This document shows positions 1-64,000 of a stretch of 64,000 nt of DNA, in pieces. Both the position numbers and the translations under genes were made by a program. Where the stretch lies: contig OX638325.1 of NCBI GenBank assembly GCA_951812795.1, forward strand, positions 682,001 to 746,000, written 5' to 3'. Origin of the DNA: an uncultured Dehalococcoidia bacterium. GTDB taxonomy: Bacteria; Chloroflexota; Dehalococcoidia; Lucifugimonadales; Lucifugimonadaceae. Below the pieces are notes generated by a model, which was given only the letters and a program-made list of their open reading frames with translations, was not told the DNA's origin and did no database searches. The stretch's first letter is position 1. Each line of letters begins with the position of its first letter.

Positions 1-400
1 GAGTGGGAGTGAACGTGGGTGTGGCCGTCGGGGTCGGTGTATGCGTTGCCGTGGCGGTATGAATCGGCGTGAACGTGGCCGTCGGCGTCGGAGTTGGTGT
101 CAACGTAGGCGTGGCGGTCGGTGTCGGCGTACGTGTAGCCGTGGCGGTATGAGTTGGCGTGAACGTGGCCGTCGATGTGGGAGTATTGGTCGATGTCGGG
201 GTGAACGTAGGTGTGGCGGTCGGCGTAGCCGTAGGGGCCAGAGTCGCGGTCGGAGCGACAGTCGGACTTGGTTCCGGTGTCGGCGTCGGAGGAACGGTGG
301 GCGAAGCAGTCGCCGTTGCGGTTACGGTAACCGCAGGTGTAGGGTCATCCGAAGTGCAAGCCGAAACAAAAGCCGCCGTCACGCTGGCAAGGACAGTCAT
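1..400 (-). CDS. Thr/Pro-rich lipoprotein, 5' part only (runs off left edge)
   Basis: The reading frame opens with ATG at 400-398 and stays open to the window edge. The first 15 residues form a short hydrophobic stretch ending in a lipobox-like V-S-A-C, so Cys15 would be the lipidated residue of an exported lipoprotein. From there about 115 residues are almost only Thr, Pro and Ala in TPTATPT-like units, with recurring ATFTPT blocks roughly every 20-30 residues. Such stretches are usually extended linkers between the membrane anchor and a surface domain; that domain lies outside the window. An in-frame upstream extension without a good start (back to a stop near 445) could lengthen the hydrophobic segment. 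The function is unknown. The gene at the right edge of the window has the same linker style. Confidence 0.7.
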
Positions 401-583
401 CGCATACCGCTTGACGATTAGAAGCGTCAAGACAATCAGTTCATCCTAGAGCACTGACCTTAGTCGCGTCGATATATCGCGGTTCAATCCCACCGCGCGC
501 TAGACTCGAACCCGCGCGGTCAACCACTGTCACTGGTCGCGTATCCTTATCTCACGCTTCTACTCCCTTAACCAAGCCAAGCA

Positions 584-1840
584 TTGATCCTCCTGTCCAT
601 AGCCGCGAGGCCGATCCACGCCACCCGGCGCATCTACCGCGGCTACGTCGTCGCCCTTCTCGTGTTCCTCTCTACCGGACTGTCGATCGGCATGACGCAA
701 TACGCGTTCGGCGAGTTCGCGGGGCCGCTGCAAGCTCGCTACGGCTGGAACCAAACCGAACTCAATCTCTCCCTCACCTTCGCCTTCATTTCAGGAATCC
801 TCGCTCCTGTCATCGGATATTGGACCGATCGCTTCGGCGTGCGACCCGTCATGTTCGTATCCCTCGTCTTAATCGCCACCGGCTTTACGCTCCGACCGTT
901 CATCACCGAACTCTGGCACTGGTACACCCTCTCCGCACTCGTCTACGCCGGCTTCCCCGGCGCAACCGTCCTTCCCGCAGGCAAGATGGTCGGACTCTGG
1001 TTCCCGAACTCGATGGGACGCATGACCGGCGTCGTGGTTTCTGGCAACAACTTCGGCGGCATGACCATGCCTCCACTCGCCGCGACCATCATCGCTCTGT
1101 TCAATTGGGAATTGGCGTACATAACCTTCGCCGTCATCATGGTCGGCCTCGCCATTGCCGTTATGATCTTCATGCGCGAGAAACCCCGTGACGTCGAAGT
1201 AGAGATGCGCCGGACCCACCGCCCGCGGCCGTCTACGAGCGCCGCCGCGGCCCGCGCCGGCATGTCCGTGAAACAAGCCGTCAAGACATGGGCTTTTTGG
1301 CTCACTCTCGTCGGACTCGTAGCGGCAACTTTCACCTACCAAGGCGTATTGACTCAGCTCCGACAACACTTTGGCGAGAACGGTTTTGCTCCAGCGGCAG
1401 CCACATCGGCAGTGACCTTCATCGCCACGATGGGAATCGTATCCAAGCTTGCCTTTGGACGCGCCAGCGAACGCTTCAGCGCCCGGAAGATGACTGTCTT
1501 GAGCACCGCATTCCAAGCCGTTGGCGTCGGGTTGATGATCCTCCCATTCGGCGGCATCCCGCTCATCGTCGTCGGGGTCTTCGTCTACAGTCTCGGATTC
1601 GGAGGGTTAGGGGCGTTGATTGTTTTGGTGGTTCAGCAGACGTTCGGGTTGAGGGAGTACGCGAGTTTGATGGGCTTGTATCAGTTTGCGCAAATTGTTT
1701 CGATTGCTGGCGGGCCGGTGCTGGCGGGGCGAGTGCACGACGACACCCAGAGTTTCGACTTGGCGTTTGCGACTATTGTCGGAATTTTTGTATTTGGAAT
1801 GATTACGCTCTGGTTGGCGCGTCAGCCGAAGTGGGAGTAG
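584..1840 (+). CDS. Major facilitator superfamily transporter
   Basis: A 418-residue polytopic membrane protein with about twelve hydrophobic segments. A cytoplasmic central loop (residues ~195-225, Arg-rich) splits it into two halves, as in MFS carriers. After the second helix comes the DRFGVRP loop, the MFS-typical D-R-x-G-x-R signature. The overall look is closest to the oxalate/formate or monocarboxylate antiporter branch, so an organic-acid substrate is plausible but not shown. The start is a TTG; no upstream ATG fits. The gene converges on the sugar-kinase/dehydratase pair, ending one base before the kinase stop codon, which suggests but does not prove a shared role in sugar-acid use. 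Confidence 0.8.
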   Translation: MILLSIAARPIHATRRIYRGYVVALLVFLSTGLSIGMTQYAFGEFAGPLQARYGWNQTELNLSLTFAFISGILAPVIGYWTDRFGVRPVMFVSLVLIATGFTLRPFITELWHWYTLSALVYAGFPGATVLPAGKMVGLWFPNSMGRMTGVVVSGNNFGGMTMPPLAATIIALFNWELAYITFAVIMVGLAIAVMIFMREKPRDVEVEMRRTHRPRPSTSAAAARAGMSVKQAVKTWAFWLTLVGLVAATFTYQGVLTQLRQHFGENGFAPAAATSAVTFIATMGIVSKLAFGRASERFSARKMTVLSTAFQAVGVGLMILPFGGIPLIVVGVFVYSLGFGGLGALIVLVVQQTFGLREYASLMGLYQFAQIVSIAGGPVLAGRVHDDTQSFDLAFATIVGIFVFGMITLWLARQPKWE

Positions 1841-1841
1841 A

Positions 1842-3335
1842 TCATCGGTCAATCATGGCTGAATAAAGATCGGCCTGTCTATCGATCGCTGCGCGGTAGG
1901 TCTTTCGGAACTCTTCCCGCGGGTAGTAGACGTTGGCGATTTCCGGCATCAAGTCGGCTAGACTTTTCCATTCACCGATGGCATTGAGCGCCAAAATCGC
2001 CGCACCGCGGCTGGTTGCCTGCTCTTCCGCCGGGACGTGGACTTCGCCTTGCAAAACATCGGCCATTGTCTGGAGCCACCAAGAGGAGTTGGTCATGGCT
2101 CCTCCGCCGGCGATGAATACGCGGTCTTTGGTCATTTCGCCTTGAAGGAGGTCGGCGACTAAGGAAAAGCGATAGGCGACAGATTCCATCAGCGCTTGGA
2201 GAATGTCGAGGCCGGAGGTGGAGACGCGGACGCCGTTGAATACGCCGCTGGCGTTTGTTGACCAACCGACAGCTCTTTCACCGGCGATAAACGGTAGGAC
2301 GGTCAGGCCATGTCCGTCGGGAGTTGCATCAGCGAGGTTTTCGTTCAGCTTTTCGAGAGGCGGGAGATTTAGGTTGTTGACCGCCCATTCAACTACGTTG
2401 CCACCTTCGCTGAATGCGCCACCCAGTAAGGTGTGATCGCCGCGGAGGATATATCCCCAAAGTCCTTTGGGCACGGATGGAGGCGGATTGTCGCCGGGAT
2501 GGTCAACGACGAGGCGCATGGCACCCGTGGTGCCGACGGTTAGGGCTACGTTGCGGCGATCGGTGCATCCGGAACCGATGTTTACGGCTGCTCCATCGCC
2601 AACGGCGAGGAAGAACGGGACCTCTGCGAGTTGGGGCCATCGGAGGGTGTAGACGGGGCAGAGACCGGTTTGCGGTTGGTTGTACGGTGCAAGTGTTGGA
2701 AGGTTAGATGCTTTGAGATCGATGGCGTCGAGGAGTTTCGTGTCCCAGTCGAGGGTGTGACGGTTCAATAGGCCGCTCCAGGCGGAGACGCTGTAACTGG
2801 CGGGAATGTTGGTGGATCCGAACCACCGCGTGAAGAGGAACGTCGTGATGTCGGTCCATCTCGCGATGCGCTCGGCGGTTTCGGGTTCGGTGCGTCGAAA
2901 CCAGAGGACGCGACCGGGAACGTAGGAGGTGTGCTGCATGACGCCAGTTCGTTGGTAGGCGGCATCGACATCGATGTTGCACTGAAGGTTGTCGACGTCT
3001 TGTGCGGATCGGGTATCGGCGTAGGTAAAGACCGGTGTGATCGGGTTGTGTCGATTGTCGACGCCAAGGATGGTGCTTGCCATGGCGTCGAAGCCTACGG
3101 CGGCGATGTGGTCGGCCTCTTCGCCAGCGAGTTGCAAGGTGCGATCGATGGCAGCTTCGGTAGCGTGTTGGATTTTCGTAGCGTCTTCTTCGTGGGTTCC
3201 GTCAACGGCGGTGCGTTGTTGGTGCTGAATCGATGCTTGAGTGTGCAGGAGGGCGCGCGCTTCGGTGTCGTAGAGTCCGGCTTTGACGGCGGAACTGCCG
3301 ATGTCAACGGCGAGTATGTACGGAGTTGGGCGCAC
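1842..3335 (-). CDS. FGGY-family carbohydrate kinase (gluconokinase/xylulokinase-like)
   Basis: A 497-residue kinase that would phosphorylate a sugar or sugar acid with ATP. The N-terminal phosphate-binding segment reads LAVDIGSSAVKAGLYD (residues 8-23). A second phosphate loop VGTTGAMR and the C-terminal FGGY signature region FIAGGGAMTNSSWW followed by EQATSRGAA are all present, and the length is normal. The start is GTG at 3335-3333, two bases after the stop of the upstream dehydratase gene, so the two are surely co-transcribed. The likely logic is a dehydratase yielding a keto-deoxy acid or related sugar that this enzyme phosphorylates. The exact substrate cannot be read from sequence. Confidence 0.85.
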   Translation of the reverse strand: MRPTPYILAVDIGSSAVKAGLYDTEARALLHTQASIQHQQRTAVDGTHEEDATKIQHATEAAIDRTLQLAGEEADHIAAVGFDAMASTILGVDNRHNPITPVFTYADTRSAQDVDNLQCNIDVDAAYQRTGVMQHTSYVPGRVLWFRRTEPETAERIARWTDITTFLFTRWFGSTNIPASYSVSAWSGLLNRHTLDWDTKLLDAIDLKASNLPTLAPYNQPQTGLCPVYTLRWPQLAEVPFFLAVGDGAAVNIGSGCTDRRNVALTVGTTGAMRLVVDHPGDNPPPSVPKGLWGYILRGDHTLLGGAFSEGGNVVEWAVNNLNLPPLEKLNENLADATPDGHGLTVLPFIAGERAVGWSTNASGVFNGVRVSTSGLDILQALMESVAYRFSLVADLLQGEMTKDRVFIAGGGAMTNSSWWLQTMADVLQGEVHVPAEEQATSRGAAILALNAIGEWKSLADLMPEIANVYYPREEFRKTYRAAIDRQADLYSAMIDR

Positions 3336-3337
3336 GT

Positions 3338-4510
3338 CTAGCGGCTGGTGAAGGCGTAGGTTTCAAGGGCGTCTTCATCGACTTCAACGCCTAGGCCCGG
3401 TTTGTCGGTGACTTTGTAGTAGCCGTTTTCAGGTTCGTAAGGGTGTTTTAGGATGCGGCTCTTGATTGCGTTGGCGTGGTGCGAGTGCTCCATGATCATG
3501 AAGTTGGGGCACGATGCTGAAAATTCGACGGTTGATGCGACGGATAGGATGCCGCCACCACCGACGTGGGGTGCGACGGGTATGTTGTAGGTGTCGGCGA
3601 GGGTTGCGATGCGGTGTCCTTCGGTGATGCCGGTGCGACCGATGTCGTGCATGAGGATGTCATAAGCCCGACGCTCGAACTGCTCTCGCATTTCGTATCT
3701 GGTGCGTGTCCACTCCCCTATTGCGACGGCCATGTCTAGGGCGCGGGTGATTTCGGATTGACCGGGAATGTCATCGGAGACGGTTGGCGACTCTAGCCAT
3801 GTGAAGCCGAGCTTTTCGAGTTCGCGTCCCAGCAGGATGGAGTTTGCGACAGTTTGTCGCATGTGGGTATCGACCATGAGCATGATTTTTGGGCCGACGC
3901 GTTTTCTCACCGCTCGTGCGATATCCGCGACGCCGTCGACGTCTAAGAGGAGGTGGAGCTTGAATGCCTTGTATCCATATTCGAGATGTTCCTCGGCGGT
4001 GTCGGCGACTTTTTCGGGGTCGGTTCCACCCATTCCGGCGTAGAGTAGAATTTCGTCGCGATATCTGCCTCCGGCGATTTTGTGGACCGGTTTTCCAATC
4101 GCCTTGCCGACGATGTCCCACAACGCGATGTCGGTTCCACCGATGGCATCGATGTAGAAGCCGGTGGGGTGACCTCGTTCTCGCATTGCGCCGTAGTTTC
4201 GAGTCCAGATGGCTTCGATATCGAAGGGGTCGCGGCCCATGACGAGGGGACGGACGAGATCGTTAACTATGGTTTTGGTGGTGTTTGGGGAGACTGGTGA
4301 TTGCGCTTCGCCCCAACCGACTATTCCGGTGTCGGTCTCGATACGTATGACGGTCGTTTCGTGATGGTGGGAGTAGATGGATGTGAATGCGGAGCGGTCG
4401 ACGTAGTAGTCCCCGAATTCGATTGTGGGGGGACGTGTTGAGCCTTCGGATTTTTCATCGGCGCGGGTGTCGATGCGAATTGGGTAGGCTCGGATGTCGA
4501 CTATCTTCAT
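3338..4510 (-). CDS. Mandelate racemase/muconate lactonizing enzyme family (sugar-acid dehydratase-like)
   Basis: A 390-residue enolase-superfamily enzyme, normally a Mg-dependent dehydratase or racemase of a sugar acid. Three metal ligands fit D214 (LMVDTH), E240 (WLESP) and E266 (AIGEW). The His-Asp dyad fits H315 (APHVGGGG) with D289 (MHDIGRTG). The second-strand base motif is K184-L-H186 (FKLH) rather than the common K-x-K, which suggests that Lys184 remains but its partner is changed. The first gene of a two-gene operon with the FGGY kinase. Paralogue-rich enolase-superfamily sets are known in SAR202 Chloroflexota, so the exact substrate is open. Confidence 0.88.
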   Translation of the reverse strand: MKIVDIRAYPIRIDTRADEKSEGSTRPPTIEFGDYYVDRSAFTSIYSHHHETTVIRIETDTGIVGWGEAQSPVSPNTTKTIVNDLVRPLVMGRDPFDIEAIWTRNYGAMRERGHPTGFYIDAIGGTDIALWDIVGKAIGKPVHKIAGGRYRDEILLYAGMGGTDPEKVADTAEEHLEYGYKAFKLHLLLDVDGVADIARAVRKRVGPKIMLMVDTHMRQTVANSILLGRELEKLGFTWLESPTVSDDIPGQSEITRALDMAVAIGEWTRTRYEMREQFERRAYDILMHDIGRTGITEGHRIATLADTYNIPVAPHVGGGGILSVASTVEFSASCPNFMIMEHSHHANAIKSRILKHPYEPENGYYKVTDKPGLGVEVDEDALETYAFTSR

Positions 4511-4615
4511 TGCACGGCTCGCTAGTTTGAGTGTTGAATCTCATTGCATGGTAGCCGATATTGCGGGTCGGCACTAAGGTGTGCGCCTCTGGGTGGTTGC
4601 TGGGGTTGGCGGATT

Positions 4616-4647
4616 TTGGCAGGAGTGTTCTTTCGGGCGTGTAGAAT
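4616..4647 (+). promoter_or_regulatory. Possible sigma-70-type promoter for the rplI-dnaB operon
   Basis: TTGGCA at 4616-4621 and TAGAAT at 4642-4647 resemble -35 and -10 boxes. The spacer is 20 bases, longer than ideal; using TGTAGA at 4640 gives 18. It lies 75 bases before the L9 start in the only sizeable gap upstream of the operon. Confidence 0.3.
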
Positions 4648-4722
4648 CTAGTGAAAGCGCTTGAAAGACGTGCGTAAACCCGAGATTTGCGGTCGCACGA
4701 ACATTGAACTGAGATTCCCCAC

Positions 4723-5499
4723 ATGAAGGTCCTATTCCTTGAAGATGCCCTGCCGACCGCACGAGCCGGTGACATCCGCGACGTAAAGAATGGCTTTGCC
4801 CGCAACTATCTGATACCGCGAGGCGTGGCAGTACTTGCGACGGAGCATCAGCTCCGGCGCGCTGAGAAGCTGCGTGCCGAAGCTGAGGAGCGGCGGTTGC
4901 GTGAACTCAACGAGTGGCGAGACATTGCCAAAGAACTCGCTGAAAACCCGGTCGAGTTAACCGTGAGAACCGGCCCCACGGGTCGTCTATACGGTTCGGT
5001 TACCAGCGCGATGATTGCGGCTCGACTCACCGAACTTACCGGCAGGCAGATCGAACGCAAACGCGTGCGGATGCAAGAACAGATCAGGATGGTTGGTTCA
5101 TACCCGTTGCCGGTTCGTTTCATGGATGAGATTGATGCCACGATTACGTTAAGCGTCATTTCAGACGACATTTTGGAAGGCGAGGAAGAGGAAACGACGA
5201 CCGATCAATACGCCGTCACCGACGAGATATTGGCGAGCGGCGAGATCGACATGCATGGCTGGGAAGAGCCGCAAGCCGTCGATGCGCTCGGCCTAATCGC
5301 CGGGCGGATTTTGGCTCGCAACATTTCGCAATTCAGGATCATTCATGGTAAAGGCGAGGGCACTCTTCGACAGGCGGTTCGCGATCGTTTGAACGCGATG
5401 AAGACTGAAGGCACCGTCATAATCTGGGGTCCGGGTCGAACTGATGGGGATACCGACGCCGACAGCCTAGAAGCTGTCTCTTGGTTCACCGTTAGCTGA
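4723..5499 (+). CDS. rplI: Ribosomal protein bL9 fused to a C-terminal Smr nuclease domain
   Basis: A 258-residue protein, where bL9 is normally about 150. Residues 1-48 are the rRNA-binding L9 N-domain (MKVLFLEDA, then the DVKNGFARNYLIPRGVA signature at 20-36). Residues ~45-75 are the charged linker helix and ~76-147 the C-domain (GRLYGSVTSAMIA). An acidic linker follows (148-170, EGEEEE). Residues ~172-230 are an Smr domain with D176-M-H178-G, the family's D-x-H motif, and the H208-G-K-G-E-G-T-L-R-Q-A-V block. Smr domains of SmrB and MutS2 cut mRNA or act at collided ribosomes, and the key residues are kept. The frame is continuous, so this is a true fusion, not two overlapping genes. It heads the operon with dnaB, the usual rplI neighbour. 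Confidence 0.92.
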   Translation: MKVLFLEDALPTARAGDIRDVKNGFARNYLIPRGVAVLATEHQLRRAEKLRAEAEERRLRELNEWRDIAKELAENPVELTVRTGPTGRLYGSVTSAMIAARLTELTGRQIERKRVRMQEQIRMVGSYPLPVRFMDEIDATITLSVISDDILEGEEEETTTDQYAVTDEILASGEIDMHGWEEPQAVDALGLIAGRILARNISQFRIIHGKGEGTLRQAVRDRLNAMKTEGTVIIWGPGRTDGDTDADSLEAVSWFTVS

Positions 5500-5560
5500 C
5501 GCTTCTGGACGTTTCTAAGCGCGTCCGACGCATCGCCAATAGTGTCGTTTTCTCTTCCGG

Positions 5561-5587
5561 AATCGGCGCGCAATGTGCCGATTTTGG
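5561..5587 (+). terminator. Hairpin between rplI and dnaB, possible attenuator/terminator
   Basis: AATCGGC (5561-5567) pairs with GCCGATT (5577-5583), extendable by wobble pairs to about ten, with a short CAA loop; only a brief T run (ATTTT) follows. It could lower read-through between the L9 and helicase genes. The weak U-tract makes a full terminator doubtful. Confidence 0.35.
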
Positions 5588-5658
5588 GGGTAGGATTCGA
5601 TTCACAGTAGTTGAACCTCGAGAGTCCTCCCAGCAGATTTCCTGAACTAAACAGCCGA

Positions 5659-7050
5659 ATGCAAGAACCGACAACCCTAACCCCGAACGGAAGCCCGCCA
5701 GCAAATCTCGAAGCTGAGACTTCGATAATCGGATCGCTGTTAATCGACGGCGGATCGATCCTCCGGGTGGTCCAAGACCTAAGACCGGAACACTTTTACG
5801 GGGAGCACAATCGGGAGATCTACGCGGCCTGTTGTGAACTGTTCGGCGAATCGACCGGCATCGACCAGGAAACGGTTCGCAACCGTCTGAACTCCAAAGG
5901 CATCCTCGAAGACGTCGGCGGCGACGCATATCTCAGCGCAGCGGTGGCACATACGCCACACGCAGTTCACATCGCCGATTACGGCAAGATAGTGCGAGCG
6001 GCGTTTATGCTTCGCCGGATCGGTGACGTGGGTTTGGGGATCCACGAGATCGGCTCCGACCTTGCCAACATCAAGGATGTCGACACGGCGCTAAGACAAG
6101 CCGAGCAATTGATATTTGAGGTCGGACGCGAGCACGACTCCGCCGACTTTGTACCGATCAGAGATGCACGTTCGATCACCGAGTTTTTTGATCCTCCGGC
6201 ACCCGACAGCATTGACGGTTCGAATCAACCAATCGCAACGGGTTTCCAATCGCTCGATCAAGTGCTCGGTGGTTTTCACCGTTCAGACATGATCGTCCTT
6301 GCGGCTCGGCCTGGTTTCGGAAAATCTACCTTGGCATTGAATGTCGGTCTCAATGCTGCAAAAGATGGTATGACTGTCGGTATTTTCAGTCTTGAGATGG
6401 GTATCGACCAAGTGGCTCATCGAATGGCGGCGGCCCACGCCCACATCAACATCCAGAACATCCGCAACGACCACTTGACGCCGCCGGAACGCGACCGTCT
6501 CAGTGACGCCTACGGTTATCTGAGCGACATGCGCATTTATGTGGACGATGCGGCGTTGCAGACGGCGAGCGGACTTAGTGCCAAGGCGAGACGTCTGAAG
6601 TTGCAAACCGGTTTGGACTTCCTGATCGTCGACTACATGCAGTTGATCAGCGGGTCATCTTCTGGTCGAGAGGCGAATCGAGTGCAGGAAGTGAGTGAGA
6701 TTTCCCGGCATCTCAAAGCGATAGCGCGGGACTTGAACATACCGGTTCTTGCAGTCTCCCAGCTAAACCGCGCCGTCGAACAGCGATCTTCTCACGAGCC
6801 GAAGTTGGCTGACCTACGGGAATCGGGTTCGATCGAACAGGACGCTGACGTGGTGATGTTTATCCACAGGAACGATAAAAACATGTCGGAGGACGAGTGG
6901 AACCGACGTAACCCGACGCAGGTGTTTCCGAGGGGGTTAACGGATATCATCATCGCGAAACATCGTCACGGCCCAACCTCGACAGTCGAGATGTCGGTGC
7001 GTGACGAGTGGGGATTGTTCTCGTCGGTCACTGAACCGGGCATGGATTGA
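5659..7050 (+). CDS. dnaB: Replicative DNA helicase DnaB
   Basis: A hexameric 5'-3' helicase that unwinds DNA at the replication fork. With the ATG at 5659 the protein has 463 residues. An N-terminal primase-interaction domain (PPANLEAETSIIGSLL... RNRL) is followed by the RecA-like ATPase domain with Walker A ARPGFGKST (about residues 215-224), Walker B LDFLIVDYMQL, and the downstream LAVSQLNRAVEQR and DLRESGSIEQDADVVMFIHR motifs, all canonical. An in-frame TTG at 5611 would add 16 residues that do not look like DnaB. It follows rplI, as in many bacteria, and precedes two genes for its own loading machinery. Confidence 0.97.
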   Translation: MQEPTTLTPNGSPPANLEAETSIIGSLLIDGGSILRVVQDLRPEHFYGEHNREIYAACCELFGESTGIDQETVRNRLNSKGILEDVGGDAYLSAAVAHTPHAVHIADYGKIVRAAFMLRRIGDVGLGIHEIGSDLANIKDVDTALRQAEQLIFEVGREHDSADFVPIRDARSITEFFDPPAPDSIDGSNQPIATGFQSLDQVLGGFHRSDMIVLAARPGFGKSTLALNVGLNAAKDGMTVGIFSLEMGIDQVAHRMAAAHAHINIQNIRNDHLTPPERDRLSDAYGYLSDMRIYVDDAALQTASGLSAKARRLKLQTGLDFLIVDYMQLISGSSSGREANRVQEVSEISRHLKAIARDLNIPVLAVSQLNRAVEQRSSHEPKLADLRESGSIEQDADVVMFIHRNDKNMSEDEWNRRNPTQVFPRGLTDIIIAKHRHGPTSTVEMSVRDEWGLFSSVTEPGMD

Positions 7051-7060
7051 AGGTCGGACG

Positions 7061-7795
7061 ATGACCATCCGACCGATCAATGGATTTCCATTGTCTGACG
7101 ACTATGCCGGGACGCGGGTTCCGAATGCGGTGTTGGGGCGGGTTCTTACAAGCATCGACGACGCGGATGTCATCAAGCTAGTACTGCGTGCGGTCTGGCT
7201 GCTGGAACGGCAGCGCGGATATCCGAGATACATCGCGGTCGAAGAACTCCAAAGAGACCGGGTGTTGTCGAACGTATTCGTTAACACTGTGGCGCAGGAA
7301 CGCGCGCTCGATACCGTCATCGAATATGGCGTGCTTGCTAAGGTAGTGATCAACGGCAATGTGTGTTTGATGCTCAACACCGAGTCGGCCCAGCGCGCGG
7401 CGATGGACGGGCCCATTGCATCTGCGGTTCTCGGGACGACGAACGCTGATGACGATTGGGACGCACCGCCGGCATCATCGATGCCATCCGATGCGTTTCG
7501 AGCGTACGAGGACAATATCGGCTTGCTATCGCCGATGATTCGTGAGAGCATCCTCGCGGCACTGGAAGATTTCACCGATGACGACATCACCCGCGCCATT
7601 AGAATCGCCGTTGAGAACGAGAGCCGAAGCTGGTCATTCGTCGCCGGCGTTTTGAGGCGCTGGTCAAGAGAAGGCATACCCGATGAGCGAACAGACGGAA
7701 AAACCGGAGGAGCAGACGACCGACGCGTTCCGGAGGCTGAGCTCCGAAAGTACTTGGAGGAGCAACGGAAACGGAGTCGCGCACGCGCCCAATAA
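7061..7795 (+). CDS. DnaD-like primosome / replication initiation protein
   Basis: A 244-residue protein starting ATG 10 bases after the dnaB stop. The C-terminal half (residues ~140-200) carries the DnaD/DnaB_2 domain: AYEDNIGLLSPMIRESI, then a helix ending in SWSFVAGVLRRW, which matches the family pattern E-x-N-I-G-x-(L) ... W-x-Y/F-(I/V)-x-x-(I/V)-L-x-x-W. The N-terminal part (VPNAVLGRVLTSIDDADVIKLVLRAVWLLERQ) would be the winged-helix region. In Firmicutes DnaD brings the helicase loader to DNA; here the neighbours are the helicase and a loader, so the same role is inferred. The last 113 bases overlap the start of the next gene in another frame. Confidence 0.82.
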   Translation: MTIRPINGFPLSDDYAGTRVPNAVLGRVLTSIDDADVIKLVLRAVWLLERQRGYPRYIAVEELQRDRVLSNVFVNTVAQERALDTVIEYGVLAKVVINGNVCLMLNTESAQRAAMDGPIASAVLGTTNADDDWDAPPASSMPSDAFRAYEDNIGLLSPMIRESILAALEDFTDDDITRAIRIAVENESRSWSFVAGVLRRWSREGIPDERTDGKTGGADDRRVPEAELRKYLEEQRKRSRARAQ

Positions 7796-9110
7796 CGCGT
7801 CCGCAAACCGTTCCGAAATCGCGCCGGACTGCGATCGGTGCAACGACTCGCTATGGGTTTTGGCCGGGGGTGAGAACGGGGGCAAGCTGACCGTAGTGCC
7901 TTGCAGCTGTCAGTCTGTGCGGGAGACTTCGCGATCTCAACTTAAGACCTATTCGCAACTTGGACACCTTGAGCGGATGACGTTTGAGGCCGTCATTCCT
8001 GAAGGTCGCAAAGGCCGTGTCGACGAGAATCTATTCAAAGCCGCGACTGAGACGGCCAAGGAATTCGCCGCGGACCCGGCAGGCTGGTTGGTGTTGGAAG
8101 GTTCGGCAGGATCGGGCAAAACCCATCTCGCCGCCTCTATCGTCAGTGCCTTAATCGACCGCGGCTCACCGGCAAAGTATGTTTCCGCGCTCGACATCCC
8201 GGATTTGGTGCGCAACGAGCGTTTCGAAGACACTGATGGTGCGGAAGGTGGCACGTTTAGTTCCTTGTTGGATGCGCCGGTTTTGGTTGTCGACGATCTC
8301 GGAGCCCAACAGGCCAATAATTGGATCGACTCGAAGGTCGATCAGTTGTTGACGCATCGGTTCAATGGACGTTTGCCGACGGTCGTCGTTCTCGCCAAAC
8401 CGATATCTGAGATGTCTGAACGCATCGCGCTCAAATTGGATGATCCCGGTTTATCGAATGTCGCGCAATTGACGGGAGGCGACACGTCTCGCGACGGACG
8501 GCGCATCAACATCCCGAAGACGATGTTGGACCGTATGGCATTCGAGACGTTCGACCCCGACGGAGCCCCAGCATCGAAGTCTGACGAACGCTCCTCCTTG
8601 GCGATGGCGTTGGCCGCGGCTAAGAGTTTCGCGGAGTCGCCCGAAAAGTGGCTGTATCTACACGGTCCAACAGGCGTCGGAAAGACACACATAGCGGTCG
8701 CGATCGCCAAAGTTCAATCTGAAAAAGGTGGATCGATCACCTTTTGGTCCGTTCCTGACCTTTTGGACAACCTAAGGCACACATACTCGACACCAAACGA
8801 ATCGTCGTTTTACTCGTTATTCGAATCGGTTCGAAACTGTGAATTGCTAATACTGGACGACTTCGGTGCCCAGCAGATGACCGATTGGGCATTGGAGAAG
8901 CTGTACCAGATCGTCAGTCATCGCCATGATCGGCTGTTGCCAACGGTTATTACGAGCCAGTACATCATTTGGGAAGGCGCTGACAACAGCAACTGGAACC
9001 GGGTGCGTGGCAAACACCAGTGGGAATCAATACGATCGCGCCTCAGCGATTCGCGCGTCGTTACTGAACGCTTGATGGCGGCGCCTGATTACCGCAATCG
9101 CGGGGCATAG
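7683..9110 (+). CDS. Helicase loader with two tandem DnaC/DnaI-type AAA+ modules
   Basis: A 475-residue protein, about twice the size of DnaI/DnaC. A putative zinc-binding knuckle C50-x2-C53 ... C74-x-C76, as in DnaI, opens it. Module 1 has Walker A GSAGSGKT (140-147) and Walker B LVVDDLGAQQ (201-210). Module 2 has GPTGVGKT (328-335) and LILDDFGAQQ (389-398). Module 2 keeps the sensor-like TVITSQ (421-426) and an Arg pair in IRSRLSD (450-456). Module 1 has TVVVLAKP and IALKLDD at those places, so its finger arginines look lost. The ATG at 7683 has an AGAAGG nine bases upstream and lies inside the DnaD-like gene. It presumably loads DnaB; fusion of an active and a degenerate module is inferred. 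Confidence 0.85.
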   Translation: MSEQTEKPEEQTTDAFRRLSSESTWRSNGNGVAHAPNNASANRSEIAPDCDRCNDSLWVLAGGENGGKLTVVPCSCQSVRETSRSQLKTYSQLGHLERMTFEAVIPEGRKGRVDENLFKAATETAKEFAADPAGWLVLEGSAGSGKTHLAASIVSALIDRGSPAKYVSALDIPDLVRNERFEDTDGAEGGTFSSLLDAPVLVVDDLGAQQANNWIDSKVDQLLTHRFNGRLPTVVVLAKPISEMSERIALKLDDPGLSNVAQLTGGDTSRDGRRINIPKTMLDRMAFETFDPDGAPASKSDERSSLAMALAAAKSFAESPEKWLYLHGPTGVGKTHIAVAIAKVQSEKGGSITFWSVPDLLDNLRHTYSTPNESSFYSLFESVRNCELLILDDFGAQQMTDWALEKLYQIVSHRHDRLLPTVITSQYIIWEGADNSNWNRVRGKHQWESIRSRLSDSRVVTERLMAAPDYRNRGA

Positions 9111-9126
9111 ACGGAGCCTGAAACAG

Positions 9127-9906
9127 ATGGCGAACTCGGCGTTGAAACAAGGCTGGCAGTTGGCGACCGTCAAGGCGATCAAGCACGAGACGGAAGACGT
9201 AAAGACGTTCATGCTTGAACCAGAACGCGGTGGATTTCGTTTCGTCGCAGGTCAACACGTCGACGTTCGCTTGACCGCGCCGGACGGATACCAGGCGCAG
9301 CGTTCCTACTCCATCGCATCGCCACCGGAGCGCGAGAGTTGCATTGACATCACGATTGAACTGCTCGAAGACGGCGAGGTTTCACCGTACTTCCACTATG
9401 CAGTGGAGAACGACGACAAGATCGAGATACGCGGCCCGATCGGTGGCCCTTTCACTTGGCGCGCCGAGCCAAACACTAAGCTGTTGCTGGTCGGCGGAGG
9501 GTCGGGTGTCGTCCCATTAATGTCGATGCTGCGGCACCGCGCGGCTTCTGGCTACGCGGATAGTGTCCCGGCCGTTCTTTTGTACTCGTCTCGCACCGAG
9601 AATCACATCATCTATCGCGGCGAGTTGGGCGATTTGGATGCGGCAGACCCTAATTTATCGGTGTTGCACACGCTTACCCGCCATCAACCGTCTGGATGGA
9701 CGGGCAGGCGGCGACGCGTCGACATCGACTTGATGCGCGATGCTATCGCAACTCTCGACGGCATTAGCTCGGCTTCGGAGGCAGAGATACTTTGTTACAT
9801 CTGCGGACCCAGCGATTTCGTTGAGAACTCAGCTCAATTTGCCGTCGAACTAGGCATCCCACCAATAAACGTGAGAACAGAGCGCTTCGGTCCTACAGGA
9901 ACCTAG
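9127..9906 (+). CDS. Ferredoxin/flavodoxin-reductase-type FAD oxidoreductase
   Basis: A 259-residue FNR-superfamily protein. It has a beta-barrel FAD domain with RSYSIASPP (residues ~59-67), the flavin-binding R-x-Y-S motif, and an NAD(P) domain with GGGSGVVPLMSM and CGPSDFV. It ends ERFGPTG, typical of reductase components that pass electrons from NAD(P)H to a ferredoxin or an oxygenase. No 2Fe-2S domain is attached, so a separate acceptor is needed. It lies 16 bases after the helicase-loader gene and 33 before the sulfatase, but a functional link to either is not evident. Confidence 0.85.
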   Translation: MANSALKQGWQLATVKAIKHETEDVKTFMLEPERGGFRFVAGQHVDVRLTAPDGYQAQRSYSIASPPERESCIDITIELLEDGEVSPYFHYAVENDDKIEIRGPIGGPFTWRAEPNTKLLLVGGGSGVVPLMSMLRHRAASGYADSVPAVLLYSSRTENHIIYRGELGDLDAADPNLSVLHTLTRHQPSGWTGRRRRVDIDLMRDAIATLDGISSASEAEILCYICGPSDFVENSAQFAVELGIPPINVRTERFGPTGT

Positions 9907-9939
9907 GAAATCGATAGCCGAATCAGTCAGGAACCCACC

Positions 9940-11376
9940 ATGAAACGACCGAACTTTGTCCTGATAATGGCCGACGACATGGGCTATGGCGACTTCGGCA
10001 CCTTCAGCGAAGGGCGCGTCCGAACGCCGTTCCTGGATTCACTGATCGACGAAAGCATCTGTCTGTCCCAGAACTACACCGGAAGCCCGGTATGCTCGCC
10101 ATCGCGGGCGGCATTGCTGACCGGAAGGTATCCCATAAGGACGGGGGCCGTGACGCCGCAGGAGACCTTGGGTTATGACCGGATCGCATTGCGTGAGACG
10201 ACCTTGGGTGATGTGTTCAAAGCAAACGGATACGCTACGGGATTGATCGGTAAGTGGCACAACGGCGCACTCGATCCGCGCTATCACCCGAACGCGCGTG
10301 GTTTCGATGAGTTCGCTGGATTTAGAGGTGGTTGGGCCGATTATTGGCGCTATCACATGGATTGCAATGGGTCGATGGTGCCGTCGGATGGGACATATAT
10401 GACCGATGCTCTAACCTCGGAAGCGACGTCGTTCATCGAACGTCACGCTGACGAACCGTTCTTCTTGAGTGTCATGTACAACGCGCCGCACACACCGTTG
10501 CACGCACCGCAAAAGTTCGTGACACCGTACATTGAGGCCGGTTTCTCCGTCGATGTGGCGATCGTCTACGCCATGATCGAGGTCATGGATCGAGGTGTGG
10601 AGCAGATTTCGGAGACGCTGCGCCGACAAGGACTTTATGACGACACGGTCTTCATGTTCACCTGCGACAACGGCCCGGCGTTTGGCGTGCGATGGGACCA
10701 TGTTCCGCCGGGTGGGACGGGAGACACGACGCGGTTCAATTGCGGGTTGAACGGTGCGAAGGGTTCGGTTCTTGAGGGCGGAGTACGGGTGCCGATGGTG
10801 CTTCGATGGCCTTCTGGCCTTGACGGCAGAGGTGAGAATCACCAATTCACGCACTTCATCGATTGGTTGCCGACGTTTATGGATATGGCGGAGGCGAAAC
10901 CTGTCGCCGAGATGCGACGATTGGATGGCGCTTCAGTATTGCCGCAACTGCGAGGCGATACACCACGTACTGAGCCACGACGCTTTTGGCAGATGAACGC
11001 GTATTCGCCGGTTGGATTCAGCAACGCTGCGGTTCGTGACGGCGACTGGAAGTTGGTACGCCCCGCGGTTCCGTTGCTACCTGCAACGCCCGAAGATCAA
11101 AAGCTGGCCGATGACTATGTGCTGCTCGACATCGCCTACAAGTACGAGCCGGAACGCGTGACGTCAATCGCGCAGTGGCCGGAACCGGAGCGGATAATTG
11201 ACAACCCGCCGCGACCGGAGCTGTACAACATCGCCGATGATCCATTGGAGTCGAACGATCTGTGGGACAAACATCCCGATCGCGCGGCCAAATTACTGGT
11301 CGATCTGGAGAACTGGTTCGACGAGGTCGAGGCCGAGCGGAGGACGATTCCCGACGACGAGCGGATCGGGGCGTAA
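9940..11376 (+). CDS. Sulfatase (Cys-type, formylglycine-dependent)
   Basis: A 478-residue alkaline-phosphatase-superfamily sulfatase that would hydrolyse sulfate esters. It shows the metal-binding D12-D13 of MADDMGYGD and the Cys-type sulfatase signature C52-S-P-S-R56 followed by AALLTGR. Cys52 is the residue converted to formylglycine by a maturase. GKWHNG (K105, H107) and FTCDNG supply the remaining active-site groups. There is no signal peptide, so it would act in the cytosol, unlike many polysaccharide sulfatases. The natural substrate is unknown; sulfatases are frequent in marine Chloroflexota. Confidence 0.92.
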   Translation: MKRPNFVLIMADDMGYGDFGTFSEGRVRTPFLDSLIDESICLSQNYTGSPVCSPSRAALLTGRYPIRTGAVTPQETLGYDRIALRETTLGDVFKANGYATGLIGKWHNGALDPRYHPNARGFDEFAGFRGGWADYWRYHMDCNGSMVPSDGTYMTDALTSEATSFIERHADEPFFLSVMYNAPHTPLHAPQKFVTPYIEAGFSVDVAIVYAMIEVMDRGVEQISETLRRQGLYDDTVFMFTCDNGPAFGVRWDHVPPGGTGDTTRFNCGLNGAKGSVLEGGVRVPMVLRWPSGLDGRGENHQFTHFIDWLPTFMDMAEAKPVAEMRRLDGASVLPQLRGDTPRTEPRRFWQMNAYSPVGFSNAAVRDGDWKLVRPAVPLLPATPEDQKLADDYVLLDIAYKYEPERVTSIAQWPEPERIIDNPPRPELYNIADDPLESNDLWDKHPDRAAKLLVDLENWFDEVEAERRTIPDDERIGA

Positions 11377-11434
11377 TCGAGCGTTGAATTAACATTGAAT
11401 ATGCGCTTTGATTAGGTTCGTAGCGCGTCAATCT

Positions 11435-11509
11435 GCCAACGTAGCTCAGTGGTAGAGCAGCAGTTTCGTAAACTGCAGGTCGTGGGTTCGATCCCCACCG
11501 TTGGCTCCA
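11435..11509 (+). tRNA. tRNA-Thr (anticodon CGT)
   Basis: A complete cloverleaf. The acceptor arms GCCAACG/CGTTGGC pair over seven bases. The D-arm reads AGCTCAGTGGTAGAGCA. The anticodon stem GCAGT/ACTGC frames the loop TTCGTAA with anticodon CGT, which reads ACG. The T-arm holds GTTCGATCC. Discriminator T and an encoded CCA close the gene at 11509. Confidence 0.96.
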
Positions 11510-11570
11510 GTTTCGCGGTCATCTGGAGCGGTGTTTTCGCGAATCGAGGCGAAGCTATCACCTGAAAACT

Positions 11571-11778
11571 GGTGGTATCATTTGACCACAGAGGTCGCGC
11601 CTGCGCTATCTCGAATGGCCGGAGGGAGGTGAGGTATCCTTATCTGCTCGGTTCAACCCGTAACGTGGTCTAGGACACTTCGCCGATTACGCTCGTCACA
11701 GCGACCTCCGGCCAACGTCTGATTTTAGAACCGTTCGACATATCACATCTCTTCGATTTGCATCAATGGGTTGATGCA
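11571..11778 (+). ncRNA. Candidate structured RNA, tandem copy A
   Basis: The first of two direct repeats with 247-bp period. The leading 58 bases (11571-11628) match copy B with one mismatch. Visible pairings are GTGGT/ACCAC (11572-11576 with 11585-11589), TGGCCGGAGG (11616-11625) with CCTCCGGCCA (11705-11714), GTATCCT (11634-11640) with AGGACAC (11672-11678, one mismatch), and a closing hairpin TGCATCAA/TTGATGCA (11759-11778). GAGGTCGC (11591-11598) can instead pair with GCGACCTC (11701-11708), which excludes the TGGCCGGAGG pairing. No convincing reading frame exists. Strand is assumed from gene direction; the transcript is inferred. Confidence 0.55.
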
Positions 11779-11817
11779 AACTTCCTCGGCTCGCAACGTG
11801 TATCGCGCAATGTCACG

Positions 11818-12020
11818 GGTGGTATCATTTGACCACAGAGGTCGCGCCTGCGCTATCTCAAATGGCCGGAGGGAGTGATGCATCTGGTTCGCTGGTTTGT
11901 AGGCCTAATGCTAGCTAGATGCGCCTCGATTACGCTTGCTAAGCGACCTCCGGCCAATCGCTGATTCTAGACCCGCTCGACGATTCTGCCCTCGTCACAT
12001 TGCATCATTTGGTTAATGCA
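11818..12020 (+). ncRNA. Candidate structured RNA, tandem copy B
   Basis: The second unit, 247 bp after copy A. GAGGTCGC (11838-11845), TGGCCGGAGG (11863-11872) and the 3' arm GCGACCTCCGGCCA (11943-11956) are identical to copy A and keep both alternative pairings. The middle helix is GCATCT (11880-11885) with AGATGC (11917-11922): different bases from copy A but still paired, with two compensatory changes. The closing hairpin TGCATCA.../...TTAATGCA (12001-12020) is weaker than in copy A. It ends 175 bases before the PAC2 gene, so it could also be a leader of that gene. Confidence 0.55.
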
Positions 12021-12194
12021 TATTTCATCGGATCTCTGGTCTTTGCCTGCTATGCCGAATGGTCAGCGGCACCGGCGACTTGATCCGCCGCCTGACCGCA
12101 TCGCTCTGGTGCCGAGAAGTCCCTAGGCTGATAGATGCTAGACTTGCATTATCTTTGGCGCACGATCCCTTATTCGATCCGATGGAGCAATCAT

Positions 12195-13073
12195 TTGAGT
12201 GACCAGCTGCTGATCGCTGAACAGCCCGAACTCCAAAATACGTTGATGATCTGCGCTTGGTCTGGCTGGTCTGATGCTGGCGAATCGGCGACGCGCGCAC
12301 TCCATCACATGACGCAAGAATTGGGGGCCGAAAAGTTCGCCGAGATTGATGCCGAAGATTTCTACATCTTCACCGAGGAGCGACCAGTGGTCGAAAACGC
12401 GGTCGACGGTGGACGGCGGCTGGTGTGGCCCAAGAATGGGTTTTTCTATCACAAATCTGAGAACGAAGATTCGCCCGATATCGTGTTCCTGATTGGCAAC
12501 GAACCCCACTTGAAATGGCGGACGTATACATCTTTGGTGGCCGACGTTGCCAATGCGATGAACGTCGAGATGTTGGTGACGGTCGGCGCGCTGCTCGACG
12601 AGGTACCACATACCCGGTCGGCGGTGGTGATGAGCACTACGGTCCATGAGGATCTCGGTCCGAAATATGGCCACGTCGAATACGGTCGTCCCAACTACGA
12701 AGGGCCGTCGGGAATGACATCAGCGACGATCGACGCTTTGGCGCAACGCGGCATAAAGTCGGTGTCGATCTGGGGTCACGCGCCACGCTACCTGCAAGGG
12801 GCGCAGAACCCAGCCATCACCTTGGCGATCGTCGAAGAGATCCAGAAGTTCGCCAACATCTCCGTCGGAACAACGGGGCTCGAGCGCGAAGCGGAAGACT
12901 TTTCGACGCGGGTCGACTACGCGCTCCGCAACACGCCAAAAGCCGTCGAATACGTCCGAAATCTGGAGGAACGGTACGACTCCGAGTTAGTCGTTGCCGA
13001 CGACCCGGAACCGACGGCGATGATCGATGAACTCGACGAATTCCTCCGCACTCGCAACACTGATGAAGACTGA
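12195..13073 (+). CDS. PAC2-family protein (proteasome-assembly-chaperone-like)
   Basis: A 292-residue protein with the PAC2 pattern: LMICAWSGWSDAGESATRAL near the N-terminus, then a central VGALLDEVPHTRSAVV and SIWGHAPRYLQGAQNP, followed by a C-terminal helical tail. In actinobacteria and Chloroflexota such proteins belong to an ATP-grasp/PAC2 group of uncertain role, although the fold is that of proteasome assembly chaperones. TTG at 12195 has GGAG seven bases upstream and is preferred; an in-frame ATG at 12135 would add 20 residues without family similarity. No proteasome genes are in view, so the partner is unknown. Confidence 0.75.
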   Translation: MSDQLLIAEQPELQNTLMICAWSGWSDAGESATRALHHMTQELGAEKFAEIDAEDFYIFTEERPVVENAVDGGRRLVWPKNGFFYHKSENEDSPDIVFLIGNEPHLKWRTYTSLVADVANAMNVEMLVTVGALLDEVPHTRSAVVMSTTVHEDLGPKYGHVEYGRPNYEGPSGMTSATIDALAQRGIKSVSIWGHAPRYLQGAQNPAITLAIVEEIQKFANISVGTTGLEREAEDFSTRVDYALRNTPKAVEYVRNLEERYDSELVVADDPEPTAMIDELDEFLRTRNTDED

Positions 13074-13161
13074 GACGATTACTGTCCTAGTTGAGAAATA
13101 CTCACGAATCTTCATCTCCAAAACAAGACAACGCTGCAACAAGACAGGCTGAGAGACCGCT

Positions 13162-14190
13162 ATGAAACAGGTAACGTTAATTGGCGTCGGACAGATAGGC
13201 GCATCCATTGGCCTCGGCCTTAAGGTTGAGCACGGCAAGAAGTACCGGGTCATCGGCTACGATCCGGACCAAGATGTTCACGCCAGGGCGGAGAAGATCG
13301 GGGCTGTTGACGACGCGCAATGGAACCTCGACGTGGCCGTGCGCGATGCCGATGTCGTGATCATTTCGCTGCCGGTCAATCGCGCATACGAGACGATGGA
13401 AAACATCGCTCCGTACCTCAAAGAAGATGTCACGATTACCGACACTTGCAGCACTAAACGCTCGATCCTTCATTGGGCGGACGAGTTGTTGCCGAGCAGC
13501 GCATCGTTCGTCGGCGGTCACCCACTGGTCAAGGCCGATGCAACCGGGCGCGACGAACCTTCGCCCTATCTGTTCACGCATGCGCCATATGCGATCATCC
13601 CGCATCCTCGCAGCCGACCTTCTGCGGTGCGCGATGTGCAGGCGATCTGCAACGATCTTGGTGCGCGGCCGTTGTTTATGGATCCGGATGAGCACGACAG
13701 CTTTTCGGCAGCAGTTTCCGGTGTGCCTGCTTTTGTCGCCGCGGCCGCGCTGAATGCCGCCTCAGATTCCCCTTCCTGGCACGAGATCAGCAAGTTCGTT
13801 GGTAAGGACTTCGTTTCGATGAGTCAGCCTATGGCAAACGATCCGGCATGGGTCAATGGCATGGCATCAACCAATCGCGACATGCTCATCTACTGGATCG
13901 ATCAGATCAACGTCAAACTCGCCGGTATCAAGCAGATGTTGGAGAGCGAGGAAGATGTGGGGGATCCAGACGGACCGTTGGCCGACATCTTGGTCAACGC
14001 GTGGGAAAACCGTCTTCGGCTCGATCTCGGCATCCAACCTCCTCCACCGACCAGCGCGGCTCCCGCCGAACAGCTGCCGAGCAGCGGCGAAGCGACGGCA
14101 TCGATGCTGATGGGCGGTTTCATCATGAAGGCTTTCCGGGGTTCGAAGGACAAAGACGACCCGACGAAGTACGACCGCCGCAAGCTGTGA
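13162..14190 (+). CDS. Prephenate dehydrogenase family (TyrA-like)
   Basis: A 342-residue NAD(P)-dependent enzyme of tyrosine synthesis, converting prephenate to 4-hydroxyphenylpyruvate. It has an N-terminal Rossmann fold, VTLIGVGQIGASIGLGL (residues 4-20). The motif TDTCSTKRSI is followed by VGGHPLVKADATG, which carries the H-P/x-x-G region of the TyrA active site. The C-terminal helical dimer domain contains the HD-like DEHDSFSAAVSGVPAF. The last ~50 residues are a Pro/Ala-rich then basic tail not seen in standard TyrA. It is 39 bases upstream of aroA, which supports the aromatic amino acid assignment. Confidence 0.9.
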   Translation: MKQVTLIGVGQIGASIGLGLKVEHGKKYRVIGYDPDQDVHARAEKIGAVDDAQWNLDVAVRDADVVIISLPVNRAYETMENIAPYLKEDVTITDTCSTKRSILHWADELLPSSASFVGGHPLVKADATGRDEPSPYLFTHAPYAIIPHPRSRPSAVRDVQAICNDLGARPLFMDPDEHDSFSAAVSGVPAFVAAAALNAASDSPSWHEISKFVGKDFVSMSQPMANDPAWVNGMASTNRDMLIYWIDQINVKLAGIKQMLESEEDVGDPDGPLADILVNAWENRLRLDLGIQPPPPTSAAPAEQLPSSGEATASMLMGGFIMKAFRGSKDKDDPTKYDRRKL

Positions 14191-14229
14191 CACAACATTC
14201 AGCGTTTCACATTCAAAGGTATTCGAAAT

Positions 14230-15537
14230 ATGGATTTAACGGTTAGTCGGCCCCGCAGATTGGCCGGCGAAGTTGTGGCACCGGGCGACAAATCCGTCTC
14301 CCACCGAGCTGTGATGCTCAATTCAATCGGCGAGGGCCAAGCGACCGTCAGGAATTTCTCCCCCGGCGACGATTGCACCTCAACGATGGGGATAATGCGT
14401 GCACTAGGGGTGGATATTGCGCGGACGACGGGTTCCGACGACGCTGGCGACACGTTGGTAATCAAAGGTGCCGGGATTGATGGCCTGCGCGCGGCCGATG
14501 ACGTGTTGGATGCGGGAAATAGCGGCACGACGATGCGGCTGATGTCGGGGATACTTGCCGGGCGCGATTTCAAATCGACCATGACGGGTGACGATTCGCT
14601 CTGCTCTAGACCGATGGGGCGAATCATCAAACCGTTATCGGAGATGGGTGCCGTCATCCGAGGTCGGGAAAACAACACGTTAGCACCGCTCGAATTCGAC
14701 GGTGGCGCGTTGAACGGCATCGAGTACGACTTGCCGGTTGCCAGTGCTCAGTTGAAGTCCGCTATCCTGTTGGCCGGACTACGAGCCGAAGGAAAGACAC
14801 ACATTTCGCAGCCAGACGCGTCGCGCGATCATACGGAGCGCATGCTGAAGGCAATGGGGGCAGATATCGAGGTCGATGGTTTGAACGTCGCGGTCGGAGA
14901 TTCTCAGATCAATTGTGTCGATGTCGATGTGCCCGGCGATATATCAAGTGCGGCCTTCTGGATCGTTGCTGGACTCATTCACCCGAATGCGGAGGTCGTG
15001 ATTAAGGGCGTCGGCATCAATCCGACGCGTGCCGGCGTGATCACTGCCCTACAAGACATGGGCGGAAATATCGAACTCGTTGACGAACGCGATGTCGCGG
15101 GCGAACCAGTGGCCGACGTCGTCGCGACCACAAGCAACCTCCGCGGCACCGAATTGGCGGGCAGCATAATGCCACTGCTGATGGACGAAGTACCGATCAT
15201 CGCCGTCGCAGCCGCGATGGCCGAGGACGAAACGATCATCCGCGACGCCGCCGAACTCCGCGTCAAAGAGACTGACCGTATCAGCGCGACCGTCGATTGG
15301 CTCGTTGCGGCAGGTGTTGAGGCCGAGGCTCGTGAAGACGGCATGGCGATTGTAGGTTCCGGACGGATCGCCGGCGGAACCTACCAAAGCCAAGACGATC
15401 ACCGCATCGCGATGGCCTTGGGTATCGCGGGCATGGTGTCGGAGGAGCCGATCCGCGTCGTTGAAGCGAGTTGCGCGAGCATTTCGTACCCTGAGTTTTG
15501 GGACATACTGCGATCGTTGGGCGGCATCGTTGACTGA
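14230..15537 (+). CDS. aroA: 3-phosphoshikimate 1-carboxyvinyltransferase (EPSP synthase)
   Basis: A 435-residue enzyme of the shikimate pathway joining PEP to shikimate-3-phosphate. It has the family marks in order: PGDKSVSHRAVM (residues 18-29), the phosphate-binding LDAGNSGTTMRLMSG (about 92-106), CSRPMGRIIKPL, and near the C-terminus LRVKETDRI and QDDHRIAMALG. All catalytic Lys, Arg, Asp and Glu positions that I can place are present. It sits between TyrA and Gmk on the same strand, ending eight bases inside the gmk start, so a single operon is likely. Confidence 0.97.
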   Translation: MDLTVSRPRRLAGEVVAPGDKSVSHRAVMLNSIGEGQATVRNFSPGDDCTSTMGIMRALGVDIARTTGSDDAGDTLVIKGAGIDGLRAADDVLDAGNSGTTMRLMSGILAGRDFKSTMTGDDSLCSRPMGRIIKPLSEMGAVIRGRENNTLAPLEFDGGALNGIEYDLPVASAQLKSAILLAGLRAEGKTHISQPDASRDHTERMLKAMGADIEVDGLNVAVGDSQINCVDVDVPGDISSAAFWIVAGLIHPNAEVVIKGVGINPTRAGVITALQDMGGNIELVDERDVAGEPVADVVATTSNLRGTELAGSIMPLLMDEVPIIAVAAAMAEDETIIRDAAELRVKETDRISATVDWLVAAGVEAEAREDGMAIVGSGRIAGGTYQSQDDHRIAMALGIAGMVSEEPIRVVEASCASISYPEFWDILRSLGGIVD

Positions 15538-16159
15538 AAGCGATGGCCCAGCAGGCAGTATCGACGAATACAATCCTCTCGTCGTCGTCATCTCCGGGCC
15601 GTCAGGCGTTGGCAAGGACGTGATCATCGAAGGCATGGCCGGTCGCGGATTGAACTATCACTTCACGGTTACTGCAACGACTAGAGACCCACGACCCGGG
15701 GAACGCGAAGGCATCAACCACCACTTCTTGGATATTGAAGAGTTTCAACGTCGGATCGAGACGGATGAACTGCTCGAGTGGGCCCGGGTTTTCGGCAACT
15801 ACTACGGCGTTCCCAAACAGCAGGTCAGGGACGCAATCGCGGCTGGGGATCACGTCATTATCCGGGTTGATGTGCAAGGGGCGTTGAGGATCAAAGAAAT
15901 CGCTCCCGAAGCATTGATGATTTTTGTCCATCCACCGGACATGGCGGTATTGCAGCGGCGCATCGAACGGCGAGGCCTAAACAGTCAATCTGAGATCGAA
16001 ACTAGGCTCGCGGCGGCGGAAGATGAGATAGCGAAATCTCCGGTGTTCGATTACCAAGTTGTCAATCATGAAGGACAGTTGGAAGCCGCGGTGAATGAAG
16101 TTACCGACATCGTGCACCGGGAAGCTCGTCGTGTCCCTCCTCGCAGGGTCAGAATCTAG
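15530..16159 (+). CDS. gmk: Guanylate kinase
   Basis: A 209-residue kinase that phosphorylates GMP to GDP. P-loop SGPSGVGKD (the D replaces the more usual S/T; this variant keeps the Lys), then TVTATTRDPRPGEREG..HHF for GMP binding, ELLEWARVFGNYYG and VDVQGALRIKE are all typical. TTG at 15530 overlaps the aroA stop (TTGACTGA) and gives the normal length. The longer frame from 15461 would lie inside aroA and has no family similarity. The overlap implies translational coupling. Confidence 0.93.
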   Translation: MTESDGPAGSIDEYNPLVVVISGPSGVGKDVIIEGMAGRGLNYHFTVTATTRDPRPGEREGINHHFLDIEEFQRRIETDELLEWARVFGNYYGVPKQQVRDAIAAGDHVIIRVDVQGALRIKEIAPEALMIFVHPPDMAVLQRRIERRGLNSQSEIETRLAAAEDEIAKSPVFDYQVVNHEGQLEAAVNEVTDIVHREARRVPPRRVRI

Positions 16160-16183
16160 ATTCATCCACATGGGTAGAGGAAA

Positions 16184-17323
16184 ATGAAGATCGTCATTGC
16201 ACCCCAAGAGTTCAAAGAGAGTCTGCGCGGCATCGAGATCGCCCAAGCAATGCGCGAGGGCGTGCTCCGGGTATGGCCCAATGCGGAGACTCAGTTGGTC
16301 CCCGTAGCGGACGGAGGTGACGGGACGTTGCAGTCGCTAGTGGACGCGTCAGACGGCGAGATCATGACTGCCACCGTAGACGACCCATTGGGACGGCCCA
16401 TCGAAGTCGTATGGGGCGCGTTGGGCGATGGGAGTACCGCCGTCATCGAGATGGCGCGATCATCCGGCCTCGCGCTGCTGAAACCCGAAGAACGAAATCC
16501 GCTCGTCACCACCACCTACGGCGTAGGTCAACTCATGTCGCACGCACTTGATGCCGGGTACCGCCATCTGATCATCGGTATCGGCGGCAGCGCAACAAAC
16601 GATGGCGGTGCGGGTATGGCGCAGGCGCTCGGTGCCAAACTGCTAGATGCCAATGGCAACGAACTCGGACTTGGCGGCGGTACGTTGGCCGACTTGCACA
16701 GCATTGATGTTACTGGGCTTGACGTTCGTTTATCAGAAGCGACGATCGACGTGGCATGCGATGTAAACAACCCGCTATGCGGCGAAACCGGCGCGTCTGC
16801 AATCTTCGGCCCGCAAAAAGGGGCCGATGCTGCAATGGTTGATTGTCTCGACAACGCGCTCCATCGTTTCGGCGAACTGTTGATGCGGGACCTCGGCAAA
16901 GATGTCTTGGAAGTCCCCGGTGCTGGAGCGGCCGGTGGTTTGGGTGCCGGTCTCATGGCCTTTGCCAACGCCCGACTACGCCCCGGCGCGGATATCGTGG
17001 TTGATGCTTTAGATCTGGAATCTCGCCTTGAAAATGCTTCTCTTGTGATCGTCGGCGAGGGACAGACCGATCGATCGACCGTCTTCAACAAAGCGCCGGT
17101 AGCGGTCGCACAACGTGCGAGGGCCCGCGGCATCCCAACGATTGCGATCTCAGGCAGTTTGGGTGATGGTTACGAATTGGTGCACGAACATGGGATCGAC
17201 GCCGCGTTCAGCATCCTCGACTGCTGCATGACCCTTGAGGATGCCATGTCCGATACGGCTACGCTTGTTGGCAAGGCGACGGAGCAGGCCTGTCGGGCGT
17301 TGCGAATTTCGATCGCTTCGTAA
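16184..17323 (+). CDS. Glycerate 2-kinase (GlxK/GarK family)
   Basis: A 379-residue kinase phosphorylating D-glycerate to 2-phosphoglycerate. The N-terminus MKIVIAPQEFKESL is the classic start of this family (usually APDSFKESL; here Q-E replaces D-S). VADGGDGTLQSLV, IGIGGSATNDGGAGMAQALGA and GAGAAGGLGAGL are the nucleotide- and substrate-binding blocks. The length matches the family. It closes the tyrA-aroA-gmk series 24 bases after gmk. It may serve the sugar-acid breakdown suggested by the dehydratase/kinase operon at 1842-4510, since that route commonly ends in glycerate. Confidence 0.92.
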   Translation: MKIVIAPQEFKESLRGIEIAQAMREGVLRVWPNAETQLVPVADGGDGTLQSLVDASDGEIMTATVDDPLGRPIEVVWGALGDGSTAVIEMARSSGLALLKPEERNPLVTTTYGVGQLMSHALDAGYRHLIIGIGGSATNDGGAGMAQALGAKLLDANGNELGLGGGTLADLHSIDVTGLDVRLSEATIDVACDVNNPLCGETGASAIFGPQKGADAAMVDCLDNALHRFGELLMRDLGKDVLEVPGAGAAGGLGAGLMAFANARLRPGADIVVDALDLESRLENASLVIVGEGQTDRSTVFNKAPVAVAQRARARGIPTIAISGSLGDGYELVHEHGIDAAFSILDCCMTLEDAMSDTATLVGKATEQACRALRISIAS

Positions 17324-17364
17324 TCCGCGCATCTCCGACAATGAAGGCCGACGGGAGCACTCGT

Positions 17365-18108
17365 TTAACCGACCAACACGACATGTGTCTCTGTCGGTCC
17401 GTGAATACCATGAACGATGGTGGCCTCGATGTCGCCAGTGCGCGATGGCCCGGAAATTAGGTTCATGGCCGCGTGCCGGTCGCCGCTGTTGAGATCGACG
17501 TGTTCGAGAAGGAACAGCTCATCCAACGATGGCAGTACTTGACCACGTTTGATGACGGCGATGTGGACAGGCGGCGCCAATGAGGTTAATCGCGACACGC
17601 CCTTCTGTGGGTGGATGACAAGTGTTCCGGTTTCGGCGATCACGTAATCGCCGCCCGTGATGCCGACGTTAGTTTGGAAGACTTCTGACCGGTGAGCCGA
17701 TCTCAACTCGGCACGTTCTTGTTCCGACATATCGTCGCCCAACGTCATGTTTCGCAGATCGACCCCTGATCGTTCCAACGCTGAATCGATGCGGGCTTGG
17801 TCCAATACTTCGTGACCGGAGCGCAATGCGGTGTCCGCGCCAATGTCGCGGCATATCTCAGCGATGATGTCCCCGACATCCTCTATCGTCTCCGCCCGGT
17901 GGACCTTCCAACCCGCGGTCTTCATGGCATCTGCCGCGTCGGCGAGAAGCTCGTTCGATCTTGCGGCGACATCATTGCGGGTCTGTTCTGCGGCGATTTG
18001 TGCTTCGGCCAGGTCCGGATAGCGAACTGGCGAAGGTCCGAGATCGGTAGGAGTTTCAGCGCGCCCCAACGCGGCACTGACGTTTGATAAGAATTCGTGG
18101 CGGTCCAT
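17365..18108 (-). CDS. lutC: LUD-domain lactate utilisation protein, LutC-like
   Basis: A 247-residue LUD-domain protein. LutC is one of three proteins that together oxidise L-lactate to pyruvate in the LutABC complex. The conserved C-terminal half holds VGITGGDYVIAETGTLVIHP and LTSLAPPVHIAVI, then NLISGPSRTGDIE and HGPTETHVVLVG, all LUD signatures. No Fe-S cysteines are present, as expected for LutC. It is the last gene of a minus-strand operon lutA-lutB-(small membrane protein)-lutC. Confidence 0.9.
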   Translation of the reverse strand: MDRHEFLSNVSAALGRAETPTDLGPSPVRYPDLAEAQIAAEQTRNDVAARSNELLADAADAMKTAGWKVHRAETIEDVGDIIAEICRDIGADTALRSGHEVLDQARIDSALERSGVDLRNMTLGDDMSEQERAELRSAHRSEVFQTNVGITGGDYVIAETGTLVIHPQKGVSRLTSLAPPVHIAVIKRGQVLPSLDELFLLEHVDLNSGDRHAAMNLISGPSRTGDIEATIVHGIHGPTETHVVLVG

Positions 18109-18129
18109 GATCGGTTGACTATTCGGAGG

Positions 18130-18348
18130 TCATCTCGAGGAAAAGTATCGAATCACCTGCCGCGTGTGGAAGGCGGAGACGATTAGCTGGATTACGCCTA
18201 GTACCAATATGAGAATCCTCAACCAAGTTGGTTCCGTCAGAATGAATGCGCCGAGAACCACCGAGACGACGCCGACAATGATGCCGATGATGTATCTGGG
18301 GATGCTGGGCACGGGTAACGCGCTGTCTGGAGAACTGCTGTCGTTCAC
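18130..18348 (-). CDS. Small two-helix membrane protein inside the lut operon
   Basis: A 72-residue protein starting GTG at 18348 with GAGAGGAAA a few bases upstream. A short polar Ser/Pro-rich N-terminus is followed by two strongly hydrophobic helices (about residues 19-41 and 44-62) separated by EPTW, then a short basic tail. No family is recognised. Its position between lutB and lutC, 42 bases after lutB and 21 before lutC, suggests co-expression, perhaps to hold the soluble LUD complex near the membrane; that role is only a guess. Confidence 0.65.
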   Translation of the reverse strand: MNDSSSPDSALPVPSIPRYIIGIIVGVVSVVLGAFILTEPTWLRILILVLGVIQLIVSAFHTRQVIRYFSSR

Positions 18349-18390
18349 GATTTCCTCTCTGTTTAGCTACCGACGAAATAATGGACAAAT

Positions 18391-19818
18391 CTAATCTCGT
18401 TTACGCTCGGCGAACCATTTGCCGAATGACTTCGATGCTGGCGCCGGGAAATCGCGACTGTCGGTCCAACCAGAGATCGGCGGTGGCATTTTCTTAAGCC
18501 AACCGTCCTTTTTCAATGGCGCAGCGACTAACTTTCCGATGCTCGACCCAGCTTCGAAACGAGATCGGCTCATCATGCCCTTCTGCCAAGCCTTCCACGT
18601 CATCCGTTCTCCGAAGCCGGACGCCCTTTGTAGAGGATCGGGTACGCCCTCCGCTGATTGAGATCGTAGTTCGAGCAACATGCGCGGGATGTTTATCTTC
18701 ACCGGACATGCCTCGTGGCAAGCACCGCAAAGTGATGACGCGGCAGGCAACTTGGCCCCGTCCTTGAGACCGGTCAATACTGGTGAGACGATGGATCCAA
18801 TCGGTCCCGGGTAGACCCAGCCGTAAGAGTGCCCTCCTACCTTGCGGTAGACCGGACACGAGTTCATGCAGGCGCCGCAACGTATGCAGTTCAGCGCCTC
18901 ACGTAAGGAATCGTCGCGGAGCAGCCGATCCCGACCGTTGTTCATGATTACGAGATGAAACTCTTCCGGCCCGTCTTCCTCATCGTGCGCGCGCGGTCCG
19001 TTGACCATGGTCACATATGCCGATATCCGCTGGCCAGTAGCCGATCGGATGAGAATTCGTAGCATCGCGCTCAGGTCAGCTGCTGAGGGCACGAGCTTTT
19101 CCATACCCATCGCGGCCACGTGGATACGCGGCATCGATGTCGCCATCCTCCCGTTGCCTTCGTTCGTGACGAGCACAATGGAACCGGTCTCCGCAACGGC
19201 AAAGTTCGCACCCGTTACGGACATGTCGGCGCGCTGGAACACCCCTCGCAACATCTCGCGCGCTTGCTGGGTCAGTTCTTCAGCGGTCTCCCGCCGTTCA
19301 GTCTTCGACTCTTCCGCCAAGAGGTCAGCTACTTGGGCCTTCGTCTTGTGTATGGCGGGCGCGATGATGTGGTACGGTGCCTCACCTGCCAATTGGACAA
19401 TGTACTCACCCAAATCGGTCTCAACGACTTCGATGCCATCGGCTTCTAGGACATGATTGAGTCCCATCTCCTCTGAGACCATCGATTTGCTCTTGATTAC
19501 TGTTTGGACATCGTTTTTCTCGGCGATTCCTCGGACGTATGTATTCGCATCCGCGGCATCGCTGGCGAAATAGACCTTGCCGCCGTTCTTCTCGACGTTA
19601 TTGGCCAACATATCCAGGTAGTAGTCGAGGTTGGCGATGGTGTGGTCCTTGATCGCCTTGCCCAAGGTGCGTTGGGCCTCCCAATCCTCGGTATCTGCGG
19701 CAGCCGATAATCGTGCACGGTGAAAACCGTTGTAGACGACTTCGTGCGCCTGCTGCAATCGAACATCAGAGAGAGCCTGAGATGCCGCGCTGCGAAATGC
19801 TGAAGTCGTTGATTTCAT
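18391..19818 (-). CDS. lutB: Iron-sulfur LUD protein, LutB-like
   Basis: A 475-residue protein with an N-terminal LUD domain (QTVIKSKSMVSEEMGLNHVL, then TGANFAVAETGSIVLVTNEG). It is followed by a ferredoxin-like part with two clusters, CIRCGACMNSCPVYR and LCGACHEACPVKI, whose spacing fits 4Fe-4S binding. LutB passes electrons from lactate oxidation. A C-terminal helical tail completes the usual length. The start ATG overlaps the lutA stop as ATGA, so translation is coupled. Confidence 0.93.
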   Translation of the reverse strand: MKSTTSAFRSAASQALSDVRLQQAHEVVYNGFHRARLSAAADTEDWEAQRTLGKAIKDHTIANLDYYLDMLANNVEKNGGKVYFASDAADANTYVRGIAEKNDVQTVIKSKSMVSEEMGLNHVLEADGIEVVETDLGEYIVQLAGEAPYHIIAPAIHKTKAQVADLLAEESKTERRETAEELTQQAREMLRGVFQRADMSVTGANFAVAETGSIVLVTNEGNGRMATSMPRIHVAAMGMEKLVPSAADLSAMLRILIRSATGQRISAYVTMVNGPRAHDEEDGPEEFHLVIMNNGRDRLLRDDSLREALNCIRCGACMNSCPVYRKVGGHSYGWVYPGPIGSIVSPVLTGLKDGAKLPAASSLCGACHEACPVKINIPRMLLELRSQSAEGVPDPLQRASGFGERMTWKAWQKGMMSRSRFEAGSSIGKLVAAPLKKDGWLKKMPPPISGWTDSRDFPAPASKSFGKWFAERKRD

Positions 19819-20594
19819 CGTTGTTCGGCCCGGCTCAAATCGAATTGGCTATCCAGCAACTCTGCGATGTGTACTACTTGAACGTCGGATCCTCGACGTC
19901 GTAGTCCACCCTGCATATGCATGATGCAACCAGTGTCGCCGGCTATGAGCGTCGATGCACCCGTAGCCATTACGTTGTCCAACTTTTCATCTAGCATCGC
20001 CGTTGAGACATCGGACATCTTGACCGAAAACGCTCCACCGAATCCACAGCACACTTCGTCGCGCTCCATCGGCTTCAGCTCCAGACCGTCAACATTTTCA
20101 AGCAGCGCTGTCGGTTGCTCGTCGACATCCAACTCTCGCAATAGATGACAGCAGCGGTGGTAGGTGGCATCGATATCTTTGCGCACCTTGAGGTCTTCGA
20201 CGCCGAGAACATCCACGATGAACTCAGTCACCTCATAGACACGGTCGGCGAGCTTTTTGGCTCGGGCCAGCTCTTCGGGGTGATCGCGAAAGAGATCGGG
20301 ATAGAAGTTGCGGACCATGGCGGCGCATGATCCTGAAGGACAAACTATCGGTCCATCGGTCGCCTCGAAGATGTCCAAAAACCTCGAGGCAACAGGCCGC
20401 GCATCATTTCGGAAACCGCTGTTGAACGCCGGTTGGCCGCAGCAAGTCTGATCGGGTGGGAAATGCACATCGATCCCTTGCGCCTCTAAGATATTGACGA
20501 CGCTCATGCCGACGTTGGGCATGAACTGGTCCACCAAACAGGTCACAAATAGATTCACGCGACGCGGATGTTCTGAGGTGTTTTCACGTTTCAC
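19815..20594 (-). CDS. lutA: CCG-domain Fe-S oxidoreductase, LutA-like
   Basis: A 259-residue protein of two Cys-rich CCG repeats, the first DQTCCGQPAFNSGF and the second EVCCGFGGAFSVK, each preceded by a lone Cys-containing strand (LFVTCLVDQF and YHRCCHLLREL). The same module is found in GlpC and HdrB-type subunits. In LutABC it is the third component for lactate oxidation. The first gene of the operon. The upstream gap of 140 bases to the divergent L-2-hydroxyglutarate oxidase probably holds both promoters. Confidence 0.92.
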   Translation of the reverse strand: MKRENTSEHPRRVNLFVTCLVDQFMPNVGMSVVNILEAQGIDVHFPPDQTCCGQPAFNSGFRNDARPVASRFLDIFEATDGPIVCPSGSCAAMVRNFYPDLFRDHPEELARAKKLADRVYEVTEFIVDVLGVEDLKVRKDIDATYHRCCHLLRELDVDEQPTALLENVDGLELKPMERDEVCCGFGGAFSVKMSDVSTAMLDEKLDNVMATGASTLIAGDTGCIMHMQGGLRRRGSDVQVVHIAELLDSQFDLSRAEQR

Positions 20595-20734
20595 AACACA
20601 TCCAGCATAAAACCCTTCGGCAACTAACCACCCAGAACCTCACTGCTAAACTTGGGTTAGTGTCGATACGCCGATGAAACCGTGTGTGCAACTCGTGATT
20701 GACGCCCGCAATTTCTGAACGAAAGGCTTGAAAA

Positions 20735-21961
20735 TTGAATAACGGCCGGCAGGACGTAACCATCGTCGGAGCGGGGCTAATTGGGCTGTCGACAGCGATG
20801 GAGCTGTTGCAGCGAAAGCCCGGGTTGAAGCTTACGGTGGTCGAAAAGGCCGACGAGCCAGCGTCGCAACAGTCGGGTCACAACAGCGGCGTCATCCACT
20901 CGGGCATCTACTACAAGCCAGGATCGTTCAAAGCCCAGTTCTGCGTCGAAGGCCGCGCCAGCATGACGCGGTTCTGTCTCGACAACGAAATCCCGGTGTG
21001 GGAGTGTGGCAAGCTGATCGTCGCCACCAATCCAGCCGAGGAAGCGAGACTAGAGGACCTTTGGCAGCGCGGCACCAACAACGCGGTCGAGGGATTGAGA
21101 ATCGTCGATCGCGAAGAGATGGGCGAGATCGAACCGTTTGTCGAAGGCACGAAGGCCCTGTATGCGCCCAAGACTGGCATCGTTGATTATCGCAAGGTTG
21201 CTGATGTTTACAGCGAGAAGGTGCAATCTCTCGGCGGGAACATCCAGTTCAATTCCGAAGTCAAGAACATCATCCCAAACGGTCAAGGCTCCGACGGTAC
21301 CAACTACACCGTTGAGACCACATCGGGAGAGATCGAAACGAAGTACCTCGTAAATTGCGCGGGGCTTCACTCCGATTTGATCGCAGCGATGAGCGGCATC
21401 AATCCAGGTCTGCGAATCGTTCCATTCCGCGGCGAATATTACACCCTCGCGAAGTCTAGCGAGCACATGGTCAAGGGACTGATCTACCCGGTGCCGGATC
21501 CATCTTTCCCCTTCCTCGGCGTGCATCTGACGCAGACCATGAAGGGATGGGTAGAAGCAGGCCCGAACGCCGTCTTGGCTCTGAAACGCGAAGGCTACCG
21601 CAAGCGAGACTTTTCGTTCGTCGATTTCGGTCGCACTGTAACGTTCCCTGGATTCTGGAAGATGTCCCTGAAAAGTTGGAAGGTCGGGTTGTGGGAGATG
21701 AATCGCTCGTTGCGCAAGGATGTCTTCTTGAATAGCCTGCGGAAATTGATGCCGTCATTGAAGAAGTCGGATCTCGCGCCCGGCGGTTCCGGCGTTCGCG
21801 CCCAAGCGGTTCATAAAGACGGCACTCTCCTGGACGACTTCCGCATCGACGAAAGCGCGACGGCGGTCCATGTTCTTAATGCACCTTCTCCCGGCGCGAC
21901 GTCTTCGCTGGTGATCGGCAACTACATCGCCGACAAGGCAGAGGCGAACTTCAGCCTGTAG
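20735..21961 (+). CDS. lhgO: L-2-hydroxyglutarate oxidase-like FAD oxidoreductase
   Basis: A 408-residue DAO-family flavoprotein oxidising L-2-hydroxyglutarate to 2-oxoglutarate. The N-terminal FAD fold VTIVGAGLIGLSTAMELL is followed by QSGHNSGVIHSGIYYKPGS (about residues 45-63), the LhgO signature. LVNCAGLHSD and VPFRGEYY also fit. The C-terminal HVLNAPSPGATSSLVIG is the usual flavin-contacting end. TTG start with AAAGG eight bases upstream. It diverges from lutABC, and its product feeds 2-oxoglutarate dehydrogenase, which is encoded next door, convergent. Confidence 0.9.
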   Translation: MNNGRQDVTIVGAGLIGLSTAMELLQRKPGLKLTVVEKADEPASQQSGHNSGVIHSGIYYKPGSFKAQFCVEGRASMTRFCLDNEIPVWECGKLIVATNPAEEARLEDLWQRGTNNAVEGLRIVDREEMGEIEPFVEGTKALYAPKTGIVDYRKVADVYSEKVQSLGGNIQFNSEVKNIIPNGQGSDGTNYTVETTSGEIETKYLVNCAGLHSDLIAAMSGINPGLRIVPFRGEYYTLAKSSEHMVKGLIYPVPDPSFPFLGVHLTQTMKGWVEAGPNAVLALKREGYRKRDFSFVDFGRTVTFPGFWKMSLKSWKVGLWEMNRSLRKDVFLNSLRKLMPSLKKSDLAPGGSGVRAQAVHKDGTLLDDFRIDESATAVHVLNAPSPGATSSLVIGNYIADKAEANFSL

Positions 21962-21979
21962 GTTGGACGTTAATCCGGT

Positions 21980-23278
21980 TCAACTGGCCAGTATCAAAAG
22001 TTCTGCCGATTCCAACGATTCCTTGATCGTGGTCAGGAACTGGACGGCATGCGCACCCTCGACGACGCGATGGTCGTAGGTCACCGCGAGGTACATCATT
22101 GGCCGGATGTCGATCTGCCCGTCAATGACGACTGGCCGGTCGACGATGTTGTGCATACCCAAGATGCCGACCTGCGGCGGATTCAGTATCGGCGTCGACA
22201 TCATCGAACCGAAGACTCCGCCGTTGGTGATGGTGAACGTTCCCCCGACAAGGTCTGCGAGGGAGAACGAGCCACTACCGGCCTTTTCCGCGAAGCCGCG
22301 GATTTCCTGTTCAATCTCAGCGAACGATTTCTGGTCCGCGTCGCGGACTACCGGCACCACCAACCCATGGTCGCTGGCGACCGCCACGCCAACGTCGTAG
22401 TACTCCTTGTAAACGAGTTCGTCGCCATCCAACTCCGAATTCAATAACGGGAATGCCTTAAGTCCATTCAACACCGCCTTCACGAAGAACGACATAAAAC
22501 CTAACTTAACCCCGTTCTTGGCCATGAACTGTTCGCCGAACTCGCGCCGGATGCGGATGACCTCGTGCATATCGACCTCGTTGTAGGTCGTCGTCATCAC
22601 AGCTTCCGCCTGCACCTGCGCCATGCGCCTGGCAGTTGTCAGGCGACGGCGAGAGAGTCTTTCGCGGCGCACTGGTCGCCCGTCTTCGATTCTGCGTAGG
22701 TCCGCGATCTGAGGAGCGATCGTAGGTTCGGCGGACGGCGTGTCAACGGCTTCTGATTCGGGTGCTTCCTCGACTTCGGCCTCATAATTTGATCCGTCGT
22801 CTTCCACAACAATTTCGGCAACCTCTTCGGTCGCGGTTTCGAGTATCGAAGTGGGTAGGGTTTCAACGAATGGATTTAGCTGAATCTCGACGAAGCCGTC
22901 GTCTTGTTCGACGGCTTCATCCAGCTCGATCACCTCTTCCGTCAACGCTGCAATCGTCGGGGTCTCGGATTCTTGGGTCGCTGCCTCGTCACCTTCGAGC
23001 TGGGCGTCGACGGTTGCGTCCACGTCAGCAATACCCACCGCGGATTCGGAACTGAATTCGCACAACGCGTCGCCTGGTCGGACCACATCGTCCACTTCCT
23101 TCAAGATAGTCCCGATGACGCCGCTTTTTACCGCGTTTATCTCCTGCACGGCCTTGTCAGTGTGCAGTTCGACTATCGGTTCGCCGATATCGACCGCCTC
23201 GCCTGCGATTTTAAACCACTTCCCTACCGATGCTTCAAAAACCGACTCGCCGAAATCTGGTGCGACTATCTCTTCCAT
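21980..23278 (-). CDS. sucB: Dihydrolipoamide succinyltransferase (2-oxoglutarate dehydrogenase E2)
   Basis: A 432-residue E2. The N-terminal lipoyl domain (residues 1-76) has Lys42 in HTDKAVQEI as the lipoylation site. An acidic Glu/Val-rich linker (about 80-195) follows. The catalytic domain begins near 205 (RRRLTTARRM) and contains NGGVFGSMMSTPILNPPQ and the active-site TYDHRVVEG, with its His. I see no peripheral-subunit-binding domain in the linker, which is where E3 or E1 normally docks. It lies 62 bases downstream of sucA in the same operon. Confidence 0.92.
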   Translation of the reverse strand: MEEIVAPDFGESVFEASVGKWFKIAGEAVDIGEPIVELHTDKAVQEINAVKSGVIGTILKEVDDVVRPGDALCEFSSESAVGIADVDATVDAQLEGDEAATQESETPTIAALTEEVIELDEAVEQDDGFVEIQLNPFVETLPTSILETATEEVAEIVVEDDGSNYEAEVEEAPESEAVDTPSAEPTIAPQIADLRRIEDGRPVRRERLSRRRLTTARRMAQVQAEAVMTTTYNEVDMHEVIRIRREFGEQFMAKNGVKLGFMSFFVKAVLNGLKAFPLLNSELDGDELVYKEYYDVGVAVASDHGLVVPVVRDADQKSFAEIEQEIRGFAEKAGSGSFSLADLVGGTFTITNGGVFGSMMSTPILNPPQVGILGMHNIVDRPVVIDGQIDIRPMMYLAVTYDHRVVEGAHAVQFLTTIKESLESAELLILAS

Positions 23279-23340
23279 TTGTCCGTGTGTCCTATCCGTG
23301 GTGATGTGGTAACGCTAGTCAAATTCCAAATCGGTTCGAC

Positions 23341-26313
23341 TTAATCCGCCGGGTCGAGTTGCAAGGCGATGCGTATCAATCTATCCTGCTGCCGCCGGTG
23401 CAGCCAGTTTGAACCTGAGGCCGGACTGGGGCTCCGTGGGCGACCGATGTAGCGTATGCCCGTTTTGATGATCGACGCGATCGGCGTCCTGACAAAGTCC
23501 CATGCTCCGCGGTTGCGCGGCTCCTCTTGCAACCAGACAACATCCTTGTAGTTAGCGAACGACTCAAACGCGTCAACCAAGAGTTCCTCTGGGAACGGAT
23601 ACAGTTCTTCCAGCACGATCACTCCGATGTCTTTGACATCGGCGATCCTCGGATGCGTGGCTAAGTCGACGAAAATTTTGCCGCTGCATAGGACGACCCG
23701 CTTAACATCGTCGGGATTGGAGTTCGACAACGTGAACTTGCGGATTGGCCGGAAATTGCCTTCGGTGAAGTCGTTGATCGAAGATGCTGCGTGTGGATGC
23801 CGCAACAAGCTTTTGGGAGTCATTACAACCAACGGGCGTGCCCTATCGGGTTCGCCAAGCAACGCCGACTGAGACCGCAGGAGGTGAAAATACTGCGCGG
23901 AAGTAGTTGGATTAGCTATACGCATGTTGCCGCTTGAAGCAAGGTCCAGGAAGCGCTCGAGATGGGCATGAGAGTGGTTTGGCCCCTGCCCTTCATATCC
24001 ATGAGGGAGAAGCATCACAAGATTGGGACGTTGGCCCCATTTTTCCCTCGCCGAAACAATCATCTCATCGATGATTGCCTGAGCGTTGTTGACAAAATCC
24101 CCGAACTGCGCCTCCCAGATGACTAGACTCGATTCCGTAAAAACGCTGTAACCGTGCTCGAATCCGACGGGTCCAGCTTCGGACAGTGGGCTGTTGTAGA
24201 CCGAGAAACTGCCACCTTCAACTTGTTTCAGCGGATAGTATCGTTGACCGGTCTCGATGTCCCAAACGACGGCGTGACGTTGGCTGAAGGTTCCTCGAGC
24301 GCAATCCTGCCCGGTCAAGCGTACGGAAATACCCTCTTGCATCACGGAGCCGAGAGCCAATGCTTCCGCGTGTGCCCAATCGATACCCAGTTCGCCAACA
24401 TCACCAATCTCGTTTCGGCGGGCAAACACACGTTGGACCGTGGAATGCAATTTGAAGTTGTCCGGGATTGCGCTTATCTCACCGTTGAGCTTGATTAAAC
24501 GTTCCACGTCGATCGAAGTCTTTGGATACTCCTCGCCATGCATTCCCTCCGGCGTTAATCCCAAATCCGGCGGCTCTTGTCTCCGAGCTCCGGCACCTGA
24601 CGCATTAACGGCCTCCATCGCGGAGCTCAGCGATTCGAACGTGCCCGCAACAAATCCGTCGACATCTGCTTGCGAGACGACTTCCTCGGCGGCCAGACGC
24701 TCAGCCCATTTCTCGCGTAGCGTCGGATGCTGCGCAACCTTTTGATACACCAAGGGTTGCGTGAACCGTGGTTCATCATTCTCGTTATGACCATGTCGAC
24801 GGTAACCTACGAGGTCGATAACGAACTCTTTGCGGAACTTCAACCGATATGAAACTGCCATCTTTGCGGCGAGGGCGCATGCTTCAAGGTCTTCGGCATT
24901 GACGTGGACCACTGGGATCTCGTAACCTCGCGCAATGTCCGAACAATATTGGCCCGAATATCCTTCATCCGGCTCGGTGGTGAACCCTAACTGGTTGTTG
25001 GCGATGACGTGGATCGCACCACCGACCGAATATCCATCGAGATTGACGAGGTTTAGTGATTCGGCCACTATTCCCTGGCCGGCGAATGCGGCGTCACCAT
25101 GAATCAACAACCCCATCGCCTCTAGGTGCGGATCGTCACGTTCTTCCGCAGCATCTTGTATCGATCTGACGGCACCCAATACGACCGGATCGACCATCTC
25201 CAGATGGCTCGGATTGGGCAACAGCCGCAACTGGATATCGGTAAACCCATCCTGATTTACGTCGACATCGGCGCGAGAACCGAGGTGGTATTTCACATCC
25301 GTCAACCAGCCAGCTGCTTCCATAGCCGCTAAGTGGGCGAACCTGCCTTCCAAGAATCCCGTCAACAAAGATTCGTAGGGCTGTTCAAGCAGATGCGCCA
25401 ACGTGTTCAAACGCCCACGATGCGGCATACCCATCACGATCTGTTTGACATTGAACGCCGATTGCAGGATTATCTGGTCGATCAGCGGGATCAACGCATC
25501 CAATCCCTCCAGGCTGTACCAACGTTTTCCAGGAAAAGTTGCGTGGAGATACTTTTCGAATCCTTCGACTTTGGTCAACAGTTCAAGTTGATAACGCTTC
25601 TGGGAATCGGGCATAAACTGCATGGCCGATTGGTTTTCGACTTGGTTCTGTAGCCAAAGGCGCTCCTCGACGCTATGGATATGGTCGAACTCGTACCCGA
25701 TTGAACCGCTGTAGTACGACTTCAACTCCTCAATGGCTTCGCCGATCGTCGGTCGAGCCAACCATTGGCGAATCTCGTCGTTCGCGTCGGCGAGCAATCG
25801 AGACGACGCAGCCAGGGTTTCTGGCAACACCCCGAAACGCTCCGGACGCAGATGATCGTCTGACCGCGGCAACATGCCCAACGGGTCAATATCGGCGGCC
25901 TGATGACCGTCTTCCCGGATGGCGTTAATCAACCGCTCAACGCGAACGATTTGTTCGGCTGAGACGCCCGGATGGACTACGACCTCCAGGGCCGGCGCCT
26001 CTTCGTCTGCTTCTAGGCCGTCTGCATCTCGACTTCCGTTGCTCGCGACAACAATTTCATCGGTTGGCGGTTCTTCGATCAGTTCGTCGGTGTGACCTTC
26101 GACGCCCGGAGCGAAGGTGGCCTCGAATGAGGGGTCCAACAGAAGGCCGTCGTATTCGAAATCGGTTTCGACGCCGTTGGCGCCGTCGGAAGCAAGCGAC
26201 GCCGTATCACCGTCCAATATGCTCGCGGCATACGCTTCATTGAAACCGGCAAATGCTCCGTACAACTCAACGGAAGTTTCGTCGCCGTTTTGTTTTCTCG
26301 AGTTTCCGGTCAT
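23341..26313 (-). CDS. sucA: 2-oxoglutarate dehydrogenase E1 component
   Basis: A 990-residue thiamine-diphosphate enzyme decarboxylating 2-oxoglutarate. Residues 17-35 (YGAFAGFNEAYAASI) form the short N-terminal segment typical of E1o. An unusual acidic stretch of ~90 residues (about 36-125) separates it from the body at GVSAEQIVRVERLINAI. Later come MGMPHRGRLN, the TPP-binding GDAAFAGQG ... NNQLGFTT, GYRRHGHNE, and near the end EEPRNRGAWDFV. The enlarged linker makes it ~60 residues longer than usual. ATG at 26313. Confidence 0.95.
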   Translation of the reverse strand: MTGNSRKQNGDETSVELYGAFAGFNEAYAASILDGDTASLASDGANGVETDFEYDGLLLDPSFEATFAPGVEGHTDELIEEPPTDEIVVASNGSRDADGLEADEEAPALEVVVHPGVSAEQIVRVERLINAIREDGHQAADIDPLGMLPRSDDHLRPERFGVLPETLAASSRLLADANDEIRQWLARPTIGEAIEELKSYYSGSIGYEFDHIHSVEERLWLQNQVENQSAMQFMPDSQKRYQLELLTKVEGFEKYLHATFPGKRWYSLEGLDALIPLIDQIILQSAFNVKQIVMGMPHRGRLNTLAHLLEQPYESLLTGFLEGRFAHLAAMEAAGWLTDVKYHLGSRADVDVNQDGFTDIQLRLLPNPSHLEMVDPVVLGAVRSIQDAAEERDDPHLEAMGLLIHGDAAFAGQGIVAESLNLVNLDGYSVGGAIHVIANNQLGFTTEPDEGYSGQYCSDIARGYEIPVVHVNAEDLEACALAAKMAVSYRLKFRKEFVIDLVGYRRHGHNENDEPRFTQPLVYQKVAQHPTLREKWAERLAAEEVVSQADVDGFVAGTFESLSSAMEAVNASGAGARRQEPPDLGLTPEGMHGEEYPKTSIDVERLIKLNGEISAIPDNFKLHSTVQRVFARRNEIGDVGELGIDWAHAEALALGSVMQEGISVRLTGQDCARGTFSQRHAVVWDIETGQRYYPLKQVEGGSFSVYNSPLSEAGPVGFEHGYSVFTESSLVIWEAQFGDFVNNAQAIIDEMIVSAREKWGQRPNLVMLLPHGYEGQGPNHSHAHLERFLDLASSGNMRIANPTTSAQYFHLLRSQSALLGEPDRARPLVVMTPKSLLRHPHAASSINDFTEGNFRPIRKFTLSNSNPDDVKRVVLCSGKIFVDLATHPRIADVKDIGVIVLEELYPFPEELLVDAFESFANYKDVVWLQEEPRNRGAWDFVRTPIASIIKTGIRYIGRPRSPSPASGSNWLHRRQQDRLIRIALQLDPAD

Positions 26314-26454
26314 GCTTTGCTGGTCAGGATGTCTGGATTCACCCGCCTTGATTCACGCCTAGCGCCCAACCACTACCAGTACATTGTCGCAGTCTACCTA
26401 CGCGAATATCCACTTCGACTAACCAAACGCCTTCCGTGTACGCCCTGCCTACCA

Positions 26455-27447
26455 TCAACGCATCCGTCCGGGAGACTGCCAAAAGTCAGCGTTGTAGCCG
26501 AGAATCTGCTTCAATTCTTCGGTCGCAGTTGACAGCGCTTTCTCAACATCGGCAGGGAGGTCGTAATCGAAGCTCGGTATGTTGAGTGCCACCTCATCAA
26601 GATTGCGCGCGCCGACCAAAAGGCTGGTTACACCTTCTTGCGCCAATGCCCATGCCAAAGACAGCTTGGCCGGATGCTCACCGACTTCATCGGCTATCTC
26701 CAAGACGGCCGCGATCGCCGCGAATGTCTCCTCTTCGCATCCGTCTTCGCCGTGGACGGACTGTTCCCGATCCTTGTGGAAGTGACGACTCCGAGACAAT
26801 CCCGGCGGAACGTCGTCCGCGGTCGCGTACCGACCAGTCAAAAGTCCTTGCTGCAATGGGCTGTAGCAAATGACACCGACATCGTTGGCTACGCAGGTCG
26901 GCTTGATGGCAAATTCTAGGGCTCGCCAAAGTAGGTTGTAGGGAAGCTGGTCCGATACGATGACGCCACACTCGAGGATGTCGGTCAGATCGTGCGCCGC
27001 GAAATTGCAGACGCCCAAAGCCCGCACTTTGCCGCTTTCCTGCAGCTTCAACAACTCTGCCATCGTATCCGCGATCGGAACGTCGTGGTTGGGCCAGTGG
27101 ATCTGGTAGAGATCGATATAGTCAGTCCCCAACCTTGTCAAGCTCGCATCGCACCTTTCGGCGATAACGTGCGGATCTTGATCTGTTCTGCTGAACTTGG
27201 TCGCAATAACAGCATCGCCCCGGCGTCCCGCGAGTGCGCGTCCGAGAACTACTTCCGAATTGGAATCGTCCGAATATCCCTCTGCGGTGTCGAAAAAGTT
27301 AACGCCCGCATCGAGCGCGGCATGAACCGCGGCGATCGAGTCGTTATCGTCCTGTGGTCCCCAAACCCGGCCGCCGGCGAAAGGCCAACACCCTAACGCC
27401 ATCCTAGAGACCTCTATGCCGCCGTCTCCTAGCGTTGCGTATCTCAT
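26455..27447 (-). CDS. Aldo/keto reductase
   Basis: A 330-residue TIM-barrel NADPH oxidoreductase. The catalytic set is visible: the Asp and Tyr of NFFDTAEGYSDDSNSE, Lys in VIATKFS, and His in YQIHWPN. The cofactor end has LLVGARNLDEV. ATG at 27447 has GAGGAA eight bases upstream. A longer frame to 27597 exists but runs through the selenocysteine tRNA gene, so it is not used. The substrate is unknown; members of this branch reduce varied aldehydes or act as potassium-channel-beta-like oxidoreductases. Confidence 0.9.
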   Translation of the reverse strand: MRYATLGDGGIEVSRMALGCWPFAGGRVWGPQDDNDSIAAVHAALDAGVNFFDTAEGYSDDSNSEVVLGRALAGRRGDAVIATKFSRTDQDPHVIAERCDASLTRLGTDYIDLYQIHWPNHDVPIADTMAELLKLQESGKVRALGVCNFAAHDLTDILECGVIVSDQLPYNLLWRALEFAIKPTCVANDVGVICYSPLQQGLLTGRYATADDVPPGLSRSRHFHKDREQSVHGEDGCEEETFAAIAAVLEIADEVGEHPAKLSLAWALAQEGVTSLLVGARNLDEVALNIPSFDYDLPADVEKALSTATEELKQILGYNADFWQSPGRMR

Positions 27448-27499
27448 GGCTTGGTTCCTCGAATTTCCTTTGACTCGGTCTCGATCACAGTACGCGGTG

Positions 27500-27595
27500 G
27501 CGGGAGTGCAAGGGAGTCGAACCCTCCGCGCACACCGAAGGGTGCACGCCAGCGGATTTGAAGTCCGTGAAGCCCACCGGGACCCATCCACTCCC
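27500..27595 (-). tRNA. selC: tRNA-Sec (anticodon TCA)
   Basis: A 96-base gene with the hallmarks of bacterial tRNA-Sec. The anticodon stem-loop CGGACTTCAAATCCG carries TCA, which reads UGA. A long variable arm GCGTGCACC/GGTGTGCGC forms nine pairs. The D-stem GGGTCC/GGGCTT has six pairs, and the T-arm is GAGGG-TTCGACT-CCCTT. The acceptor GGGAGTG/CACTCCC is followed by discriminator G and an encoded CCA. The ACTTCAAAT and TTCGACTCC blocks match those of E. coli selC. It implies a UGA-decoding selenocysteine system in this organism; selA, selB and selD are not in the window. Confidence 0.95.
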
Positions 27596-27662
27596 ACGCT
27601 GCTGCTAAATCACGATATTAAAGCCAATCAGTTTCGGATTTGTGTGCAATCGCGTCCTAACA

Positions 27663-27695
27663 AACGAAAAGGGCGGTATTTGCCACCGCCCTTCT
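27663..27695 (-). terminator. Rho-independent terminator after trxA
   Basis: On the minus strand a perfect nine-pair stem (AAGGGCGGT at 27669-27677 with ACCGCCCTT at 27685-27693) and seven-base loop are followed by TTTTCGTTTG. It lies 26 bases after the thioredoxin stop and upstream of selC. Confidence 0.85.
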
Positions 27696-27720
27696 CAACT
27701 TCTCTGATTGCTCCGGGACA

Positions 27721-28056
27721 TTAGGCAGCCATTTGCAGAACGCCTTGGAGCTTTTCCTTCAACACGCTCTCGGGGACTGCGCCGACTACCTGCTCAACGG
27801 GGCTGCCATCTCGGAAGATAAGCAACGTCGGAATGCTACGAACACCGTAGGTGCCAGATAGCCCCGGGTTCTGATCGACGTCAACCTTTGCAAATTTGAC
27901 TATTCCGTCGTAATCATTGGCCAATTTTTCAACCACCGGCGCAACCATCTTGCACGGTCCGCACCATTCGGCCCAAAAATCAACTAGTACCGGGATATCT
28001 GCTGAAAGAACTTCGGATTGAAAATCGGCATCGTTTACATCGATCGGATGTGCCAT
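27721..28056 (-). CDS. trxA: Thioredoxin
   Basis: A 111-residue thioredoxin, the general cytosolic dithiol reductant. The active site is FWAEWCGPCKM, the canonical W-C-G-P-C. The cis-proline lies in RSIPTLLIF and the family residues KVDVDQNP precede it. ATG at 28056 has GGAG eight bases upstream; the preceding in-frame TTG is less likely. A strong terminator follows, so it is probably its own transcription unit or the end of one. Confidence 0.96.
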   Translation of the reverse strand: MAHPIDVNDADFQSEVLSADIPVLVDFWAEWCGPCKMVAPVVEKLANDYDGIVKFAKVDVDQNPGLSGTYGVRSIPTLLIFRDGSPVEQVVGAVPESVLKEKLQGVLQMAA

Positions 28057-28195
28057 CAAGTTAGCTCCGTTTCTGTTTCACTCGAGCGTTTACGTCAAAC
28101 CACGCGACCCCACCAAATTCGGACGGGTGCTCTCCCAAGATTCTACCACCTGATTAAACTCTCGTAGTCGCGGACACCATCGAGTCGTGGTGATT

Positions 28196-30925
28196 TTAGA
28201 CCGCCAACAATTCGGCTTCCCGATCTCTGGCCACGACTTTTAGCGTCACCCGGTGCACATCGAGGCTGGGCACCGTCGGAGACGCGTCCGGGTATTCGCA
28301 CTCCTCCATGTATGTGGCCAATTCGGCGAACAGCGTCGTCGTTTGAACGATGCCGCGCAAGGCGTGATCTGAGACCGTCGCCAAACCCGAAGCGAGGGGT
28401 TCGCCATCGTTCTCTCTGACCACCGCGACGGTATCTCCCTCCGAGATTCCGAGCGGCTCCAAATCATCCGGATGAAGCTCGATATATTCGACGCGGTCGA
28501 CGACGTTCAGGTAGTTTCGTTCGCCGAGCGTCGTTTCACGATCTGGTTGGTGAAGAACGCGACCGGGAGCGAAGTAAATGCCGTCTCTGCCAAATGACGA
28601 GAAATCGGGCTTCGTAATCTCAAAGTTCGACATGGTCTGGCTGTCTCTTGAATTTGAAGTCGTGATGACGCCACCGTTTGACAGCGCGTCGTGGTTCAGC
28701 CCGTCGTATTCGGGGATGGTCGCGCAGATCGCATCGAAAATCTCGCTCGCCGTTGCGAAATCGAACCCCGAGCTGCCCATGGTATTGGCCAGTCCGCAAA
28801 AAACCTCCCAACCGGCCAGTTCATCGAACCTAGGTTCATTCATTTTGTTGACGATTTGAACCCGAGACTCGATGTTCGTCACCGTCGATGTCCGCTCCGA
28901 GAATGGCGCCGCCGCGAATACGATGTCGGCCTTGGACGTAATGTCGTTGTCGAACACCGACGACACGATCAATGTGTCGAGCGAGCCTAGCAACGAATTC
29001 ATTTCTCCCAACTGTCGGGCCGTCGGGTTGATACCGTCCGCCATCACCACCGCTGCCTTGATGGTGCCGTCACGGATACCATCCAGAATTTCGGTAATGC
29101 CTTTAGCTTCGCCGGCGGGAAAATCGACGCCCCATGTGTCACACAGCCGAGCTGCGAGACGGGACCCGGCATCCAATGGGCGACAGCCTACTTGCTCCGA
29201 TCCGCGGGCGTTAGCGCCGAAATAGAGCGGATAGACCCCTTGGCCTGGTCCGTCGGCAGTACCGTTGAGCAATCGCAGATTCATCACCGCATCGACCAGA
29301 GCATCATGCCTAACCGTGGGCACCGTATCAGCACCGAGCAAAACCGCCATCTCACGGCTACTCGCAAGCGCGGCCGCAGCCTCGGCGAAATCATCAACCA
29401 TGACTTCACAATATGTCGCGATCCTACCGAGGTCATAGTCCCACAAGGCGGCTTTGAACGCATCGGCGTTGGTCGTTTTTTCGTTAATGAAGTCGACCTG
29501 CTCCAAAGTCGAATCGAATACCGCGCGGACGATGCCCATCACGGCCATATCGGCAGTCCCAATCCGAGGCCGCAACCAAACGTCCGCATAACGCGTCAGC
29601 TCGGTTTCTCTCTGATCGATCACGACTATCTTGGCTCCACGACTCGCTGCCCGTTTGACCGGCACCGCCAAGACATTTTGATCCTCGGTCGGATTACCTG
29701 AAACGACCAAGACCGAGTTGGCGTTCTCGATGTCCCAGATCGAGCGCTTCGTGTGCCCGATGTCCCAACGATTGGATACGTGATGCATCACGTCATCAAT
29801 GAAGTTGTGGGCGTGATCGACGTTGTTGGTTTTCAGCGCAGACCGCGCAAATTTCTGTGCGATGAAGTTGTCTTCGTTGCTCCCCCGAGGCGAAGCGATG
29901 ACGGCGATCTCGTGTGGTTCGAATTTCGACAGCGCCTCCGCGCCGGCATTGAATGCGTCTTCCAAACTCGCCTTGGTGAGGATTCCGTCTTTCCTGAAAT
30001 AGGCGCGCTTCAAACGAGAACGATGGTTCGGGTAGTCGTAACCGAACTTACCCTTGAAGCAAGCCTGCCCTTGATTGACTTTGCCATTCACATCGCCTCG
30101 GAAGCGAATTATCTTGTCGAATTTGTTGACCTCGGCGATCATCTGGCATCCGACGGCGCAGTTGGTGCATGTAGTGGTGACCTGTCGGCTTGCCTTCTCC
30201 CACTTGTATTCACGCTCCACCAGCGCTCCGGTGGGACAGACATCGATGCATGCGCCGCAAAACTCGCAGCCCGATTCCATGAGAGATGTGCCGTGCGAAG
30301 TCCCGACTAGGGACACGCCGGAACGCGCTACCAACGTCAGCGCATTGTCGCCTCGGACTTCCTCACACACCCGAACACATCGAGCGCAAACGATGCAGAG
30401 GTTGTAGTCGCGGTCATAGAGCGGGTCGTCGGCATGGATCGGCAAATCTCGACGGTTGTAATTCAGCGGCGTGCGGAGGTCCAACTCGACCGAGCGGACG
30501 GTGTCCTTCAATTCGCATCGCTCGTTCTTGGGGCAAATCGTGCAGCGATCGGTGACATCTACGTGCCTTTGACAGACGTCTTGTGGACCGCAGAGCTCAA
30601 TTCGGTGGCAGGTTAAACAACCGTGGGGGTGCTCCGACATCAACAGTTCGATGATGCCGCGACGCAGCTCGTTCACCGACTCGTTTTTCGTCTCCACCAC
30701 CATATCGGGCATCGGCATTGCGGTGCACGAGGCCAGCGTCATCTTCCTGCCATTGGCCTCCGTATCCACCACACAGGTACGGCAGGCACCGTAAGGTTTC
30801 ATGTGGGGGAAGTAACAGAGGTACGGGATATAGATGCCAGCATCTAGCGCAGCTTGCAGAATCGTCTGCCCCGGTTCAGCCTCTAGTTGCTGTCCGTCGA
30901 CCGTGAACTTGATGGGATCAGGCAT
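28196..30925 (-). CDS. nuoG: NADH-quinone oxidoreductase subunit G-like (NuoG / FdhA-like) protein
   Basis: A 909-residue Fe-S/molybdopterin-fold subunit. The 2Fe-2S ferredoxin domain has C37, C48, C51 and C67. A His-Cys cluster region (about 99-140) has two Cys triads, C103/C106/C112 and C128/C131/C137, where one is usual. Two 4Fe-4S follow (C177-C180-C183-C187 and C220-C223-C226-C230), then another cluster C253-C256-C260-C289. The molybdopterin-like domains are complete, but the FDH catalytic Cys/Sec position aligns with M380 (DDVMHHVS), so formate oxidation is unlikely. It is third in nuoE-nuoF-nuoG; it should pass electrons from NADH into a larger complex. Confidence 0.85.
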   Translation of the reverse strand: MPDPIKFTVDGQQLEAEPGQTILQAALDAGIYIPYLCYFPHMKPYGACRTCVVDTEANGRKMTLASCTAMPMPDMVVETKNESVNELRRGIIELLMSEHPHGCLTCHRIELCGPQDVCQRHVDVTDRCTICPKNERCELKDTVRSVELDLRTPLNYNRRDLPIHADDPLYDRDYNLCIVCARCVRVCEEVRGDNALTLVARSGVSLVGTSHGTSLMESGCEFCGACIDVCPTGALVEREYKWEKASRQVTTTCTNCAVGCQMIAEVNKFDKIIRFRGDVNGKVNQGQACFKGKFGYDYPNHRSRLKRAYFRKDGILTKASLEDAFNAGAEALSKFEPHEIAVIASPRGSNEDNFIAQKFARSALKTNNVDHAHNFIDDVMHHVSNRWDIGHTKRSIWDIENANSVLVVSGNPTEDQNVLAVPVKRAASRGAKIVVIDQRETELTRYADVWLRPRIGTADMAVMGIVRAVFDSTLEQVDFINEKTTNADAFKAALWDYDLGRIATYCEVMVDDFAEAAAALASSREMAVLLGADTVPTVRHDALVDAVMNLRLLNGTADGPGQGVYPLYFGANARGSEQVGCRPLDAGSRLAARLCDTWGVDFPAGEAKGITEILDGIRDGTIKAAVVMADGINPTARQLGEMNSLLGSLDTLIVSSVFDNDITSKADIVFAAAPFSERTSTVTNIESRVQIVNKMNEPRFDELAGWEVFCGLANTMGSSGFDFATASEIFDAICATIPEYDGLNHDALSNGGVITTSNSRDSQTMSNFEITKPDFSSFGRDGIYFAPGRVLHQPDRETTLGERNYLNVVDRVEYIELHPDDLEPLGISEGDTVAVVRENDGEPLASGLATVSDHALRGIVQTTTLFAELATYMEECEYPDASPTVPSLDVHRVTLKVVARDREAELLAV

Positions 30926-30958
30926 ATCTACTTTCGCCGCCGTTAGTCGGACTCGGAT

Positions 30959-32740
30959 TCATGGGCGCGTGCGACTCGGCAAGATCATGGAACCATCGCC
31001 GAATGGTCCTGATTTTTCCAACTCGCCGTTGAATCGCTTTTCAAACTCCTCGCCAAAGTAGTTGATGGCCGAAGAGACCGGGTTGTAACCGAGTTGGCCG
31101 TGACCGCAAAGTGAACCGATCTTCATATTGTTGCCGACGGTTTCCAACAATTTCATATCGCCCGGTTTCGCCTCGTTTTTGCACAACCTGTCGAACACGT
31201 CCAGCATGTGCGTATTTCCGAGCCGGCACGGGAAACACTTGCCACAAGACTCGAACTGATTGAACGCAATGAGATTGCGGACGAGGTCAACGATGTCGGT
31301 GGTTTCGTCTCCGACGATAATCCCGCCAGATCCCAATATGGCTCCCGACTCCGCCATCGCATCGAAATCAATCTCCGTATCGAACGCCTCCTCGCCCATG
31401 ACGCCACCCAACGGTCCACCAGTCTGCAACACCTTGATACGCTCGGAACCCTCCGCAACACCACCACCGATATCCTCAAGCACTTGACGGATCGTCAATC
31501 CCATCTCAACTTCGTACATGCCTGGGCGTTTGATGTGACCGGTCAGGCACACGAGCGCCGTTCCTGACGAAGACTCGGTGCCAACATTCTTGAATTCGAC
31601 CCCGCCAGACGCCACTATTCCGGGCACGTAGGCGATGGTCTTGACGTTGTTGATGTTGGTCGGTTTTTGGAAAAGTCCGGCCTGTGCCGGGAACGGTGGC
31701 TTGTATCGCGGCGTCGAGCGTTTCCCCTCAATCGCCTCCATCATTGCCGTTTCCTCGCCCGCAACGTACGAATCACCGGTTAGCGAGACCTCCATATCGA
31801 AGGTGAACTCGGATCCTAAGATGTCCTTGCCTAGGATGCCGTTTTCGTATGCTTCATCGATTGCCCGGCGGGTCGCCTCGATGGGGATGTCGTGACCTTG
31901 ACGGATGAATACCACCCCGTGCGTCGAGTTGGTCGCGTATCCATTGATGATCAAGCCCTCGATGAGCCGATGCGGATCGCTTTCCAAAATTCCCTTGTCG
32001 TTGAACGCGCCTGGGTCGCCCTCTTCGCAATTGCACAGCACGTACTTCACTGGTGCCTGGCTAGGCGCTAGGAACGACCACTTCAATCCCGTCGGAAACG
32101 CTGCTCCCCCGCGCCCGCGAAGACCTGAAGTCTTGACTTCTTCGACCACTTCTTCCGGTTTCATCGAGAGAACCGCTTTGTTGAGCGCCGCGTAACCGTC
32201 ATGAGCGATGTACTGAAAAATGTCGTGCGGATCGATGTTCCCGAAATTGGCGGTGAGTATCTTTCTCTGTTTGGCGTTCGCCGGTAGTTCGTCCCATTGC
32301 GGGAGATGTGTGACGTACGGGTCGCGGTGACCGGTGTACGCATAGGCCGATTCGTGCAGTGGGCGCTCGTCACGCCCGTCAACGAAGTGCGCGACGATAT
32401 CAGGCACCATTTCCGGCGTCACGTTGGCGTGCAGAATCCGGTTGATTCCGGGAACGACTACATCAACGATCGGTTCCAAGTACATGAGACCGTGTGCGCC
32501 AACCATCGACAGATTGATCCGATTCGAGCCTTCTGGGCCGAATGGTTTGAGCGCGTCGAATACCGCCTGTGCCCCTGCGGCTTGGCCCGAAGCTCCAAAC
32601 CCGACTCGAACCCAAGGCCTATCCCCCGCCACCAAGTCATCCCATCGCTGCATAGCACGCGCCCGCAACAGCGCATACGGCGTTTGCTGGCTCATCACCA
32701 CCGCGTAGGAGTCTACAGGTGCTTCAATGCGCGATACCAT
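30959..32740 (-). CDS. nuoF: NADH-quinone oxidoreductase subunit F-like (NuoF / HydB-like)
   Basis: A 593-residue protein that binds NADH and FMN. An N-terminal thioredoxin-like region (~1-130) lacks the usual Cys set. The core has GLRGRGGAAFPTGLKWSF (FMN/NADH glycine-rich loop), CNCEEGDPGAFND and GAYVAGEE-like DSYVAGEETAMMEAIEG. The C-terminal 4Fe-4S site is ESCGKCFPCR with a later Cys in GSLCGHGQLG. It is longer than NuoF of complex I and resembles the beta subunits of NAD-linked formate dehydrogenases or bifurcating hydrogenases. ATG at 32740 has AGGAG seven bases upstream and overlaps the nuoE end. Confidence 0.9.
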   Translation of the reverse strand: MVSRIEAPVDSYAVVMSQQTPYALLRARAMQRWDDLVAGDRPWVRVGFGASGQAAGAQAVFDALKPFGPEGSNRINLSMVGAHGLMYLEPIVDVVVPGINRILHANVTPEMVPDIVAHFVDGRDERPLHESAYAYTGHRDPYVTHLPQWDELPANAKQRKILTANFGNIDPHDIFQYIAHDGYAALNKAVLSMKPEEVVEEVKTSGLRGRGGAAFPTGLKWSFLAPSQAPVKYVLCNCEEGDPGAFNDKGILESDPHRLIEGLIINGYATNSTHGVVFIRQGHDIPIEATRRAIDEAYENGILGKDILGSEFTFDMEVSLTGDSYVAGEETAMMEAIEGKRSTPRYKPPFPAQAGLFQKPTNINNVKTIAYVPGIVASGGVEFKNVGTESSSGTALVCLTGHIKRPGMYEVEMGLTIRQVLEDIGGGVAEGSERIKVLQTGGPLGGVMGEEAFDTEIDFDAMAESGAILGSGGIIVGDETTDIVDLVRNLIAFNQFESCGKCFPCRLGNTHMLDVFDRLCKNEAKPGDMKLLETVGNNMKIGSLCGHGQLGYNPVSSAINYFGEEFEKRFNGELEKSGPFGDGSMILPSRTRP

Positions 32741-33248
32741 TTTCAAGCTCCTGTTTTAGATTCGAAACGAAGGTTCGGGCCGCAGCCGGGTTCGTCCTTC
32801 CCGTCAATACATGGTCCCGCGCGATGACTGGCGCTTGAGCGCACGCGCCCAGGCAGGTGCTGTACCGCAAGGTAATCTTACCGTCTTCGCTGGTCTCTTC
32901 CGCGTCGACGCCCAACTCGTCCTGCACCGCCGCTAACACGTTTTGCGCCCCCATCAAATGACACGTCGGCCCCCAACATACGTCGACTGTGGCCTGGCCG
33001 GGAGGGGTGAAGCGGAAATTGGTGTAGAACGATGCCACACTCCAAACGTCGTTGATCGTCGATTCGCAATAGATCGCGACTTCTTCGATCGCCTCGTTGG
33101 GTACGTAGTGCAACTCGTCCTGGACTGCGAGGAGTGAAGAAAGAACGGTAACGCTAGGAGCTCGGTCCTTATCGGCGCGTTGAGATTCAAGTGCCCGGCG
33201 GATACGATCCCGCAATTTCGGGCGACTCTGTTGCTGAGTTGTCGTCAA
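32724..33248 (-). CDS. nuoE: NADH-quinone oxidoreductase subunit E-like (NuoE)
   Basis: A 174-residue thioredoxin-fold 2Fe-2S protein. The cluster ligands are in CWGPTCHLMG and, after about 35 residues, CLGACAQAP, the NuoE pattern. The preceding VPNEAIEEVAIYCESTINDVWSVASFYTNFRF matches the helical N-domain. TTG at 33248 with GGAG five bases upstream is chosen; GTG at 33308 would add 20 residues with a weak binding site. It overlaps nuoF by 17 bases. With NuoF and NuoG it forms an NADH-input module; membrane subunits are not in the window. Confidence 0.9.
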   Translation of the reverse strand: MTTTQQQSRPKLRDRIRRALESQRADKDRAPSVTVLSSLLAVQDELHYVPNEAIEEVAIYCESTINDVWSVASFYTNFRFTPPGQATVDVCWGPTCHLMGAQNVLAAVQDELGVDAEETSEDGKITLRYSTCLGACAQAPVIARDHVLTGRTNPAAARTFVSNLKQELENGIAH

Positions 33249-33379
33249 TCTATCTCCGGCATTCTCGCGAGGCGCGCAGAGGCGTGACAAATCGCTACGC
33301 CCCGGCACGTTTTCCGTCTAGATGGAATCGTAACAGAGCATCCTTGATTGGCGCGCGTAATGACGATCCACCACGGCGA

Positions 33380-34156
33380 CTATTTGGCACCTTCCATCTC
33401 GGCGGCGGTCATGTCCAGCGAGACGTCACGGCGCATTGTCGGGATCATTACCACCTGTTCCACGATCGTCCTTTGCGGCATCGCGGCACACAAGAATATC
33501 GCCTGCGCAATATCCTCCGGCTGCATCATCGTCGAACGATCATCAGGATCCGGTGGTCGCGGACGGTTTTCCAATATCGGAGTGTCGACCTCGCCCGGCA
33601 TAATCGCGCACGCTCGGACCCCAAACTTGGTCAACTCCGCGTTCATCCCGCGGATCATGTTCAACGACGCCGCTTTCGCCGCACTGTACGGCGCACCGCC
33701 CAACAATCCAGGGTTCAATGCAGCCATCGAAGATACGGTGATCACCGTACCCGTATTGCGGTCGATCATGTTCGCCAATACCGACTGCGTCAACCGGTAC
33801 ACGCCCTCCACGTTGACCTTGAAGACCGAGTTCCACTCTTCCGGACCCACGTACCTCATCGACCTCACTCGGCTGCTGTGCCCCGCGTTGTTGACCAATA
33901 TGTCGACCTTTCCGAACCGTTCCAGACTCCACGCTCCTAGCGCCGCTGCCGCGTCGCCGTCTTCCAGATCGGTAGGCCGTACCTCGACTTCAACACCGTG
34001 CTCACGAGCCTGAGCGGCAACCTCATCTAACGGTGCTTGCCGTCTTCCGGCTAGAACCAGATCGGCGCCAGCCTCAGCGAACAAATCCGCTGCAACCTTG
34101 CCGATTCCAGTGCCCGCACCCGTGATGATTGCTACCTTGCCGTCTAGGATGCCCAT
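33380..34156 (-). CDS. Short-chain dehydrogenase/reductase
   Basis: A 258-residue SDR. The Rossmann motif TGAGTGIGK (residues ~13-21) and NNAG are followed by the catalytic Ser in VSSMAAL and Y-x3-K in YSAAKAAS. The post-active-site MPGEVDTP is typical of classical SDRs. It would oxidise or reduce an alcohol/ketone with NAD(P). Last gene of the minus-strand series containing the membrane glycosylation-like genes, 94 bases after the FAD oxidoreductase. The substrate is not known. Confidence 0.92.
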   Translation of the reverse strand: MGILDGKVAIITGAGTGIGKVAADLFAEAGADLVLAGRRQAPLDEVAAQAREHGVEVEVRPTDLEDGDAAAALGAWSLERFGKVDILVNNAGHSSRVRSMRYVGPEEWNSVFKVNVEGVYRLTQSVLANMIDRNTGTVITVSSMAALNPGLLGGAPYSAAKAASLNMIRGMNAELTKFGVRACAIMPGEVDTPILENRPRPPDPDDRSTMMQPEDIAQAIFLCAAMPQRTIVEQVVMIPTMRRDVSLDMTAAEMEGAK

Positions 34157-34250
34157 GCGTCAAAAACTCCTGTTTGATTCAACTCTCGTTCGTCTTCAAA
34201 TCACGCATCAAGGTTAACTCAGAGAAAATCGAACGGACCAGGCTTTCCCA

Positions 34251-35597
34251 CTAGTTCGACGCCCATCCCGTCCATCCTTTATTTGCATCGTCCAACATCA
34301 TCCCCGCCACTTCTCGGCCCATACGGATCGAATAGTTCGTGCCTCGGTCCTCGGGATAGATCTGCGTCGTGTTGGCAAGATAGACGCGCTCGAATGGTGT
34401 GCGATGCGACGGTTTTTTGGCGCCGTACTCGGTGCCGATTATCGGTTGCGCTGCGCTGACCGAGTTGTAGTGCACGTCCTTGATCCACGATCGTTCGAAA
34501 GCCGAATTGAACTTCGGCAAATGTTCGCAATACAGGTCGATCAACTCGTCCGCCGGCAGCTGGAATAGATCGTCTTTGCGGTGCAGATAATTCGTCAAGT
34601 AGACGACGTGACGGCCGTTGTACCACTCGCGCGGCAACATATTGGTGTGTTCGATGATTCCCAAGAACGGAACATCGTCCGACGCGATGTTCATCCAGTA
34701 ATAGTCAGTCAAAGCCCGGTCCAACTCCAATATCACGACCACAGCTGCGAGATATTGGACAGATTTCAACCGCTCGAGGTAACTTCCCGGCAAATTCTCC
34801 ATGATGCTCGGCGCTGAGAACGAAGGGAAGGTGGCCAATACGCTGTCGTAAGGCTCCGTCACCTCTTTACCGGCCAATACAGAGTGGACTTGCGTTTCTC
34901 CCGACTCGTTGCGAGGGTTGATCTTCATCACCGGATTTTCGAGGCGAATCTCACCGCCTTGCGACCTGATCTTGTCGGCCAGCGTGTCGAATACGACGTC
35001 GAAACTTCCAGTCGGGTAACCAAGAACCTCTTTCGCTAGCAATCCTTCGCGAGAGGCGAAACGAGTTTGAATCTTTGACCAGAACCAAGGCATACCGACG
35101 TCACCATAGAAACGTCCGAACTTTCCGCGCAGCAACGGGTTCCAAAGCGCGTCGTATGCCTTGCCGCCGAGTTTGTCACTCAACCACTCGTCGGCGGTAA
35201 ACGGCTCCAAGCTCTGCCAGTCTTTGATGCGTTGCACTCGGAGAGTGAACAGTCCCATCCTGATCCGCTCATAGAGCGGTATTGCACTGAACCGCAACAG
35301 ATCGAAGGCAGTCGTGGTGCGATGAAGCCCGCCGTCGACATAGGTGCCCACGTTTGATGGATACCATTCCATCGCATCTCCAATGCCAAGCTCTTCCATC
35401 AAATCCAAAATCGCTCGATCATTGGTGAACAGGTGGTGATAACCGCGTTCCAGCGGATAACCACCGACCGGTATCGTCGAAGCCTGCCCGCCAATGAACG
35501 GGGCCGATTCGTAAACCGTTACCTCGTTTCCTGCCCGGCTAAGGTCGTATGCCGCGGCCAAACCGGCCGCGCCGGCGCCTACGATACCAATCTTCAT
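34251..35597 (-). CDS. FAD-dependent amine-oxidase-fold oxidoreductase (protoporphyrinogen-oxidase/desaturase-like)
   Basis: A 448-residue flavoprotein with N-terminal dinucleotide fold MKIGIVGAGAAGLAAAYDLS and the follow-on GGQASTIPVGGYPLERGYHHLF, in which the GG doublet contacts FAD. The C-terminal flavin end is VYLANTTQIYPEDRGTNYS. This FAD family is often found next to polysaccharide or glycolipid genes as a UDP-galactopyranose-mutase-like or desaturase-like protein. The ATG overlaps the upstream flippase-like gene by four bases, so coupling is likely. The reaction is unassigned. Confidence 0.82.
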   Translation of the reverse strand: MKIGIVGAGAAGLAAAYDLSRAGNEVTVYESAPFIGGQASTIPVGGYPLERGYHHLFTNDRAILDLMEELGIGDAMEWYPSNVGTYVDGGLHRTTTAFDLLRFSAIPLYERIRMGLFTLRVQRIKDWQSLEPFTADEWLSDKLGGKAYDALWNPLLRGKFGRFYGDVGMPWFWSKIQTRFASREGLLAKEVLGYPTGSFDVVFDTLADKIRSQGGEIRLENPVMKINPRNESGETQVHSVLAGKEVTEPYDSVLATFPSFSAPSIMENLPGSYLERLKSVQYLAAVVVILELDRALTDYYWMNIASDDVPFLGIIEHTNMLPREWYNGRHVVYLTNYLHRKDDLFQLPADELIDLYCEHLPKFNSAFERSWIKDVHYNSVSAAQPIIGTEYGAKKPSHRTPFERVYLANTTQIYPEDRGTNYSIRMGREVAGMMLDDANKGWTGWASN

Positions 35598-36715
35598 GGA
35601 TTCATCTCCGCATGGCGTTGTTGAAACCCATCATTGAGCCTTTCGGACCCTCCACCCTGTCTACGAGCGGCTCGTGCACCACGGGCCAGATTGGCCATTG
35701 AGGTGCGATCCGCCAGCAGCAATAGCGCGCCGGCGATTGTCACTGGCGCCCACAACACCACGTGTACCGTCAACGCGTAAGCCGCAGCAATCTCGGCGTC
35801 CAATCCCAACGCCGTCAATGCGGCCGCACCGAAGAAATCGAAGGGTCCCCAACTTCCAGCGCTCGAAGGCAAGACGCCGGCCAGATTGGCAGCCGTCCCA
35901 AATGCCACGATCGCCGCGATAAATTGCAGTTGACTGTCAAATGCTGACCGAATATCAAACCCCAATGCGATCACGTAGTACATTCCGATCTCGGAGATCC
36001 AGACCGGCAACGAGAGAACTATAACCTTCACCAATCCACGCCAAGTCCGTACCACTGTCAATCCCGCGATCAGATTCATCGCGGTGCCGACGATCCGGGC
36101 TCGCAGTCTCGGCGGTAGAAATACCAACATGAACGCCAACATCCCTCGAACCTTCGCCGGCGAAACAATGACCACGTAGGCGACGGCGGCAAAGACCCCT
36201 ATGAACGGCAACAACGCACCGAACGCCAACACCGGCAATCCACCAGGCACATCTTCGGCTATCGAACCAAGGGTAGACTGCACGCCGATCGCACCGAACA
36301 CGACGGCGATTGCGAAAAGCAGGAGCAATGCAATGACATCTGATGCACGCTCAAGAGCCACCGTGCCAAACGTCGCCATCGTGCTGACGCCTTCGCGCAA
36401 GGTCAGGTAGTAAGCCCGCATCAACTCGCCGATACGGACCGGTATCAGATTGTTGGCCATATAGCCGACCACTACCACCGGGAACAAAGCCCGTTTAGAT
36501 TCGCCGCCGGTTATCGGTCCCAACAGATATCGCCACCGTACGGTCCGGAACCACAGCGCGAGTGTGTACAGCAGCAGCGCAGGCGCGGTGTACGCATACT
36601 CAGCGTTTGCGAGAACCTCGCCAACCTTTTCGTAGTCAACAAAGTAGAAAGCCAATATGCCCAAGAACGCGGCGCTACCGAGGAGCCCGATCCAAAACGC
36701 TCGGCTCTTGATCAC
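35594..36715 (-). CDS. Lysylphosphatidylglycerol-synthase-TM / AglD-type flippase-like membrane protein
   Basis: A 373-residue polytopic protein with about eight hydrophobic helices. Signature blocks of the UPF0104/LPG-synthase-TM family are present: LALWFRTVRWRYLLGP, VGYMANNLIPVRIGELMRAYYL, VALERASDVIALL and LPSSAGSWGPFDFFGAAAL. Archaeal AglD-type proteins and bacterial homologues of this fold are linked to lipid-linked sugar transfer or flipping. The C-terminus is a short basic cytoplasmic tail. Within an operon with two giant membrane proteins upstream. Confidence 0.88.
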   Translation of the reverse strand: MIKSRAFWIGLLGSAAFLGILAFYFVDYEKVGEVLANAEYAYTAPALLLYTLALWFRTVRWRYLLGPITGGESKRALFPVVVVGYMANNLIPVRIGELMRAYYLTLREGVSTMATFGTVALERASDVIALLLLFAIAVVFGAIGVQSTLGSIAEDVPGGLPVLAFGALLPFIGVFAAVAYVVIVSPAKVRGMLAFMLVFLPPRLRARIVGTAMNLIAGLTVVRTWRGLVKVIVLSLPVWISEIGMYYVIALGFDIRSAFDSQLQFIAAIVAFGTAANLAGVLPSSAGSWGPFDFFGAAALTALGLDAEIAAAYALTVHVVLWAPVTIAGALLLLADRTSMANLARGARAARRQGGGSERLNDGFQQRHAEMNP

Positions 36716-36763
36716 TTCGCGAAAGCCATTCGCGGCCCATGGATCGCTTCGAACATTTCGCGG

Positions 36764-39136
36764 CTATCGAAGCGGGGCTTGTGGGGTGTCATTTCGGAAG
36801 TAGACATACGAGTCGATGTAACCCAAGTCTTTGGTCAGCTTGCGATGGAACCAAAAGTCCGCGATCGGACGCAACAGATCACGATTGGTGAGGCCGTTCC
36901 ATACATCGGCCGGAGTCTTGTCTTTATATACCTCGGGGAACCACCATCGATGGATCATGTGACGACCCTCGTCAAATCCTTCCGGCAGGGAATCTTTGAC
37001 CGCGTCGTGGTTCCTCGCATTGATCACAGCGACAGTTCGCGTATCGTTGATCGATGCACCTTCCTCCTCCAAGCTGACATAACCGACGCCTTCATGGTTG
37101 CGAAGGTACCAGCTCCAAGGCCACGCGAAACCGTCCCTCGTATCGATAGCCACGCTGAATTCGCTCTTGTTCCAGGCAAGTTCGCGGGCCAAGTCAATCT
37201 CTTTGGCTGTCTGGTGCAAATCCTGCGTCGTCTGCGTGTAAACGAGCATATCCTTCGCGATATCGCCATGTTGATAGGTGGCGATAAAACCTGCCCGTAC
37301 CGTGAATGCAAACATAACCACCACTGACGCCACGGCAACCACCGCAAGCACCTGCCGGAATCCCCGCGACATGCCGGTTTGAAACAAGAGCAACACACCG
37401 ACGCCGCAGAACGCGATCAATGCCCACAACTCGAAAAATTGACCCAAGTCGCGCGCGTTCGATATGTTGAAATCGTCGTAGAACTGGAAAAACAGCAGCC
37501 GGTACAACGCGATCATTAACAACGGCACCAAAGCGAACGTCATCCAGCTACGTTGTCGCCAAACCGCGGTCCAGTCAATGTACCGAATCAACGATCCCAA
37601 ACCGTGACCAGCCAAAAATATGAATGGAATCGTCAGCTGCGCCAACAACCACGGCATCTTCTCTCCCGCTACCGAAAACGCCAAAAACGTGGCAAACGAC
37701 CAGAAGATCAAGAAGCGAACGAAGCCGGACGTCTTCAAGGTCAATGGGACGAAAAGTAACGTCGCGTAAGCCAAAATCGCGAATGGCAGTATCAGAATGT
37801 CTGACGGCGGTTCGGGGTTTTGGTAGTACTGCGTGTAAAGCAATGTCGTCGTGATCGCGAAACTGACGATGCTGATGGCGATCAGGCCGATTGAACGCCA
37901 CCCGGTTCGAATCGCGTAGTAAGTCGCGATGCCAACAGCCGAGAGCATCGGCAGGAATTCGTAAATCGAACTAATCACGAAGTAGTAGTACCAAGGTTGC
38001 GACCCCCGACGCACGTCATGCTGCGCGAGCCAGTACCCCAATGATTGCCATACTCCGGTGATCACGCCCGGGTAGTGGCTCCCGAAATTCGTCATGATCA
38101 CGGCGTAGATCGCCCAGAAGATCGCCAACGCTACCCAGAATCGGCGCCAATTCCACCATGCCCCGATGACCACTGCAATCCCGAATGTGAAAAGCGTCAC
38201 AAAGGCGGCAACGGCCGTGGACGCGGTACCATCGGGTGCACCAGTCACGACCCCGGGTGTGCCCTCTACCGCCGCCAAAGTCAATCCAAACAAGCTTTGG
38301 AAAACTGCGATGCCCGCCGCAAAAAACGGCGCGGATAACCCCACGAGCAACACGAGGATGTGACCAGCGGGGCTGATCTCGCTCAACTTCATGTGGCCGA
38401 ACACGATATCTCGAAGCTCGTATCGCGTTACCCAAGCGAAATAGGCCGCGAAAATGACGACAAATATGTACGCCGTCTCTTTCGTCGCCATGGCCAATCC
38501 CAATACCGCCGCCGAGATGTAGAACCATCGGAATCGTTGTTCGACGATGTATCGCCACATCGCGACTACCAGCAACGCCACGAAGAACGCCATCAAAATG
38601 TCGTTACGCGCAAAGCGAGAAAAGTAAAACAACGCTGGCGAGAACGTCAGCATCACCGAGGTCAGCAACGCGCCGATGTCACCGAGTTGCCCGCGGAGGA
38701 GCAGCGGAACAAGGATTAGCGCTGATCCAAACAGCACCATGCCGAGACGTAGCGTGAATTCCGAATCGCCAAACAGGAAAAACATGCCCGCGATTAGCTC
38801 GAACAAAAACATGCCGTGCGTTAACGGCGTATGTTCGTATTCGTTGCCGATGGCGATCTGATAGCCGAAATAACCGTGCAGGCTCTCGTCGTGATGCACT
38901 GCCATGTCGCCCAAACGGACTAGCCGCATCCCTAATCCGACGAGGAAAAGCAACGCATAGATCGTGTACTGAACCCGCGGAGAGAACGAAAAAGCGACTT
39001 CGGTCGCAGTGTCAACTACCGATCGGGGAGCTTTTGAGAACGCGGTCCAACCACCGTCAACCCATCCGCCACGCGCCGAGCCACTGCCCGTCGACCTCCC
39101 CGCATTCTCATCCGGTCGAATATGTGCCGTGTCCAA
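36764..39136 (-). CDS. Agl23-like (TIGR03663-type) membrane glycosyltransferase-related protein
   Basis: A 790-residue polytopic protein with a ~65-residue polar N-terminus and some twelve or more hydrophobic helices. The first loop has HHDESLHGYFGY, the D-E-containing acidic motif typical of GT39/GT-C glycosyltransferases acting on lipid-linked sugars. EKMPWLLAQLTIPFIFLAGHGLG near the middle is characteristic of the flippase activity-associated Agl23 family. The C-terminal ~150 residues are soluble. It starts two bases after the stop of the YYY-domain gene, so the two are one unit. Confidence 0.82.
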   Translation of the reverse strand: MDTAHIRPDENAGRSTGSGSARGGWVDGGWTAFSKAPRSVVDTATEVAFSFSPRVQYTIYALLFLVGLGMRLVRLGDMAVHHDESLHGYFGYQIAIGNEYEHTPLTHGMFLFELIAGMFFLFGDSEFTLRLGMVLFGSALILVPLLLRGQLGDIGALLTSVMLTFSPALFYFSRFARNDILMAFFVALLVVAMWRYIVEQRFRWFYISAAVLGLAMATKETAYIFVVIFAAYFAWVTRYELRDIVFGHMKLSEISPAGHILVLLVGLSAPFFAAGIAVFQSLFGLTLAAVEGTPGVVTGAPDGTASTAVAAFVTLFTFGIAVVIGAWWNWRRFWVALAIFWAIYAVIMTNFGSHYPGVITGVWQSLGYWLAQHDVRRGSQPWYYYFVISSIYEFLPMLSAVGIATYYAIRTGWRSIGLIAISIVSFAITTTLLYTQYYQNPEPPSDILILPFAILAYATLLFVPLTLKTSGFVRFLIFWSFATFLAFSVAGEKMPWLLAQLTIPFIFLAGHGLGSLIRYIDWTAVWRQRSWMTFALVPLLMIALYRLLFFQFYDDFNISNARDLGQFFELWALIAFCGVGVLLLFQTGMSRGFRQVLAVVAVASVVVMFAFTVRAGFIATYQHGDIAKDMLVYTQTTQDLHQTAKEIDLARELAWNKSEFSVAIDTRDGFAWPWSWYLRNHEGVGYVSLEEEGASINDTRTVAVINARNHDAVKDSLPEGFDEGRHMIHRWWFPEVYKDKTPADVWNGLTNRDLLRPIADFWFHRKLTKDLGYIDSYVYFRNDTPQAPLR

Positions 39137-39138
39137 GC

Positions 39139-41526
39139 CTACTCTCCCAGGGCGAAGATGATCACTTCGTGATTTTCAAAAACACGGCTGCCAATGCGAT
39201 CGAATTTCGACACATCTAACTCAGTATATTTCTCGCGCTCGTTCGGACTCACGACCAAGTAGTCAGCTTCGTACTTGCTTGTCAGATCGAGCGTCTCGGC
39301 ATCGGCATCGCTGTTGTAGATACGTTCAAGGTCGCGATCTCGATCTATCCACCACTCGTCTCCGCCGCGCCATTGGCTTTGATGCTGCGCCCAACCGAGA
39401 ATCGACGGCCGGCCGGTCCAACCAGAGAAACGACCGAATTTGCTATAGCTAGTTCCCGAGGCCTCGACGATCACGTCGTCGTTGCTTACGTTTTCGCGAA
39501 TCCAATCCATGGCCTCAGGAATCGCCGTGCCGCTAGTTTCGAGAAACTTGAGACCGTCGAGGGTGAATTCGGTGCCCGACTCAGACGATTTGGTCGCAGT
39601 TGCAGCGAATGGATAGTAAAGGGAAACCAATATGAGCAACGCGGCGATGAAAACACCAACCGCGCTGGCGTAACGCAACCCGCCGACAAACGACGGATAG
39701 CGTCGCATCCAGTAGTAGACACCGTATCCACCGGCAATGGCCATGAATATCCAGACCTCGTAGTAGAACTTGAACACCGTGTTGTGTCGACTGCCGAAAA
39801 AGTCGTGCAACCTGAATAACTCCGCGACGTACAGCAGTAACGCCGAGATCGTCATCAACACCAGCAAAATCTGTGCGCCATTGTCCGCACCGCGCATCCC
39901 TCGACGGTACGTAGTCACGAAAAACGCGACGAACGTCACCCCGAGAAGAGCGGACAACGGCAATCGAGAAAATAGGTCAATCCCGGTCGCATTGTCATTG
40001 AACGTGAAATGGGAAATCATCCAAACGAAATAAAGGAATAATGCCGACGATATCGAGATGATCCAAGGAAGTTTCTCGCCCACGACGGGCGGCATCACGT
40101 AACCAACTGCGGCCCGTCGCATGATGGCCCACTCACGGACCAACACCGGAATCAAGATCGCCCCGGCAAAGGTGACAATCACCGCGATCATTCCACCCCA
40201 AACAGTGAAGAAATGGATTGGGCGCGTCGCGTACCTCGTCGGAATGATCGGCGGAAACTGGATCTGGCTCTGCGCCGTCACGAAGTAGTAGTTCGAGAAG
40301 AAGGCGGCCCCGATCGCGACGAGCAGCAGAAACGGTGGAACGCCGTACCGAATCGCCGCAATGTGGCCCCGGCCATTGTCGCGGTACGACTTGAAGTAAA
40401 CCACTGCACCAACCGCAAGCAGCATCCATAACATGTCCCATGTATTGATGAATCCCGCCGATCCGATGGCGACGATCATAACTACGGTTGACAATGGATT
40501 GCGCTTGAACCAGCCAAAGCCCCATCTGACCCTTGAGAAAAGCAGGTTTGCGGCCAATGAAACCAACGTCAGCACAAACGGAATCGACATCAAATGCGGA
40601 TGCAGGTCGCCCAGCATCAGGCTGAAGAACGGGAACTCTTGAATCGTGAAATCGAGTTCTCCGCCGTCAGGGCCGAAACGATTGATGACCCGCGATGATG
40701 CCCACCACCACCAGAATCCTTGTGGCCGCCATCCGCCTCCTGGATCCGTGAGATCGACGCCTTTGATGCCTAACCACTCGTAGAAACCCTCCGATCCGAT
40801 CCCGCTCAAAGACAGCAGTTCCCAGAATCCGTTCAGATTCGAGACCACCAGCAAAAGAACGGTCGCAATCGAACCTGCAGCGATCATCTGCAGCGTCGTC
40901 GCACCATCGCGCCGGGCCAGATTCGACACCAGCGAGAAAATCGCCGCTGCCGACAACGCCGCTATCGATGCGAGGGCCAAGTTGTAGGCGATGCTCGGCT
41001 GCACGTCGGACATCTGAGCAATACCGCCAAACATCCAATAGCCGAAATAGTAGTAGGCAATCGGAAACCCGCTCAACCAAAGGTCGGTCGGTGGTGCATG
41101 CTCGGCGCCGACAACCGCGTTCAGCATCGTCAAATCCATCGGCTTTTCGGTGTGTGAAATGTCCGGGTCCATCGCCTTCACAACCGCAAACACCACGAAG
41201 AAAACTAGGAACACCACTTCGATCAACACCAATTGCAACCATCGTCGACGCAGGAATCCCATCAGACCAGAACGATCCCGCCAGATCAACCAGCTCCATC
41301 CAGCAACGGCGACGATGACAGCTATCAACCACCAAGACCATCCGGCATTCGGCAAAATCCCCAACAGACTCAACATCCAGACCGCAGACCCGAACAAAAG
41401 CATTCCGATCGGCCTGACAAGTCCGAAACCCCGATCAGTCAGATTCGGCAACGCGATGTAGGCAATCGGCATCGCGGCCATACCGACGAAGTACAGGGTG
41501 AGAAGCCAAAAAATAAGTTCAATCAT
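39139..41526 (-). CDS. Chlor_Arch_YYY (DUF2298) giant membrane protein
   Basis: A 795-residue protein with about 14 hydrophobic helices. An extracytoplasmic segment reads PPTDLWLSGFPIAYYYFGYWMFGGI (quoted in part: the YYYFGY triple-Tyr gives the family its name), followed by FPFFSLMLGDLHPHLMSIPF. The C-terminal soluble part includes RPSILGWAQHQSQWRGG and ends near EVIIFALGE. This family is known almost only from Chloroflexota and archaea and is thought to be a GT-C-type glycosyltransferase. It is the first of a likely five-gene series. Confidence 0.85.
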   Translation of the reverse strand: MIELIFWLLTLYFVGMAAMPIAYIALPNLTDRGFGLVRPIGMLLFGSAVWMLSLLGILPNAGWSWWLIAVIVAVAGWSWLIWRDRSGLMGFLRRRWLQLVLIEVVFLVFFVVFAVVKAMDPDISHTEKPMDLTMLNAVVGAEHAPPTDLWLSGFPIAYYYFGYWMFGGIAQMSDVQPSIAYNLALASIAALSAAAIFSLVSNLARRDGATTLQMIAAGSIATVLLLVVSNLNGFWELLSLSGIGSEGFYEWLGIKGVDLTDPGGGWRPQGFWWWWASSRVINRFGPDGGELDFTIQEFPFFSLMLGDLHPHLMSIPFVLTLVSLAANLLFSRVRWGFGWFKRNPLSTVVMIVAIGSAGFINTWDMLWMLLAVGAVVYFKSYRDNGRGHIAAIRYGVPPFLLLVAIGAAFFSNYYFVTAQSQIQFPPIIPTRYATRPIHFFTVWGGMIAVIVTFAGAILIPVLVREWAIMRRAAVGYVMPPVVGEKLPWIISISSALFLYFVWMISHFTFNDNATGIDLFSRLPLSALLGVTFVAFFVTTYRRGMRGADNGAQILLVLMTISALLLYVAELFRLHDFFGSRHNTVFKFYYEVWIFMAIAGGYGVYYWMRRYPSFVGGLRYASAVGVFIAALLILVSLYYPFAATATKSSESGTEFTLDGLKFLETSGTAIPEAMDWIRENVSNDDVIVEASGTSYSKFGRFSGWTGRPSILGWAQHQSQWRGGDEWWIDRDRDLERIYNSDADAETLDLTSKYEADYLVVSPNEREKYTELDVSKFDRIGSRVFENHEVIIFALGE

Positions 41527-41590
41527 CGATTCACTAACTCAAGTCGGTTACTCGCGGTGATCTGCTGACACCAAACGCACTCATCACGAG

Positions 41591-42517
41591 TCACGCGGCC
41601 GGCAAGATCGTTTCTGCAAACACCTGAGGATCAAATAACGCGAAATCATCAACCCCCTCGCCGGTTCCGATGTATCTGACCGGCACCCCCATCTCGCCAC
41701 GTATCGCCAAGATCACACCACCCTTGGCGGTGCTGTCCAACTTGGTCAATATCACTCCATCGCAACCCACAGCCTCGGAAAACAACTTGGCTTGAGTCAC
41801 ACCGTTCTGCCCAGTATTCCCGTCGATCACCAACAACACGCGCGGAGCGAAATCGTCGGCGTGGCGATCAAGAATTCGGCGCATCTTTTTCAGTTCTTCC
41901 ATCAGATTGTGCGCGGTATGCAACCTACCCGCGGTATCGATTACGACGAAATCTGCCTTACGGGATTTAGCCGCGTTGAGCGCATCGTAAACAACCGAAC
42001 CCGGATCCGCGCCCGCTGAAGAAGAAACGAACATCGTTCCTGTGCGCTCTGCCCAAATCTCCAATTGGGAAATTGCACCCGCCCGGAAAGTGTCAGCCGC
42101 GGCGATCAGAGGCACGCGACCAACTGACTTAGCCGCCTGGACCAACTTGCCGATGCTGGTAGTTTTGCCGGATCCATTCACCCCAACAATCATCACTGCC
42201 ACAGGCCCATCCTCATCGAAGCTGGCAGCTGAATCGTCATCAACCAACATGCTGGCTATCTCAGTGCGCAGCAATTCGTAAACCGCGTCCGGCGTACGGG
42301 CTCCCCGCCACTTGGACTCGTCCTGGATCTTCTCCACAATCTCCATCGCCGTCGTCACTCCGACGTCCGCGACGATTAGCGCTTCTTCCAAATCTTCCCA
42401 AAAATCTGCGTCGATCTCCGACCGTCGAAACACGCCACCAACTATGTTGGTCCAAGACCGACGCGTCTCTTGCGACGATTCCGATGTCTTTTTGTTTCTC
42501 CCTAGTAAACGGAGCAT
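41591..42517 (-). CDS. ftsY: Signal recognition particle receptor FtsY
   Basis: A 308-residue NG-domain GTPase that docks SRP-ribosome complexes at the membrane; the acidic A domain is missing, as in many bacteria. G1 is GVNGSGKTT (residues 112-120), with DTFRAGA, DTAGRLHTAHNLMEEL and TKLDSTAKGG following in order. The short basic N-terminus (MLRLLGRNKK) may contact lipids. It follows rnc by 19 bases, the common rnc-ftsY pairing. The RNA partner is encoded in the same window at about 55330-55600. Confidence 0.96.
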   Translation of the reverse strand: MLRLLGRNKKTSESSQETRRSWTNIVGGVFRRSEIDADFWEDLEEALIVADVGVTTAMEIVEKIQDESKWRGARTPDAVYELLRTEIASMLVDDDSAASFDEDGPVAVMIVGVNGSGKTTSIGKLVQAAKSVGRVPLIAAADTFRAGAISQLEIWAERTGTMFVSSSAGADPGSVVYDALNAAKSRKADFVVIDTAGRLHTAHNLMEELKKMRRILDRHADDFAPRVLLVIDGNTGQNGVTQAKLFSEAVGCDGVILTKLDSTAKGGVILAIRGEMGVPVRYIGTGEGVDDFALFDPQVFAETILPAA

Positions 42518-42536
42518 GCTCTACATCGTGACGACA

Positions 42537-43460
42537 TTAGTCAGATCGCCGGTAAACCAACCGTCGCCGCGCCGACTCATCGCCTTTGCGCAATCCCAAG
42601 ATGCTCAACAAATTGCCCACGCGCCGCCAGTTTTGAGAACGCGATTTCGTCGACGGATCCGCTGTTTCGGATTTCAATCGTCCACGACCAGATCTGGCCC
42701 GCTGTGCGACCATCTTCGCGAATTCGTCAGGAATACCCTCCGCAAAAATAACGCGGGCCTTTGCCGCGGCGTTTTTTTGCGCTTTCGATTTGCTCAGACC
42801 CACACCAGCAGCGACCTGTCGCCCGCCAACCATCACCCGCGCCAAATATTGCGGTTCGCCGTTCGAATCCACGATGGCGGTCTGTGTCTGGTAACGCGGC
42901 GTCTTCAAACCTGCTCCCTGCACCAATTCTTGGAATGCAGATTTCGGGTCCTTTTCAACTCCATGTTCGGCAACATGCTCGATTTGATGCCCTAGCTGAT
43001 CGAATATGAACTGGCAAGCAGCATCGAAGCCCCGGTCTATATGGATGGCACCGATAATCGCCTCGAACGAATCTTCCAGGACGGAGTCACGGATATTGGG
43101 ACTGAACGCCGTTTCCCCCTTACCACGCAGAATGTACTCGCCAAGACTCAGTCGATCCGCCGCCTTGGCGAGAGAATCCTTGCAAACAATGTCGGCCCTA
43201 CCCATCGACAGTTCACCTTCGTTCGCACTGCCCGACTGTTCAAACAGCGCGTTAGCCACAGTGAAGTTCAGCACCGCATCGCCAAGAAACTCCAACCGCT
43301 CGTACGAACGCAGTTCTTTTCGATCAATTTCGGTGCTCCACTCGTTGACGTACGACTCGTGAGTCAACGCCTGCTTCAGCAGATTGCGGTTGATGAATGT
43401 TACTCCGAGCCTGGCTTCAAGCTCGTCTAGGTCCGTTTCTGATTGCGTCTCCGGTGCCAA
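42537..43460 (-). CDS. rnc: Ribonuclease III with basic C-terminal extension
   Basis: A 307-residue double-strand RNA endonuclease. The catalytic signature ERLEFLGDAVL (residues 54-64) and the downstream EDSFEAIIGAIHID are intact. The dsRNA-binding domain spans about 155-225 (DPKSAFQELVQG ... KSKAQKNAAAKA). About 75 extra residues at the C-terminus are rich in Arg, Lys and Ser (RARSGRGRLK, SRSQNWRR), unlike the usual ~225-residue enzyme. TTG start; the gene begins three bases after the stop of the predicted selenoprotein. Confidence 0.94.
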   Translation of the reverse strand: MAPETQSETDLDELEARLGVTFINRNLLKQALTHESYVNEWSTEIDRKELRSYERLEFLGDAVLNFTVANALFEQSGSANEGELSMGRADIVCKDSLAKAADRLSLGEYILRGKGETAFSPNIRDSVLEDSFEAIIGAIHIDRGFDAACQFIFDQLGHQIEHVAEHGVEKDPKSAFQELVQGAGLKTPRYQTQTAIVDSNGEPQYLARVMVGGRQVAAGVGLSKSKAQKNAAAKARVIFAEGIPDEFAKMVAQRARSGRGRLKSETADPSTKSRSQNWRRVGNLLSILGLRKGDESARRRLVYRRSD

Positions 43461-43463
43461 CGA

Positions 43464-44099
43464 CTAAGCCTCGACGCCCTGCGGCCACGGCGGTTGAGGT
43501 CGCTTCAATTCGCCGAAATAAGGGCGACTCCGCGCCATCGCCACCATGTTCTCAAACGCTGGCAACGATTCCTCTTCCGGTGGCGTAAACGTCTTCAAAA
43601 ACGCAGCGGTGCCGTCCTCAAAGATGAAAGTTGGAGTACCAAAGATCCCCTGTTCTATCGCTTCCTCGTGGTCTCGGCCTATCTCGGCAAGTCGATCCGG
43701 CGAATCGAGATCCGCTACAAACCTTTCCAAATCGAGGCCGGCGCGTTCGGCTGCCTCGACAACGGGTTGGCGATCACGTATATCGCCCCGCTCAACGAAT
43801 TTGAAGTGTTGAAGCTCGAGCATCCACTTGTCGTGAGCATCCCAACCCTGCATCTGCGAAGCGATGCCGCCGCGCAACGCCCACAATCCACGGCTTTCAT
43901 AGTCGGGGCCCTGCTCCCAAGCCTTCCATTCAGGCCCATTTTTTGAGTTAACCTGCTCGAGCGCGAAACTACGATACGTAATATCGAGGTCGTCGCCCAT
44001 CTCCTGTTTCACCCGGGACAACCAGATCCCAGCTTGGCGCACCCAGGGTCAGGTGTAGTCGATGAATACATCGATCTTGATCGGGAGGTCGTTAGTCAT
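43464..44099 (-). CDS. Predicted selenoprotein: DsbA/FrnE-family thiol oxidoreductase with Sec17
   Basis: Reading from ATG at 44099, the 17th codon is TGA (44051-44049). The frame continues without further stops to 43464, giving 211 residues. The N-terminus reads MTNDLPIKIDVFIDYT-U-PWVRQAG; in FrnE/DsbA relatives that position is the first Cys of C-P-W-C after a D-Y-x motif. U-P-W-V thus keeps one redox residue. The cis-Pro loop is GIFGTPTFIFED (P156). A SECIS-like hairpin directly follows the TGA, and a selC gene lies in the window. The cognate thiol partner is not known. It leads the rnc-ftsY operon. If not decoded as Sec, the gene would be a nonsense mutant; the conserved flanks and open frame argue against that. 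Confidence 0.85.
44012..44051 (-). promoter_or_regulatory. SECIS-like hairpin following the UGA codon
   Basis: Directly after the TGA, CCC (44048-44046) and GGG (44044-44042) pair with GGG (44014-44012) and CCC (44017-44015), with a bulged T at 44045. Above a small internal loop GCCA (44038-44035) pairs with TGGT (44024-44021). The apical ten-base loop AGCTGGGATC contains a G run. Its distance from the UGA is right for a bacterial SECIS read by SelB. Confidence 0.65.
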
Positions 44100-44233
44100 T
44101 TCGGGCCGACCTTTCTCGCGGGCGGTCGATTTGGAGATTTGCTTCACTTCCCAATGACCGCGATGCCTTCAGATATTCGCTTGAACTTTAAGAGATTCTA
44201 TCAGCCAAACCAAACCCAAAACCACCAGACGCC

Positions 44234-45547
44234 GTGACAAATATCATTCGGGAAACCGCTCCCGTGATGGCAGATACCCCAAAACCTATCGAACCCCGAG
44301 TATCGTTCGCTGCCCTCGTTCGCTCGGGTCAACTTCACAAAGGCGTCGCAAGTTGCCTATCGACGATATCCCGCGTCGCCGCTGCCACGTCCAACGACAT
44401 CTATTTGGTCGGCGGCATGGTACGAGATTTAGTCGCGCAACGACCCGAAATCTCCACGTCACCAGACATCTCCATAATCGGCGATGCAGAGGATTTCGCC
44501 AGGATCGTAGTCGCCAACATAGGTTGCTGTCAATTGGTCAGTGTGTCACAGCATCACACCGCGAAACTGAATATTGACCAAACCATCGTCGACATTGCGT
44601 CGGCGCGCATCGATTCCTACGAACCACTCGGCTCGCTCCCCAAGATCACTCTCGTCGAAGACATCGAAACGGATCTATCCAGACGCGATTTCACGATCAA
44701 TGCAATGGCAATGCCTATCCATCCGGACGGCTTAGGCGCAATAATCGATCCATTCGGCGGCCGAGGAGACACCAACCACGGCATCATTCGCATCATTCGC
44801 GAAGATTCGTTCCGAGAAGACCCGCTCCGCATTTTGCGAGGTGTCCGCCTTGCAGCCAGATACGACTACCGATTCGATTCCGCAACCGCACAGGCATTGT
44901 CCGACGCCCGTGACGACCTGCGCCGCATGGTTGAACACTCCCCGTTGAGGGTGTTCAACGAGTTTCGTCTGTGGTTTGCTCGCCACGAGAAACTCGACGC
45001 CCTGCTCGAAATCGCAAACACAACGGGACTGCTGGATGCGCTCGACGTCGACACAGCGTATCCACCAGACACACTCCGACGCGTACCGCAGAACGCGCCC
45101 GATTTGGAACGCTTCGCCGCATTCACCTACCTTTTGCCACCAGATGCATTGGCTGCGCTGCGACACCGATTGTCGATGTCGACCGAATGGGCTGCAACCG
45201 CCAAACACTCCTCCACAGCACGCAACGTCGCTGATCGATGCCAATATACTGATGTCTCAGACATCGACCTGTATCGCTCGTTGATCCGCGTGCCAGACGA
45301 CGTCATCCGAGCCGCAATCGCCGCCGAACACAGCGCCACAGTAAAGTCCCGTTTCCACGATTTCCGAGACCGCCTCCGTCACGTCCGGACTGATCTGAAC
45401 GGTGACGACCTAATCGCACTGGGGGTCAAACAAGGTCCCATGATCGGCGAGCTACTAGACGAACTACTCACCCTCCGCATCCAAGGCGCCATCTCGAGCG
45501 CCGAGGAAGAGCGACGTCACATCGTCAACTGGTTAGCCGACGATTGA
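44234..45547 (+). CDS. cca: tRNA nucleotidyltransferase / poly(A) polymerase family (CCA-adding-like)
   Basis: A 437-residue class II nucleotidyltransferase. YLVGGMVRDLVAQR (residues ~57-70) is the G-G-x-V-R-D motif. The next block carries PDISIIGDAEDFA, in which D-I-S replaces the usual D-(L/I)-D. SRRDFTINAMAMP, DPFGGRGD and REDPLRILRGVRLAARY are canonical. A variable C-terminal helical region follows. GTG at 44234 is used; an ATG at 44267 is possible. It diverges from the selenoprotein-rnc-ftsY operon with 134 bases between. Encoded CCA in both tRNA genes here means it may mainly repair ends. Confidence 0.88.
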   Translation: MTNIIRETAPVMADTPKPIEPRVSFAALVRSGQLHKGVASCLSTISRVAAATSNDIYLVGGMVRDLVAQRPEISTSPDISIIGDAEDFARIVVANIGCCQLVSVSQHHTAKLNIDQTIVDIASARIDSYEPLGSLPKITLVEDIETDLSRRDFTINAMAMPIHPDGLGAIIDPFGGRGDTNHGIIRIIREDSFREDPLRILRGVRLAARYDYRFDSATAQALSDARDDLRRMVEHSPLRVFNEFRLWFARHEKLDALLEIANTTGLLDALDVDTAYPPDTLRRVPQNAPDLERFAAFTYLLPPDALAALRHRLSMSTEWAATAKHSSTARNVADRCQYTDVSDIDLYRSLIRVPDDVIRAAIAAEHSATVKSRFHDFRDRLRHVRTDLNGDDLIALGVKQGPMIGELLDELLTLRIQGAISSAEEERRHIVNWLADD

Positions 45548-46385
45548 TCTCGTCTCGGAACATGTACAACTGCGCCCAAGCCGCAAACTTCCCGAAGCGG
45601 TCCCGTGCCCACTCCCCGACCATGTCGTCCTTGACATCCTCATCCAAGTCGTAGAGACGGATCGCCGCTCTTCGAACGTGCACGTCGATCGGGAATGCCT
45701 CTCCCTTGTCCAAAGAATAGGCCAACACGCAATCCGCCACCTTAGGTCCAACGCCCTGCAACTCCATCAAAGCATCCTTAGCGTCGGAATACGACACTGT
45801 CCTCAGACTAGCAAGTGCTCCGCCGCCCCAACCGGCAACCACTTGCGCTGTGAGTGACAGATGCTTTGCGCGATAGCCCAAACCCACGGAACGTAGATAC
45901 GCCTCTCCTACTTCGGCAATCACGCCCGGTTCGGGAAACTCGTAGGCCCACTCATCTTCGCCGATCCGTCTACCCAACCGCGCCACAGCAGCCACCATCT
46001 GTTTGATACGCGGAATGTTCGAGTTCTGTGAACAGATGAAGGCCGCCAAACACTCCCATGGTTCTTGCCGCATCACCCGCACTAGAGGTGATTCCGTAAC
46101 GGACTCTCCGAAACCTGGTTCGGAGCCAAGAACTCTGCGCACAACGTCGACGTCCGTACCAGCCTGAAGATAATCCTCGGCTCGTTCCCGCGTCTCACTT
46201 AGGAGTTCACCGCCGCTGTCGCACGAAACAATCACTTGTAGACCATCACTCGCAACGCGCGCGACGCACGATTCCAACACTCCGCAATACGAACCATCGC
46301 CCGACAAATGCCACCGGAACGCCTGACCGCCATCCAATGTCTGTTCAAGGTCGAACGGCTCGATATCCAACGTCATCGTCGACAT
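45525..46385 (-). CDS. ogg: 8-oxoguanine DNA glycosylase (OGG1-type)
   Basis: A 286-residue bifunctional glycosylase removing 8-oxoguanine. The N-domain has DLEQTLDGGQAFRW (residues ~10-23), the OGG1 signature. The HhH-GPD core is LMELQGVGPKVADCVLAYSL with the Schiff-base Lys in G-P-K, and the catalytic Asp is in AFPIDVHVRR. ICSQNSNIPRI also fits. ATG at 46385 has GAGG eight bases upstream; ATG at 46448 would add 21 residues and overlap the helicase gene. It converges on cca with a 23-base overlap. Confidence 0.9.
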   Translation of the reverse strand: MSTMTLDIEPFDLEQTLDGGQAFRWHLSGDGSYCGVLESCVARVASDGLQVIVSCDSGGELLSETRERAEDYLQAGTDVDVVRRVLGSEPGFGESVTESPLVRVMRQEPWECLAAFICSQNSNIPRIKQMVAAVARLGRRIGEDEWAYEFPEPGVIAEVGEAYLRSVGLGYRAKHLSLTAQVVAGWGGGALASLRTVSYSDAKDALMELQGVGPKVADCVLAYSLDKGEAFPIDVHVRRAAIRLYDLDEDVKDDMVGEWARDRFGKFAAWAQLYMFRDEINRRLTS

Positions 46386-46423
46386 CCGCGGCACCTCGGT
46401 TAATTGCGACGCCGGTGCGAATC

Positions 46424-49276
46424 TCAAATTGGAACTCCCGATAACCATCGCCCGACATAATCTGACAGCGTCCCTAATGTGACTCGCCGCACCGTGGCCT
46501 GAGGTATCGATCTCTGGAACAGACGACCATAAGATTTCGAGATTATCCGTCTATCTAACACGACAAAAACCCCTCTGTCGTTCCGTGAACGGATCAACCG
46601 CCCAAAACCTTGACGGAACTTCGTTACCGCTTCCGGCACGAAATAGCCATTGAACGGGTTTTCTAAATTCTCCGAACGCGCCTCATGAATCGGATCCCGC
46701 GGTACCGGAAACGGCAATCGCGTCATCACCAACGAATTGATCGACGCATCCTGCAAATCGATCCCTTCCCAAAGACTCATCGCTCCCAACGCCACGGCAT
46801 CTTCAGAGTCGTTCAACAACTGCATCACCCGTGAGGCCGGTCCATCTCGGCCCTGTCCGAACACCTGCGTCTCGGCATTTTTGAACCGATTGAACAGTAT
46901 ATCTCGCGTTGTGTTCAACGCCGAATTCGCCGTAAAGAGTGCCAGCGTCCTACCCTGCGTCGCCACTGCGATGTCGTGGATCGCACTCGTGACCGCCTCG
47001 TTGTAACCCGGCGTGTTCGGCTGCGGGATATCCTCCGGCACCAAGATCAGCGCGGCCTCCTTGAAATTGAACGGCGACCCGATGTGCAGCGTATCATCAG
47101 CGTCAAAACCCAACGTGGTCTGGGCTCGTTCAAAACTACCTCCGTCGCTGATCGTCGCACCCGTCAATACGTGCGCCCGGTCTTGGCTGAACAAGCGCTC
47201 ACGCAACTCGGCAGACACATCCAACGGCGCTCCGTTGAGTTGCAACTCCATGTTGCGACGCTGATTCACCGAACTCCAATAAACGAAATTATCATCCGGC
47301 TGCTCGATCAGTGACATCAACCATCGATCTACATCCCGAAACCGCTCAAACAACGCATTCACGTTGATTACCGCGGCGTCCGGTTGACCATCCGATGCCG
47401 CCAAGTCCAACAATGAGCGCAAACCATTCACGACCGCGCTCAATGCCGGATGCAGCGAAACCCAATGCTCATCGACGCCTCGACGCCACTCCTGAGTTAT
47501 CCGCGTCATCCCCAATATCCGCATCTCACGAACCCGTTCACGCCGCGTCGCGTACGTCGTCAAGTCGCGCAACGCATCGAACATCCTGCTTACGTCGAGC
47601 GTAGCCTTGTCGGCCGCTTCGACGATGCGCCGTTGGATTTCCGGCACCGACGACAATACCTCATCACCACCGCCACGCATCGTCGCGAGACGGACCAACC
47701 GAGGCAACATACCATCGCTTCGGGTCAACGCACTCAAATCATCCATCACCGGCGACTCGCGGATTTCGAAGCCGAGATGCCGCGTCGCAACATCCCGCAA
47801 GTGGTGCGCCTCGTCGATCACCAAAACCTGATGCGGCGGCAAGATATTGTATTCCGCCGTCATATCGCTGAGCAACAATGCATGATTAACGATCAAGACA
47901 TCCGCTTGATGCGCATTAGCCCGCGCCTTCAGCATGAAACACGGCGGACCCTGGCACGGGAACCCGCCGCCAGTGATGCTTGGGGGACATCCCTCTGCCG
48001 AAAGCCGACTGAACGCTCCGGTGTCCCACCCCAACGACAGCTCGGCACGGTCCCCTGTCTCCGTCTCAGAAAGCCAATTCAGACACTGCGAAAGCACGCG
48101 AGCATCCGTTTGCCCGTGGTTAGGCTGCGTAACCGCATCTCGCCAACGCTGAACACACAAGTAGTTCGAACGTCCCTTCAACTGCACCGCATCCAACTCG
48201 ACACCAGTCTCTCGGCGCACGATCTCCTGCACCGTGGCGAAATCCTTGTTTAGCAACTGCTCCTGCAGATTCAACGTGTTCGTCGAGATCACCGCCTTGC
48301 CACCTTGACCAGCCACCATGAACGCCGCTGGCAGTAGATAAGCCAACGATTTCCCGATACCAGTCCCGGCTTCGACGATCAGCTTCTCTTGACCCGCGAT
48401 TGCACGCGCAACCGCAACCGCCATCTCCCGTTGACCATCCCGCGATTCGAACGCCGGCATTGTCGTTTCAACCAAGCCGCCCGGCAAGAACGCCATCTCG
48501 GTCTGAACCACATGCTCGTCGGAGAACCGTCCATCCTTATCAACGTCCGGTTCAGCAGGCGTTGCGAATCTCGACGGCAACTGCAACCGATCACGCAACG
48601 AAGTCTCATCGATGCCCAATCGACCGACCTCATCGTCGACCCCATGCCCCGCCGAAATCATGTTGCCGGCTAATTCACTGACACTCCACCTAGCCCGTGA
48701 TCCCAGTTGCGCGATCCGCGCGAGCGAACCAACCGGCCATTTCTCGAACTTCGCGAGAAAAATCAGAAAGAGATCCCTCGAAGCCAGTGCATCCGACAGT
48801 GCGCGATGAGGATCATCATGCAAAACCTTGAACCGTTGCGCCAAACGCCCCAATCCGAACTCCGGACCCTGCGGCAACGTCACGCGCGCCATCTGCTCCG
48901 TGTCGTAACACAACTGCTCGATCCGGATGCCGTGCGACCTCAAAAATCCGACATCGAACTCCACGTTGTGCCCTACCAAACGCGCACCACCGATGAAATT
49001 GTCGAGATCGTCGCGTATGGTGTCCCAATCCGGCGCGGCATCCACGTCCGCCTGCGTGATTCCCGTCAGCGAAACGATGAATTCCGGCAACGCCTTGCGC
49101 GGATTGACCAACGAATGAAAAACATCGATCTGCTCATCGCCGCGAAACTTCACCGCACCGACGTCGATAATCCGATCCGACGCCGAATTCAAACCGGTGG
49201 TCTCCAAATCGAGCGCCACCAGCGTTTCTGCGCGCGGCGAGACCGCGTTCGCCATTTGAGAGCGTTCGGAAATCAA
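46424..49276 (-). CDS. dinG: DinG-type helicase with N-terminal DnaQ-like exonuclease
   Basis: A 950-residue fusion. Residues ~18-180 form a DEDDh exonuclease: ALDLETTGL, GHNVEFDVGFLRS and HRALSDALAS. The XPD/DinG-like helicase follows: Walker A EAGTGIGKSLAYLLPA, Cys residues around NYLCVQRW, SAEGCPP, GGFPCQGPPCFMLKARA (likely a 4Fe-4S site), DEAH as VLVIDEAHHL, and C-terminal motif VI QGFGRLIRSRNDRG. This architecture is known from Firmicutes DinG (DnaQ-DinG). It would handle DNA forks, R-loops or overhangs in repair. It neighbours the OGG1-type gene, which fits a repair theme. Confidence 0.93.
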   Translation of the reverse strand: MISERSQMANAVSPRAETLVALDLETTGLNSASDRIIDVGAVKFRGDEQIDVFHSLVNPRKALPEFIVSLTGITQADVDAAPDWDTIRDDLDNFIGGARLVGHNVEFDVGFLRSHGIRIEQLCYDTEQMARVTLPQGPEFGLGRLAQRFKVLHDDPHRALSDALASRDLFLIFLAKFEKWPVGSLARIAQLGSRARWSVSELAGNMISAGHGVDDEVGRLGIDETSLRDRLQLPSRFATPAEPDVDKDGRFSDEHVVQTEMAFLPGGLVETTMPAFESRDGQREMAVAVARAIAGQEKLIVEAGTGIGKSLAYLLPAAFMVAGQGGKAVISTNTLNLQEQLLNKDFATVQEIVRRETGVELDAVQLKGRSNYLCVQRWRDAVTQPNHGQTDARVLSQCLNWLSETETGDRAELSLGWDTGAFSRLSAEGCPPSITGGGFPCQGPPCFMLKARANAHQADVLIVNHALLLSDMTAEYNILPPHQVLVIDEAHHLRDVATRHLGFEIRESPVMDDLSALTRSDGMLPRLVRLATMRGGGDEVLSSVPEIQRRIVEAADKATLDVSRMFDALRDLTTYATRRERVREMRILGMTRITQEWRRGVDEHWVSLHPALSAVVNGLRSLLDLAASDGQPDAAVINVNALFERFRDVDRWLMSLIEQPDDNFVYWSSVNQRRNMELQLNGAPLDVSAELRERLFSQDRAHVLTGATISDGGSFERAQTTLGFDADDTLHIGSPFNFKEAALILVPEDIPQPNTPGYNEAVTSAIHDIAVATQGRTLALFTANSALNTTRDILFNRFKNAETQVFGQGRDGPASRVMQLLNDSEDAVALGAMSLWEGIDLQDASINSLVMTRLPFPVPRDPIHEARSENLENPFNGYFVPEAVTKFRQGFGRLIRSRNDRGVFVVLDRRIISKSYGRLFQRSIPQATVRRVTLGTLSDYVGRWLSGVPI

Positions 49277-49309
49277 TACTAGAGTGTCGCCAAAACGTCG
49301 GAGCGCAAA

Positions 49310-50440
49310 TCAGTAACCAGCGTTCGACAAGATCATTTCAATGTTCGATTCCTTTGGGAGCAACTCGCCTCGGTCAATCCTCCGCATCACCTCCACAATC
49401 GACGCCGTAACCGGAGTCTCGACCCCCACTTCCCTACCCTTCTGCAATACGTGGCCATTCATGAAATCGATCTCCGAAGGGCGACCGTTCGCAACATCCT
49501 GACCCATAGATGGATGCCAATTACCAGTTGATGCGCCGGCCGACTCTGCCATCTTGTTGTCCAGCTCCTCATAGACCTCGCCATCGCTCGACGCCGCGAC
49601 CCAATTCTTGGGTTCCGATCCGCCGAAGTTCACAACATCCAACCCCAGTGCCAGGCCGACCTTCGCCGATTCCGAAGCCAATCGAATCTGCAACTCCCGA
49701 CCTCGCGACGACGACGCGACCGTTGCCGATCCGCACATCGTTGCACCGACCACGGGATTGCCCATACTGTTCTGACACAGCTTTGCCCAACGTTCTCCAC
49801 TCAGATTGGTTGTCGTTTTGCCCGCGTCGATCGGATCCAGAATTTCGACCAACTCGGCGATACGTTCCGAATCGGAACCATCCTGCTCCCCCGCCCGAAA
49901 CACCACATGACCCATATCGCGCCGACGCTGAGTCCCTGCTCTCTGGGCAAGTCCTGGCCCGCCAACCCGCACCGCAATTGACGACATGATCAATCCGATA
50001 CACCGGTCAGCCCCCACCGCGTCAGCCAGGTCACTATCCGGCATACAGTTCTGAGACGAAACAAAATATCCTTCGTCCTTCACGTACCGCGCCGCGAATC
50101 GAGCCGCCCATGGTGTGTCGTACGCCTTCACCGCAATAAATGCCAAATCCAACTGCGGCTCCAACGCCAACGCCTGCGACTGATGCAAATGGAACGCCCG
50201 CGGATGCGAAACAAACGGCTCGTGCGGGCCCTCAATCCGGATCCCTTCAGAGTTGATCGTATCCACCTGTTCCGCCCACGAATCCGCAAAAACGACATCG
50301 TGACCCGTGTGGGCTAACCAACCGCCGATGTAACTGCCCACGGCACCAGCGCCCACGATCAAAATCCGTTTCTTCGCGATGTCTTTGCTCAACTCTGCTG
50401 CCTCGATCTCTAGTCTCGGTTGCGACTGCTCGAACCACAT
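49310..50440 (-). CDS. Ketopantoate reductase family (ApbA/PanE-like)
   Basis: A 376-residue NADPH oxidoreductase. RILIVGAGAVGSYIGGWLAHTG (residues ~25-46; Rossmann G-x-G-x-x-G) starts the fold, and DLAFIAVKAYDTPWA carries the conserved Lys of V-K-(A/S). The C-domain has GERWAKLCQNSMGNPVVG and later HPSMGQDVANGRPSEIDFMNG, which includes the conserved S-x-x-x-D and E. PanE proper reduces ketopantoate for coenzyme A synthesis; this one is about 70 residues longer, so another 2-keto acid substrate is possible. Confidence 0.85.
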   Translation of the reverse strand: MWFEQSQPRLEIEAAELSKDIAKKRILIVGAGAVGSYIGGWLAHTGHDVVFADSWAEQVDTINSEGIRIEGPHEPFVSHPRAFHLHQSQALALEPQLDLAFIAVKAYDTPWAARFAARYVKDEGYFVSSQNCMPDSDLADAVGADRCIGLIMSSIAVRVGGPGLAQRAGTQRRRDMGHVVFRAGEQDGSDSERIAELVEILDPIDAGKTTTNLSGERWAKLCQNSMGNPVVGATMCGSATVASSSRGRELQIRLASESAKVGLALGLDVVNFGGSEPKNWVAASSDGEVYEELDNKMAESAGASTGNWHPSMGQDVANGRPSEIDFMNGHVLQKGREVGVETPVTASIVEVMRRIDRGELLPKESNIEMILSNAGY

Positions 50441-50541
50441 CTCTCAATTAACGATAGTCCGAATTCAGTAAAATGGCTAACGTCAATCTACACTACCAAC
50501 ACAACATCAACCCACCTGTAACACCAGCAACGGAGCAGACA

Positions 50542-51015
50542 ATGGCCGCAGTAAACGTAGGCGATCAAGCCCCAGACTTCAACCTCAGATCCACCGACGG
50601 AGAGATGGTCTCCCTTAGCGAACAGCGCGGCTCAAACGTCGTCCTCGCATTTTTCCCCGCCGCCTTCACCGGCGTTTGCCAGACCGAAATGTGCACCTTC
50701 CGCGACTCTCTGTCTGCCTTCAACGACATGAACAGCAAAGTCTTTGGAATCTCCGTCGACCCACCTTTTTCCCAAGCCGAATTCCAAAGCCAGAACGACC
50801 TGACCTTCCCGCTTCTCAGCGACCTCGGCGGCGCGACCGTCGACGCCTATGGCGTCGGCCTCGCTAACCTCGCCGGCATCGAAGGCTACAACGTCGCCCA
50901 ACGCTCCGTCTTCGTCATCGACGCCAACGGCAAAGTCCAATGGTCATGGGTCTCAGACTCCCCCTTAAACGAACCCTCCTACGACGACGTTAAGGCAGCA
51001 GTGGCTGCGATCTAA
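50542..51015 (+). CDS. Peroxiredoxin (AhpE/BCP-like)
   Basis: A 157-residue thiol peroxidase. GDQAPDFNL starts the fold; the peroxidatic Cys lies in [19 protein letters not shown], and the second Cys three residues later could resolve it or be structural. [16 protein letters not shown] and [16 protein letters not shown] are typical. ATG at 50542 has GGAG six bases upstream; the frame continues up to 50473 without family similarity. The cysteine is encoded as Cys, not UGA. It stands alone between a divergent oxidoreductase gene and a long gap. Confidence 0.93.
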
Positions 51016-51158
51016 CCCGTTACCAACGCAACAGGTAGTCCAACGGGAGCCAGTTCCTACCGGTGATTTAACTCGGGACGCCGCGTCACGACGGCAACAA
51101 AAAGCCCTCCCCCAATAACGCTCTTAATCGAAGCGATACTACCACCCACAACACCGAT

Positions 51159-51196
51159 CCCCTCTCCCGCTCGGCGGGAGAGGGTTAGGGTGAGGG
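51159..51196. repeat. Palindromic repeat, family 1 (copy 1)
   Basis: CCCTCTCCCGC and GCGGGAGAGGG form an eleven-pair hairpin around TCG, followed by TTAGGGTGAGGG. The same element recurs at 61658-61695. The consensus CCCTCTCCC..GGGAGAGGGTTAGGGTGAGGG is scattered through many bacterial genomes. Confidence 0.85.
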
Positions 51197-51302
51197 CAAA
51201 ATAGCGGAGCAGGCCACGCAACTCCAAACAACGAACGCCCCCATCTTCCCATCCTTCAAAATCCATCACATCCTAGTTCGTAACACTTGCAATTAACACA
51301 CA

Positions 51303-52110
51303 TCCGTATCATAATCTGAATCAGAAGGCGAACGCAGGGCGTGGGCGAAAGCCACGAGAGTGCGAACCATTCCGAGGGATACCGGTGATTTCACGGGTCC
51401 CAAAAGGAGGCGATGCCGGGTTGGGGGTGTGAAACCTTCTGCAAAGTCAAACCCGACTGAACCTGCCACGGAACTCGACGCGTGGTGCGCAAGCCTTTGA
51501 CGAAATCAGATCCCCGATCTCGGTTAGCGCGAGATGGTTGAAGGGAGACGGACGTCCTCTTGGTCGAGGCACTCCGTCGCAAGCGCAGATCGACTGCTCG
51601 CTCCCTCCAATCACCTCAATGACCAGCATCGACCGTTATCGGGTCAGTCAGCGGTGATCTGCATGGATCCAGCTCTGCGACAATCGTGCCTTTCGGGCGC
51701 TGTTCAGATTGGAACATGCGGTCAATGAAACGTGCCGACGTGCCGAATCTAAGCGGCTAACCGGAACGAAGGGTGTGAAAACAGCCCGATGCAAAGCAGA
51801 CCGTCAACCGACGCGACTCGATGGTCAGAAGGCGCCACTCAACATCGAACGCACAGTGATTGACGGCACGCCGATGCAGCGATCGACATGACCATCGCGA
51901 CGAGCGGCAAAAAGCGGAAAACGAACGAGTGATCGAGACGTGTGAGGTGTTGTGCAGGGAAAGCAGGCTGCAGAGTGTGAGGATCCAAACGCATTGTGAT
52001 AGTGGAAGAGATGATGTGATGGATCGTCTCGATCACCGTATTGTCCACCCTCTTCGCAAAGCGAAGAGGGCGCGTGCGAGCGGGGGATGCCCGAGGTCGA
52101 GACATTTAGC
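51303..52110. other. Non-coding block with many hairpins; possible ornate RNA or intron remnant
   Basis: About 800 bases with no frame resembling a protein. Several local helices can be seen on the plus strand: CGTGG-GCGAAAGC-CACG near 51335-51355 with a GAAA-type loop, CGGGTT/AACCCG near 51420-51455, CCACG/CGTGG near 51470-51490, and ATCTCG/CGAGAT near 51515-51535. Two similar GGGTGTGAAA segments occur near 51426 and 51771. GTGCGAACC near 51360 and GGAACGAAGG near 51762 recall group II introns, but I cannot find a domain V. Strand and identity are undecided. Confidence 0.3.
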
Positions 52111-52194
52111 CGCGATTCCCTCCTCATTGTTGTCTAAGGGGGAGTTAAAGGGGGTTTAGATCTGGTGTTTCTCTTGGCAAACCGTTGCCCCCCT

Positions 52195-52220
52195 AGATTC
52201 CGGCTTTCGCCGGAATGACG
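52195..52220. repeat. Palindromic repeat, family 2 (copy 1)
   Basis: ATTCCGGC (52197-52204) and GCCGGAAT (52209-52216) form a perfect eight-pair hairpin with loop TTTC, followed by GACGG. A second copy occurs at 58521-58542. The core is of the widespread TTCCGGC-GAAA-GCCGGAA kind. Just upstream, 52112-52160 is a related G/C-tract palindrome (CCCTCC...AAGGGGGAGTTAAAGGGGGTT). Confidence 0.85.
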
Positions 52221-52304
52221 GTCGTTGTGTACAACACCCGATGGGAAAAGCACAGAGGAAGTACCTTGACCGCAATCTAGCCACATCGAAACCTAGATGT
52301 TTGT

Positions 52305-53117
52305 TTAATCCCGATCCGGCATCGTGTTCCCCTTGAACCCCGCCGTAACTCCTCCATCAACCAACAATTCCGATCCCGTAATATACGAAGCCTCATCTGA
52401 AGCCAAAAAACAGATCGCGTTCGCAATCTCCTCTGGCTCGCCCCACCTACCCAACGGCACTCGCTCCGAACGCCACTCGCGCTCTGAATCCTCCGCGTAA
52501 ATGTGCTCTGTGAACGGGGTGTGAACCCATCCCGGCAACACCGAGTTTGCCCGTATCCCGAATTTCGCCAGTTGTATCGCCGACGCACGCGTGAAGTGGA
52601 GCATCCCGGCACGCGACATCGCGTATGCGGAACCGTATTCGCCGGCAAATTTACCGGCCATCGACGACAGGTTGACGATGGCACCTCCACCCGCCTCAGT
52701 CATCGCCGGTATCACCGCCCGGGTCCCGAGGAGAATCCCCGTCGTACTGATCTCCATCACCTTGCGCCACTCATCAACCTCGACCTCGTAGAGCGTCCCG
52801 CGATCCTGTGCTCCCGCAAGGTTCACTAAGATGTCGAGGCGCCCAAACATTCCCACCACCTGAGCCACAACCTCCGACCATTGCGATTCATCCGTCGCAT
52901 CCAAACGGCTGTAAATCGCCTCGTACCCAGCATCGCGCATCTCCGACGCCGACTCTTCACCCCGATCGTCCTGGATGTCGGTGATTACCACCCGCGCCCC
53001 TTCCTCCAACATCTGCCACGCAGTGCATCCGCCGAATCCCATGCGCGATCCCCTCGAAGACGATGCCGAACCGGTCAGCAACGCAACCTTGCCCTCAAAT
53101 CTGTTCCTTGCGCTCAT
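52305..53117 (-). CDS. Short-chain dehydrogenase-like protein with altered catalytic Lys
   Basis: A 270-residue SDR fold. VALLTGSASSSRGSRMGFGG (residues 11-30) replaces the compact TGxxxGxG with a longer stretch. NLAG (99-102) stands for NNAG, S151/S152 provide the Ser, and Y165-A-M-S-R169 has Arg where the catalytic Lys of Y-x3-K belongs. The rest (LPGWVHTPFTE, ICFLASDEASYITGSELLVDGG) is standard. It may be a low-activity, non-catalytic or differently tuned family member. Monocistronic, after a 1.3-kb gap. Confidence 0.85.
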   Translation of the reverse strand: MSARNRFEGKVALLTGSASSSRGSRMGFGGCTAWQMLEEGARVVITDIQDDRGEESASEMRDAGYEAIYSRLDATDESQWSEVVAQVVGMFGRLDILVNLAGAQDRGTLYEVEVDEWRKVMEISTTGILLGTRAVIPAMTEAGGGAIVNLSSMAGKFAGEYGSAYAMSRAGMLHFTRASAIQLAKFGIRANSVLPGWVHTPFTEHIYAEDSEREWRSERVPLGRWGEPEEIANAICFLASDEASYITGSELLVDGGVTAGFKGNTMPDRD

Positions 53118-53150
53118 GACAACTGCTCCCTCATTGATGCCAGAATTCTC

Positions 53151-53579
53151 TCACGTCCGATTCTGCAGCGCGATCACAGCATTCGGTATCAAAAAACCGT
53201 ATATCCCAAGCGCCAACAGGAAACTGAATGCTCCATGCATCCACCGATCTCTAAGGAAAAACATCGCCGGCGCGCCGACAATAACCAACGTGAGCACGAC
53301 CGCGAAGAGATACTCCGAACTCGGCACCGCGCTCAACTCCGCGACATTCGAAATCACCGCATCCGCCACCAAGGCCGCCAAAACACCCACCGTTGTCCAC
53401 ACAACCACCAAACCGAACACGATGATCGTCACCAGATTCGTAGATCCATTCTCAGCGATTCGTCGTTGGAGCAACTGCGGAGGTCTGACCGTAAACAACA
53501 CCGCCGCATGGGCCGAAGCTGTTAACCCCATCAAGGTGCCACACAACATTCCAGCAAGTATGTCCGTTACCGGCGTCAT
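53151..53579 (-). CDS. Small polytopic membrane protein of unknown function
   Basis: A 142-residue protein with about four hydrophobic segments: residues ~5-27 (DILAGMLCGTLMGLTASAHAA), ~49-70, ~88-108 and ~120-136. A short polar loop RPPQLLQRRIAENGS follows the first. No family is recognised. ATG at 53579 shares one base with the ispE stop (TGATG), so it is translationally coupled to ispE. A longer frame to 53663 lies inside ispE and is not used. Confidence 0.65.
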   Translation of the reverse strand: MTPVTDILAGMLCGTLMGLTASAHAAVLFTVRPPQLLQRRIAENGSTNLVTIIVFGLVVVWTTVGVLAALVADAVISNVAELSAVPSSEYLFAVVLTLVIVGAPAMFFLRDRWMHGAFSFLLALGIYGFLIPNAVIALQNRT

Positions 53580-54460
53580 CAATTCGCCGCAATCTCGATC
53601 CTTGGTGCCAACCCCACAGAGAACGCCTCGCACCCCAATCGCGCCTTGGCCAACAAAGCCCATGCCGTCCCAACCTCCTTGCTCGGTGCGATAGCAAACA
53701 TTGACGGACCCGCGCCAGTCAACACGATGTCCGATGCCCCAAGTCGCGTGAATCCTTCATACGCCTCATGCCAACCCGGAAACGATTGCGGAGCCAACTG
53801 TTGAAACACATTGAACATAAATGCCGGATGACAGTCGTGACCATCCAGCATCCGCGCCGCCAACTTTCGGGTCAAACTACCCGTGGTATGCATCGAAGGA
53901 TTCAACATCCCAAACATCCGCGCCGTCTTGTTCAATTCAGAATCAGATTCACCGAAGGATGGCGAAAGAATCACCAACCTCCCAATCTCTGGTTCCGGCA
54001 ACTGCTCCAACTTTTCGCCGCGACCGCCAACCAACGCCGTCCCACCACCAACAAGAAACGGGACATCCGAACCCACCCCAGCCGCCACCTCAGCCATATC
54101 CGACGCCGACATTCCCAACCCCCACAATCGATTTAATCCTCGCAATGCCGCCGCCGCATCCGCCGATCCGCCCCCTAATCCCGCGGCTATGGGAATTCGC
54201 TTCCGCAAAATGATCCTGGCTCCAGCCTTTGCACCCGTCTTGTCGCGTAACAACCTTGCCGCGTGCGACACCAGGTTTCCGTTACCCGACAACGAAGCAT
54301 CCGAACACTCAACCTCGATCCCGTCGCTCTCACCAAACTCCAGCGTGTCGTGCAGGTCGACTGTCTGAATAACCGAAGCCAAATCGTGATAGCCATCATC
54401 ACGCTTTCGGATGACCTCCAGCGTGAAATTCAGCTTTGCGTAGGCCTGTTCGACGATCAC
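53579..54460 (-). CDS. ispE: 4-diphosphocytidyl-2-C-methyl-D-erythritol kinase
   Basis: A 293-residue GHMP kinase of the non-mevalonate isoprenoid pathway. AYAKLNFTLEVIRKRDDGYHDL (the first 20 residues from Ala6 hold the family start) has the substrate Lys and His; the ATP loop is PIAAGLGGGSADAAAAL. GSDVPFLVGGGTALVGGRGE and LTGAGPSMFAI complete the set. GTG start, six bases after the rsmA stop. The rsmA-ispE order is widely conserved. Confidence 0.96.
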   Translation of the reverse strand: MIVEQAYAKLNFTLEVIRKRDDGYHDLASVIQTVDLHDTLEFGESDGIEVECSDASLSGNGNLVSHAARLLRDKTGAKAGARIILRKRIPIAAGLGGGSADAAAALRGLNRLWGLGMSASDMAEVAAGVGSDVPFLVGGGTALVGGRGEKLEQLPEPEIGRLVILSPSFGESDSELNKTARMFGMLNPSMHTTGSLTRKLAARMLDGHDCHPAFMFNVFQQLAPQSFPGWHEAYEGFTRLGASDIVLTGAGPSMFAIAPSKEVGTAWALLAKARLGCEAFSVGLAPRIEIAAN

Positions 54461-54466
54461 AGCCGC

Positions 54467-55303
54467 CTACTCCCCGTCAACACCAACGACAACGGTTTCC
54501 CGAACCTTCCGCCACTCGTGCAACAGCAACACCCATTCATCGATGCTCAAAGTAGCCGGTCGTCGCTCGCTGTCGATGCCCGCCCGAGTCGTCATCTCCT
54601 TCACCTCGTCCGTCGTCATGATCAGCCCATTCGCAAGGGAATTGTGCAGCTGCTTGCGACGTCCCAAAAACGCTGATCTTGCTAGTTTGAAAAGATCGTC
54701 TACCAACTCACTCGAAACCAATGGCTCACTCAACGGAGCCAACTGAATCACCGTGGAATGAACCTTCGGCGGCGGTCGAAACGCGCTCGGCGGCACTGTG
54801 AATAACGATTTAGGCGACGCATAGATCTGTACCGCCAACGATAGCAAACTCATCTTGCCCGGATGCGCACACATATCCCGCGCCACCTCGCGCTGCAACA
54901 TCACCGTCATACTCGTAGGTCGATACTCGCGCTCTAGAAAGCCCCTCACGATCGGCGTTCCCGCGTAGTACGGCAGGTTCGCAATCACCTTGTAAGCCCT
55001 TCCACTATGCATTTCTGGCAGATCCTCCAAAGCGACATCCCGTGCATCGGCCGAAATCACCCGTACATCTGGATTGTCACGGTACCGGGCCGCCATCCGC
55101 TCGGCAAACTTCACATCCAACTCCACAAGCACCACCGAGCCGCCGCAATAACTCACCTCCTCGACAATCAGACTCGTCAAAGCGCCATCGCCCGGCCCGA
55201 TCTCAACAACCACATCGCCAACCGAGATACCTGCCGCGTCAACGATCTTCTGCGCGACCGATCGGTCACGCAGAAAGTGCTGGCCTAGTCGTCGGCGCGC
55301 CAT
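54467..55303 (-). CDS. rsmA: 16S rRNA dimethyladenosine transferase (KsgA)
   Basis: A 278-residue SAM-dependent methylase modifying two adenines of the 16S 3' hairpin. RRRLGQHFLRD at the N-terminus, VVEIGPGDGALTSLI (SAM site), the catalytic NLPYYAGTPI (N-L-P-Y) and the C-terminal FRPPPKVHSTV with RSAFLGRRKQLHN are all in place. ATG at 55303 is used. A frame open to 55486 runs through the SRP RNA gene and is rejected. It precedes ispE. Confidence 0.96.
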   Translation of the reverse strand: MARRRLGQHFLRDRSVAQKIVDAAGISVGDVVVEIGPGDGALTSLIVEEVSYCGGSVVLVELDVKFAERMAARYRDNPDVRVISADARDVALEDLPEMHSGRAYKVIANLPYYAGTPIVRGFLEREYRPTSMTVMLQREVARDMCAHPGKMSLLSLAVQIYASPKSLFTVPPSAFRPPPKVHSTVIQLAPLSEPLVSSELVDDLFKLARSAFLGRRKQLHNSLANGLIMTTDEVKEMTTRAGIDSERRPATLSIDEWVLLLHEWRKVRETVVVGVDGE

Positions 55304-55331
55304 GATGAATATTTGCAGCTGATTAACAGTA

Positions 55332-55598
55332 ATGCGGCCGTGCACCTCGAATTCGGCTCCGTGCTCGAACGTAGCAAACGCCTCGGCTCGAGTCAGATCG
55401 GCCTGCGTCGCCCAAAGTGGACCGCTTACCGCTGCTTCCTTCCGGACCTGACGGGGTTCACGGGACTCTGCCGCGCAAGAACCCAACTCTCAACACCAAG
55501 AACAGAATGCCAGGGGTTCGAACTTCGTAACCTCCACGAGGAATCCGGCCCTGCTGAGCGGATTGCAGGTTCAGGGCACCGCTAGCTCCCCGCTTGGC
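55332..55598 (-). ncRNA. ffs: Signal recognition particle RNA, large bacterial type
   Basis: The minus strand has the invariant SRP core GTCAGGTCCGGAAGGAAGCAGC (55433-55454 in plus numbering, seen as its complement), folding as helix 8. The 5' region has an Alu-domain pattern: GGTGCCCTGAACCTGC, AATCCGCT, GCAGGGCCGGATTCC, like the large SRP RNAs of Bacillus and Clostridium relatives. Outward pairings of the long arm are visible, such as TTGCG/CGCAG, GTTGG/CCGAT, CTTGG/CCGAG and GTTCGAAC/GTTCGAGC. Ends are approximate, about 265 bases. Confidence 0.88.
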
Positions 55599-55657
55599 AC
55601 GACCGCATCATTGAATCGTAAACCATATGCCTCCCACTTACGTATCCTTGCTAAGTG

Positions 55658-55681
55658 AAACCCGATCCCTCTAGAGGGTTT
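55658..55681 (+). promoter_or_regulatory. Nested palindrome covering the galU ribosome-binding site
   Basis: AAACCC (55658-55663) pairs with GGGTTT (55676-55681), and inside lies the perfect 12-base palindrome CCCTCTAGAGGG (55667-55678). The GAGGG that serves as binding site for the ATG at 55685 falls in both 3' arms, so either fold would hide it. Translational control is an inference; an operator for a dimeric repressor is the alternative. Confidence 0.45.
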
Positions 55682-55684
55682 GAC

Positions 55685-56581
55685 ATGTCTTGGTTAGACT
55701 CGATTCAAATGGTCAGTGCAAACGAAATTGCCGTCATCACCAAAGCCGTCATACCGGTCGCAGGTCTGGGTACCCGCTTCATGCCCGTGACTCGAAGCGT
55801 CCCAAAGGCGCTCCTTCCGGTCCTCAACATACCGCTCATCCAGTACGCCGTCGACGACGCTGTCGAAGCCGGCATCACCGACATTGCCATCGTGGAAGAC
55901 TCCAGAAGCGTCGGTTCATTTTTCCACTCGATGCCCGACCTCGAGGAAAAACTTCGACAAGGCGGGCGAGACGAACTCGCCGATCAGATGGTCGCGATCT
56001 CCTCAAAGGCGCGCATAACTTCGATCAAACAACTTGAACCGCTTGGCCTCGGTCACGCAATCCTTCTCGCCAAAAACTTCATCGCCGAAGAACCTTTCGT
56101 CGTCATCCTGCCAGACGAAATCCTTTGGGGAGATCACTCCTCAACCGCCCAGATCCTCGATGTTCGCGACCGTTACGGCGGAAACGTCATCGCGGTCACC
56201 GAAACCTCTTGGGACGACGTTCACACCAAGGGCATCGTCGCCGGACCGTCGGTCGAACCTAACGTCATCGCCATCGAAGAAATGGTCGAAAAACCCAAAC
56301 GCGAAGATGCCCCTAGTAATCTCGCAATCATCGGACGATACGCGCTCGAACCTTCTGTCTTCGACTTCCTTAGCCAACAACGCCGCGGCGCCGGCGGCGA
56401 AATTCAACTCACCGATGCCATCATCGAGTGCATGGATGACCTGCCCACACACGCCGTAACCGTCGATGCCGCACGGTACGACGCTGGTGTACCAGAAGGG
56501 ATGTTCGGGGCATCTCTCCACCAAGCAGCAAAAGACCCGACCATGCGCCAAATGATCGTCGACTTCGCCGCTCAACTGTAG
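55685..56581 (+). CDS. galU: UTP-glucose-1-phosphate uridylyltransferase
   Basis: A 298-residue nucleotidyltransferase making UDP-glucose. KAVIPVAGLGTRFMPVTRSVPK (its G-x-G-T-R-x-x-P pattern) starts the active site; KALLPVLNIPLIQYAVDDAV and LGLGHAILLAKNFI follow, with the metal Asp in VILPDE and later EKP in MVEKPKRE. GEIQLTDAI closes the family pattern. ATG at 55685 with GAGGG six to seven bases upstream; GTG at 55655 precedes the palindrome. It starts a plus-strand unit facing away from rsmA and ispE. UDP-glucose would feed the glycosylation-type genes. Confidence 0.95.
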   Translation: MSWLDSIQMVSANEIAVITKAVIPVAGLGTRFMPVTRSVPKALLPVLNIPLIQYAVDDAVEAGITDIAIVEDSRSVGSFFHSMPDLEEKLRQGGRDELADQMVAISSKARITSIKQLEPLGLGHAILLAKNFIAEEPFVVILPDEILWGDHSSTAQILDVRDRYGGNVIAVTETSWDDVHTKGIVAGPSVEPNVIAIEEMVEKPKREDAPSNLAIIGRYALEPSVFDFLSQQRRGAGGEIQLTDAIIECMDDLPTHAVTVDAARYDAGVPEGMFGASLHQAAKDPTMRQMIVDFAAQL

Positions 56582-56607
56582 AACGGGTCGCCGTGACTCG
56601 ATCACCC

Positions 56608-58488
56608 TCAGTTTCTTAGCTGCAGAACGGCCATGAAGGCTTCCTGCGGCACCTCTACCGAGCCCACCATCTTTGCCCGGCGCTTTTTCCCGGCCTTCTG
56701 ACGCTCCAGCAACTTCCGCTTCCGCGTTACATCACCGCCGTAACACTTGGCCAACACGTTCTTTCTCAGTGCTTTGACATTCGTCCGCGCGACAATCTTA
56801 CTGCCCACTGACGCTTGAATCGGAACCGCGAACATCTGACGTGGTATCAGCTCCTTCAACTTCGACGCCAACATCCGACCCGTAACTTCGGCTTCCGACG
56901 AGTGGACGATGCTGCTCAACGCATCGACCTCCTCGTGGTTCACCAAAATATCCAGCTTGACCATGCTTGCTTCACGATAACCCGACGCCTGATAATCCAT
57001 CGACGCGTAACCTTGCGTCGCCGATTTCAACATGTCGTGGAAATCGACCAAGATCGCCGATAACGGTGCCTCATACTCCAACATCACCCGCGCGTTCCGA
57101 CCGGCACCATTCATTGAGCCCGACATCGTGCCCGACATTGTGCCTTTGGCCGATCCGGCCTCCTGCGTCTGCAGATACTCCATTCGCTTGAACACACCAC
57201 GCTTCTTCGTCACTAACTCCATAACATTCCCGTAATATGCCGCCGGAACGATGATCGACAGGTCCACCCAAGGCTCCAATATCTCGTCGTAATCCCTCCT
57301 TTCAGGCAACTTCGACGGGTTCTCGACGTAGATGATCTCCCCGTCGTTAAGCATCACCTGAAACTCCACACTCGGAGCCGTCGTTATCAACTCCAACTCA
57401 TACTCCCGCTCCAATCGCTCCTGCACCACCTCCATATGCAACAATCCCAAGAAACCGCACCGGAAACCGAAGCCCAATGCCGACGACGACTCTGGCTCGA
57501 ACACCAAAGCTGCATCGTTCAACCTCAACTTACCGAGTGCTTCCCGCAACTCCACATAGTCGTTGGCGTCCGACGGATACAGACCCGTAAACACCATCGG
57601 CTTCTGTTCTTGATACTTGATCCGAGGTTCTAACGCCGGCTCTTTAACCAGCGTCATTGTATCCCCGACCATCACGTCGCTCACCTCCTTGATACCCGTC
57701 GCCACGTAACCCACCTCACCAACTCTCAATCCCTCCGGAGCCTGCATCACGGTCGGCGAAAAATAGCCGACCTCCAACACCTCACCTTGCGCACCCGAAC
57801 CCATAAACTTCGCCCGATCGCGCGCCTTTATCGCCCCGTCAAGCACCCGTACATACGTCACCACACCCTTGAACGAGTCGTATTTGCTGTCGAATACCAA
57901 CGCCTGCAGCGGCTGTTCAATATCACCCACCGGAGGCGGCGTCAACTCCACGATCCGTTCCAGCAATTCCTCAACTCCCTCACCCGTCTTGCCCGACACC
58001 CACAGCATCTCATCCTCGCTGAACCCGAACGTATCCACCATCTCCGCCGCCACTCGTTCCGGCTCCGCATTCGGCATATCGATCTTATTGATCGCCGGAA
58101 TCAGCACCAGATCGTTCTCCAGCGCCAGATAAACGTTCGCCATAGTCTGCGCCTGAATCCCTTGCGACGCATCGATTAACAACACCGCCGCCTCACAAGC
58201 CGCCAGACTCCGAGAGACCTCAAACGAAAAATCCACATGCCCCGGAGTATCGATCAGGTTCAGCTGATACTCGTTCCCGTCCGTAGACGGAAACGCCAAC
58301 CGCACCGCCTGCGCCTTGATCGTAATCCCCCGCTCCCGCTCCAAATCCATCGTATCTAGATGCTGCTCCACCATATCCCGCTCCGACACCGCACCCGTGA
58401 ACTCAATCATCCGATCGGCCAAAGTCGACTTCCCATGATCGACATGCGCGATGATGCAGAAATTCCGTATGAGATGTTGCCGAGCCAC
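56608..58488 (-). CDS. lepA: Elongation factor 4 (LepA)
   Basis: A 626-residue translational GTPase. G1 [14 protein letters not shown], the G2 [14 protein letters not shown]3 [12 protein letters not shown], and G4 NKID are all standard, and the C-terminal [23 protein letters not shown] is the LepA hallmark. A low-complexity insert ([19 protein letters not shown]) sits before [15 protein letters not shown] in domain V. The start is GTG at 58488; the frame runs on to 58545 only because it reads through a palindromic repeat. The weak binding site makes the exact start uncertain. Confidence 0.94.
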
Positions 58489-58520
58489 GACTCCAATCTT
58501 ATCGGAGGGGTTCTTAATGT

Positions 58521-58542
58521 CATTCCGGCGAAGGCCGGAAGC
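58521..58542. repeat. Palindromic repeat, family 2 (copy 2)
   Basis: TTCCGGC (58524-58530) pairs with GCCGGAA (58535-58541) around loop GAAG, preceded by GTCA as in the widespread family. Same hairpin as at 52195-52220, in opposite orientation. It lies between lepA and the ATPase gene and creates a spurious upstream reading frame for lepA. Confidence 0.85.
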
Positions 58543-58637
58543 CACGCGTCAGTCCCTCAACTACCTCACTCGCAACAGAAAACCAGATTCCACCAACCTC
58601 AGATTGTTAAACTTTCGCCCAAGCGACGAATCCCATC

Positions 58638-60218
58638 ATGGCCACCACAACTACCGAAAAACCAGAAACCTCCCTACACGGTCCCAACCTGATCCTCGAC
58701 GTCAAGAACTTCGGCCCCATCGCCGAAGCCAAAGACATCGAGTTCAAACCCATGACCGTCTTCCTAGGGCCTAGCAACACTGGTAAGACCTACTTGGCGA
58801 TGTTGCAACACGCCATCCTCGATGCACGGACTTCGGAATCGGACAACATACGCGCTTTTTTGCGATCAAAAGTCGGTGATTCGTCCGAAAATGATATTCT
58901 CCAATCGATCCTACTTGATTTGTCGCGAGTGATCCGCGAAAACTTAACTGTCCCTTTTGGCCAGCCCACAAAAGTCGAATTTAAGTTCACGAACTTGGAG
59001 CCCGGAACAAGACGATTTCTACAAAATGAATTGGATCGGCGTGGACACGCGCTACGCGAAGCAATCGACTCAAATCTTAGAGAGATTTTCGAAGTCGCCC
59101 ATTGGTTTGATATCTCGAATACGGCAAAGTCAGATTTACCTTCTGTTCAAATCTCGATCAATGATGGAGGCGCGAAACTAGAACTCGACTTGGTATCGCG
59201 CGATTCGCTCCTCGATGTCGAGGGATCGAAAATTGCCGTTGAGAGTGATTTCATTTGGCTCGTCGAACATCATAGGCGCGAACTTCGGTCGCAATCCAAC
59301 CCTAGTTTTTTCGTTTACCCATTTGAGATTGCTCAGTTCATCGAATTGCTTTTCCCTTCCATGCCCCATTCGTATTATTTCCCCGCCGGCCGGACAGGCA
59401 TCTTGACGGCCCACCGTGCGCTGACCTCGAGCATCATCGCTAATGCATCTCGCATGGGGATCGACTTCCAAGAAACCGTTTCGTACCACAGATTGTCAGC
59501 GGAATTTTTGGGGTTGTTGATTGACGCGAGAGATGAGCAAGACTTCAAACTAATTAAAAGAGGATCCTTAAAGAAGTTCGATCCCCAAGATTTCGAAAAT
59601 GTCTCGCGTTGCGCAAAGGTTCTAGAAGAATCTCTCATCGATGGTCAACTCGAGGTTAGAGAATCGGTCGGAGTACCCGAATTTGATTATGTCCAAGGCA
59701 ATTTACACGTGCCGATTTTCCGCGCATCTTCAATGGTCACGGAGATCAGCCCGATTGTTGTCATTTTGCGTAACCATGTTTTGCCCGGCGACCTCCTCAT
59801 AATCGACGAACCCGAGGCCCACTTACACCCCGAAGCCCAGCAACAGATGGCCGCTGCTCTAGCCTTCATGGTTCGATCCGGCCTGCGCGTCCTAATCACA
59901 ACTCACAGCCATTACATGGTCGAGCAGCTAAGTGCATTCGTAAACGCCTCCAAACTCGACGAAACCGCTCGCAAACAAGCGCTCTCCCTAGAAGGCGCAT
60001 TAGGCGAAGAAGACATCTATCTCAACGAGGATGAAACGGCCGTATACAGCTTCGGATTTTCCGAGGAACACGGCGGTTCGGTGGTCAAAGAGATCTTCAT
60101 GGGTGAAGAATACGAATATGGACCCGACGACCATAGCGATGCTACCGTCCGCCAATTCAATCGGCTACAACGCGTATTGGAAGCCCGCGAAACCGCAGAA
60201 TCCAATGGGATGGATTGA
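58638..60218 (+). CDS. AAA15/AAA21-type (OLD/ABC-like) ATPase, likely defence-associated
   Basis: A 526-residue single-chain ATPase with an ABC/SMC-type head. Walker A GPSNTGKT is at 44-51, the signature-like ASSMVTEISP at 363-372, Walker B LLIIDEPEAHLHP with D390 and E391 and an H-loop TTHSHYM around H423. The long middle (60-360) has no recognised domain and no evident TOPRIM. Proteins of this build occur in PARIS, Septu and OLD-type defence systems. The gene is visibly less GC-rich than its neighbours, a hint of transfer. It ends 14 bases inside the next gene, a nuclease-like partner. Confidence 0.85.
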   Translation: MATTTTEKPETSLHGPNLILDVKNFGPIAEAKDIEFKPMTVFLGPSNTGKTYLAMLQHAILDARTSESDNIRAFLRSKVGDSSENDILQSILLDLSRVIRENLTVPFGQPTKVEFKFTNLEPGTRRFLQNELDRRGHALREAIDSNLREIFEVAHWFDISNTAKSDLPSVQISINDGGAKLELDLVSRDSLLDVEGSKIAVESDFIWLVEHHRRELRSQSNPSFFVYPFEIAQFIELLFPSMPHSYYFPAGRTGILTAHRALTSSIIANASRMGIDFQETVSYHRLSAEFLGLLIDARDEQDFKLIKRGSLKKFDPQDFENVSRCAKVLEESLIDGQLEVRESVGVPEFDYVQGNLHVPIFRASSMVTEISPIVVILRNHVLPGDLLIIDEPEAHLHPEAQQQMAAALAFMVRSGLRVLITTHSHYMVEQLSAFVNASKLDETARKQALSLEGALGEEDIYLNEDETAVYSFGFSEEHGGSVVKEIFMGEEYEYGPDDHSDATVRQFNRLQRVLEARETAESNGMD

Positions 60219-60735
60219 GCAAATCAATCATCGGTTTCGCTCCTCACGCGTCCTGAAATCCGAGAAGGCTTTCGTCCAAGACCGTTGCCCAGTGAAACTA
60301 ACATCGATGCCGGAACCGTCTGCCGTCCTCGATGCCGATGAATTGAAAATCCGCGTCGAAGATGTCGGCAACATCATCGACGGAAATCCATTCTGCGATA
60401 TCGTCGCATTATGTGAACACAGCGACGAACCCACAGCGGTATTGATTGAAGCAAAAACCGATCGAACCAACCTTAACGCTAGAACTCGTGAAGCAATCTC
60501 GCAACTCAGTTGGTCGTTCGACCACTTCAACAACATCTCAGCGATATGCAACCTCGCGCCTATCGATTGCAAACGTTATCCGGTCCTGACATTCACCAAA
60601 ATCACCGACGCGGTCCTGCGGAGCCCAAGCGTCAAAGATGAGGCGCGAAAGTTTCGCCGACACCACCGCGCGAGAATCCACTACGTCCGCGCAGGTCGAG
60701 ACATCTGGCAAGCAATCCAACATAACACCCCCTAA
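60205..60735 (+). CDS. PD-(D/E)xK-nuclease-like partner of the ATPase
   Basis: A 176-residue protein from ATG 60205, overlapping the ATPase end by 14 bases. NPFCDIVAL (D65) followed by AVLIEAKTD (E82-A-K84) fits the D...(E/D)-x-K metal site of PD-(D/E)xK nucleases, with hydrophobic strands on both sides, and downstream helices REAISQLSWSFDHF fit the fold. The remainder is basic (KFRRHHRARIHY). No named family is recognised. The tight overlap with the ATPase suggests a two-gene effector, cutting nucleic acid under ATPase control; that is inference. Confidence 0.65.
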   Translation: MGWIEQINHRFRSSRVLKSEKAFVQDRCPVKLTSMPEPSAVLDADELKIRVEDVGNIIDGNPFCDIVALCEHSDEPTAVLIEAKTDRTNLNARTREAISQLSWSFDHFNNISAICNLAPIDCKRYPVLTFTKITDAVLRSPSVKDEARKFRRHHRARIHYVRAGRDIWQAIQHNTP

Positions 60736-60744
60736 ACTACTCCC

Positions 60745-61629
60745 ATGCCCAACCCCAAACTCCCCACCTCCCTCCACATCCTCGGCGCCGGAACTCCAAC
60801 TCCCACGCCCACGCGCTTCGGCTCGGCGTATGTCGCGGATGTTGATGGTGAAAAGATCATGTTCGATTGCGGTCCGGCGGCTACTCATAAGCTGGTGCAG
60901 TCGGGGTTGTGGCCTACGGATATCGATAACCTTTTCTTCACGCACCACCATTTCGACCATGACATCGATTACCCGTGCTTCCTTCTTTGCCGTTGGGATC
61001 AGTCGATCGGCAAGGAAAACATGCTGAATGTCTACGGCCCGACACTCACCGAGCGCATCACCCACGGGGTGCTTGACAAAGAGGAGGGCATATTCGCCCA
61101 CGACTGGATCGCCCGCGTCAGCCATCCGCTGAGCCAGAAAATCCATCAAAACCGCGGCGGAACGCTTCCCCGCAAACCTCCCGTCGTCAACGCCAGCGAC
61201 ATTGGTCCTGGCACCGTCGCAACTGCCGACAAGTGGGAAGTAACCGCTGCCCCCGCCGAGCATGTTCAGCCGTACCTCGACTCCCTCGCTTACCGGCTCG
61301 ACACCAAGGGCGGCAAGTCTGTCGTGTTCACTGGCGACACTCAACCCTGCGATTCCGTCATTAACCTAGCCAAAGACGCCGACGTTATGCTCTGCATGTG
61401 TTGGGATGACCAAGAGGTGATGGCCGAGGATGGCGAGGCACACGGACAGTGCGGCACGACTGGCGCGGGACGCATGGCGGAAGCCGCCGGGGTCAAGAAA
61501 CTCGTCCTCGTCCACATGGGTCCAAACATCTCAAAACACGGCCCGTTAGAAAAAGGCATCGGCGATATTCGAGAGGTATACAACGGCCAAGTTATCTACG
61601 CCGAAGAACTCATGAAGCTAAAGGTATAG
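60745..61629 (+). CDS. Metallo-beta-lactamase-fold hydrolase (RNase Z/arylsulfatase-like), copy 1
   Basis: A 294-residue MBL-fold hydrolase. ILGAGTPTPTPTRFGSAYV opens as in RNase Z-like enzymes; the metal site is T66-H67-H68-H69-F70-D71-H72 (H-x-H-x-D-H), the second His lies in AAPAEHVQPY, and the Asp in VFTGDTQPCDS. LVLVHMGPNIS near the C-terminus carries the last His. The substrate is unknown. It starts nine bases after the nuclease-like gene and is a close paralogue of the gene at 61705-62613. Whether it belongs to the ATPase module or to the metabolism of the host is unclear. Confidence 0.88.
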   Translation: MPNPKLPTSLHILGAGTPTPTPTRFGSAYVADVDGEKIMFDCGPAATHKLVQSGLWPTDIDNLFFTHHHFDHDIDYPCFLLCRWDQSIGKENMLNVYGPTLTERITHGVLDKEEGIFAHDWIARVSHPLSQKIHQNRGGTLPRKPPVVNASDIGPGTVATADKWEVTAAPAEHVQPYLDSLAYRLDTKGGKSVVFTGDTQPCDSVINLAKDADVMLCMCWDDQEVMAEDGEAHGQCGTTGAGRMAEAAGVKKLVLVHMGPNISKHGPLEKGIGDIREVYNGQVIYAEELMKLKV

Positions 61630-61657
61630 TCCCCTCCCCATTGACTGGACGCACAAT

Positions 61658-61695
61658 CCCCTCTCCCGTTGGACGGGAGAGGGTTAGGGTGAGGG
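61658..61695. repeat. Palindromic repeat, family 1 (copy 2)
   Basis: CCCTCTCCCGT and ACGGGAGAGGG pair around TGG, followed by TTAGGGTGAGGG. It matches 51159-51196 and sits exactly between the two duplicated MBL-fold genes, ending ten bases before the second start codon. Confidence 0.85.
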
Positions 61696-61704
61696 CCCTG
61701 GGAG

Positions 61705-62613
61705 GTGCGAGGAACCGCCCGCAAAACAACATTGCCCAACAAATCCAACCCCACCATCTACATCCTCGGAGCGGGTGGACCTCACCCAACTCCGACCCGT
61801 TTCGGATCCGCATTCGTCCTAGACGTCAACGGCGAAAAGCTGATGTTCGACTGCGGACCCGCCGCAACACACAAACTCGTTAAAGTCGGCCTCTTCCCAA
61901 CCCAGATCGACAACCTATTCTTCACCCACCACCACTTCGATCACGACATCGACTACCCCTGCTTCCTCCTCTGCCGTTGGGATCAGTCCATCGGCAAGGA
62001 AAACACGCTCAGCGCGTACGGGCCTGCACCTACTGAACGCCTAACCCACGGCATCCTCGACGAGGAAGATGGGGTCTTCGCCCATGACTGGTACGCCCGC
62101 GTTCACTTCCCAATCTCCCAGAATGTTTACGTAAACCGCGGCGGCACGCTCCCGCGTCGTCCGCCAGTCGTCTACTCCCGAGACGTCGGCCCAGGCACCG
62201 TAGTCACATCCAACAAATGGGAAGTCTGCGCAGCGCCCGGCATCCACGTCCAACCCTACCTAGACTCGCTCGCTTACCGCGTCGACACCGCATCCGGCAA
62301 ATCTATCGTCTTCACCGGCGACACCGAACCCTGCGACTCCGTAATCGACCTAGCCCGAAACGCAGACATGATGCTCTGCATGTGCGGCAACGACGACGCC
62401 ATCATGGAACAGAACGGCCTTAACTACGGACAGACCGGCACAATATCCGCCGCCCGTATGGCCCAAACCGCCAACGTCAAAACCCTCGTCCTAATCCACA
62501 TGGGCCACCACATAACCCAACACGGCCCGCTAGAAAAAGCCCTGGGCGACATCCGAGAACACTACAGCGGCCAAGTCATCTTCTCCGAAGAATTGATGAA
62601 ACTGGAAATTTGA
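61705..62613 (+). CDS. Metallo-beta-lactamase-fold hydrolase, copy 2 (tandem paralogue)
   Basis: A 302-residue paralogue of the preceding gene, with long identical stretches (FDCGPAATHKLV, IDNLFFTHHHFDHDIDYP, RWDQSIGKEN, LAYRVDT, LEKALGDIRE). All metal ligands are retained: HHHFDHD, GIHVQPY, FTGDTEPCDS, LIHMGHHI. GTG at 61705 is the first start after the palindrome, but TTG at 61732 gives MPNKSNPT, aligning with the MPNPKLPT start of copy 1. Probably duplicated then diverged; separate substrates are possible. Confidence 0.87.
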   Translation: MRGTARKTTLPNKSNPTIYILGAGGPHPTPTRFGSAFVLDVNGEKLMFDCGPAATHKLVKVGLFPTQIDNLFFTHHHFDHDIDYPCFLLCRWDQSIGKENTLSAYGPAPTERLTHGILDEEDGVFAHDWYARVHFPISQNVYVNRGGTLPRRPPVVYSRDVGPGTVVTSNKWEVCAAPGIHVQPYLDSLAYRVDTASGKSIVFTGDTEPCDSVIDLARNADMMLCMCGNDDAIMEQNGLNYGQTGTISAARMAQTANVKTLVLIHMGHHITQHGPLEKALGDIREHYSGQVIFSEELMKLEI

Positions 62614-63155
62614 CGTCCCATTAGCGAGGCCTGCGGAGACACGAGGAAGTGCAGCTGTCTTCGCAGGTGATGCACGAGATTCAGTCGCTCACAATCCGCT
62701 TCATTCCTGACAGCGCGGTCGTGCACGCACTACCCGCGTCGAATACCCTTCCTAATCCGACTGTCCATATGCGATAGAGACGTGATAGACCGACCGTCAG
62801 CCGCCCCGGATATGGATGCTTCGTGACTCCAGGGCTGCGGGTCCGATCGAATTGCTCTCTCTTTCTCTCGCCCTAACCCGCACCGATCAAAGGATGAGGT
62901 TGAAGGGAAACCGACCATCCAAGCAAATCCCCTTGTCGCAACCCTCCCTCGCTCCCTTATCAGGGCGAGAATGGAAACAGATCCAAGTCGTGCGGCTTTC
63001 GAAGCTGATGCGCGAAAGCAAACCCTTTGCAATGCGAAGCCGACACGGGCATGCAATCTCTCAACGCGTCTCCAACCCTTGTGTTAGCCTCTGACGTGAT
63101 GTACGTGGCGCATCAACCGATTCGGCCTTGAGTTTCAGGTCCACAATATTCCTCA
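62614..63155. other. 542-base gap without recognisable gene
   Basis: I see no convincing frame, RNA gene or strong repeat. The stretch CTCTCTTTCTCTCGCCCTAACC around 62861-62882 recalls the family 1 palindrome tail in reverse. It probably holds the terminator of the MBL-fold gene and the promoter of the surface-protein gene. Confidence 0.5.
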
Positions 63156-64000
63156 ATGATCAACAACAAAACACTCGTCGCATGGGTAGCATTGATCGGG
63201 CTCATCAGTTTCGCGTTGGTTTCAGTTTTGAACACGCAAACCGTATACGCAACGTGTTGGTGGGACCAAGACATCGACACGGGCGAGTGGATATATGTGT
63301 GCAATCCTACGCCGACGCCGACGCCGGTGCCAACGGACACGCCGGTGCCGACGGACACGCCGGTGCCAACGGACACGCCGGAGCCGGACACGCCCACGCC
63401 GGTGTCCCCGACCGTGGAACCGACATCCAACGCCACTGCCACCGCGCGGGCCAGAAAGACCGCCACCGCGCGGGCCAGAAAGACCGCCACCGCGCGGGCC
63501 GAACTGACCGCCACCGCGCGGGCCGATCTGACCGCTACAGCGGTAGCCTTGACCGCTACAGCGATGTCCAATGCAACTCCGACGCCAACTGCTACTCCAA
63601 CGCCGACTCCGACGCCAACCCCAACGCCGACGCCAACCCCAACGCCGACGCCTACTGCTACTCCCACCGCGACCGCTACGTCAACTTCGACTCCCACGCC
63701 GACCGATACCCCGACCGCCACACCCACTGCGACACCGACATCCGGGCTGGCGTCCTGCGGCACGGGCCCTCTCGACGCACGCACGCAGATCGTGGTCGAT
63801 GCGATCGTCGATGCGATCTCCGGCGTCACGCAATGCTCCAGCGTCACGTCGCAGCACCTGTCGGCACTTATCGAACTCGACCTCGGAGACAAGGACCTCA
63901 CAACCCTCCAGGCATACGATTTCGACGGTCTGACGAGTCTGAAACGACTCTGGCTGCACAACAATGATCTGGCTTTTCTGCCCGAGGACGTTTTCGAAGA
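63156..64000 (+). CDS. Secreted Thr/Pro-rich leucine-rich-repeat protein, 5' part only (runs off right edge)
   Basis: ATG at 63156 opens a frame to the window end (281 residues seen). Residues 1-~30 form a signal peptide ([19 protein letters not shown] ... VYA). A Cys/Trp-containing stretch follows, then ~150 residues of [12 protein letters not shown] units, four [14 protein letters not shown] blocks of 8-9 residues each, and more TPTATPT. At about residue 205 a folded domain begins ([20 protein letters not shown]), then leucine-rich repeats ([40 protein letters not shown]). A cell-surface adhesin or binding protein is likely. Confidence 0.85.

Follow-up and report, generated by a model that had tools for sequence, protein, structure and literature searches.

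The known collision factors (SmrB, MutS2, KOW-SMR and yeast Cue2) must find collided ribosomes. In published structures, the Smr domains of SmrB and MutS2 sit at the mRNA between collided ribosomes, in a composite site where Smr contacts uS7/uS11 of the stalled ribosome and adjoins uS3 of the collided one (PMC10897456). E. coli SmrB is a nuclease, whereas B. subtilis MutS2 has DLR, does not cleave mRNA, and uses its DLR and HGxG motifs for binding; the histidine of DxH has repeatedly been lost where cutting is unneeded (PMC10897456). MutS2 Smr domains have also been reported to nick DNA (PMC1564403). In E. coli disomes, the C-terminal domain of bL9 extends from the leading ribosome to the 30S of the trailing one, where K83, K89 and F91 grip 16S h5/h15, and bL9 itself stabilizes disomes (PMC10897467). 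A published survey argues that trans-translation and the cleavage of mRNA become more important to cells without RqcH (PMC11633108). Here, a gene is described that joins a complete bL9 to an Smr domain, and it is compared with these systems.

Architecture of the gene

The window (the whole 64,000-nucleotide stretch of contig OX638325.1 that was analyzed) carries the following features, all on the + strand.

4723-5499 (+): bL9-Smr fusion gene, the genome's sole rplI (open reading frame, Pfam, NCBIfam, genus-wide search)
4723-4857 (+): bL9 N-terminal 23S rRNA-binding domain, residues 1-45 (Pfam PF01281, Ribosomal_L9_N, 50.9 bits vs. cut-off 20.7, E = 1.1e-13)
4918-5160 (+): bL9 C-terminal domain, residues 66-146 (Pfam PF03948, Ribosomal_L9_C, 67.8 bits vs. 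cut-off 23.2, E = 1.2e-18)
4966-4992 (+): R82, R88 and Y90, the bL9 disome-contact positions (alignment with E. coli rplI; role from PMC10897467)
5164-5238 (+): acidic linker, residues 148-172 (alignment, dN/dS)
5239-5496 (+): Smr domain, residues 173-258 (Pfam PF01713, E = 1e-8; AlphaFold2 models; Foldseek)
5248-5256 (+): D176-M177-H178, DxH catalytic-type motif (alignment with E. coli SmrB D99-L-H101)
5344-5361 (+): H208-G-K-G-E-G213, HGxGxG motif (alignments)
5416-5496 (+): genus-specific C-terminal 27 residues (dN/dS 0.013; alignments)
5611-7050 (+): dnaB, replicative helicase, downstream of the fusion gene (Pfam DnaB; synteny)

The gene is a single open frame running from ATG at 4723 to TGA at 5497-5499 (258 codons plus stop). 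Complete bL9 occupies residues 1-147 and Smr residues 173-258, with an acidic linker of 25 residues between them. The preliminary description, made from the sequence, had proposed a continuous 258-residue frame of this composition, which was borne out by the frame itself and by three Pfam domains above cut-off; D-x-H at 176-178 and H-G-K-G at 208-211 were found exactly where it had placed them, and its Smr assignment held in the Pfam search (PF01713, 35.7 bits vs. cut-off 25.7, residues 175-225). In NCBIfam, the protein matched the bL9 equivalog TIGR00158 (102.6 bits vs. cut-off 58.6, E = 2.6e-29), and the Smr end of the MutS2 profile matched residues 161-227 (E = 9e-9). Pfam and NCBIfam returned bL9 and Smr only, with no ATPase, clamp or KOW domain. 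The N-terminal uS2-binding hook is also absent, the Smr domain being preceded by bL9 and the acidic linker. The Pfam Smr match stops at residue 225, position 52 of the 77 of the profile. A full-length Smr domain would include the C-terminal GGxGVT segment; in the alignments the fusion lacks this ending, and its last 27 residues are genus-specific sequence instead, with two strands predicted there.

dnaB is the usual neighbor of rplI, and its position downstream is conserved in related genera (synteny, L116-L119). Further along the window, at 7683-9107 (+), lies a gene for a 475-residue protein with two tandem IstB/DnaC-like ATPase stretches, downstream of dnaB and of a gene with a DnaB_2 domain (DnaD-like), with which it overlaps as the frames are listed. 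This protein is possibly a duplicated and fused helicase loader, and related genomes also encode a protein of about this size after dnaB.

Contact residues, motifs and predicted fold

In the alignment with E. coli rplI, the disome-contact residues K83, K89 and F91 correspond to R82, R88 and Y90 of the fusion, so that their character is conserved. The reach of the bL9 C-domain towards the next ribosome, mentioned in the preliminary description, agrees with published structures (PMC10897467). In the Smr part, D176 and H178 of DxH align with D99 and H101 of E. coli SmrB, and HGKG with SmrB H131-G-H-G. D176, H178 and HGxGxG are invariant in 7/7 species. The residue after DxH is glycine in four species, serine in one and alanine in two, which leaves room for a non-catalytic role of the Smr part.

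AlphaFold2 models were built from few sequences and reached pLDDT 69 and 67, the latter for the Smr part (six sequences). After residue 173, the predicted secondary structure is beta-alpha-beta-alpha-beta-beta. The Smr model was compared with known structures using Foldseek, and the best match was the Smr domain of Thermus MutS2 (2zqe, target-normalized TM 0.80); the best E-value (1.6e-3) is modest, for a query model of moderate confidence. Best matches included 2zqe and 4och, and the top five were all Smr proteins or MutS2. Thermus and Deinococcus MutS2 came first, then E. coli YdaL and disome-bound B. subtilis MutS2; E. coli SmrB and human N4BP2 ranked lower. Judged by profile score and predicted fold, the C-terminal part of the fusion is a member of the Smr family.

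Distribution and selection

A scan of 84,980 species genomes returned five further records of the full-length fusion protein. It was found in 7/7 available species of the genus (88-99% protein identity) and is the only bL9 in all seven genomes by whole-protein search; no second, normal bL9 copy was detected in the genome, and the remaining whole-protein matches in the genus were MutS2 Smr ends. The genus belongs to the uncultured marine Chloroflexota, and one carrier, SAR202 bin127, originates from the sponge Aplysina aerophoba (PMC5649159); the other fusion-bearing records are MAGs titled Chloroflexi or Dehalococcoidia bacteria. An Smr profile search of 76 family genomes found no fusion in the 69 outside the genus, a whole-protein search of 393 class genomes found none outside the genus, and there was none among the matches listed when the fusion Smr profile was run against 250 genomes of the order and 400 of the phylum. 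Intermediate-length candidates turned out to be incomplete MutS2, a repeat protein, or an ordinary bL9 followed by a stop. The preliminary description would have fallen had no related genome shown a long rplI; the genus does (7/7 species), and none was seen beyond it in the genomes sampled. No description of such a fusion was found in the literature searched, a search that covered few subscription journals. The fusion is a new architecture among Smr-domain ribosome factors, so far confined to one genus.

Across the seven species, dN/dS was 0.035 for bL9, 0.051 for the linker, 0.039 for Smr and 0.013 for the last 27 residues; these are simple pairwise counts and only approximate, because synonymous divergence is high, but none comes anywhere near 1. 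Purifying selection acts on the Smr part as strongly as on bL9. A sequencing or frame error, raised earlier as a possible source of the joined frame, was ruled out by the same full-length frame in seven species and by this strong purifying selection. No other part of the gene is as conserved as the last 27 residues, which are nearly invariant genus-wide, more so than bL9 itself, and which from their conservation may form a new contact surface. The linker evolves fastest, with a near-constant length (one 1-codon insertion in seven species). An in-frame TTG near the Smr domain was considered as an internal start that would release free Smr; L013 has CTA in its place, and this lack of conservation makes separate translation from within the gene unlikely.

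Smr relatives and ribosome rescue in the family

In other genera of the family, bL9 ends in tails of varied length that are mostly acidic and probably disordered, and the fusion could plausibly have started from such a tail. Two Smr genes are present in most of the family's large genomes, one for MutS2 (approximately 830 residues, DxR) and one for a free Smr protein (approximately 130 residues, DLHG). In the family alignments, D-x-R was present in 15/15 MutS2 rows and D-L-H-G in 17/17 free Smr rows, and both kinds were matched in 19/19 genomes of genus g5. The fusion genus has a separate DxR MutS2 frame (826-831 residues) in 6/7 genomes, with none found in one incomplete genome; the family-type free Smr was missing from all seven by Smr profile search. 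An extra, unrelated small Smr protein (MSTREIDLHGYTW...) is present in one of the seven fusion species only (L092, about 4622-5097, +). Genus g8 (one genome), whose bL9 is nearest to that of the fusion by identity, has MutS2 only, with neither free Smr nor fusion, which indicates that the free protein can be lost where no fusion exists. The free Smr may have been lost before the fusion arose; the bL9 tree neither supports nor contradicts a sister-genus position for g8.

In genera g2 and g3 (e.g., L088, L089 and L097; small genomes), the free DxH Smr is the only kind seen and MutS2 is missing, so that the loss runs opposite to that in the fusion genus. Elsewhere in the order, MutS2 of L107, L108 and L121 has DLH in place of the usual DLR and is possibly competent for cutting, and L112 (genome G540, frame from 560, +) is a 258-residue frame with a DLHG Smr and an N-terminal run of GYDR/GYNR-type repeats.

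In trees built on approximately 85 columns, the fusion Smr grouped with the MutS2-type, with support of 93/94 in the wider set. Its branch is very long and adjoins two MutS2 with DLH. An alternative grouping with free Smr proteins was not rejected (p-AU = 0.37, and 0.23 in the wider set). On these trees, the origin of the fusion Smr leans to the MutS2-type.

The genome has tmRNA, with the tag GEREVALAAA. No RqcH (NFACT) match exceeded the cut-off in 7 genomes of the genus or in 76 of the family; among control genomes, this search was positive in 11/14. A DxH Smr beside tmRNA, with no RqcH detected, is what the argument of the published survey predicts (PMC11633108).

Proposed function and alternatives

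The favored reading, given an even chance, is that the fusion acts as a ribosome-tethered mRNA endonuclease gated by collisions. It draws on the domain scores, the fusion as sole bL9 in 7/7 species, selection on the Smr part, the invariant motifs aligned with SmrB, the fold match to Smr domains of MutS2 and SmrB, the R/R/Y contact residues, the family's division of DxH and DxR between free Smr and MutS2, and tmRNA with no RqcH detected. The fuller statement, that each ribosome carrying this bL9 would bear its own mRNA endonuclease, inactive until the bL9 arm contacts a trailing ribosome, is put at slightly under even. The bL9 part would be incorporated in the 50S like any bL9, as its intact domains and its status as sole bL9 suggest. 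On collision, the bL9 C-domain of the leading ribosome would extend onto the trailing 30S, as in E. coli, and would carry the linked Smr towards the inter-ribosome mRNA, a distance that the 25-residue linker is presumed to reach. Smr positioned by the collision would then cut the mRNA for tmRNA rescue, and a composite site needing both ribosomes is the simplest idea for how single ribosomes would be spared. The fusion would in this way replace the free DxH Smr protein, and the DxR-type MutS2 would be left as a probable non-cutting factor in the fusion genus. The preliminary description had named Smr proteins as acting at collided ribosomes; this stands for SmrB as a nuclease and for the position of Smr at the inter-ribosome mRNA, but a nuclease role does not extend to B. 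subtilis MutS2, which has DLR and is non-cleaving (PMC10897456).

The collision-nuclease reading is weakened because the glycine after DxH varies and the GGxGVT ending is replaced, and because the sequence leans to the MutS2-type, which does not cleave in B. subtilis. These observations favor the main rival, a non-cutting sensor or clamp, in which Smr would keep its binding to mRNA and the 30S interface without cutting, and would serve as a second clamp or a sensor that stabilizes collided ribosomes; it might do so by offering MutS2 a platform or by slowing the trailing ribosome. The g8 genome, lacking both free Smr and fusion, and the extra Smr gene of one species also count against the favored reading. 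There is precedent for each half, since DLR/HGxG of B. subtilis MutS2 bind without cleavage (PMC10897456) and bL9 alone stabilizes disomes (PMC10897467). However, the aspartate and histidine of the catalytic motif are invariant in 7/7 species while MutS2 of the same genomes has DxR, and proteins that need not cut have repeatedly lost the histidine of DxH (PMC10897456); a non-cutting role is considered rather unlikely. Selection on the Smr part leaves next to no credence for a neutral or accidental fusion, of assembly or of evolution, in which the added domain has no role: confinement to one genus would fit it, but seven separate species-level assemblies, dN/dS of 0.039 and invariant motifs contradict it.

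The linker, acidic and the fastest-evolving part, would suit a carrier role in which a protease cuts it and frees Smr at ribosomal stoichiometry, replacing the lost free Smr gene, and the absence of the family-type free Smr from the genus is in agreement. The linker is, however, almost constant in length across seven species, no protease site was identified in it, and the unconserved TTG (CTA in L013) argues against release by internal translation, so this route is held to be improbable. A similarly low probability is given to an activity unrelated to collisions (e.g., rRNA or DNA cleavage, or 50S assembly), for which bL9 would supply 50S localization only. Reported DNA nicking by MutS2 Smr domains (PMC1564403) and a genus-specific, highly conserved domain ending, which could mean another partner, speak for it, whereas both halves of the fusion are separately tied to collided ribosomes in published structures, and a collision role needs fewer assumptions.

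Returning to the collision-gated endonuclease, no detected RqcH together with tmRNA is the setting where mRNA cutting at collisions would matter most. In the fusion genus, nuclease-type (DxH) and non-nuclease-type (DxR) Smr are split between two proteins, with RqcH undetected. A natural fusion to bL9 would also support the stretched state of bL9 itself as the collision signal.

Comparison with known systems

E. coli SmrB resembles the fusion in its DxH and HGxG Smr, in a setting with tmRNA and no detected RqcH, and in the proposed cutting between ribosomes; it differs in being a free protein whose N-terminal hook binds uS2 (PMC10897456), whereas the Smr of the fusion is covalently attached to bL9. 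B. subtilis MutS2 also has a C-terminal Smr on a protein that acts on the ribosome, and both the sequence leaning and the best fold match point towards this type, but it has ATPase, clamp and KOW domains, carries DLR where the fusion has DxH, and acts by splitting ribosomes, with no cleavage. The family's own free DxH Smr proteins (approximately 130 residues, e.g., L079-L087) share DxH and HGxG with the fusion; unlike it, they are unfused and most conserve the GG-G-VT ending. NCBIfam NF011110 (signaling protein/bL9) likewise has bL9 within a longer natural polypeptide, but there bL9 is C-terminal to the signaling protein, while in the fusion bL9 is N-terminal and Smr is added. Bacteroidota KOW-SMR combines a DxH Smr with a domain that presumably brings it to the ribosome (PMC10897456); the KOW domain would bind reversibly, in contrast to bL9, a structural component of the 50S. 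If the collision-nuclease reading is true, a built-in, stoichiometric collision sensor and cutter replaces a recruited factor.
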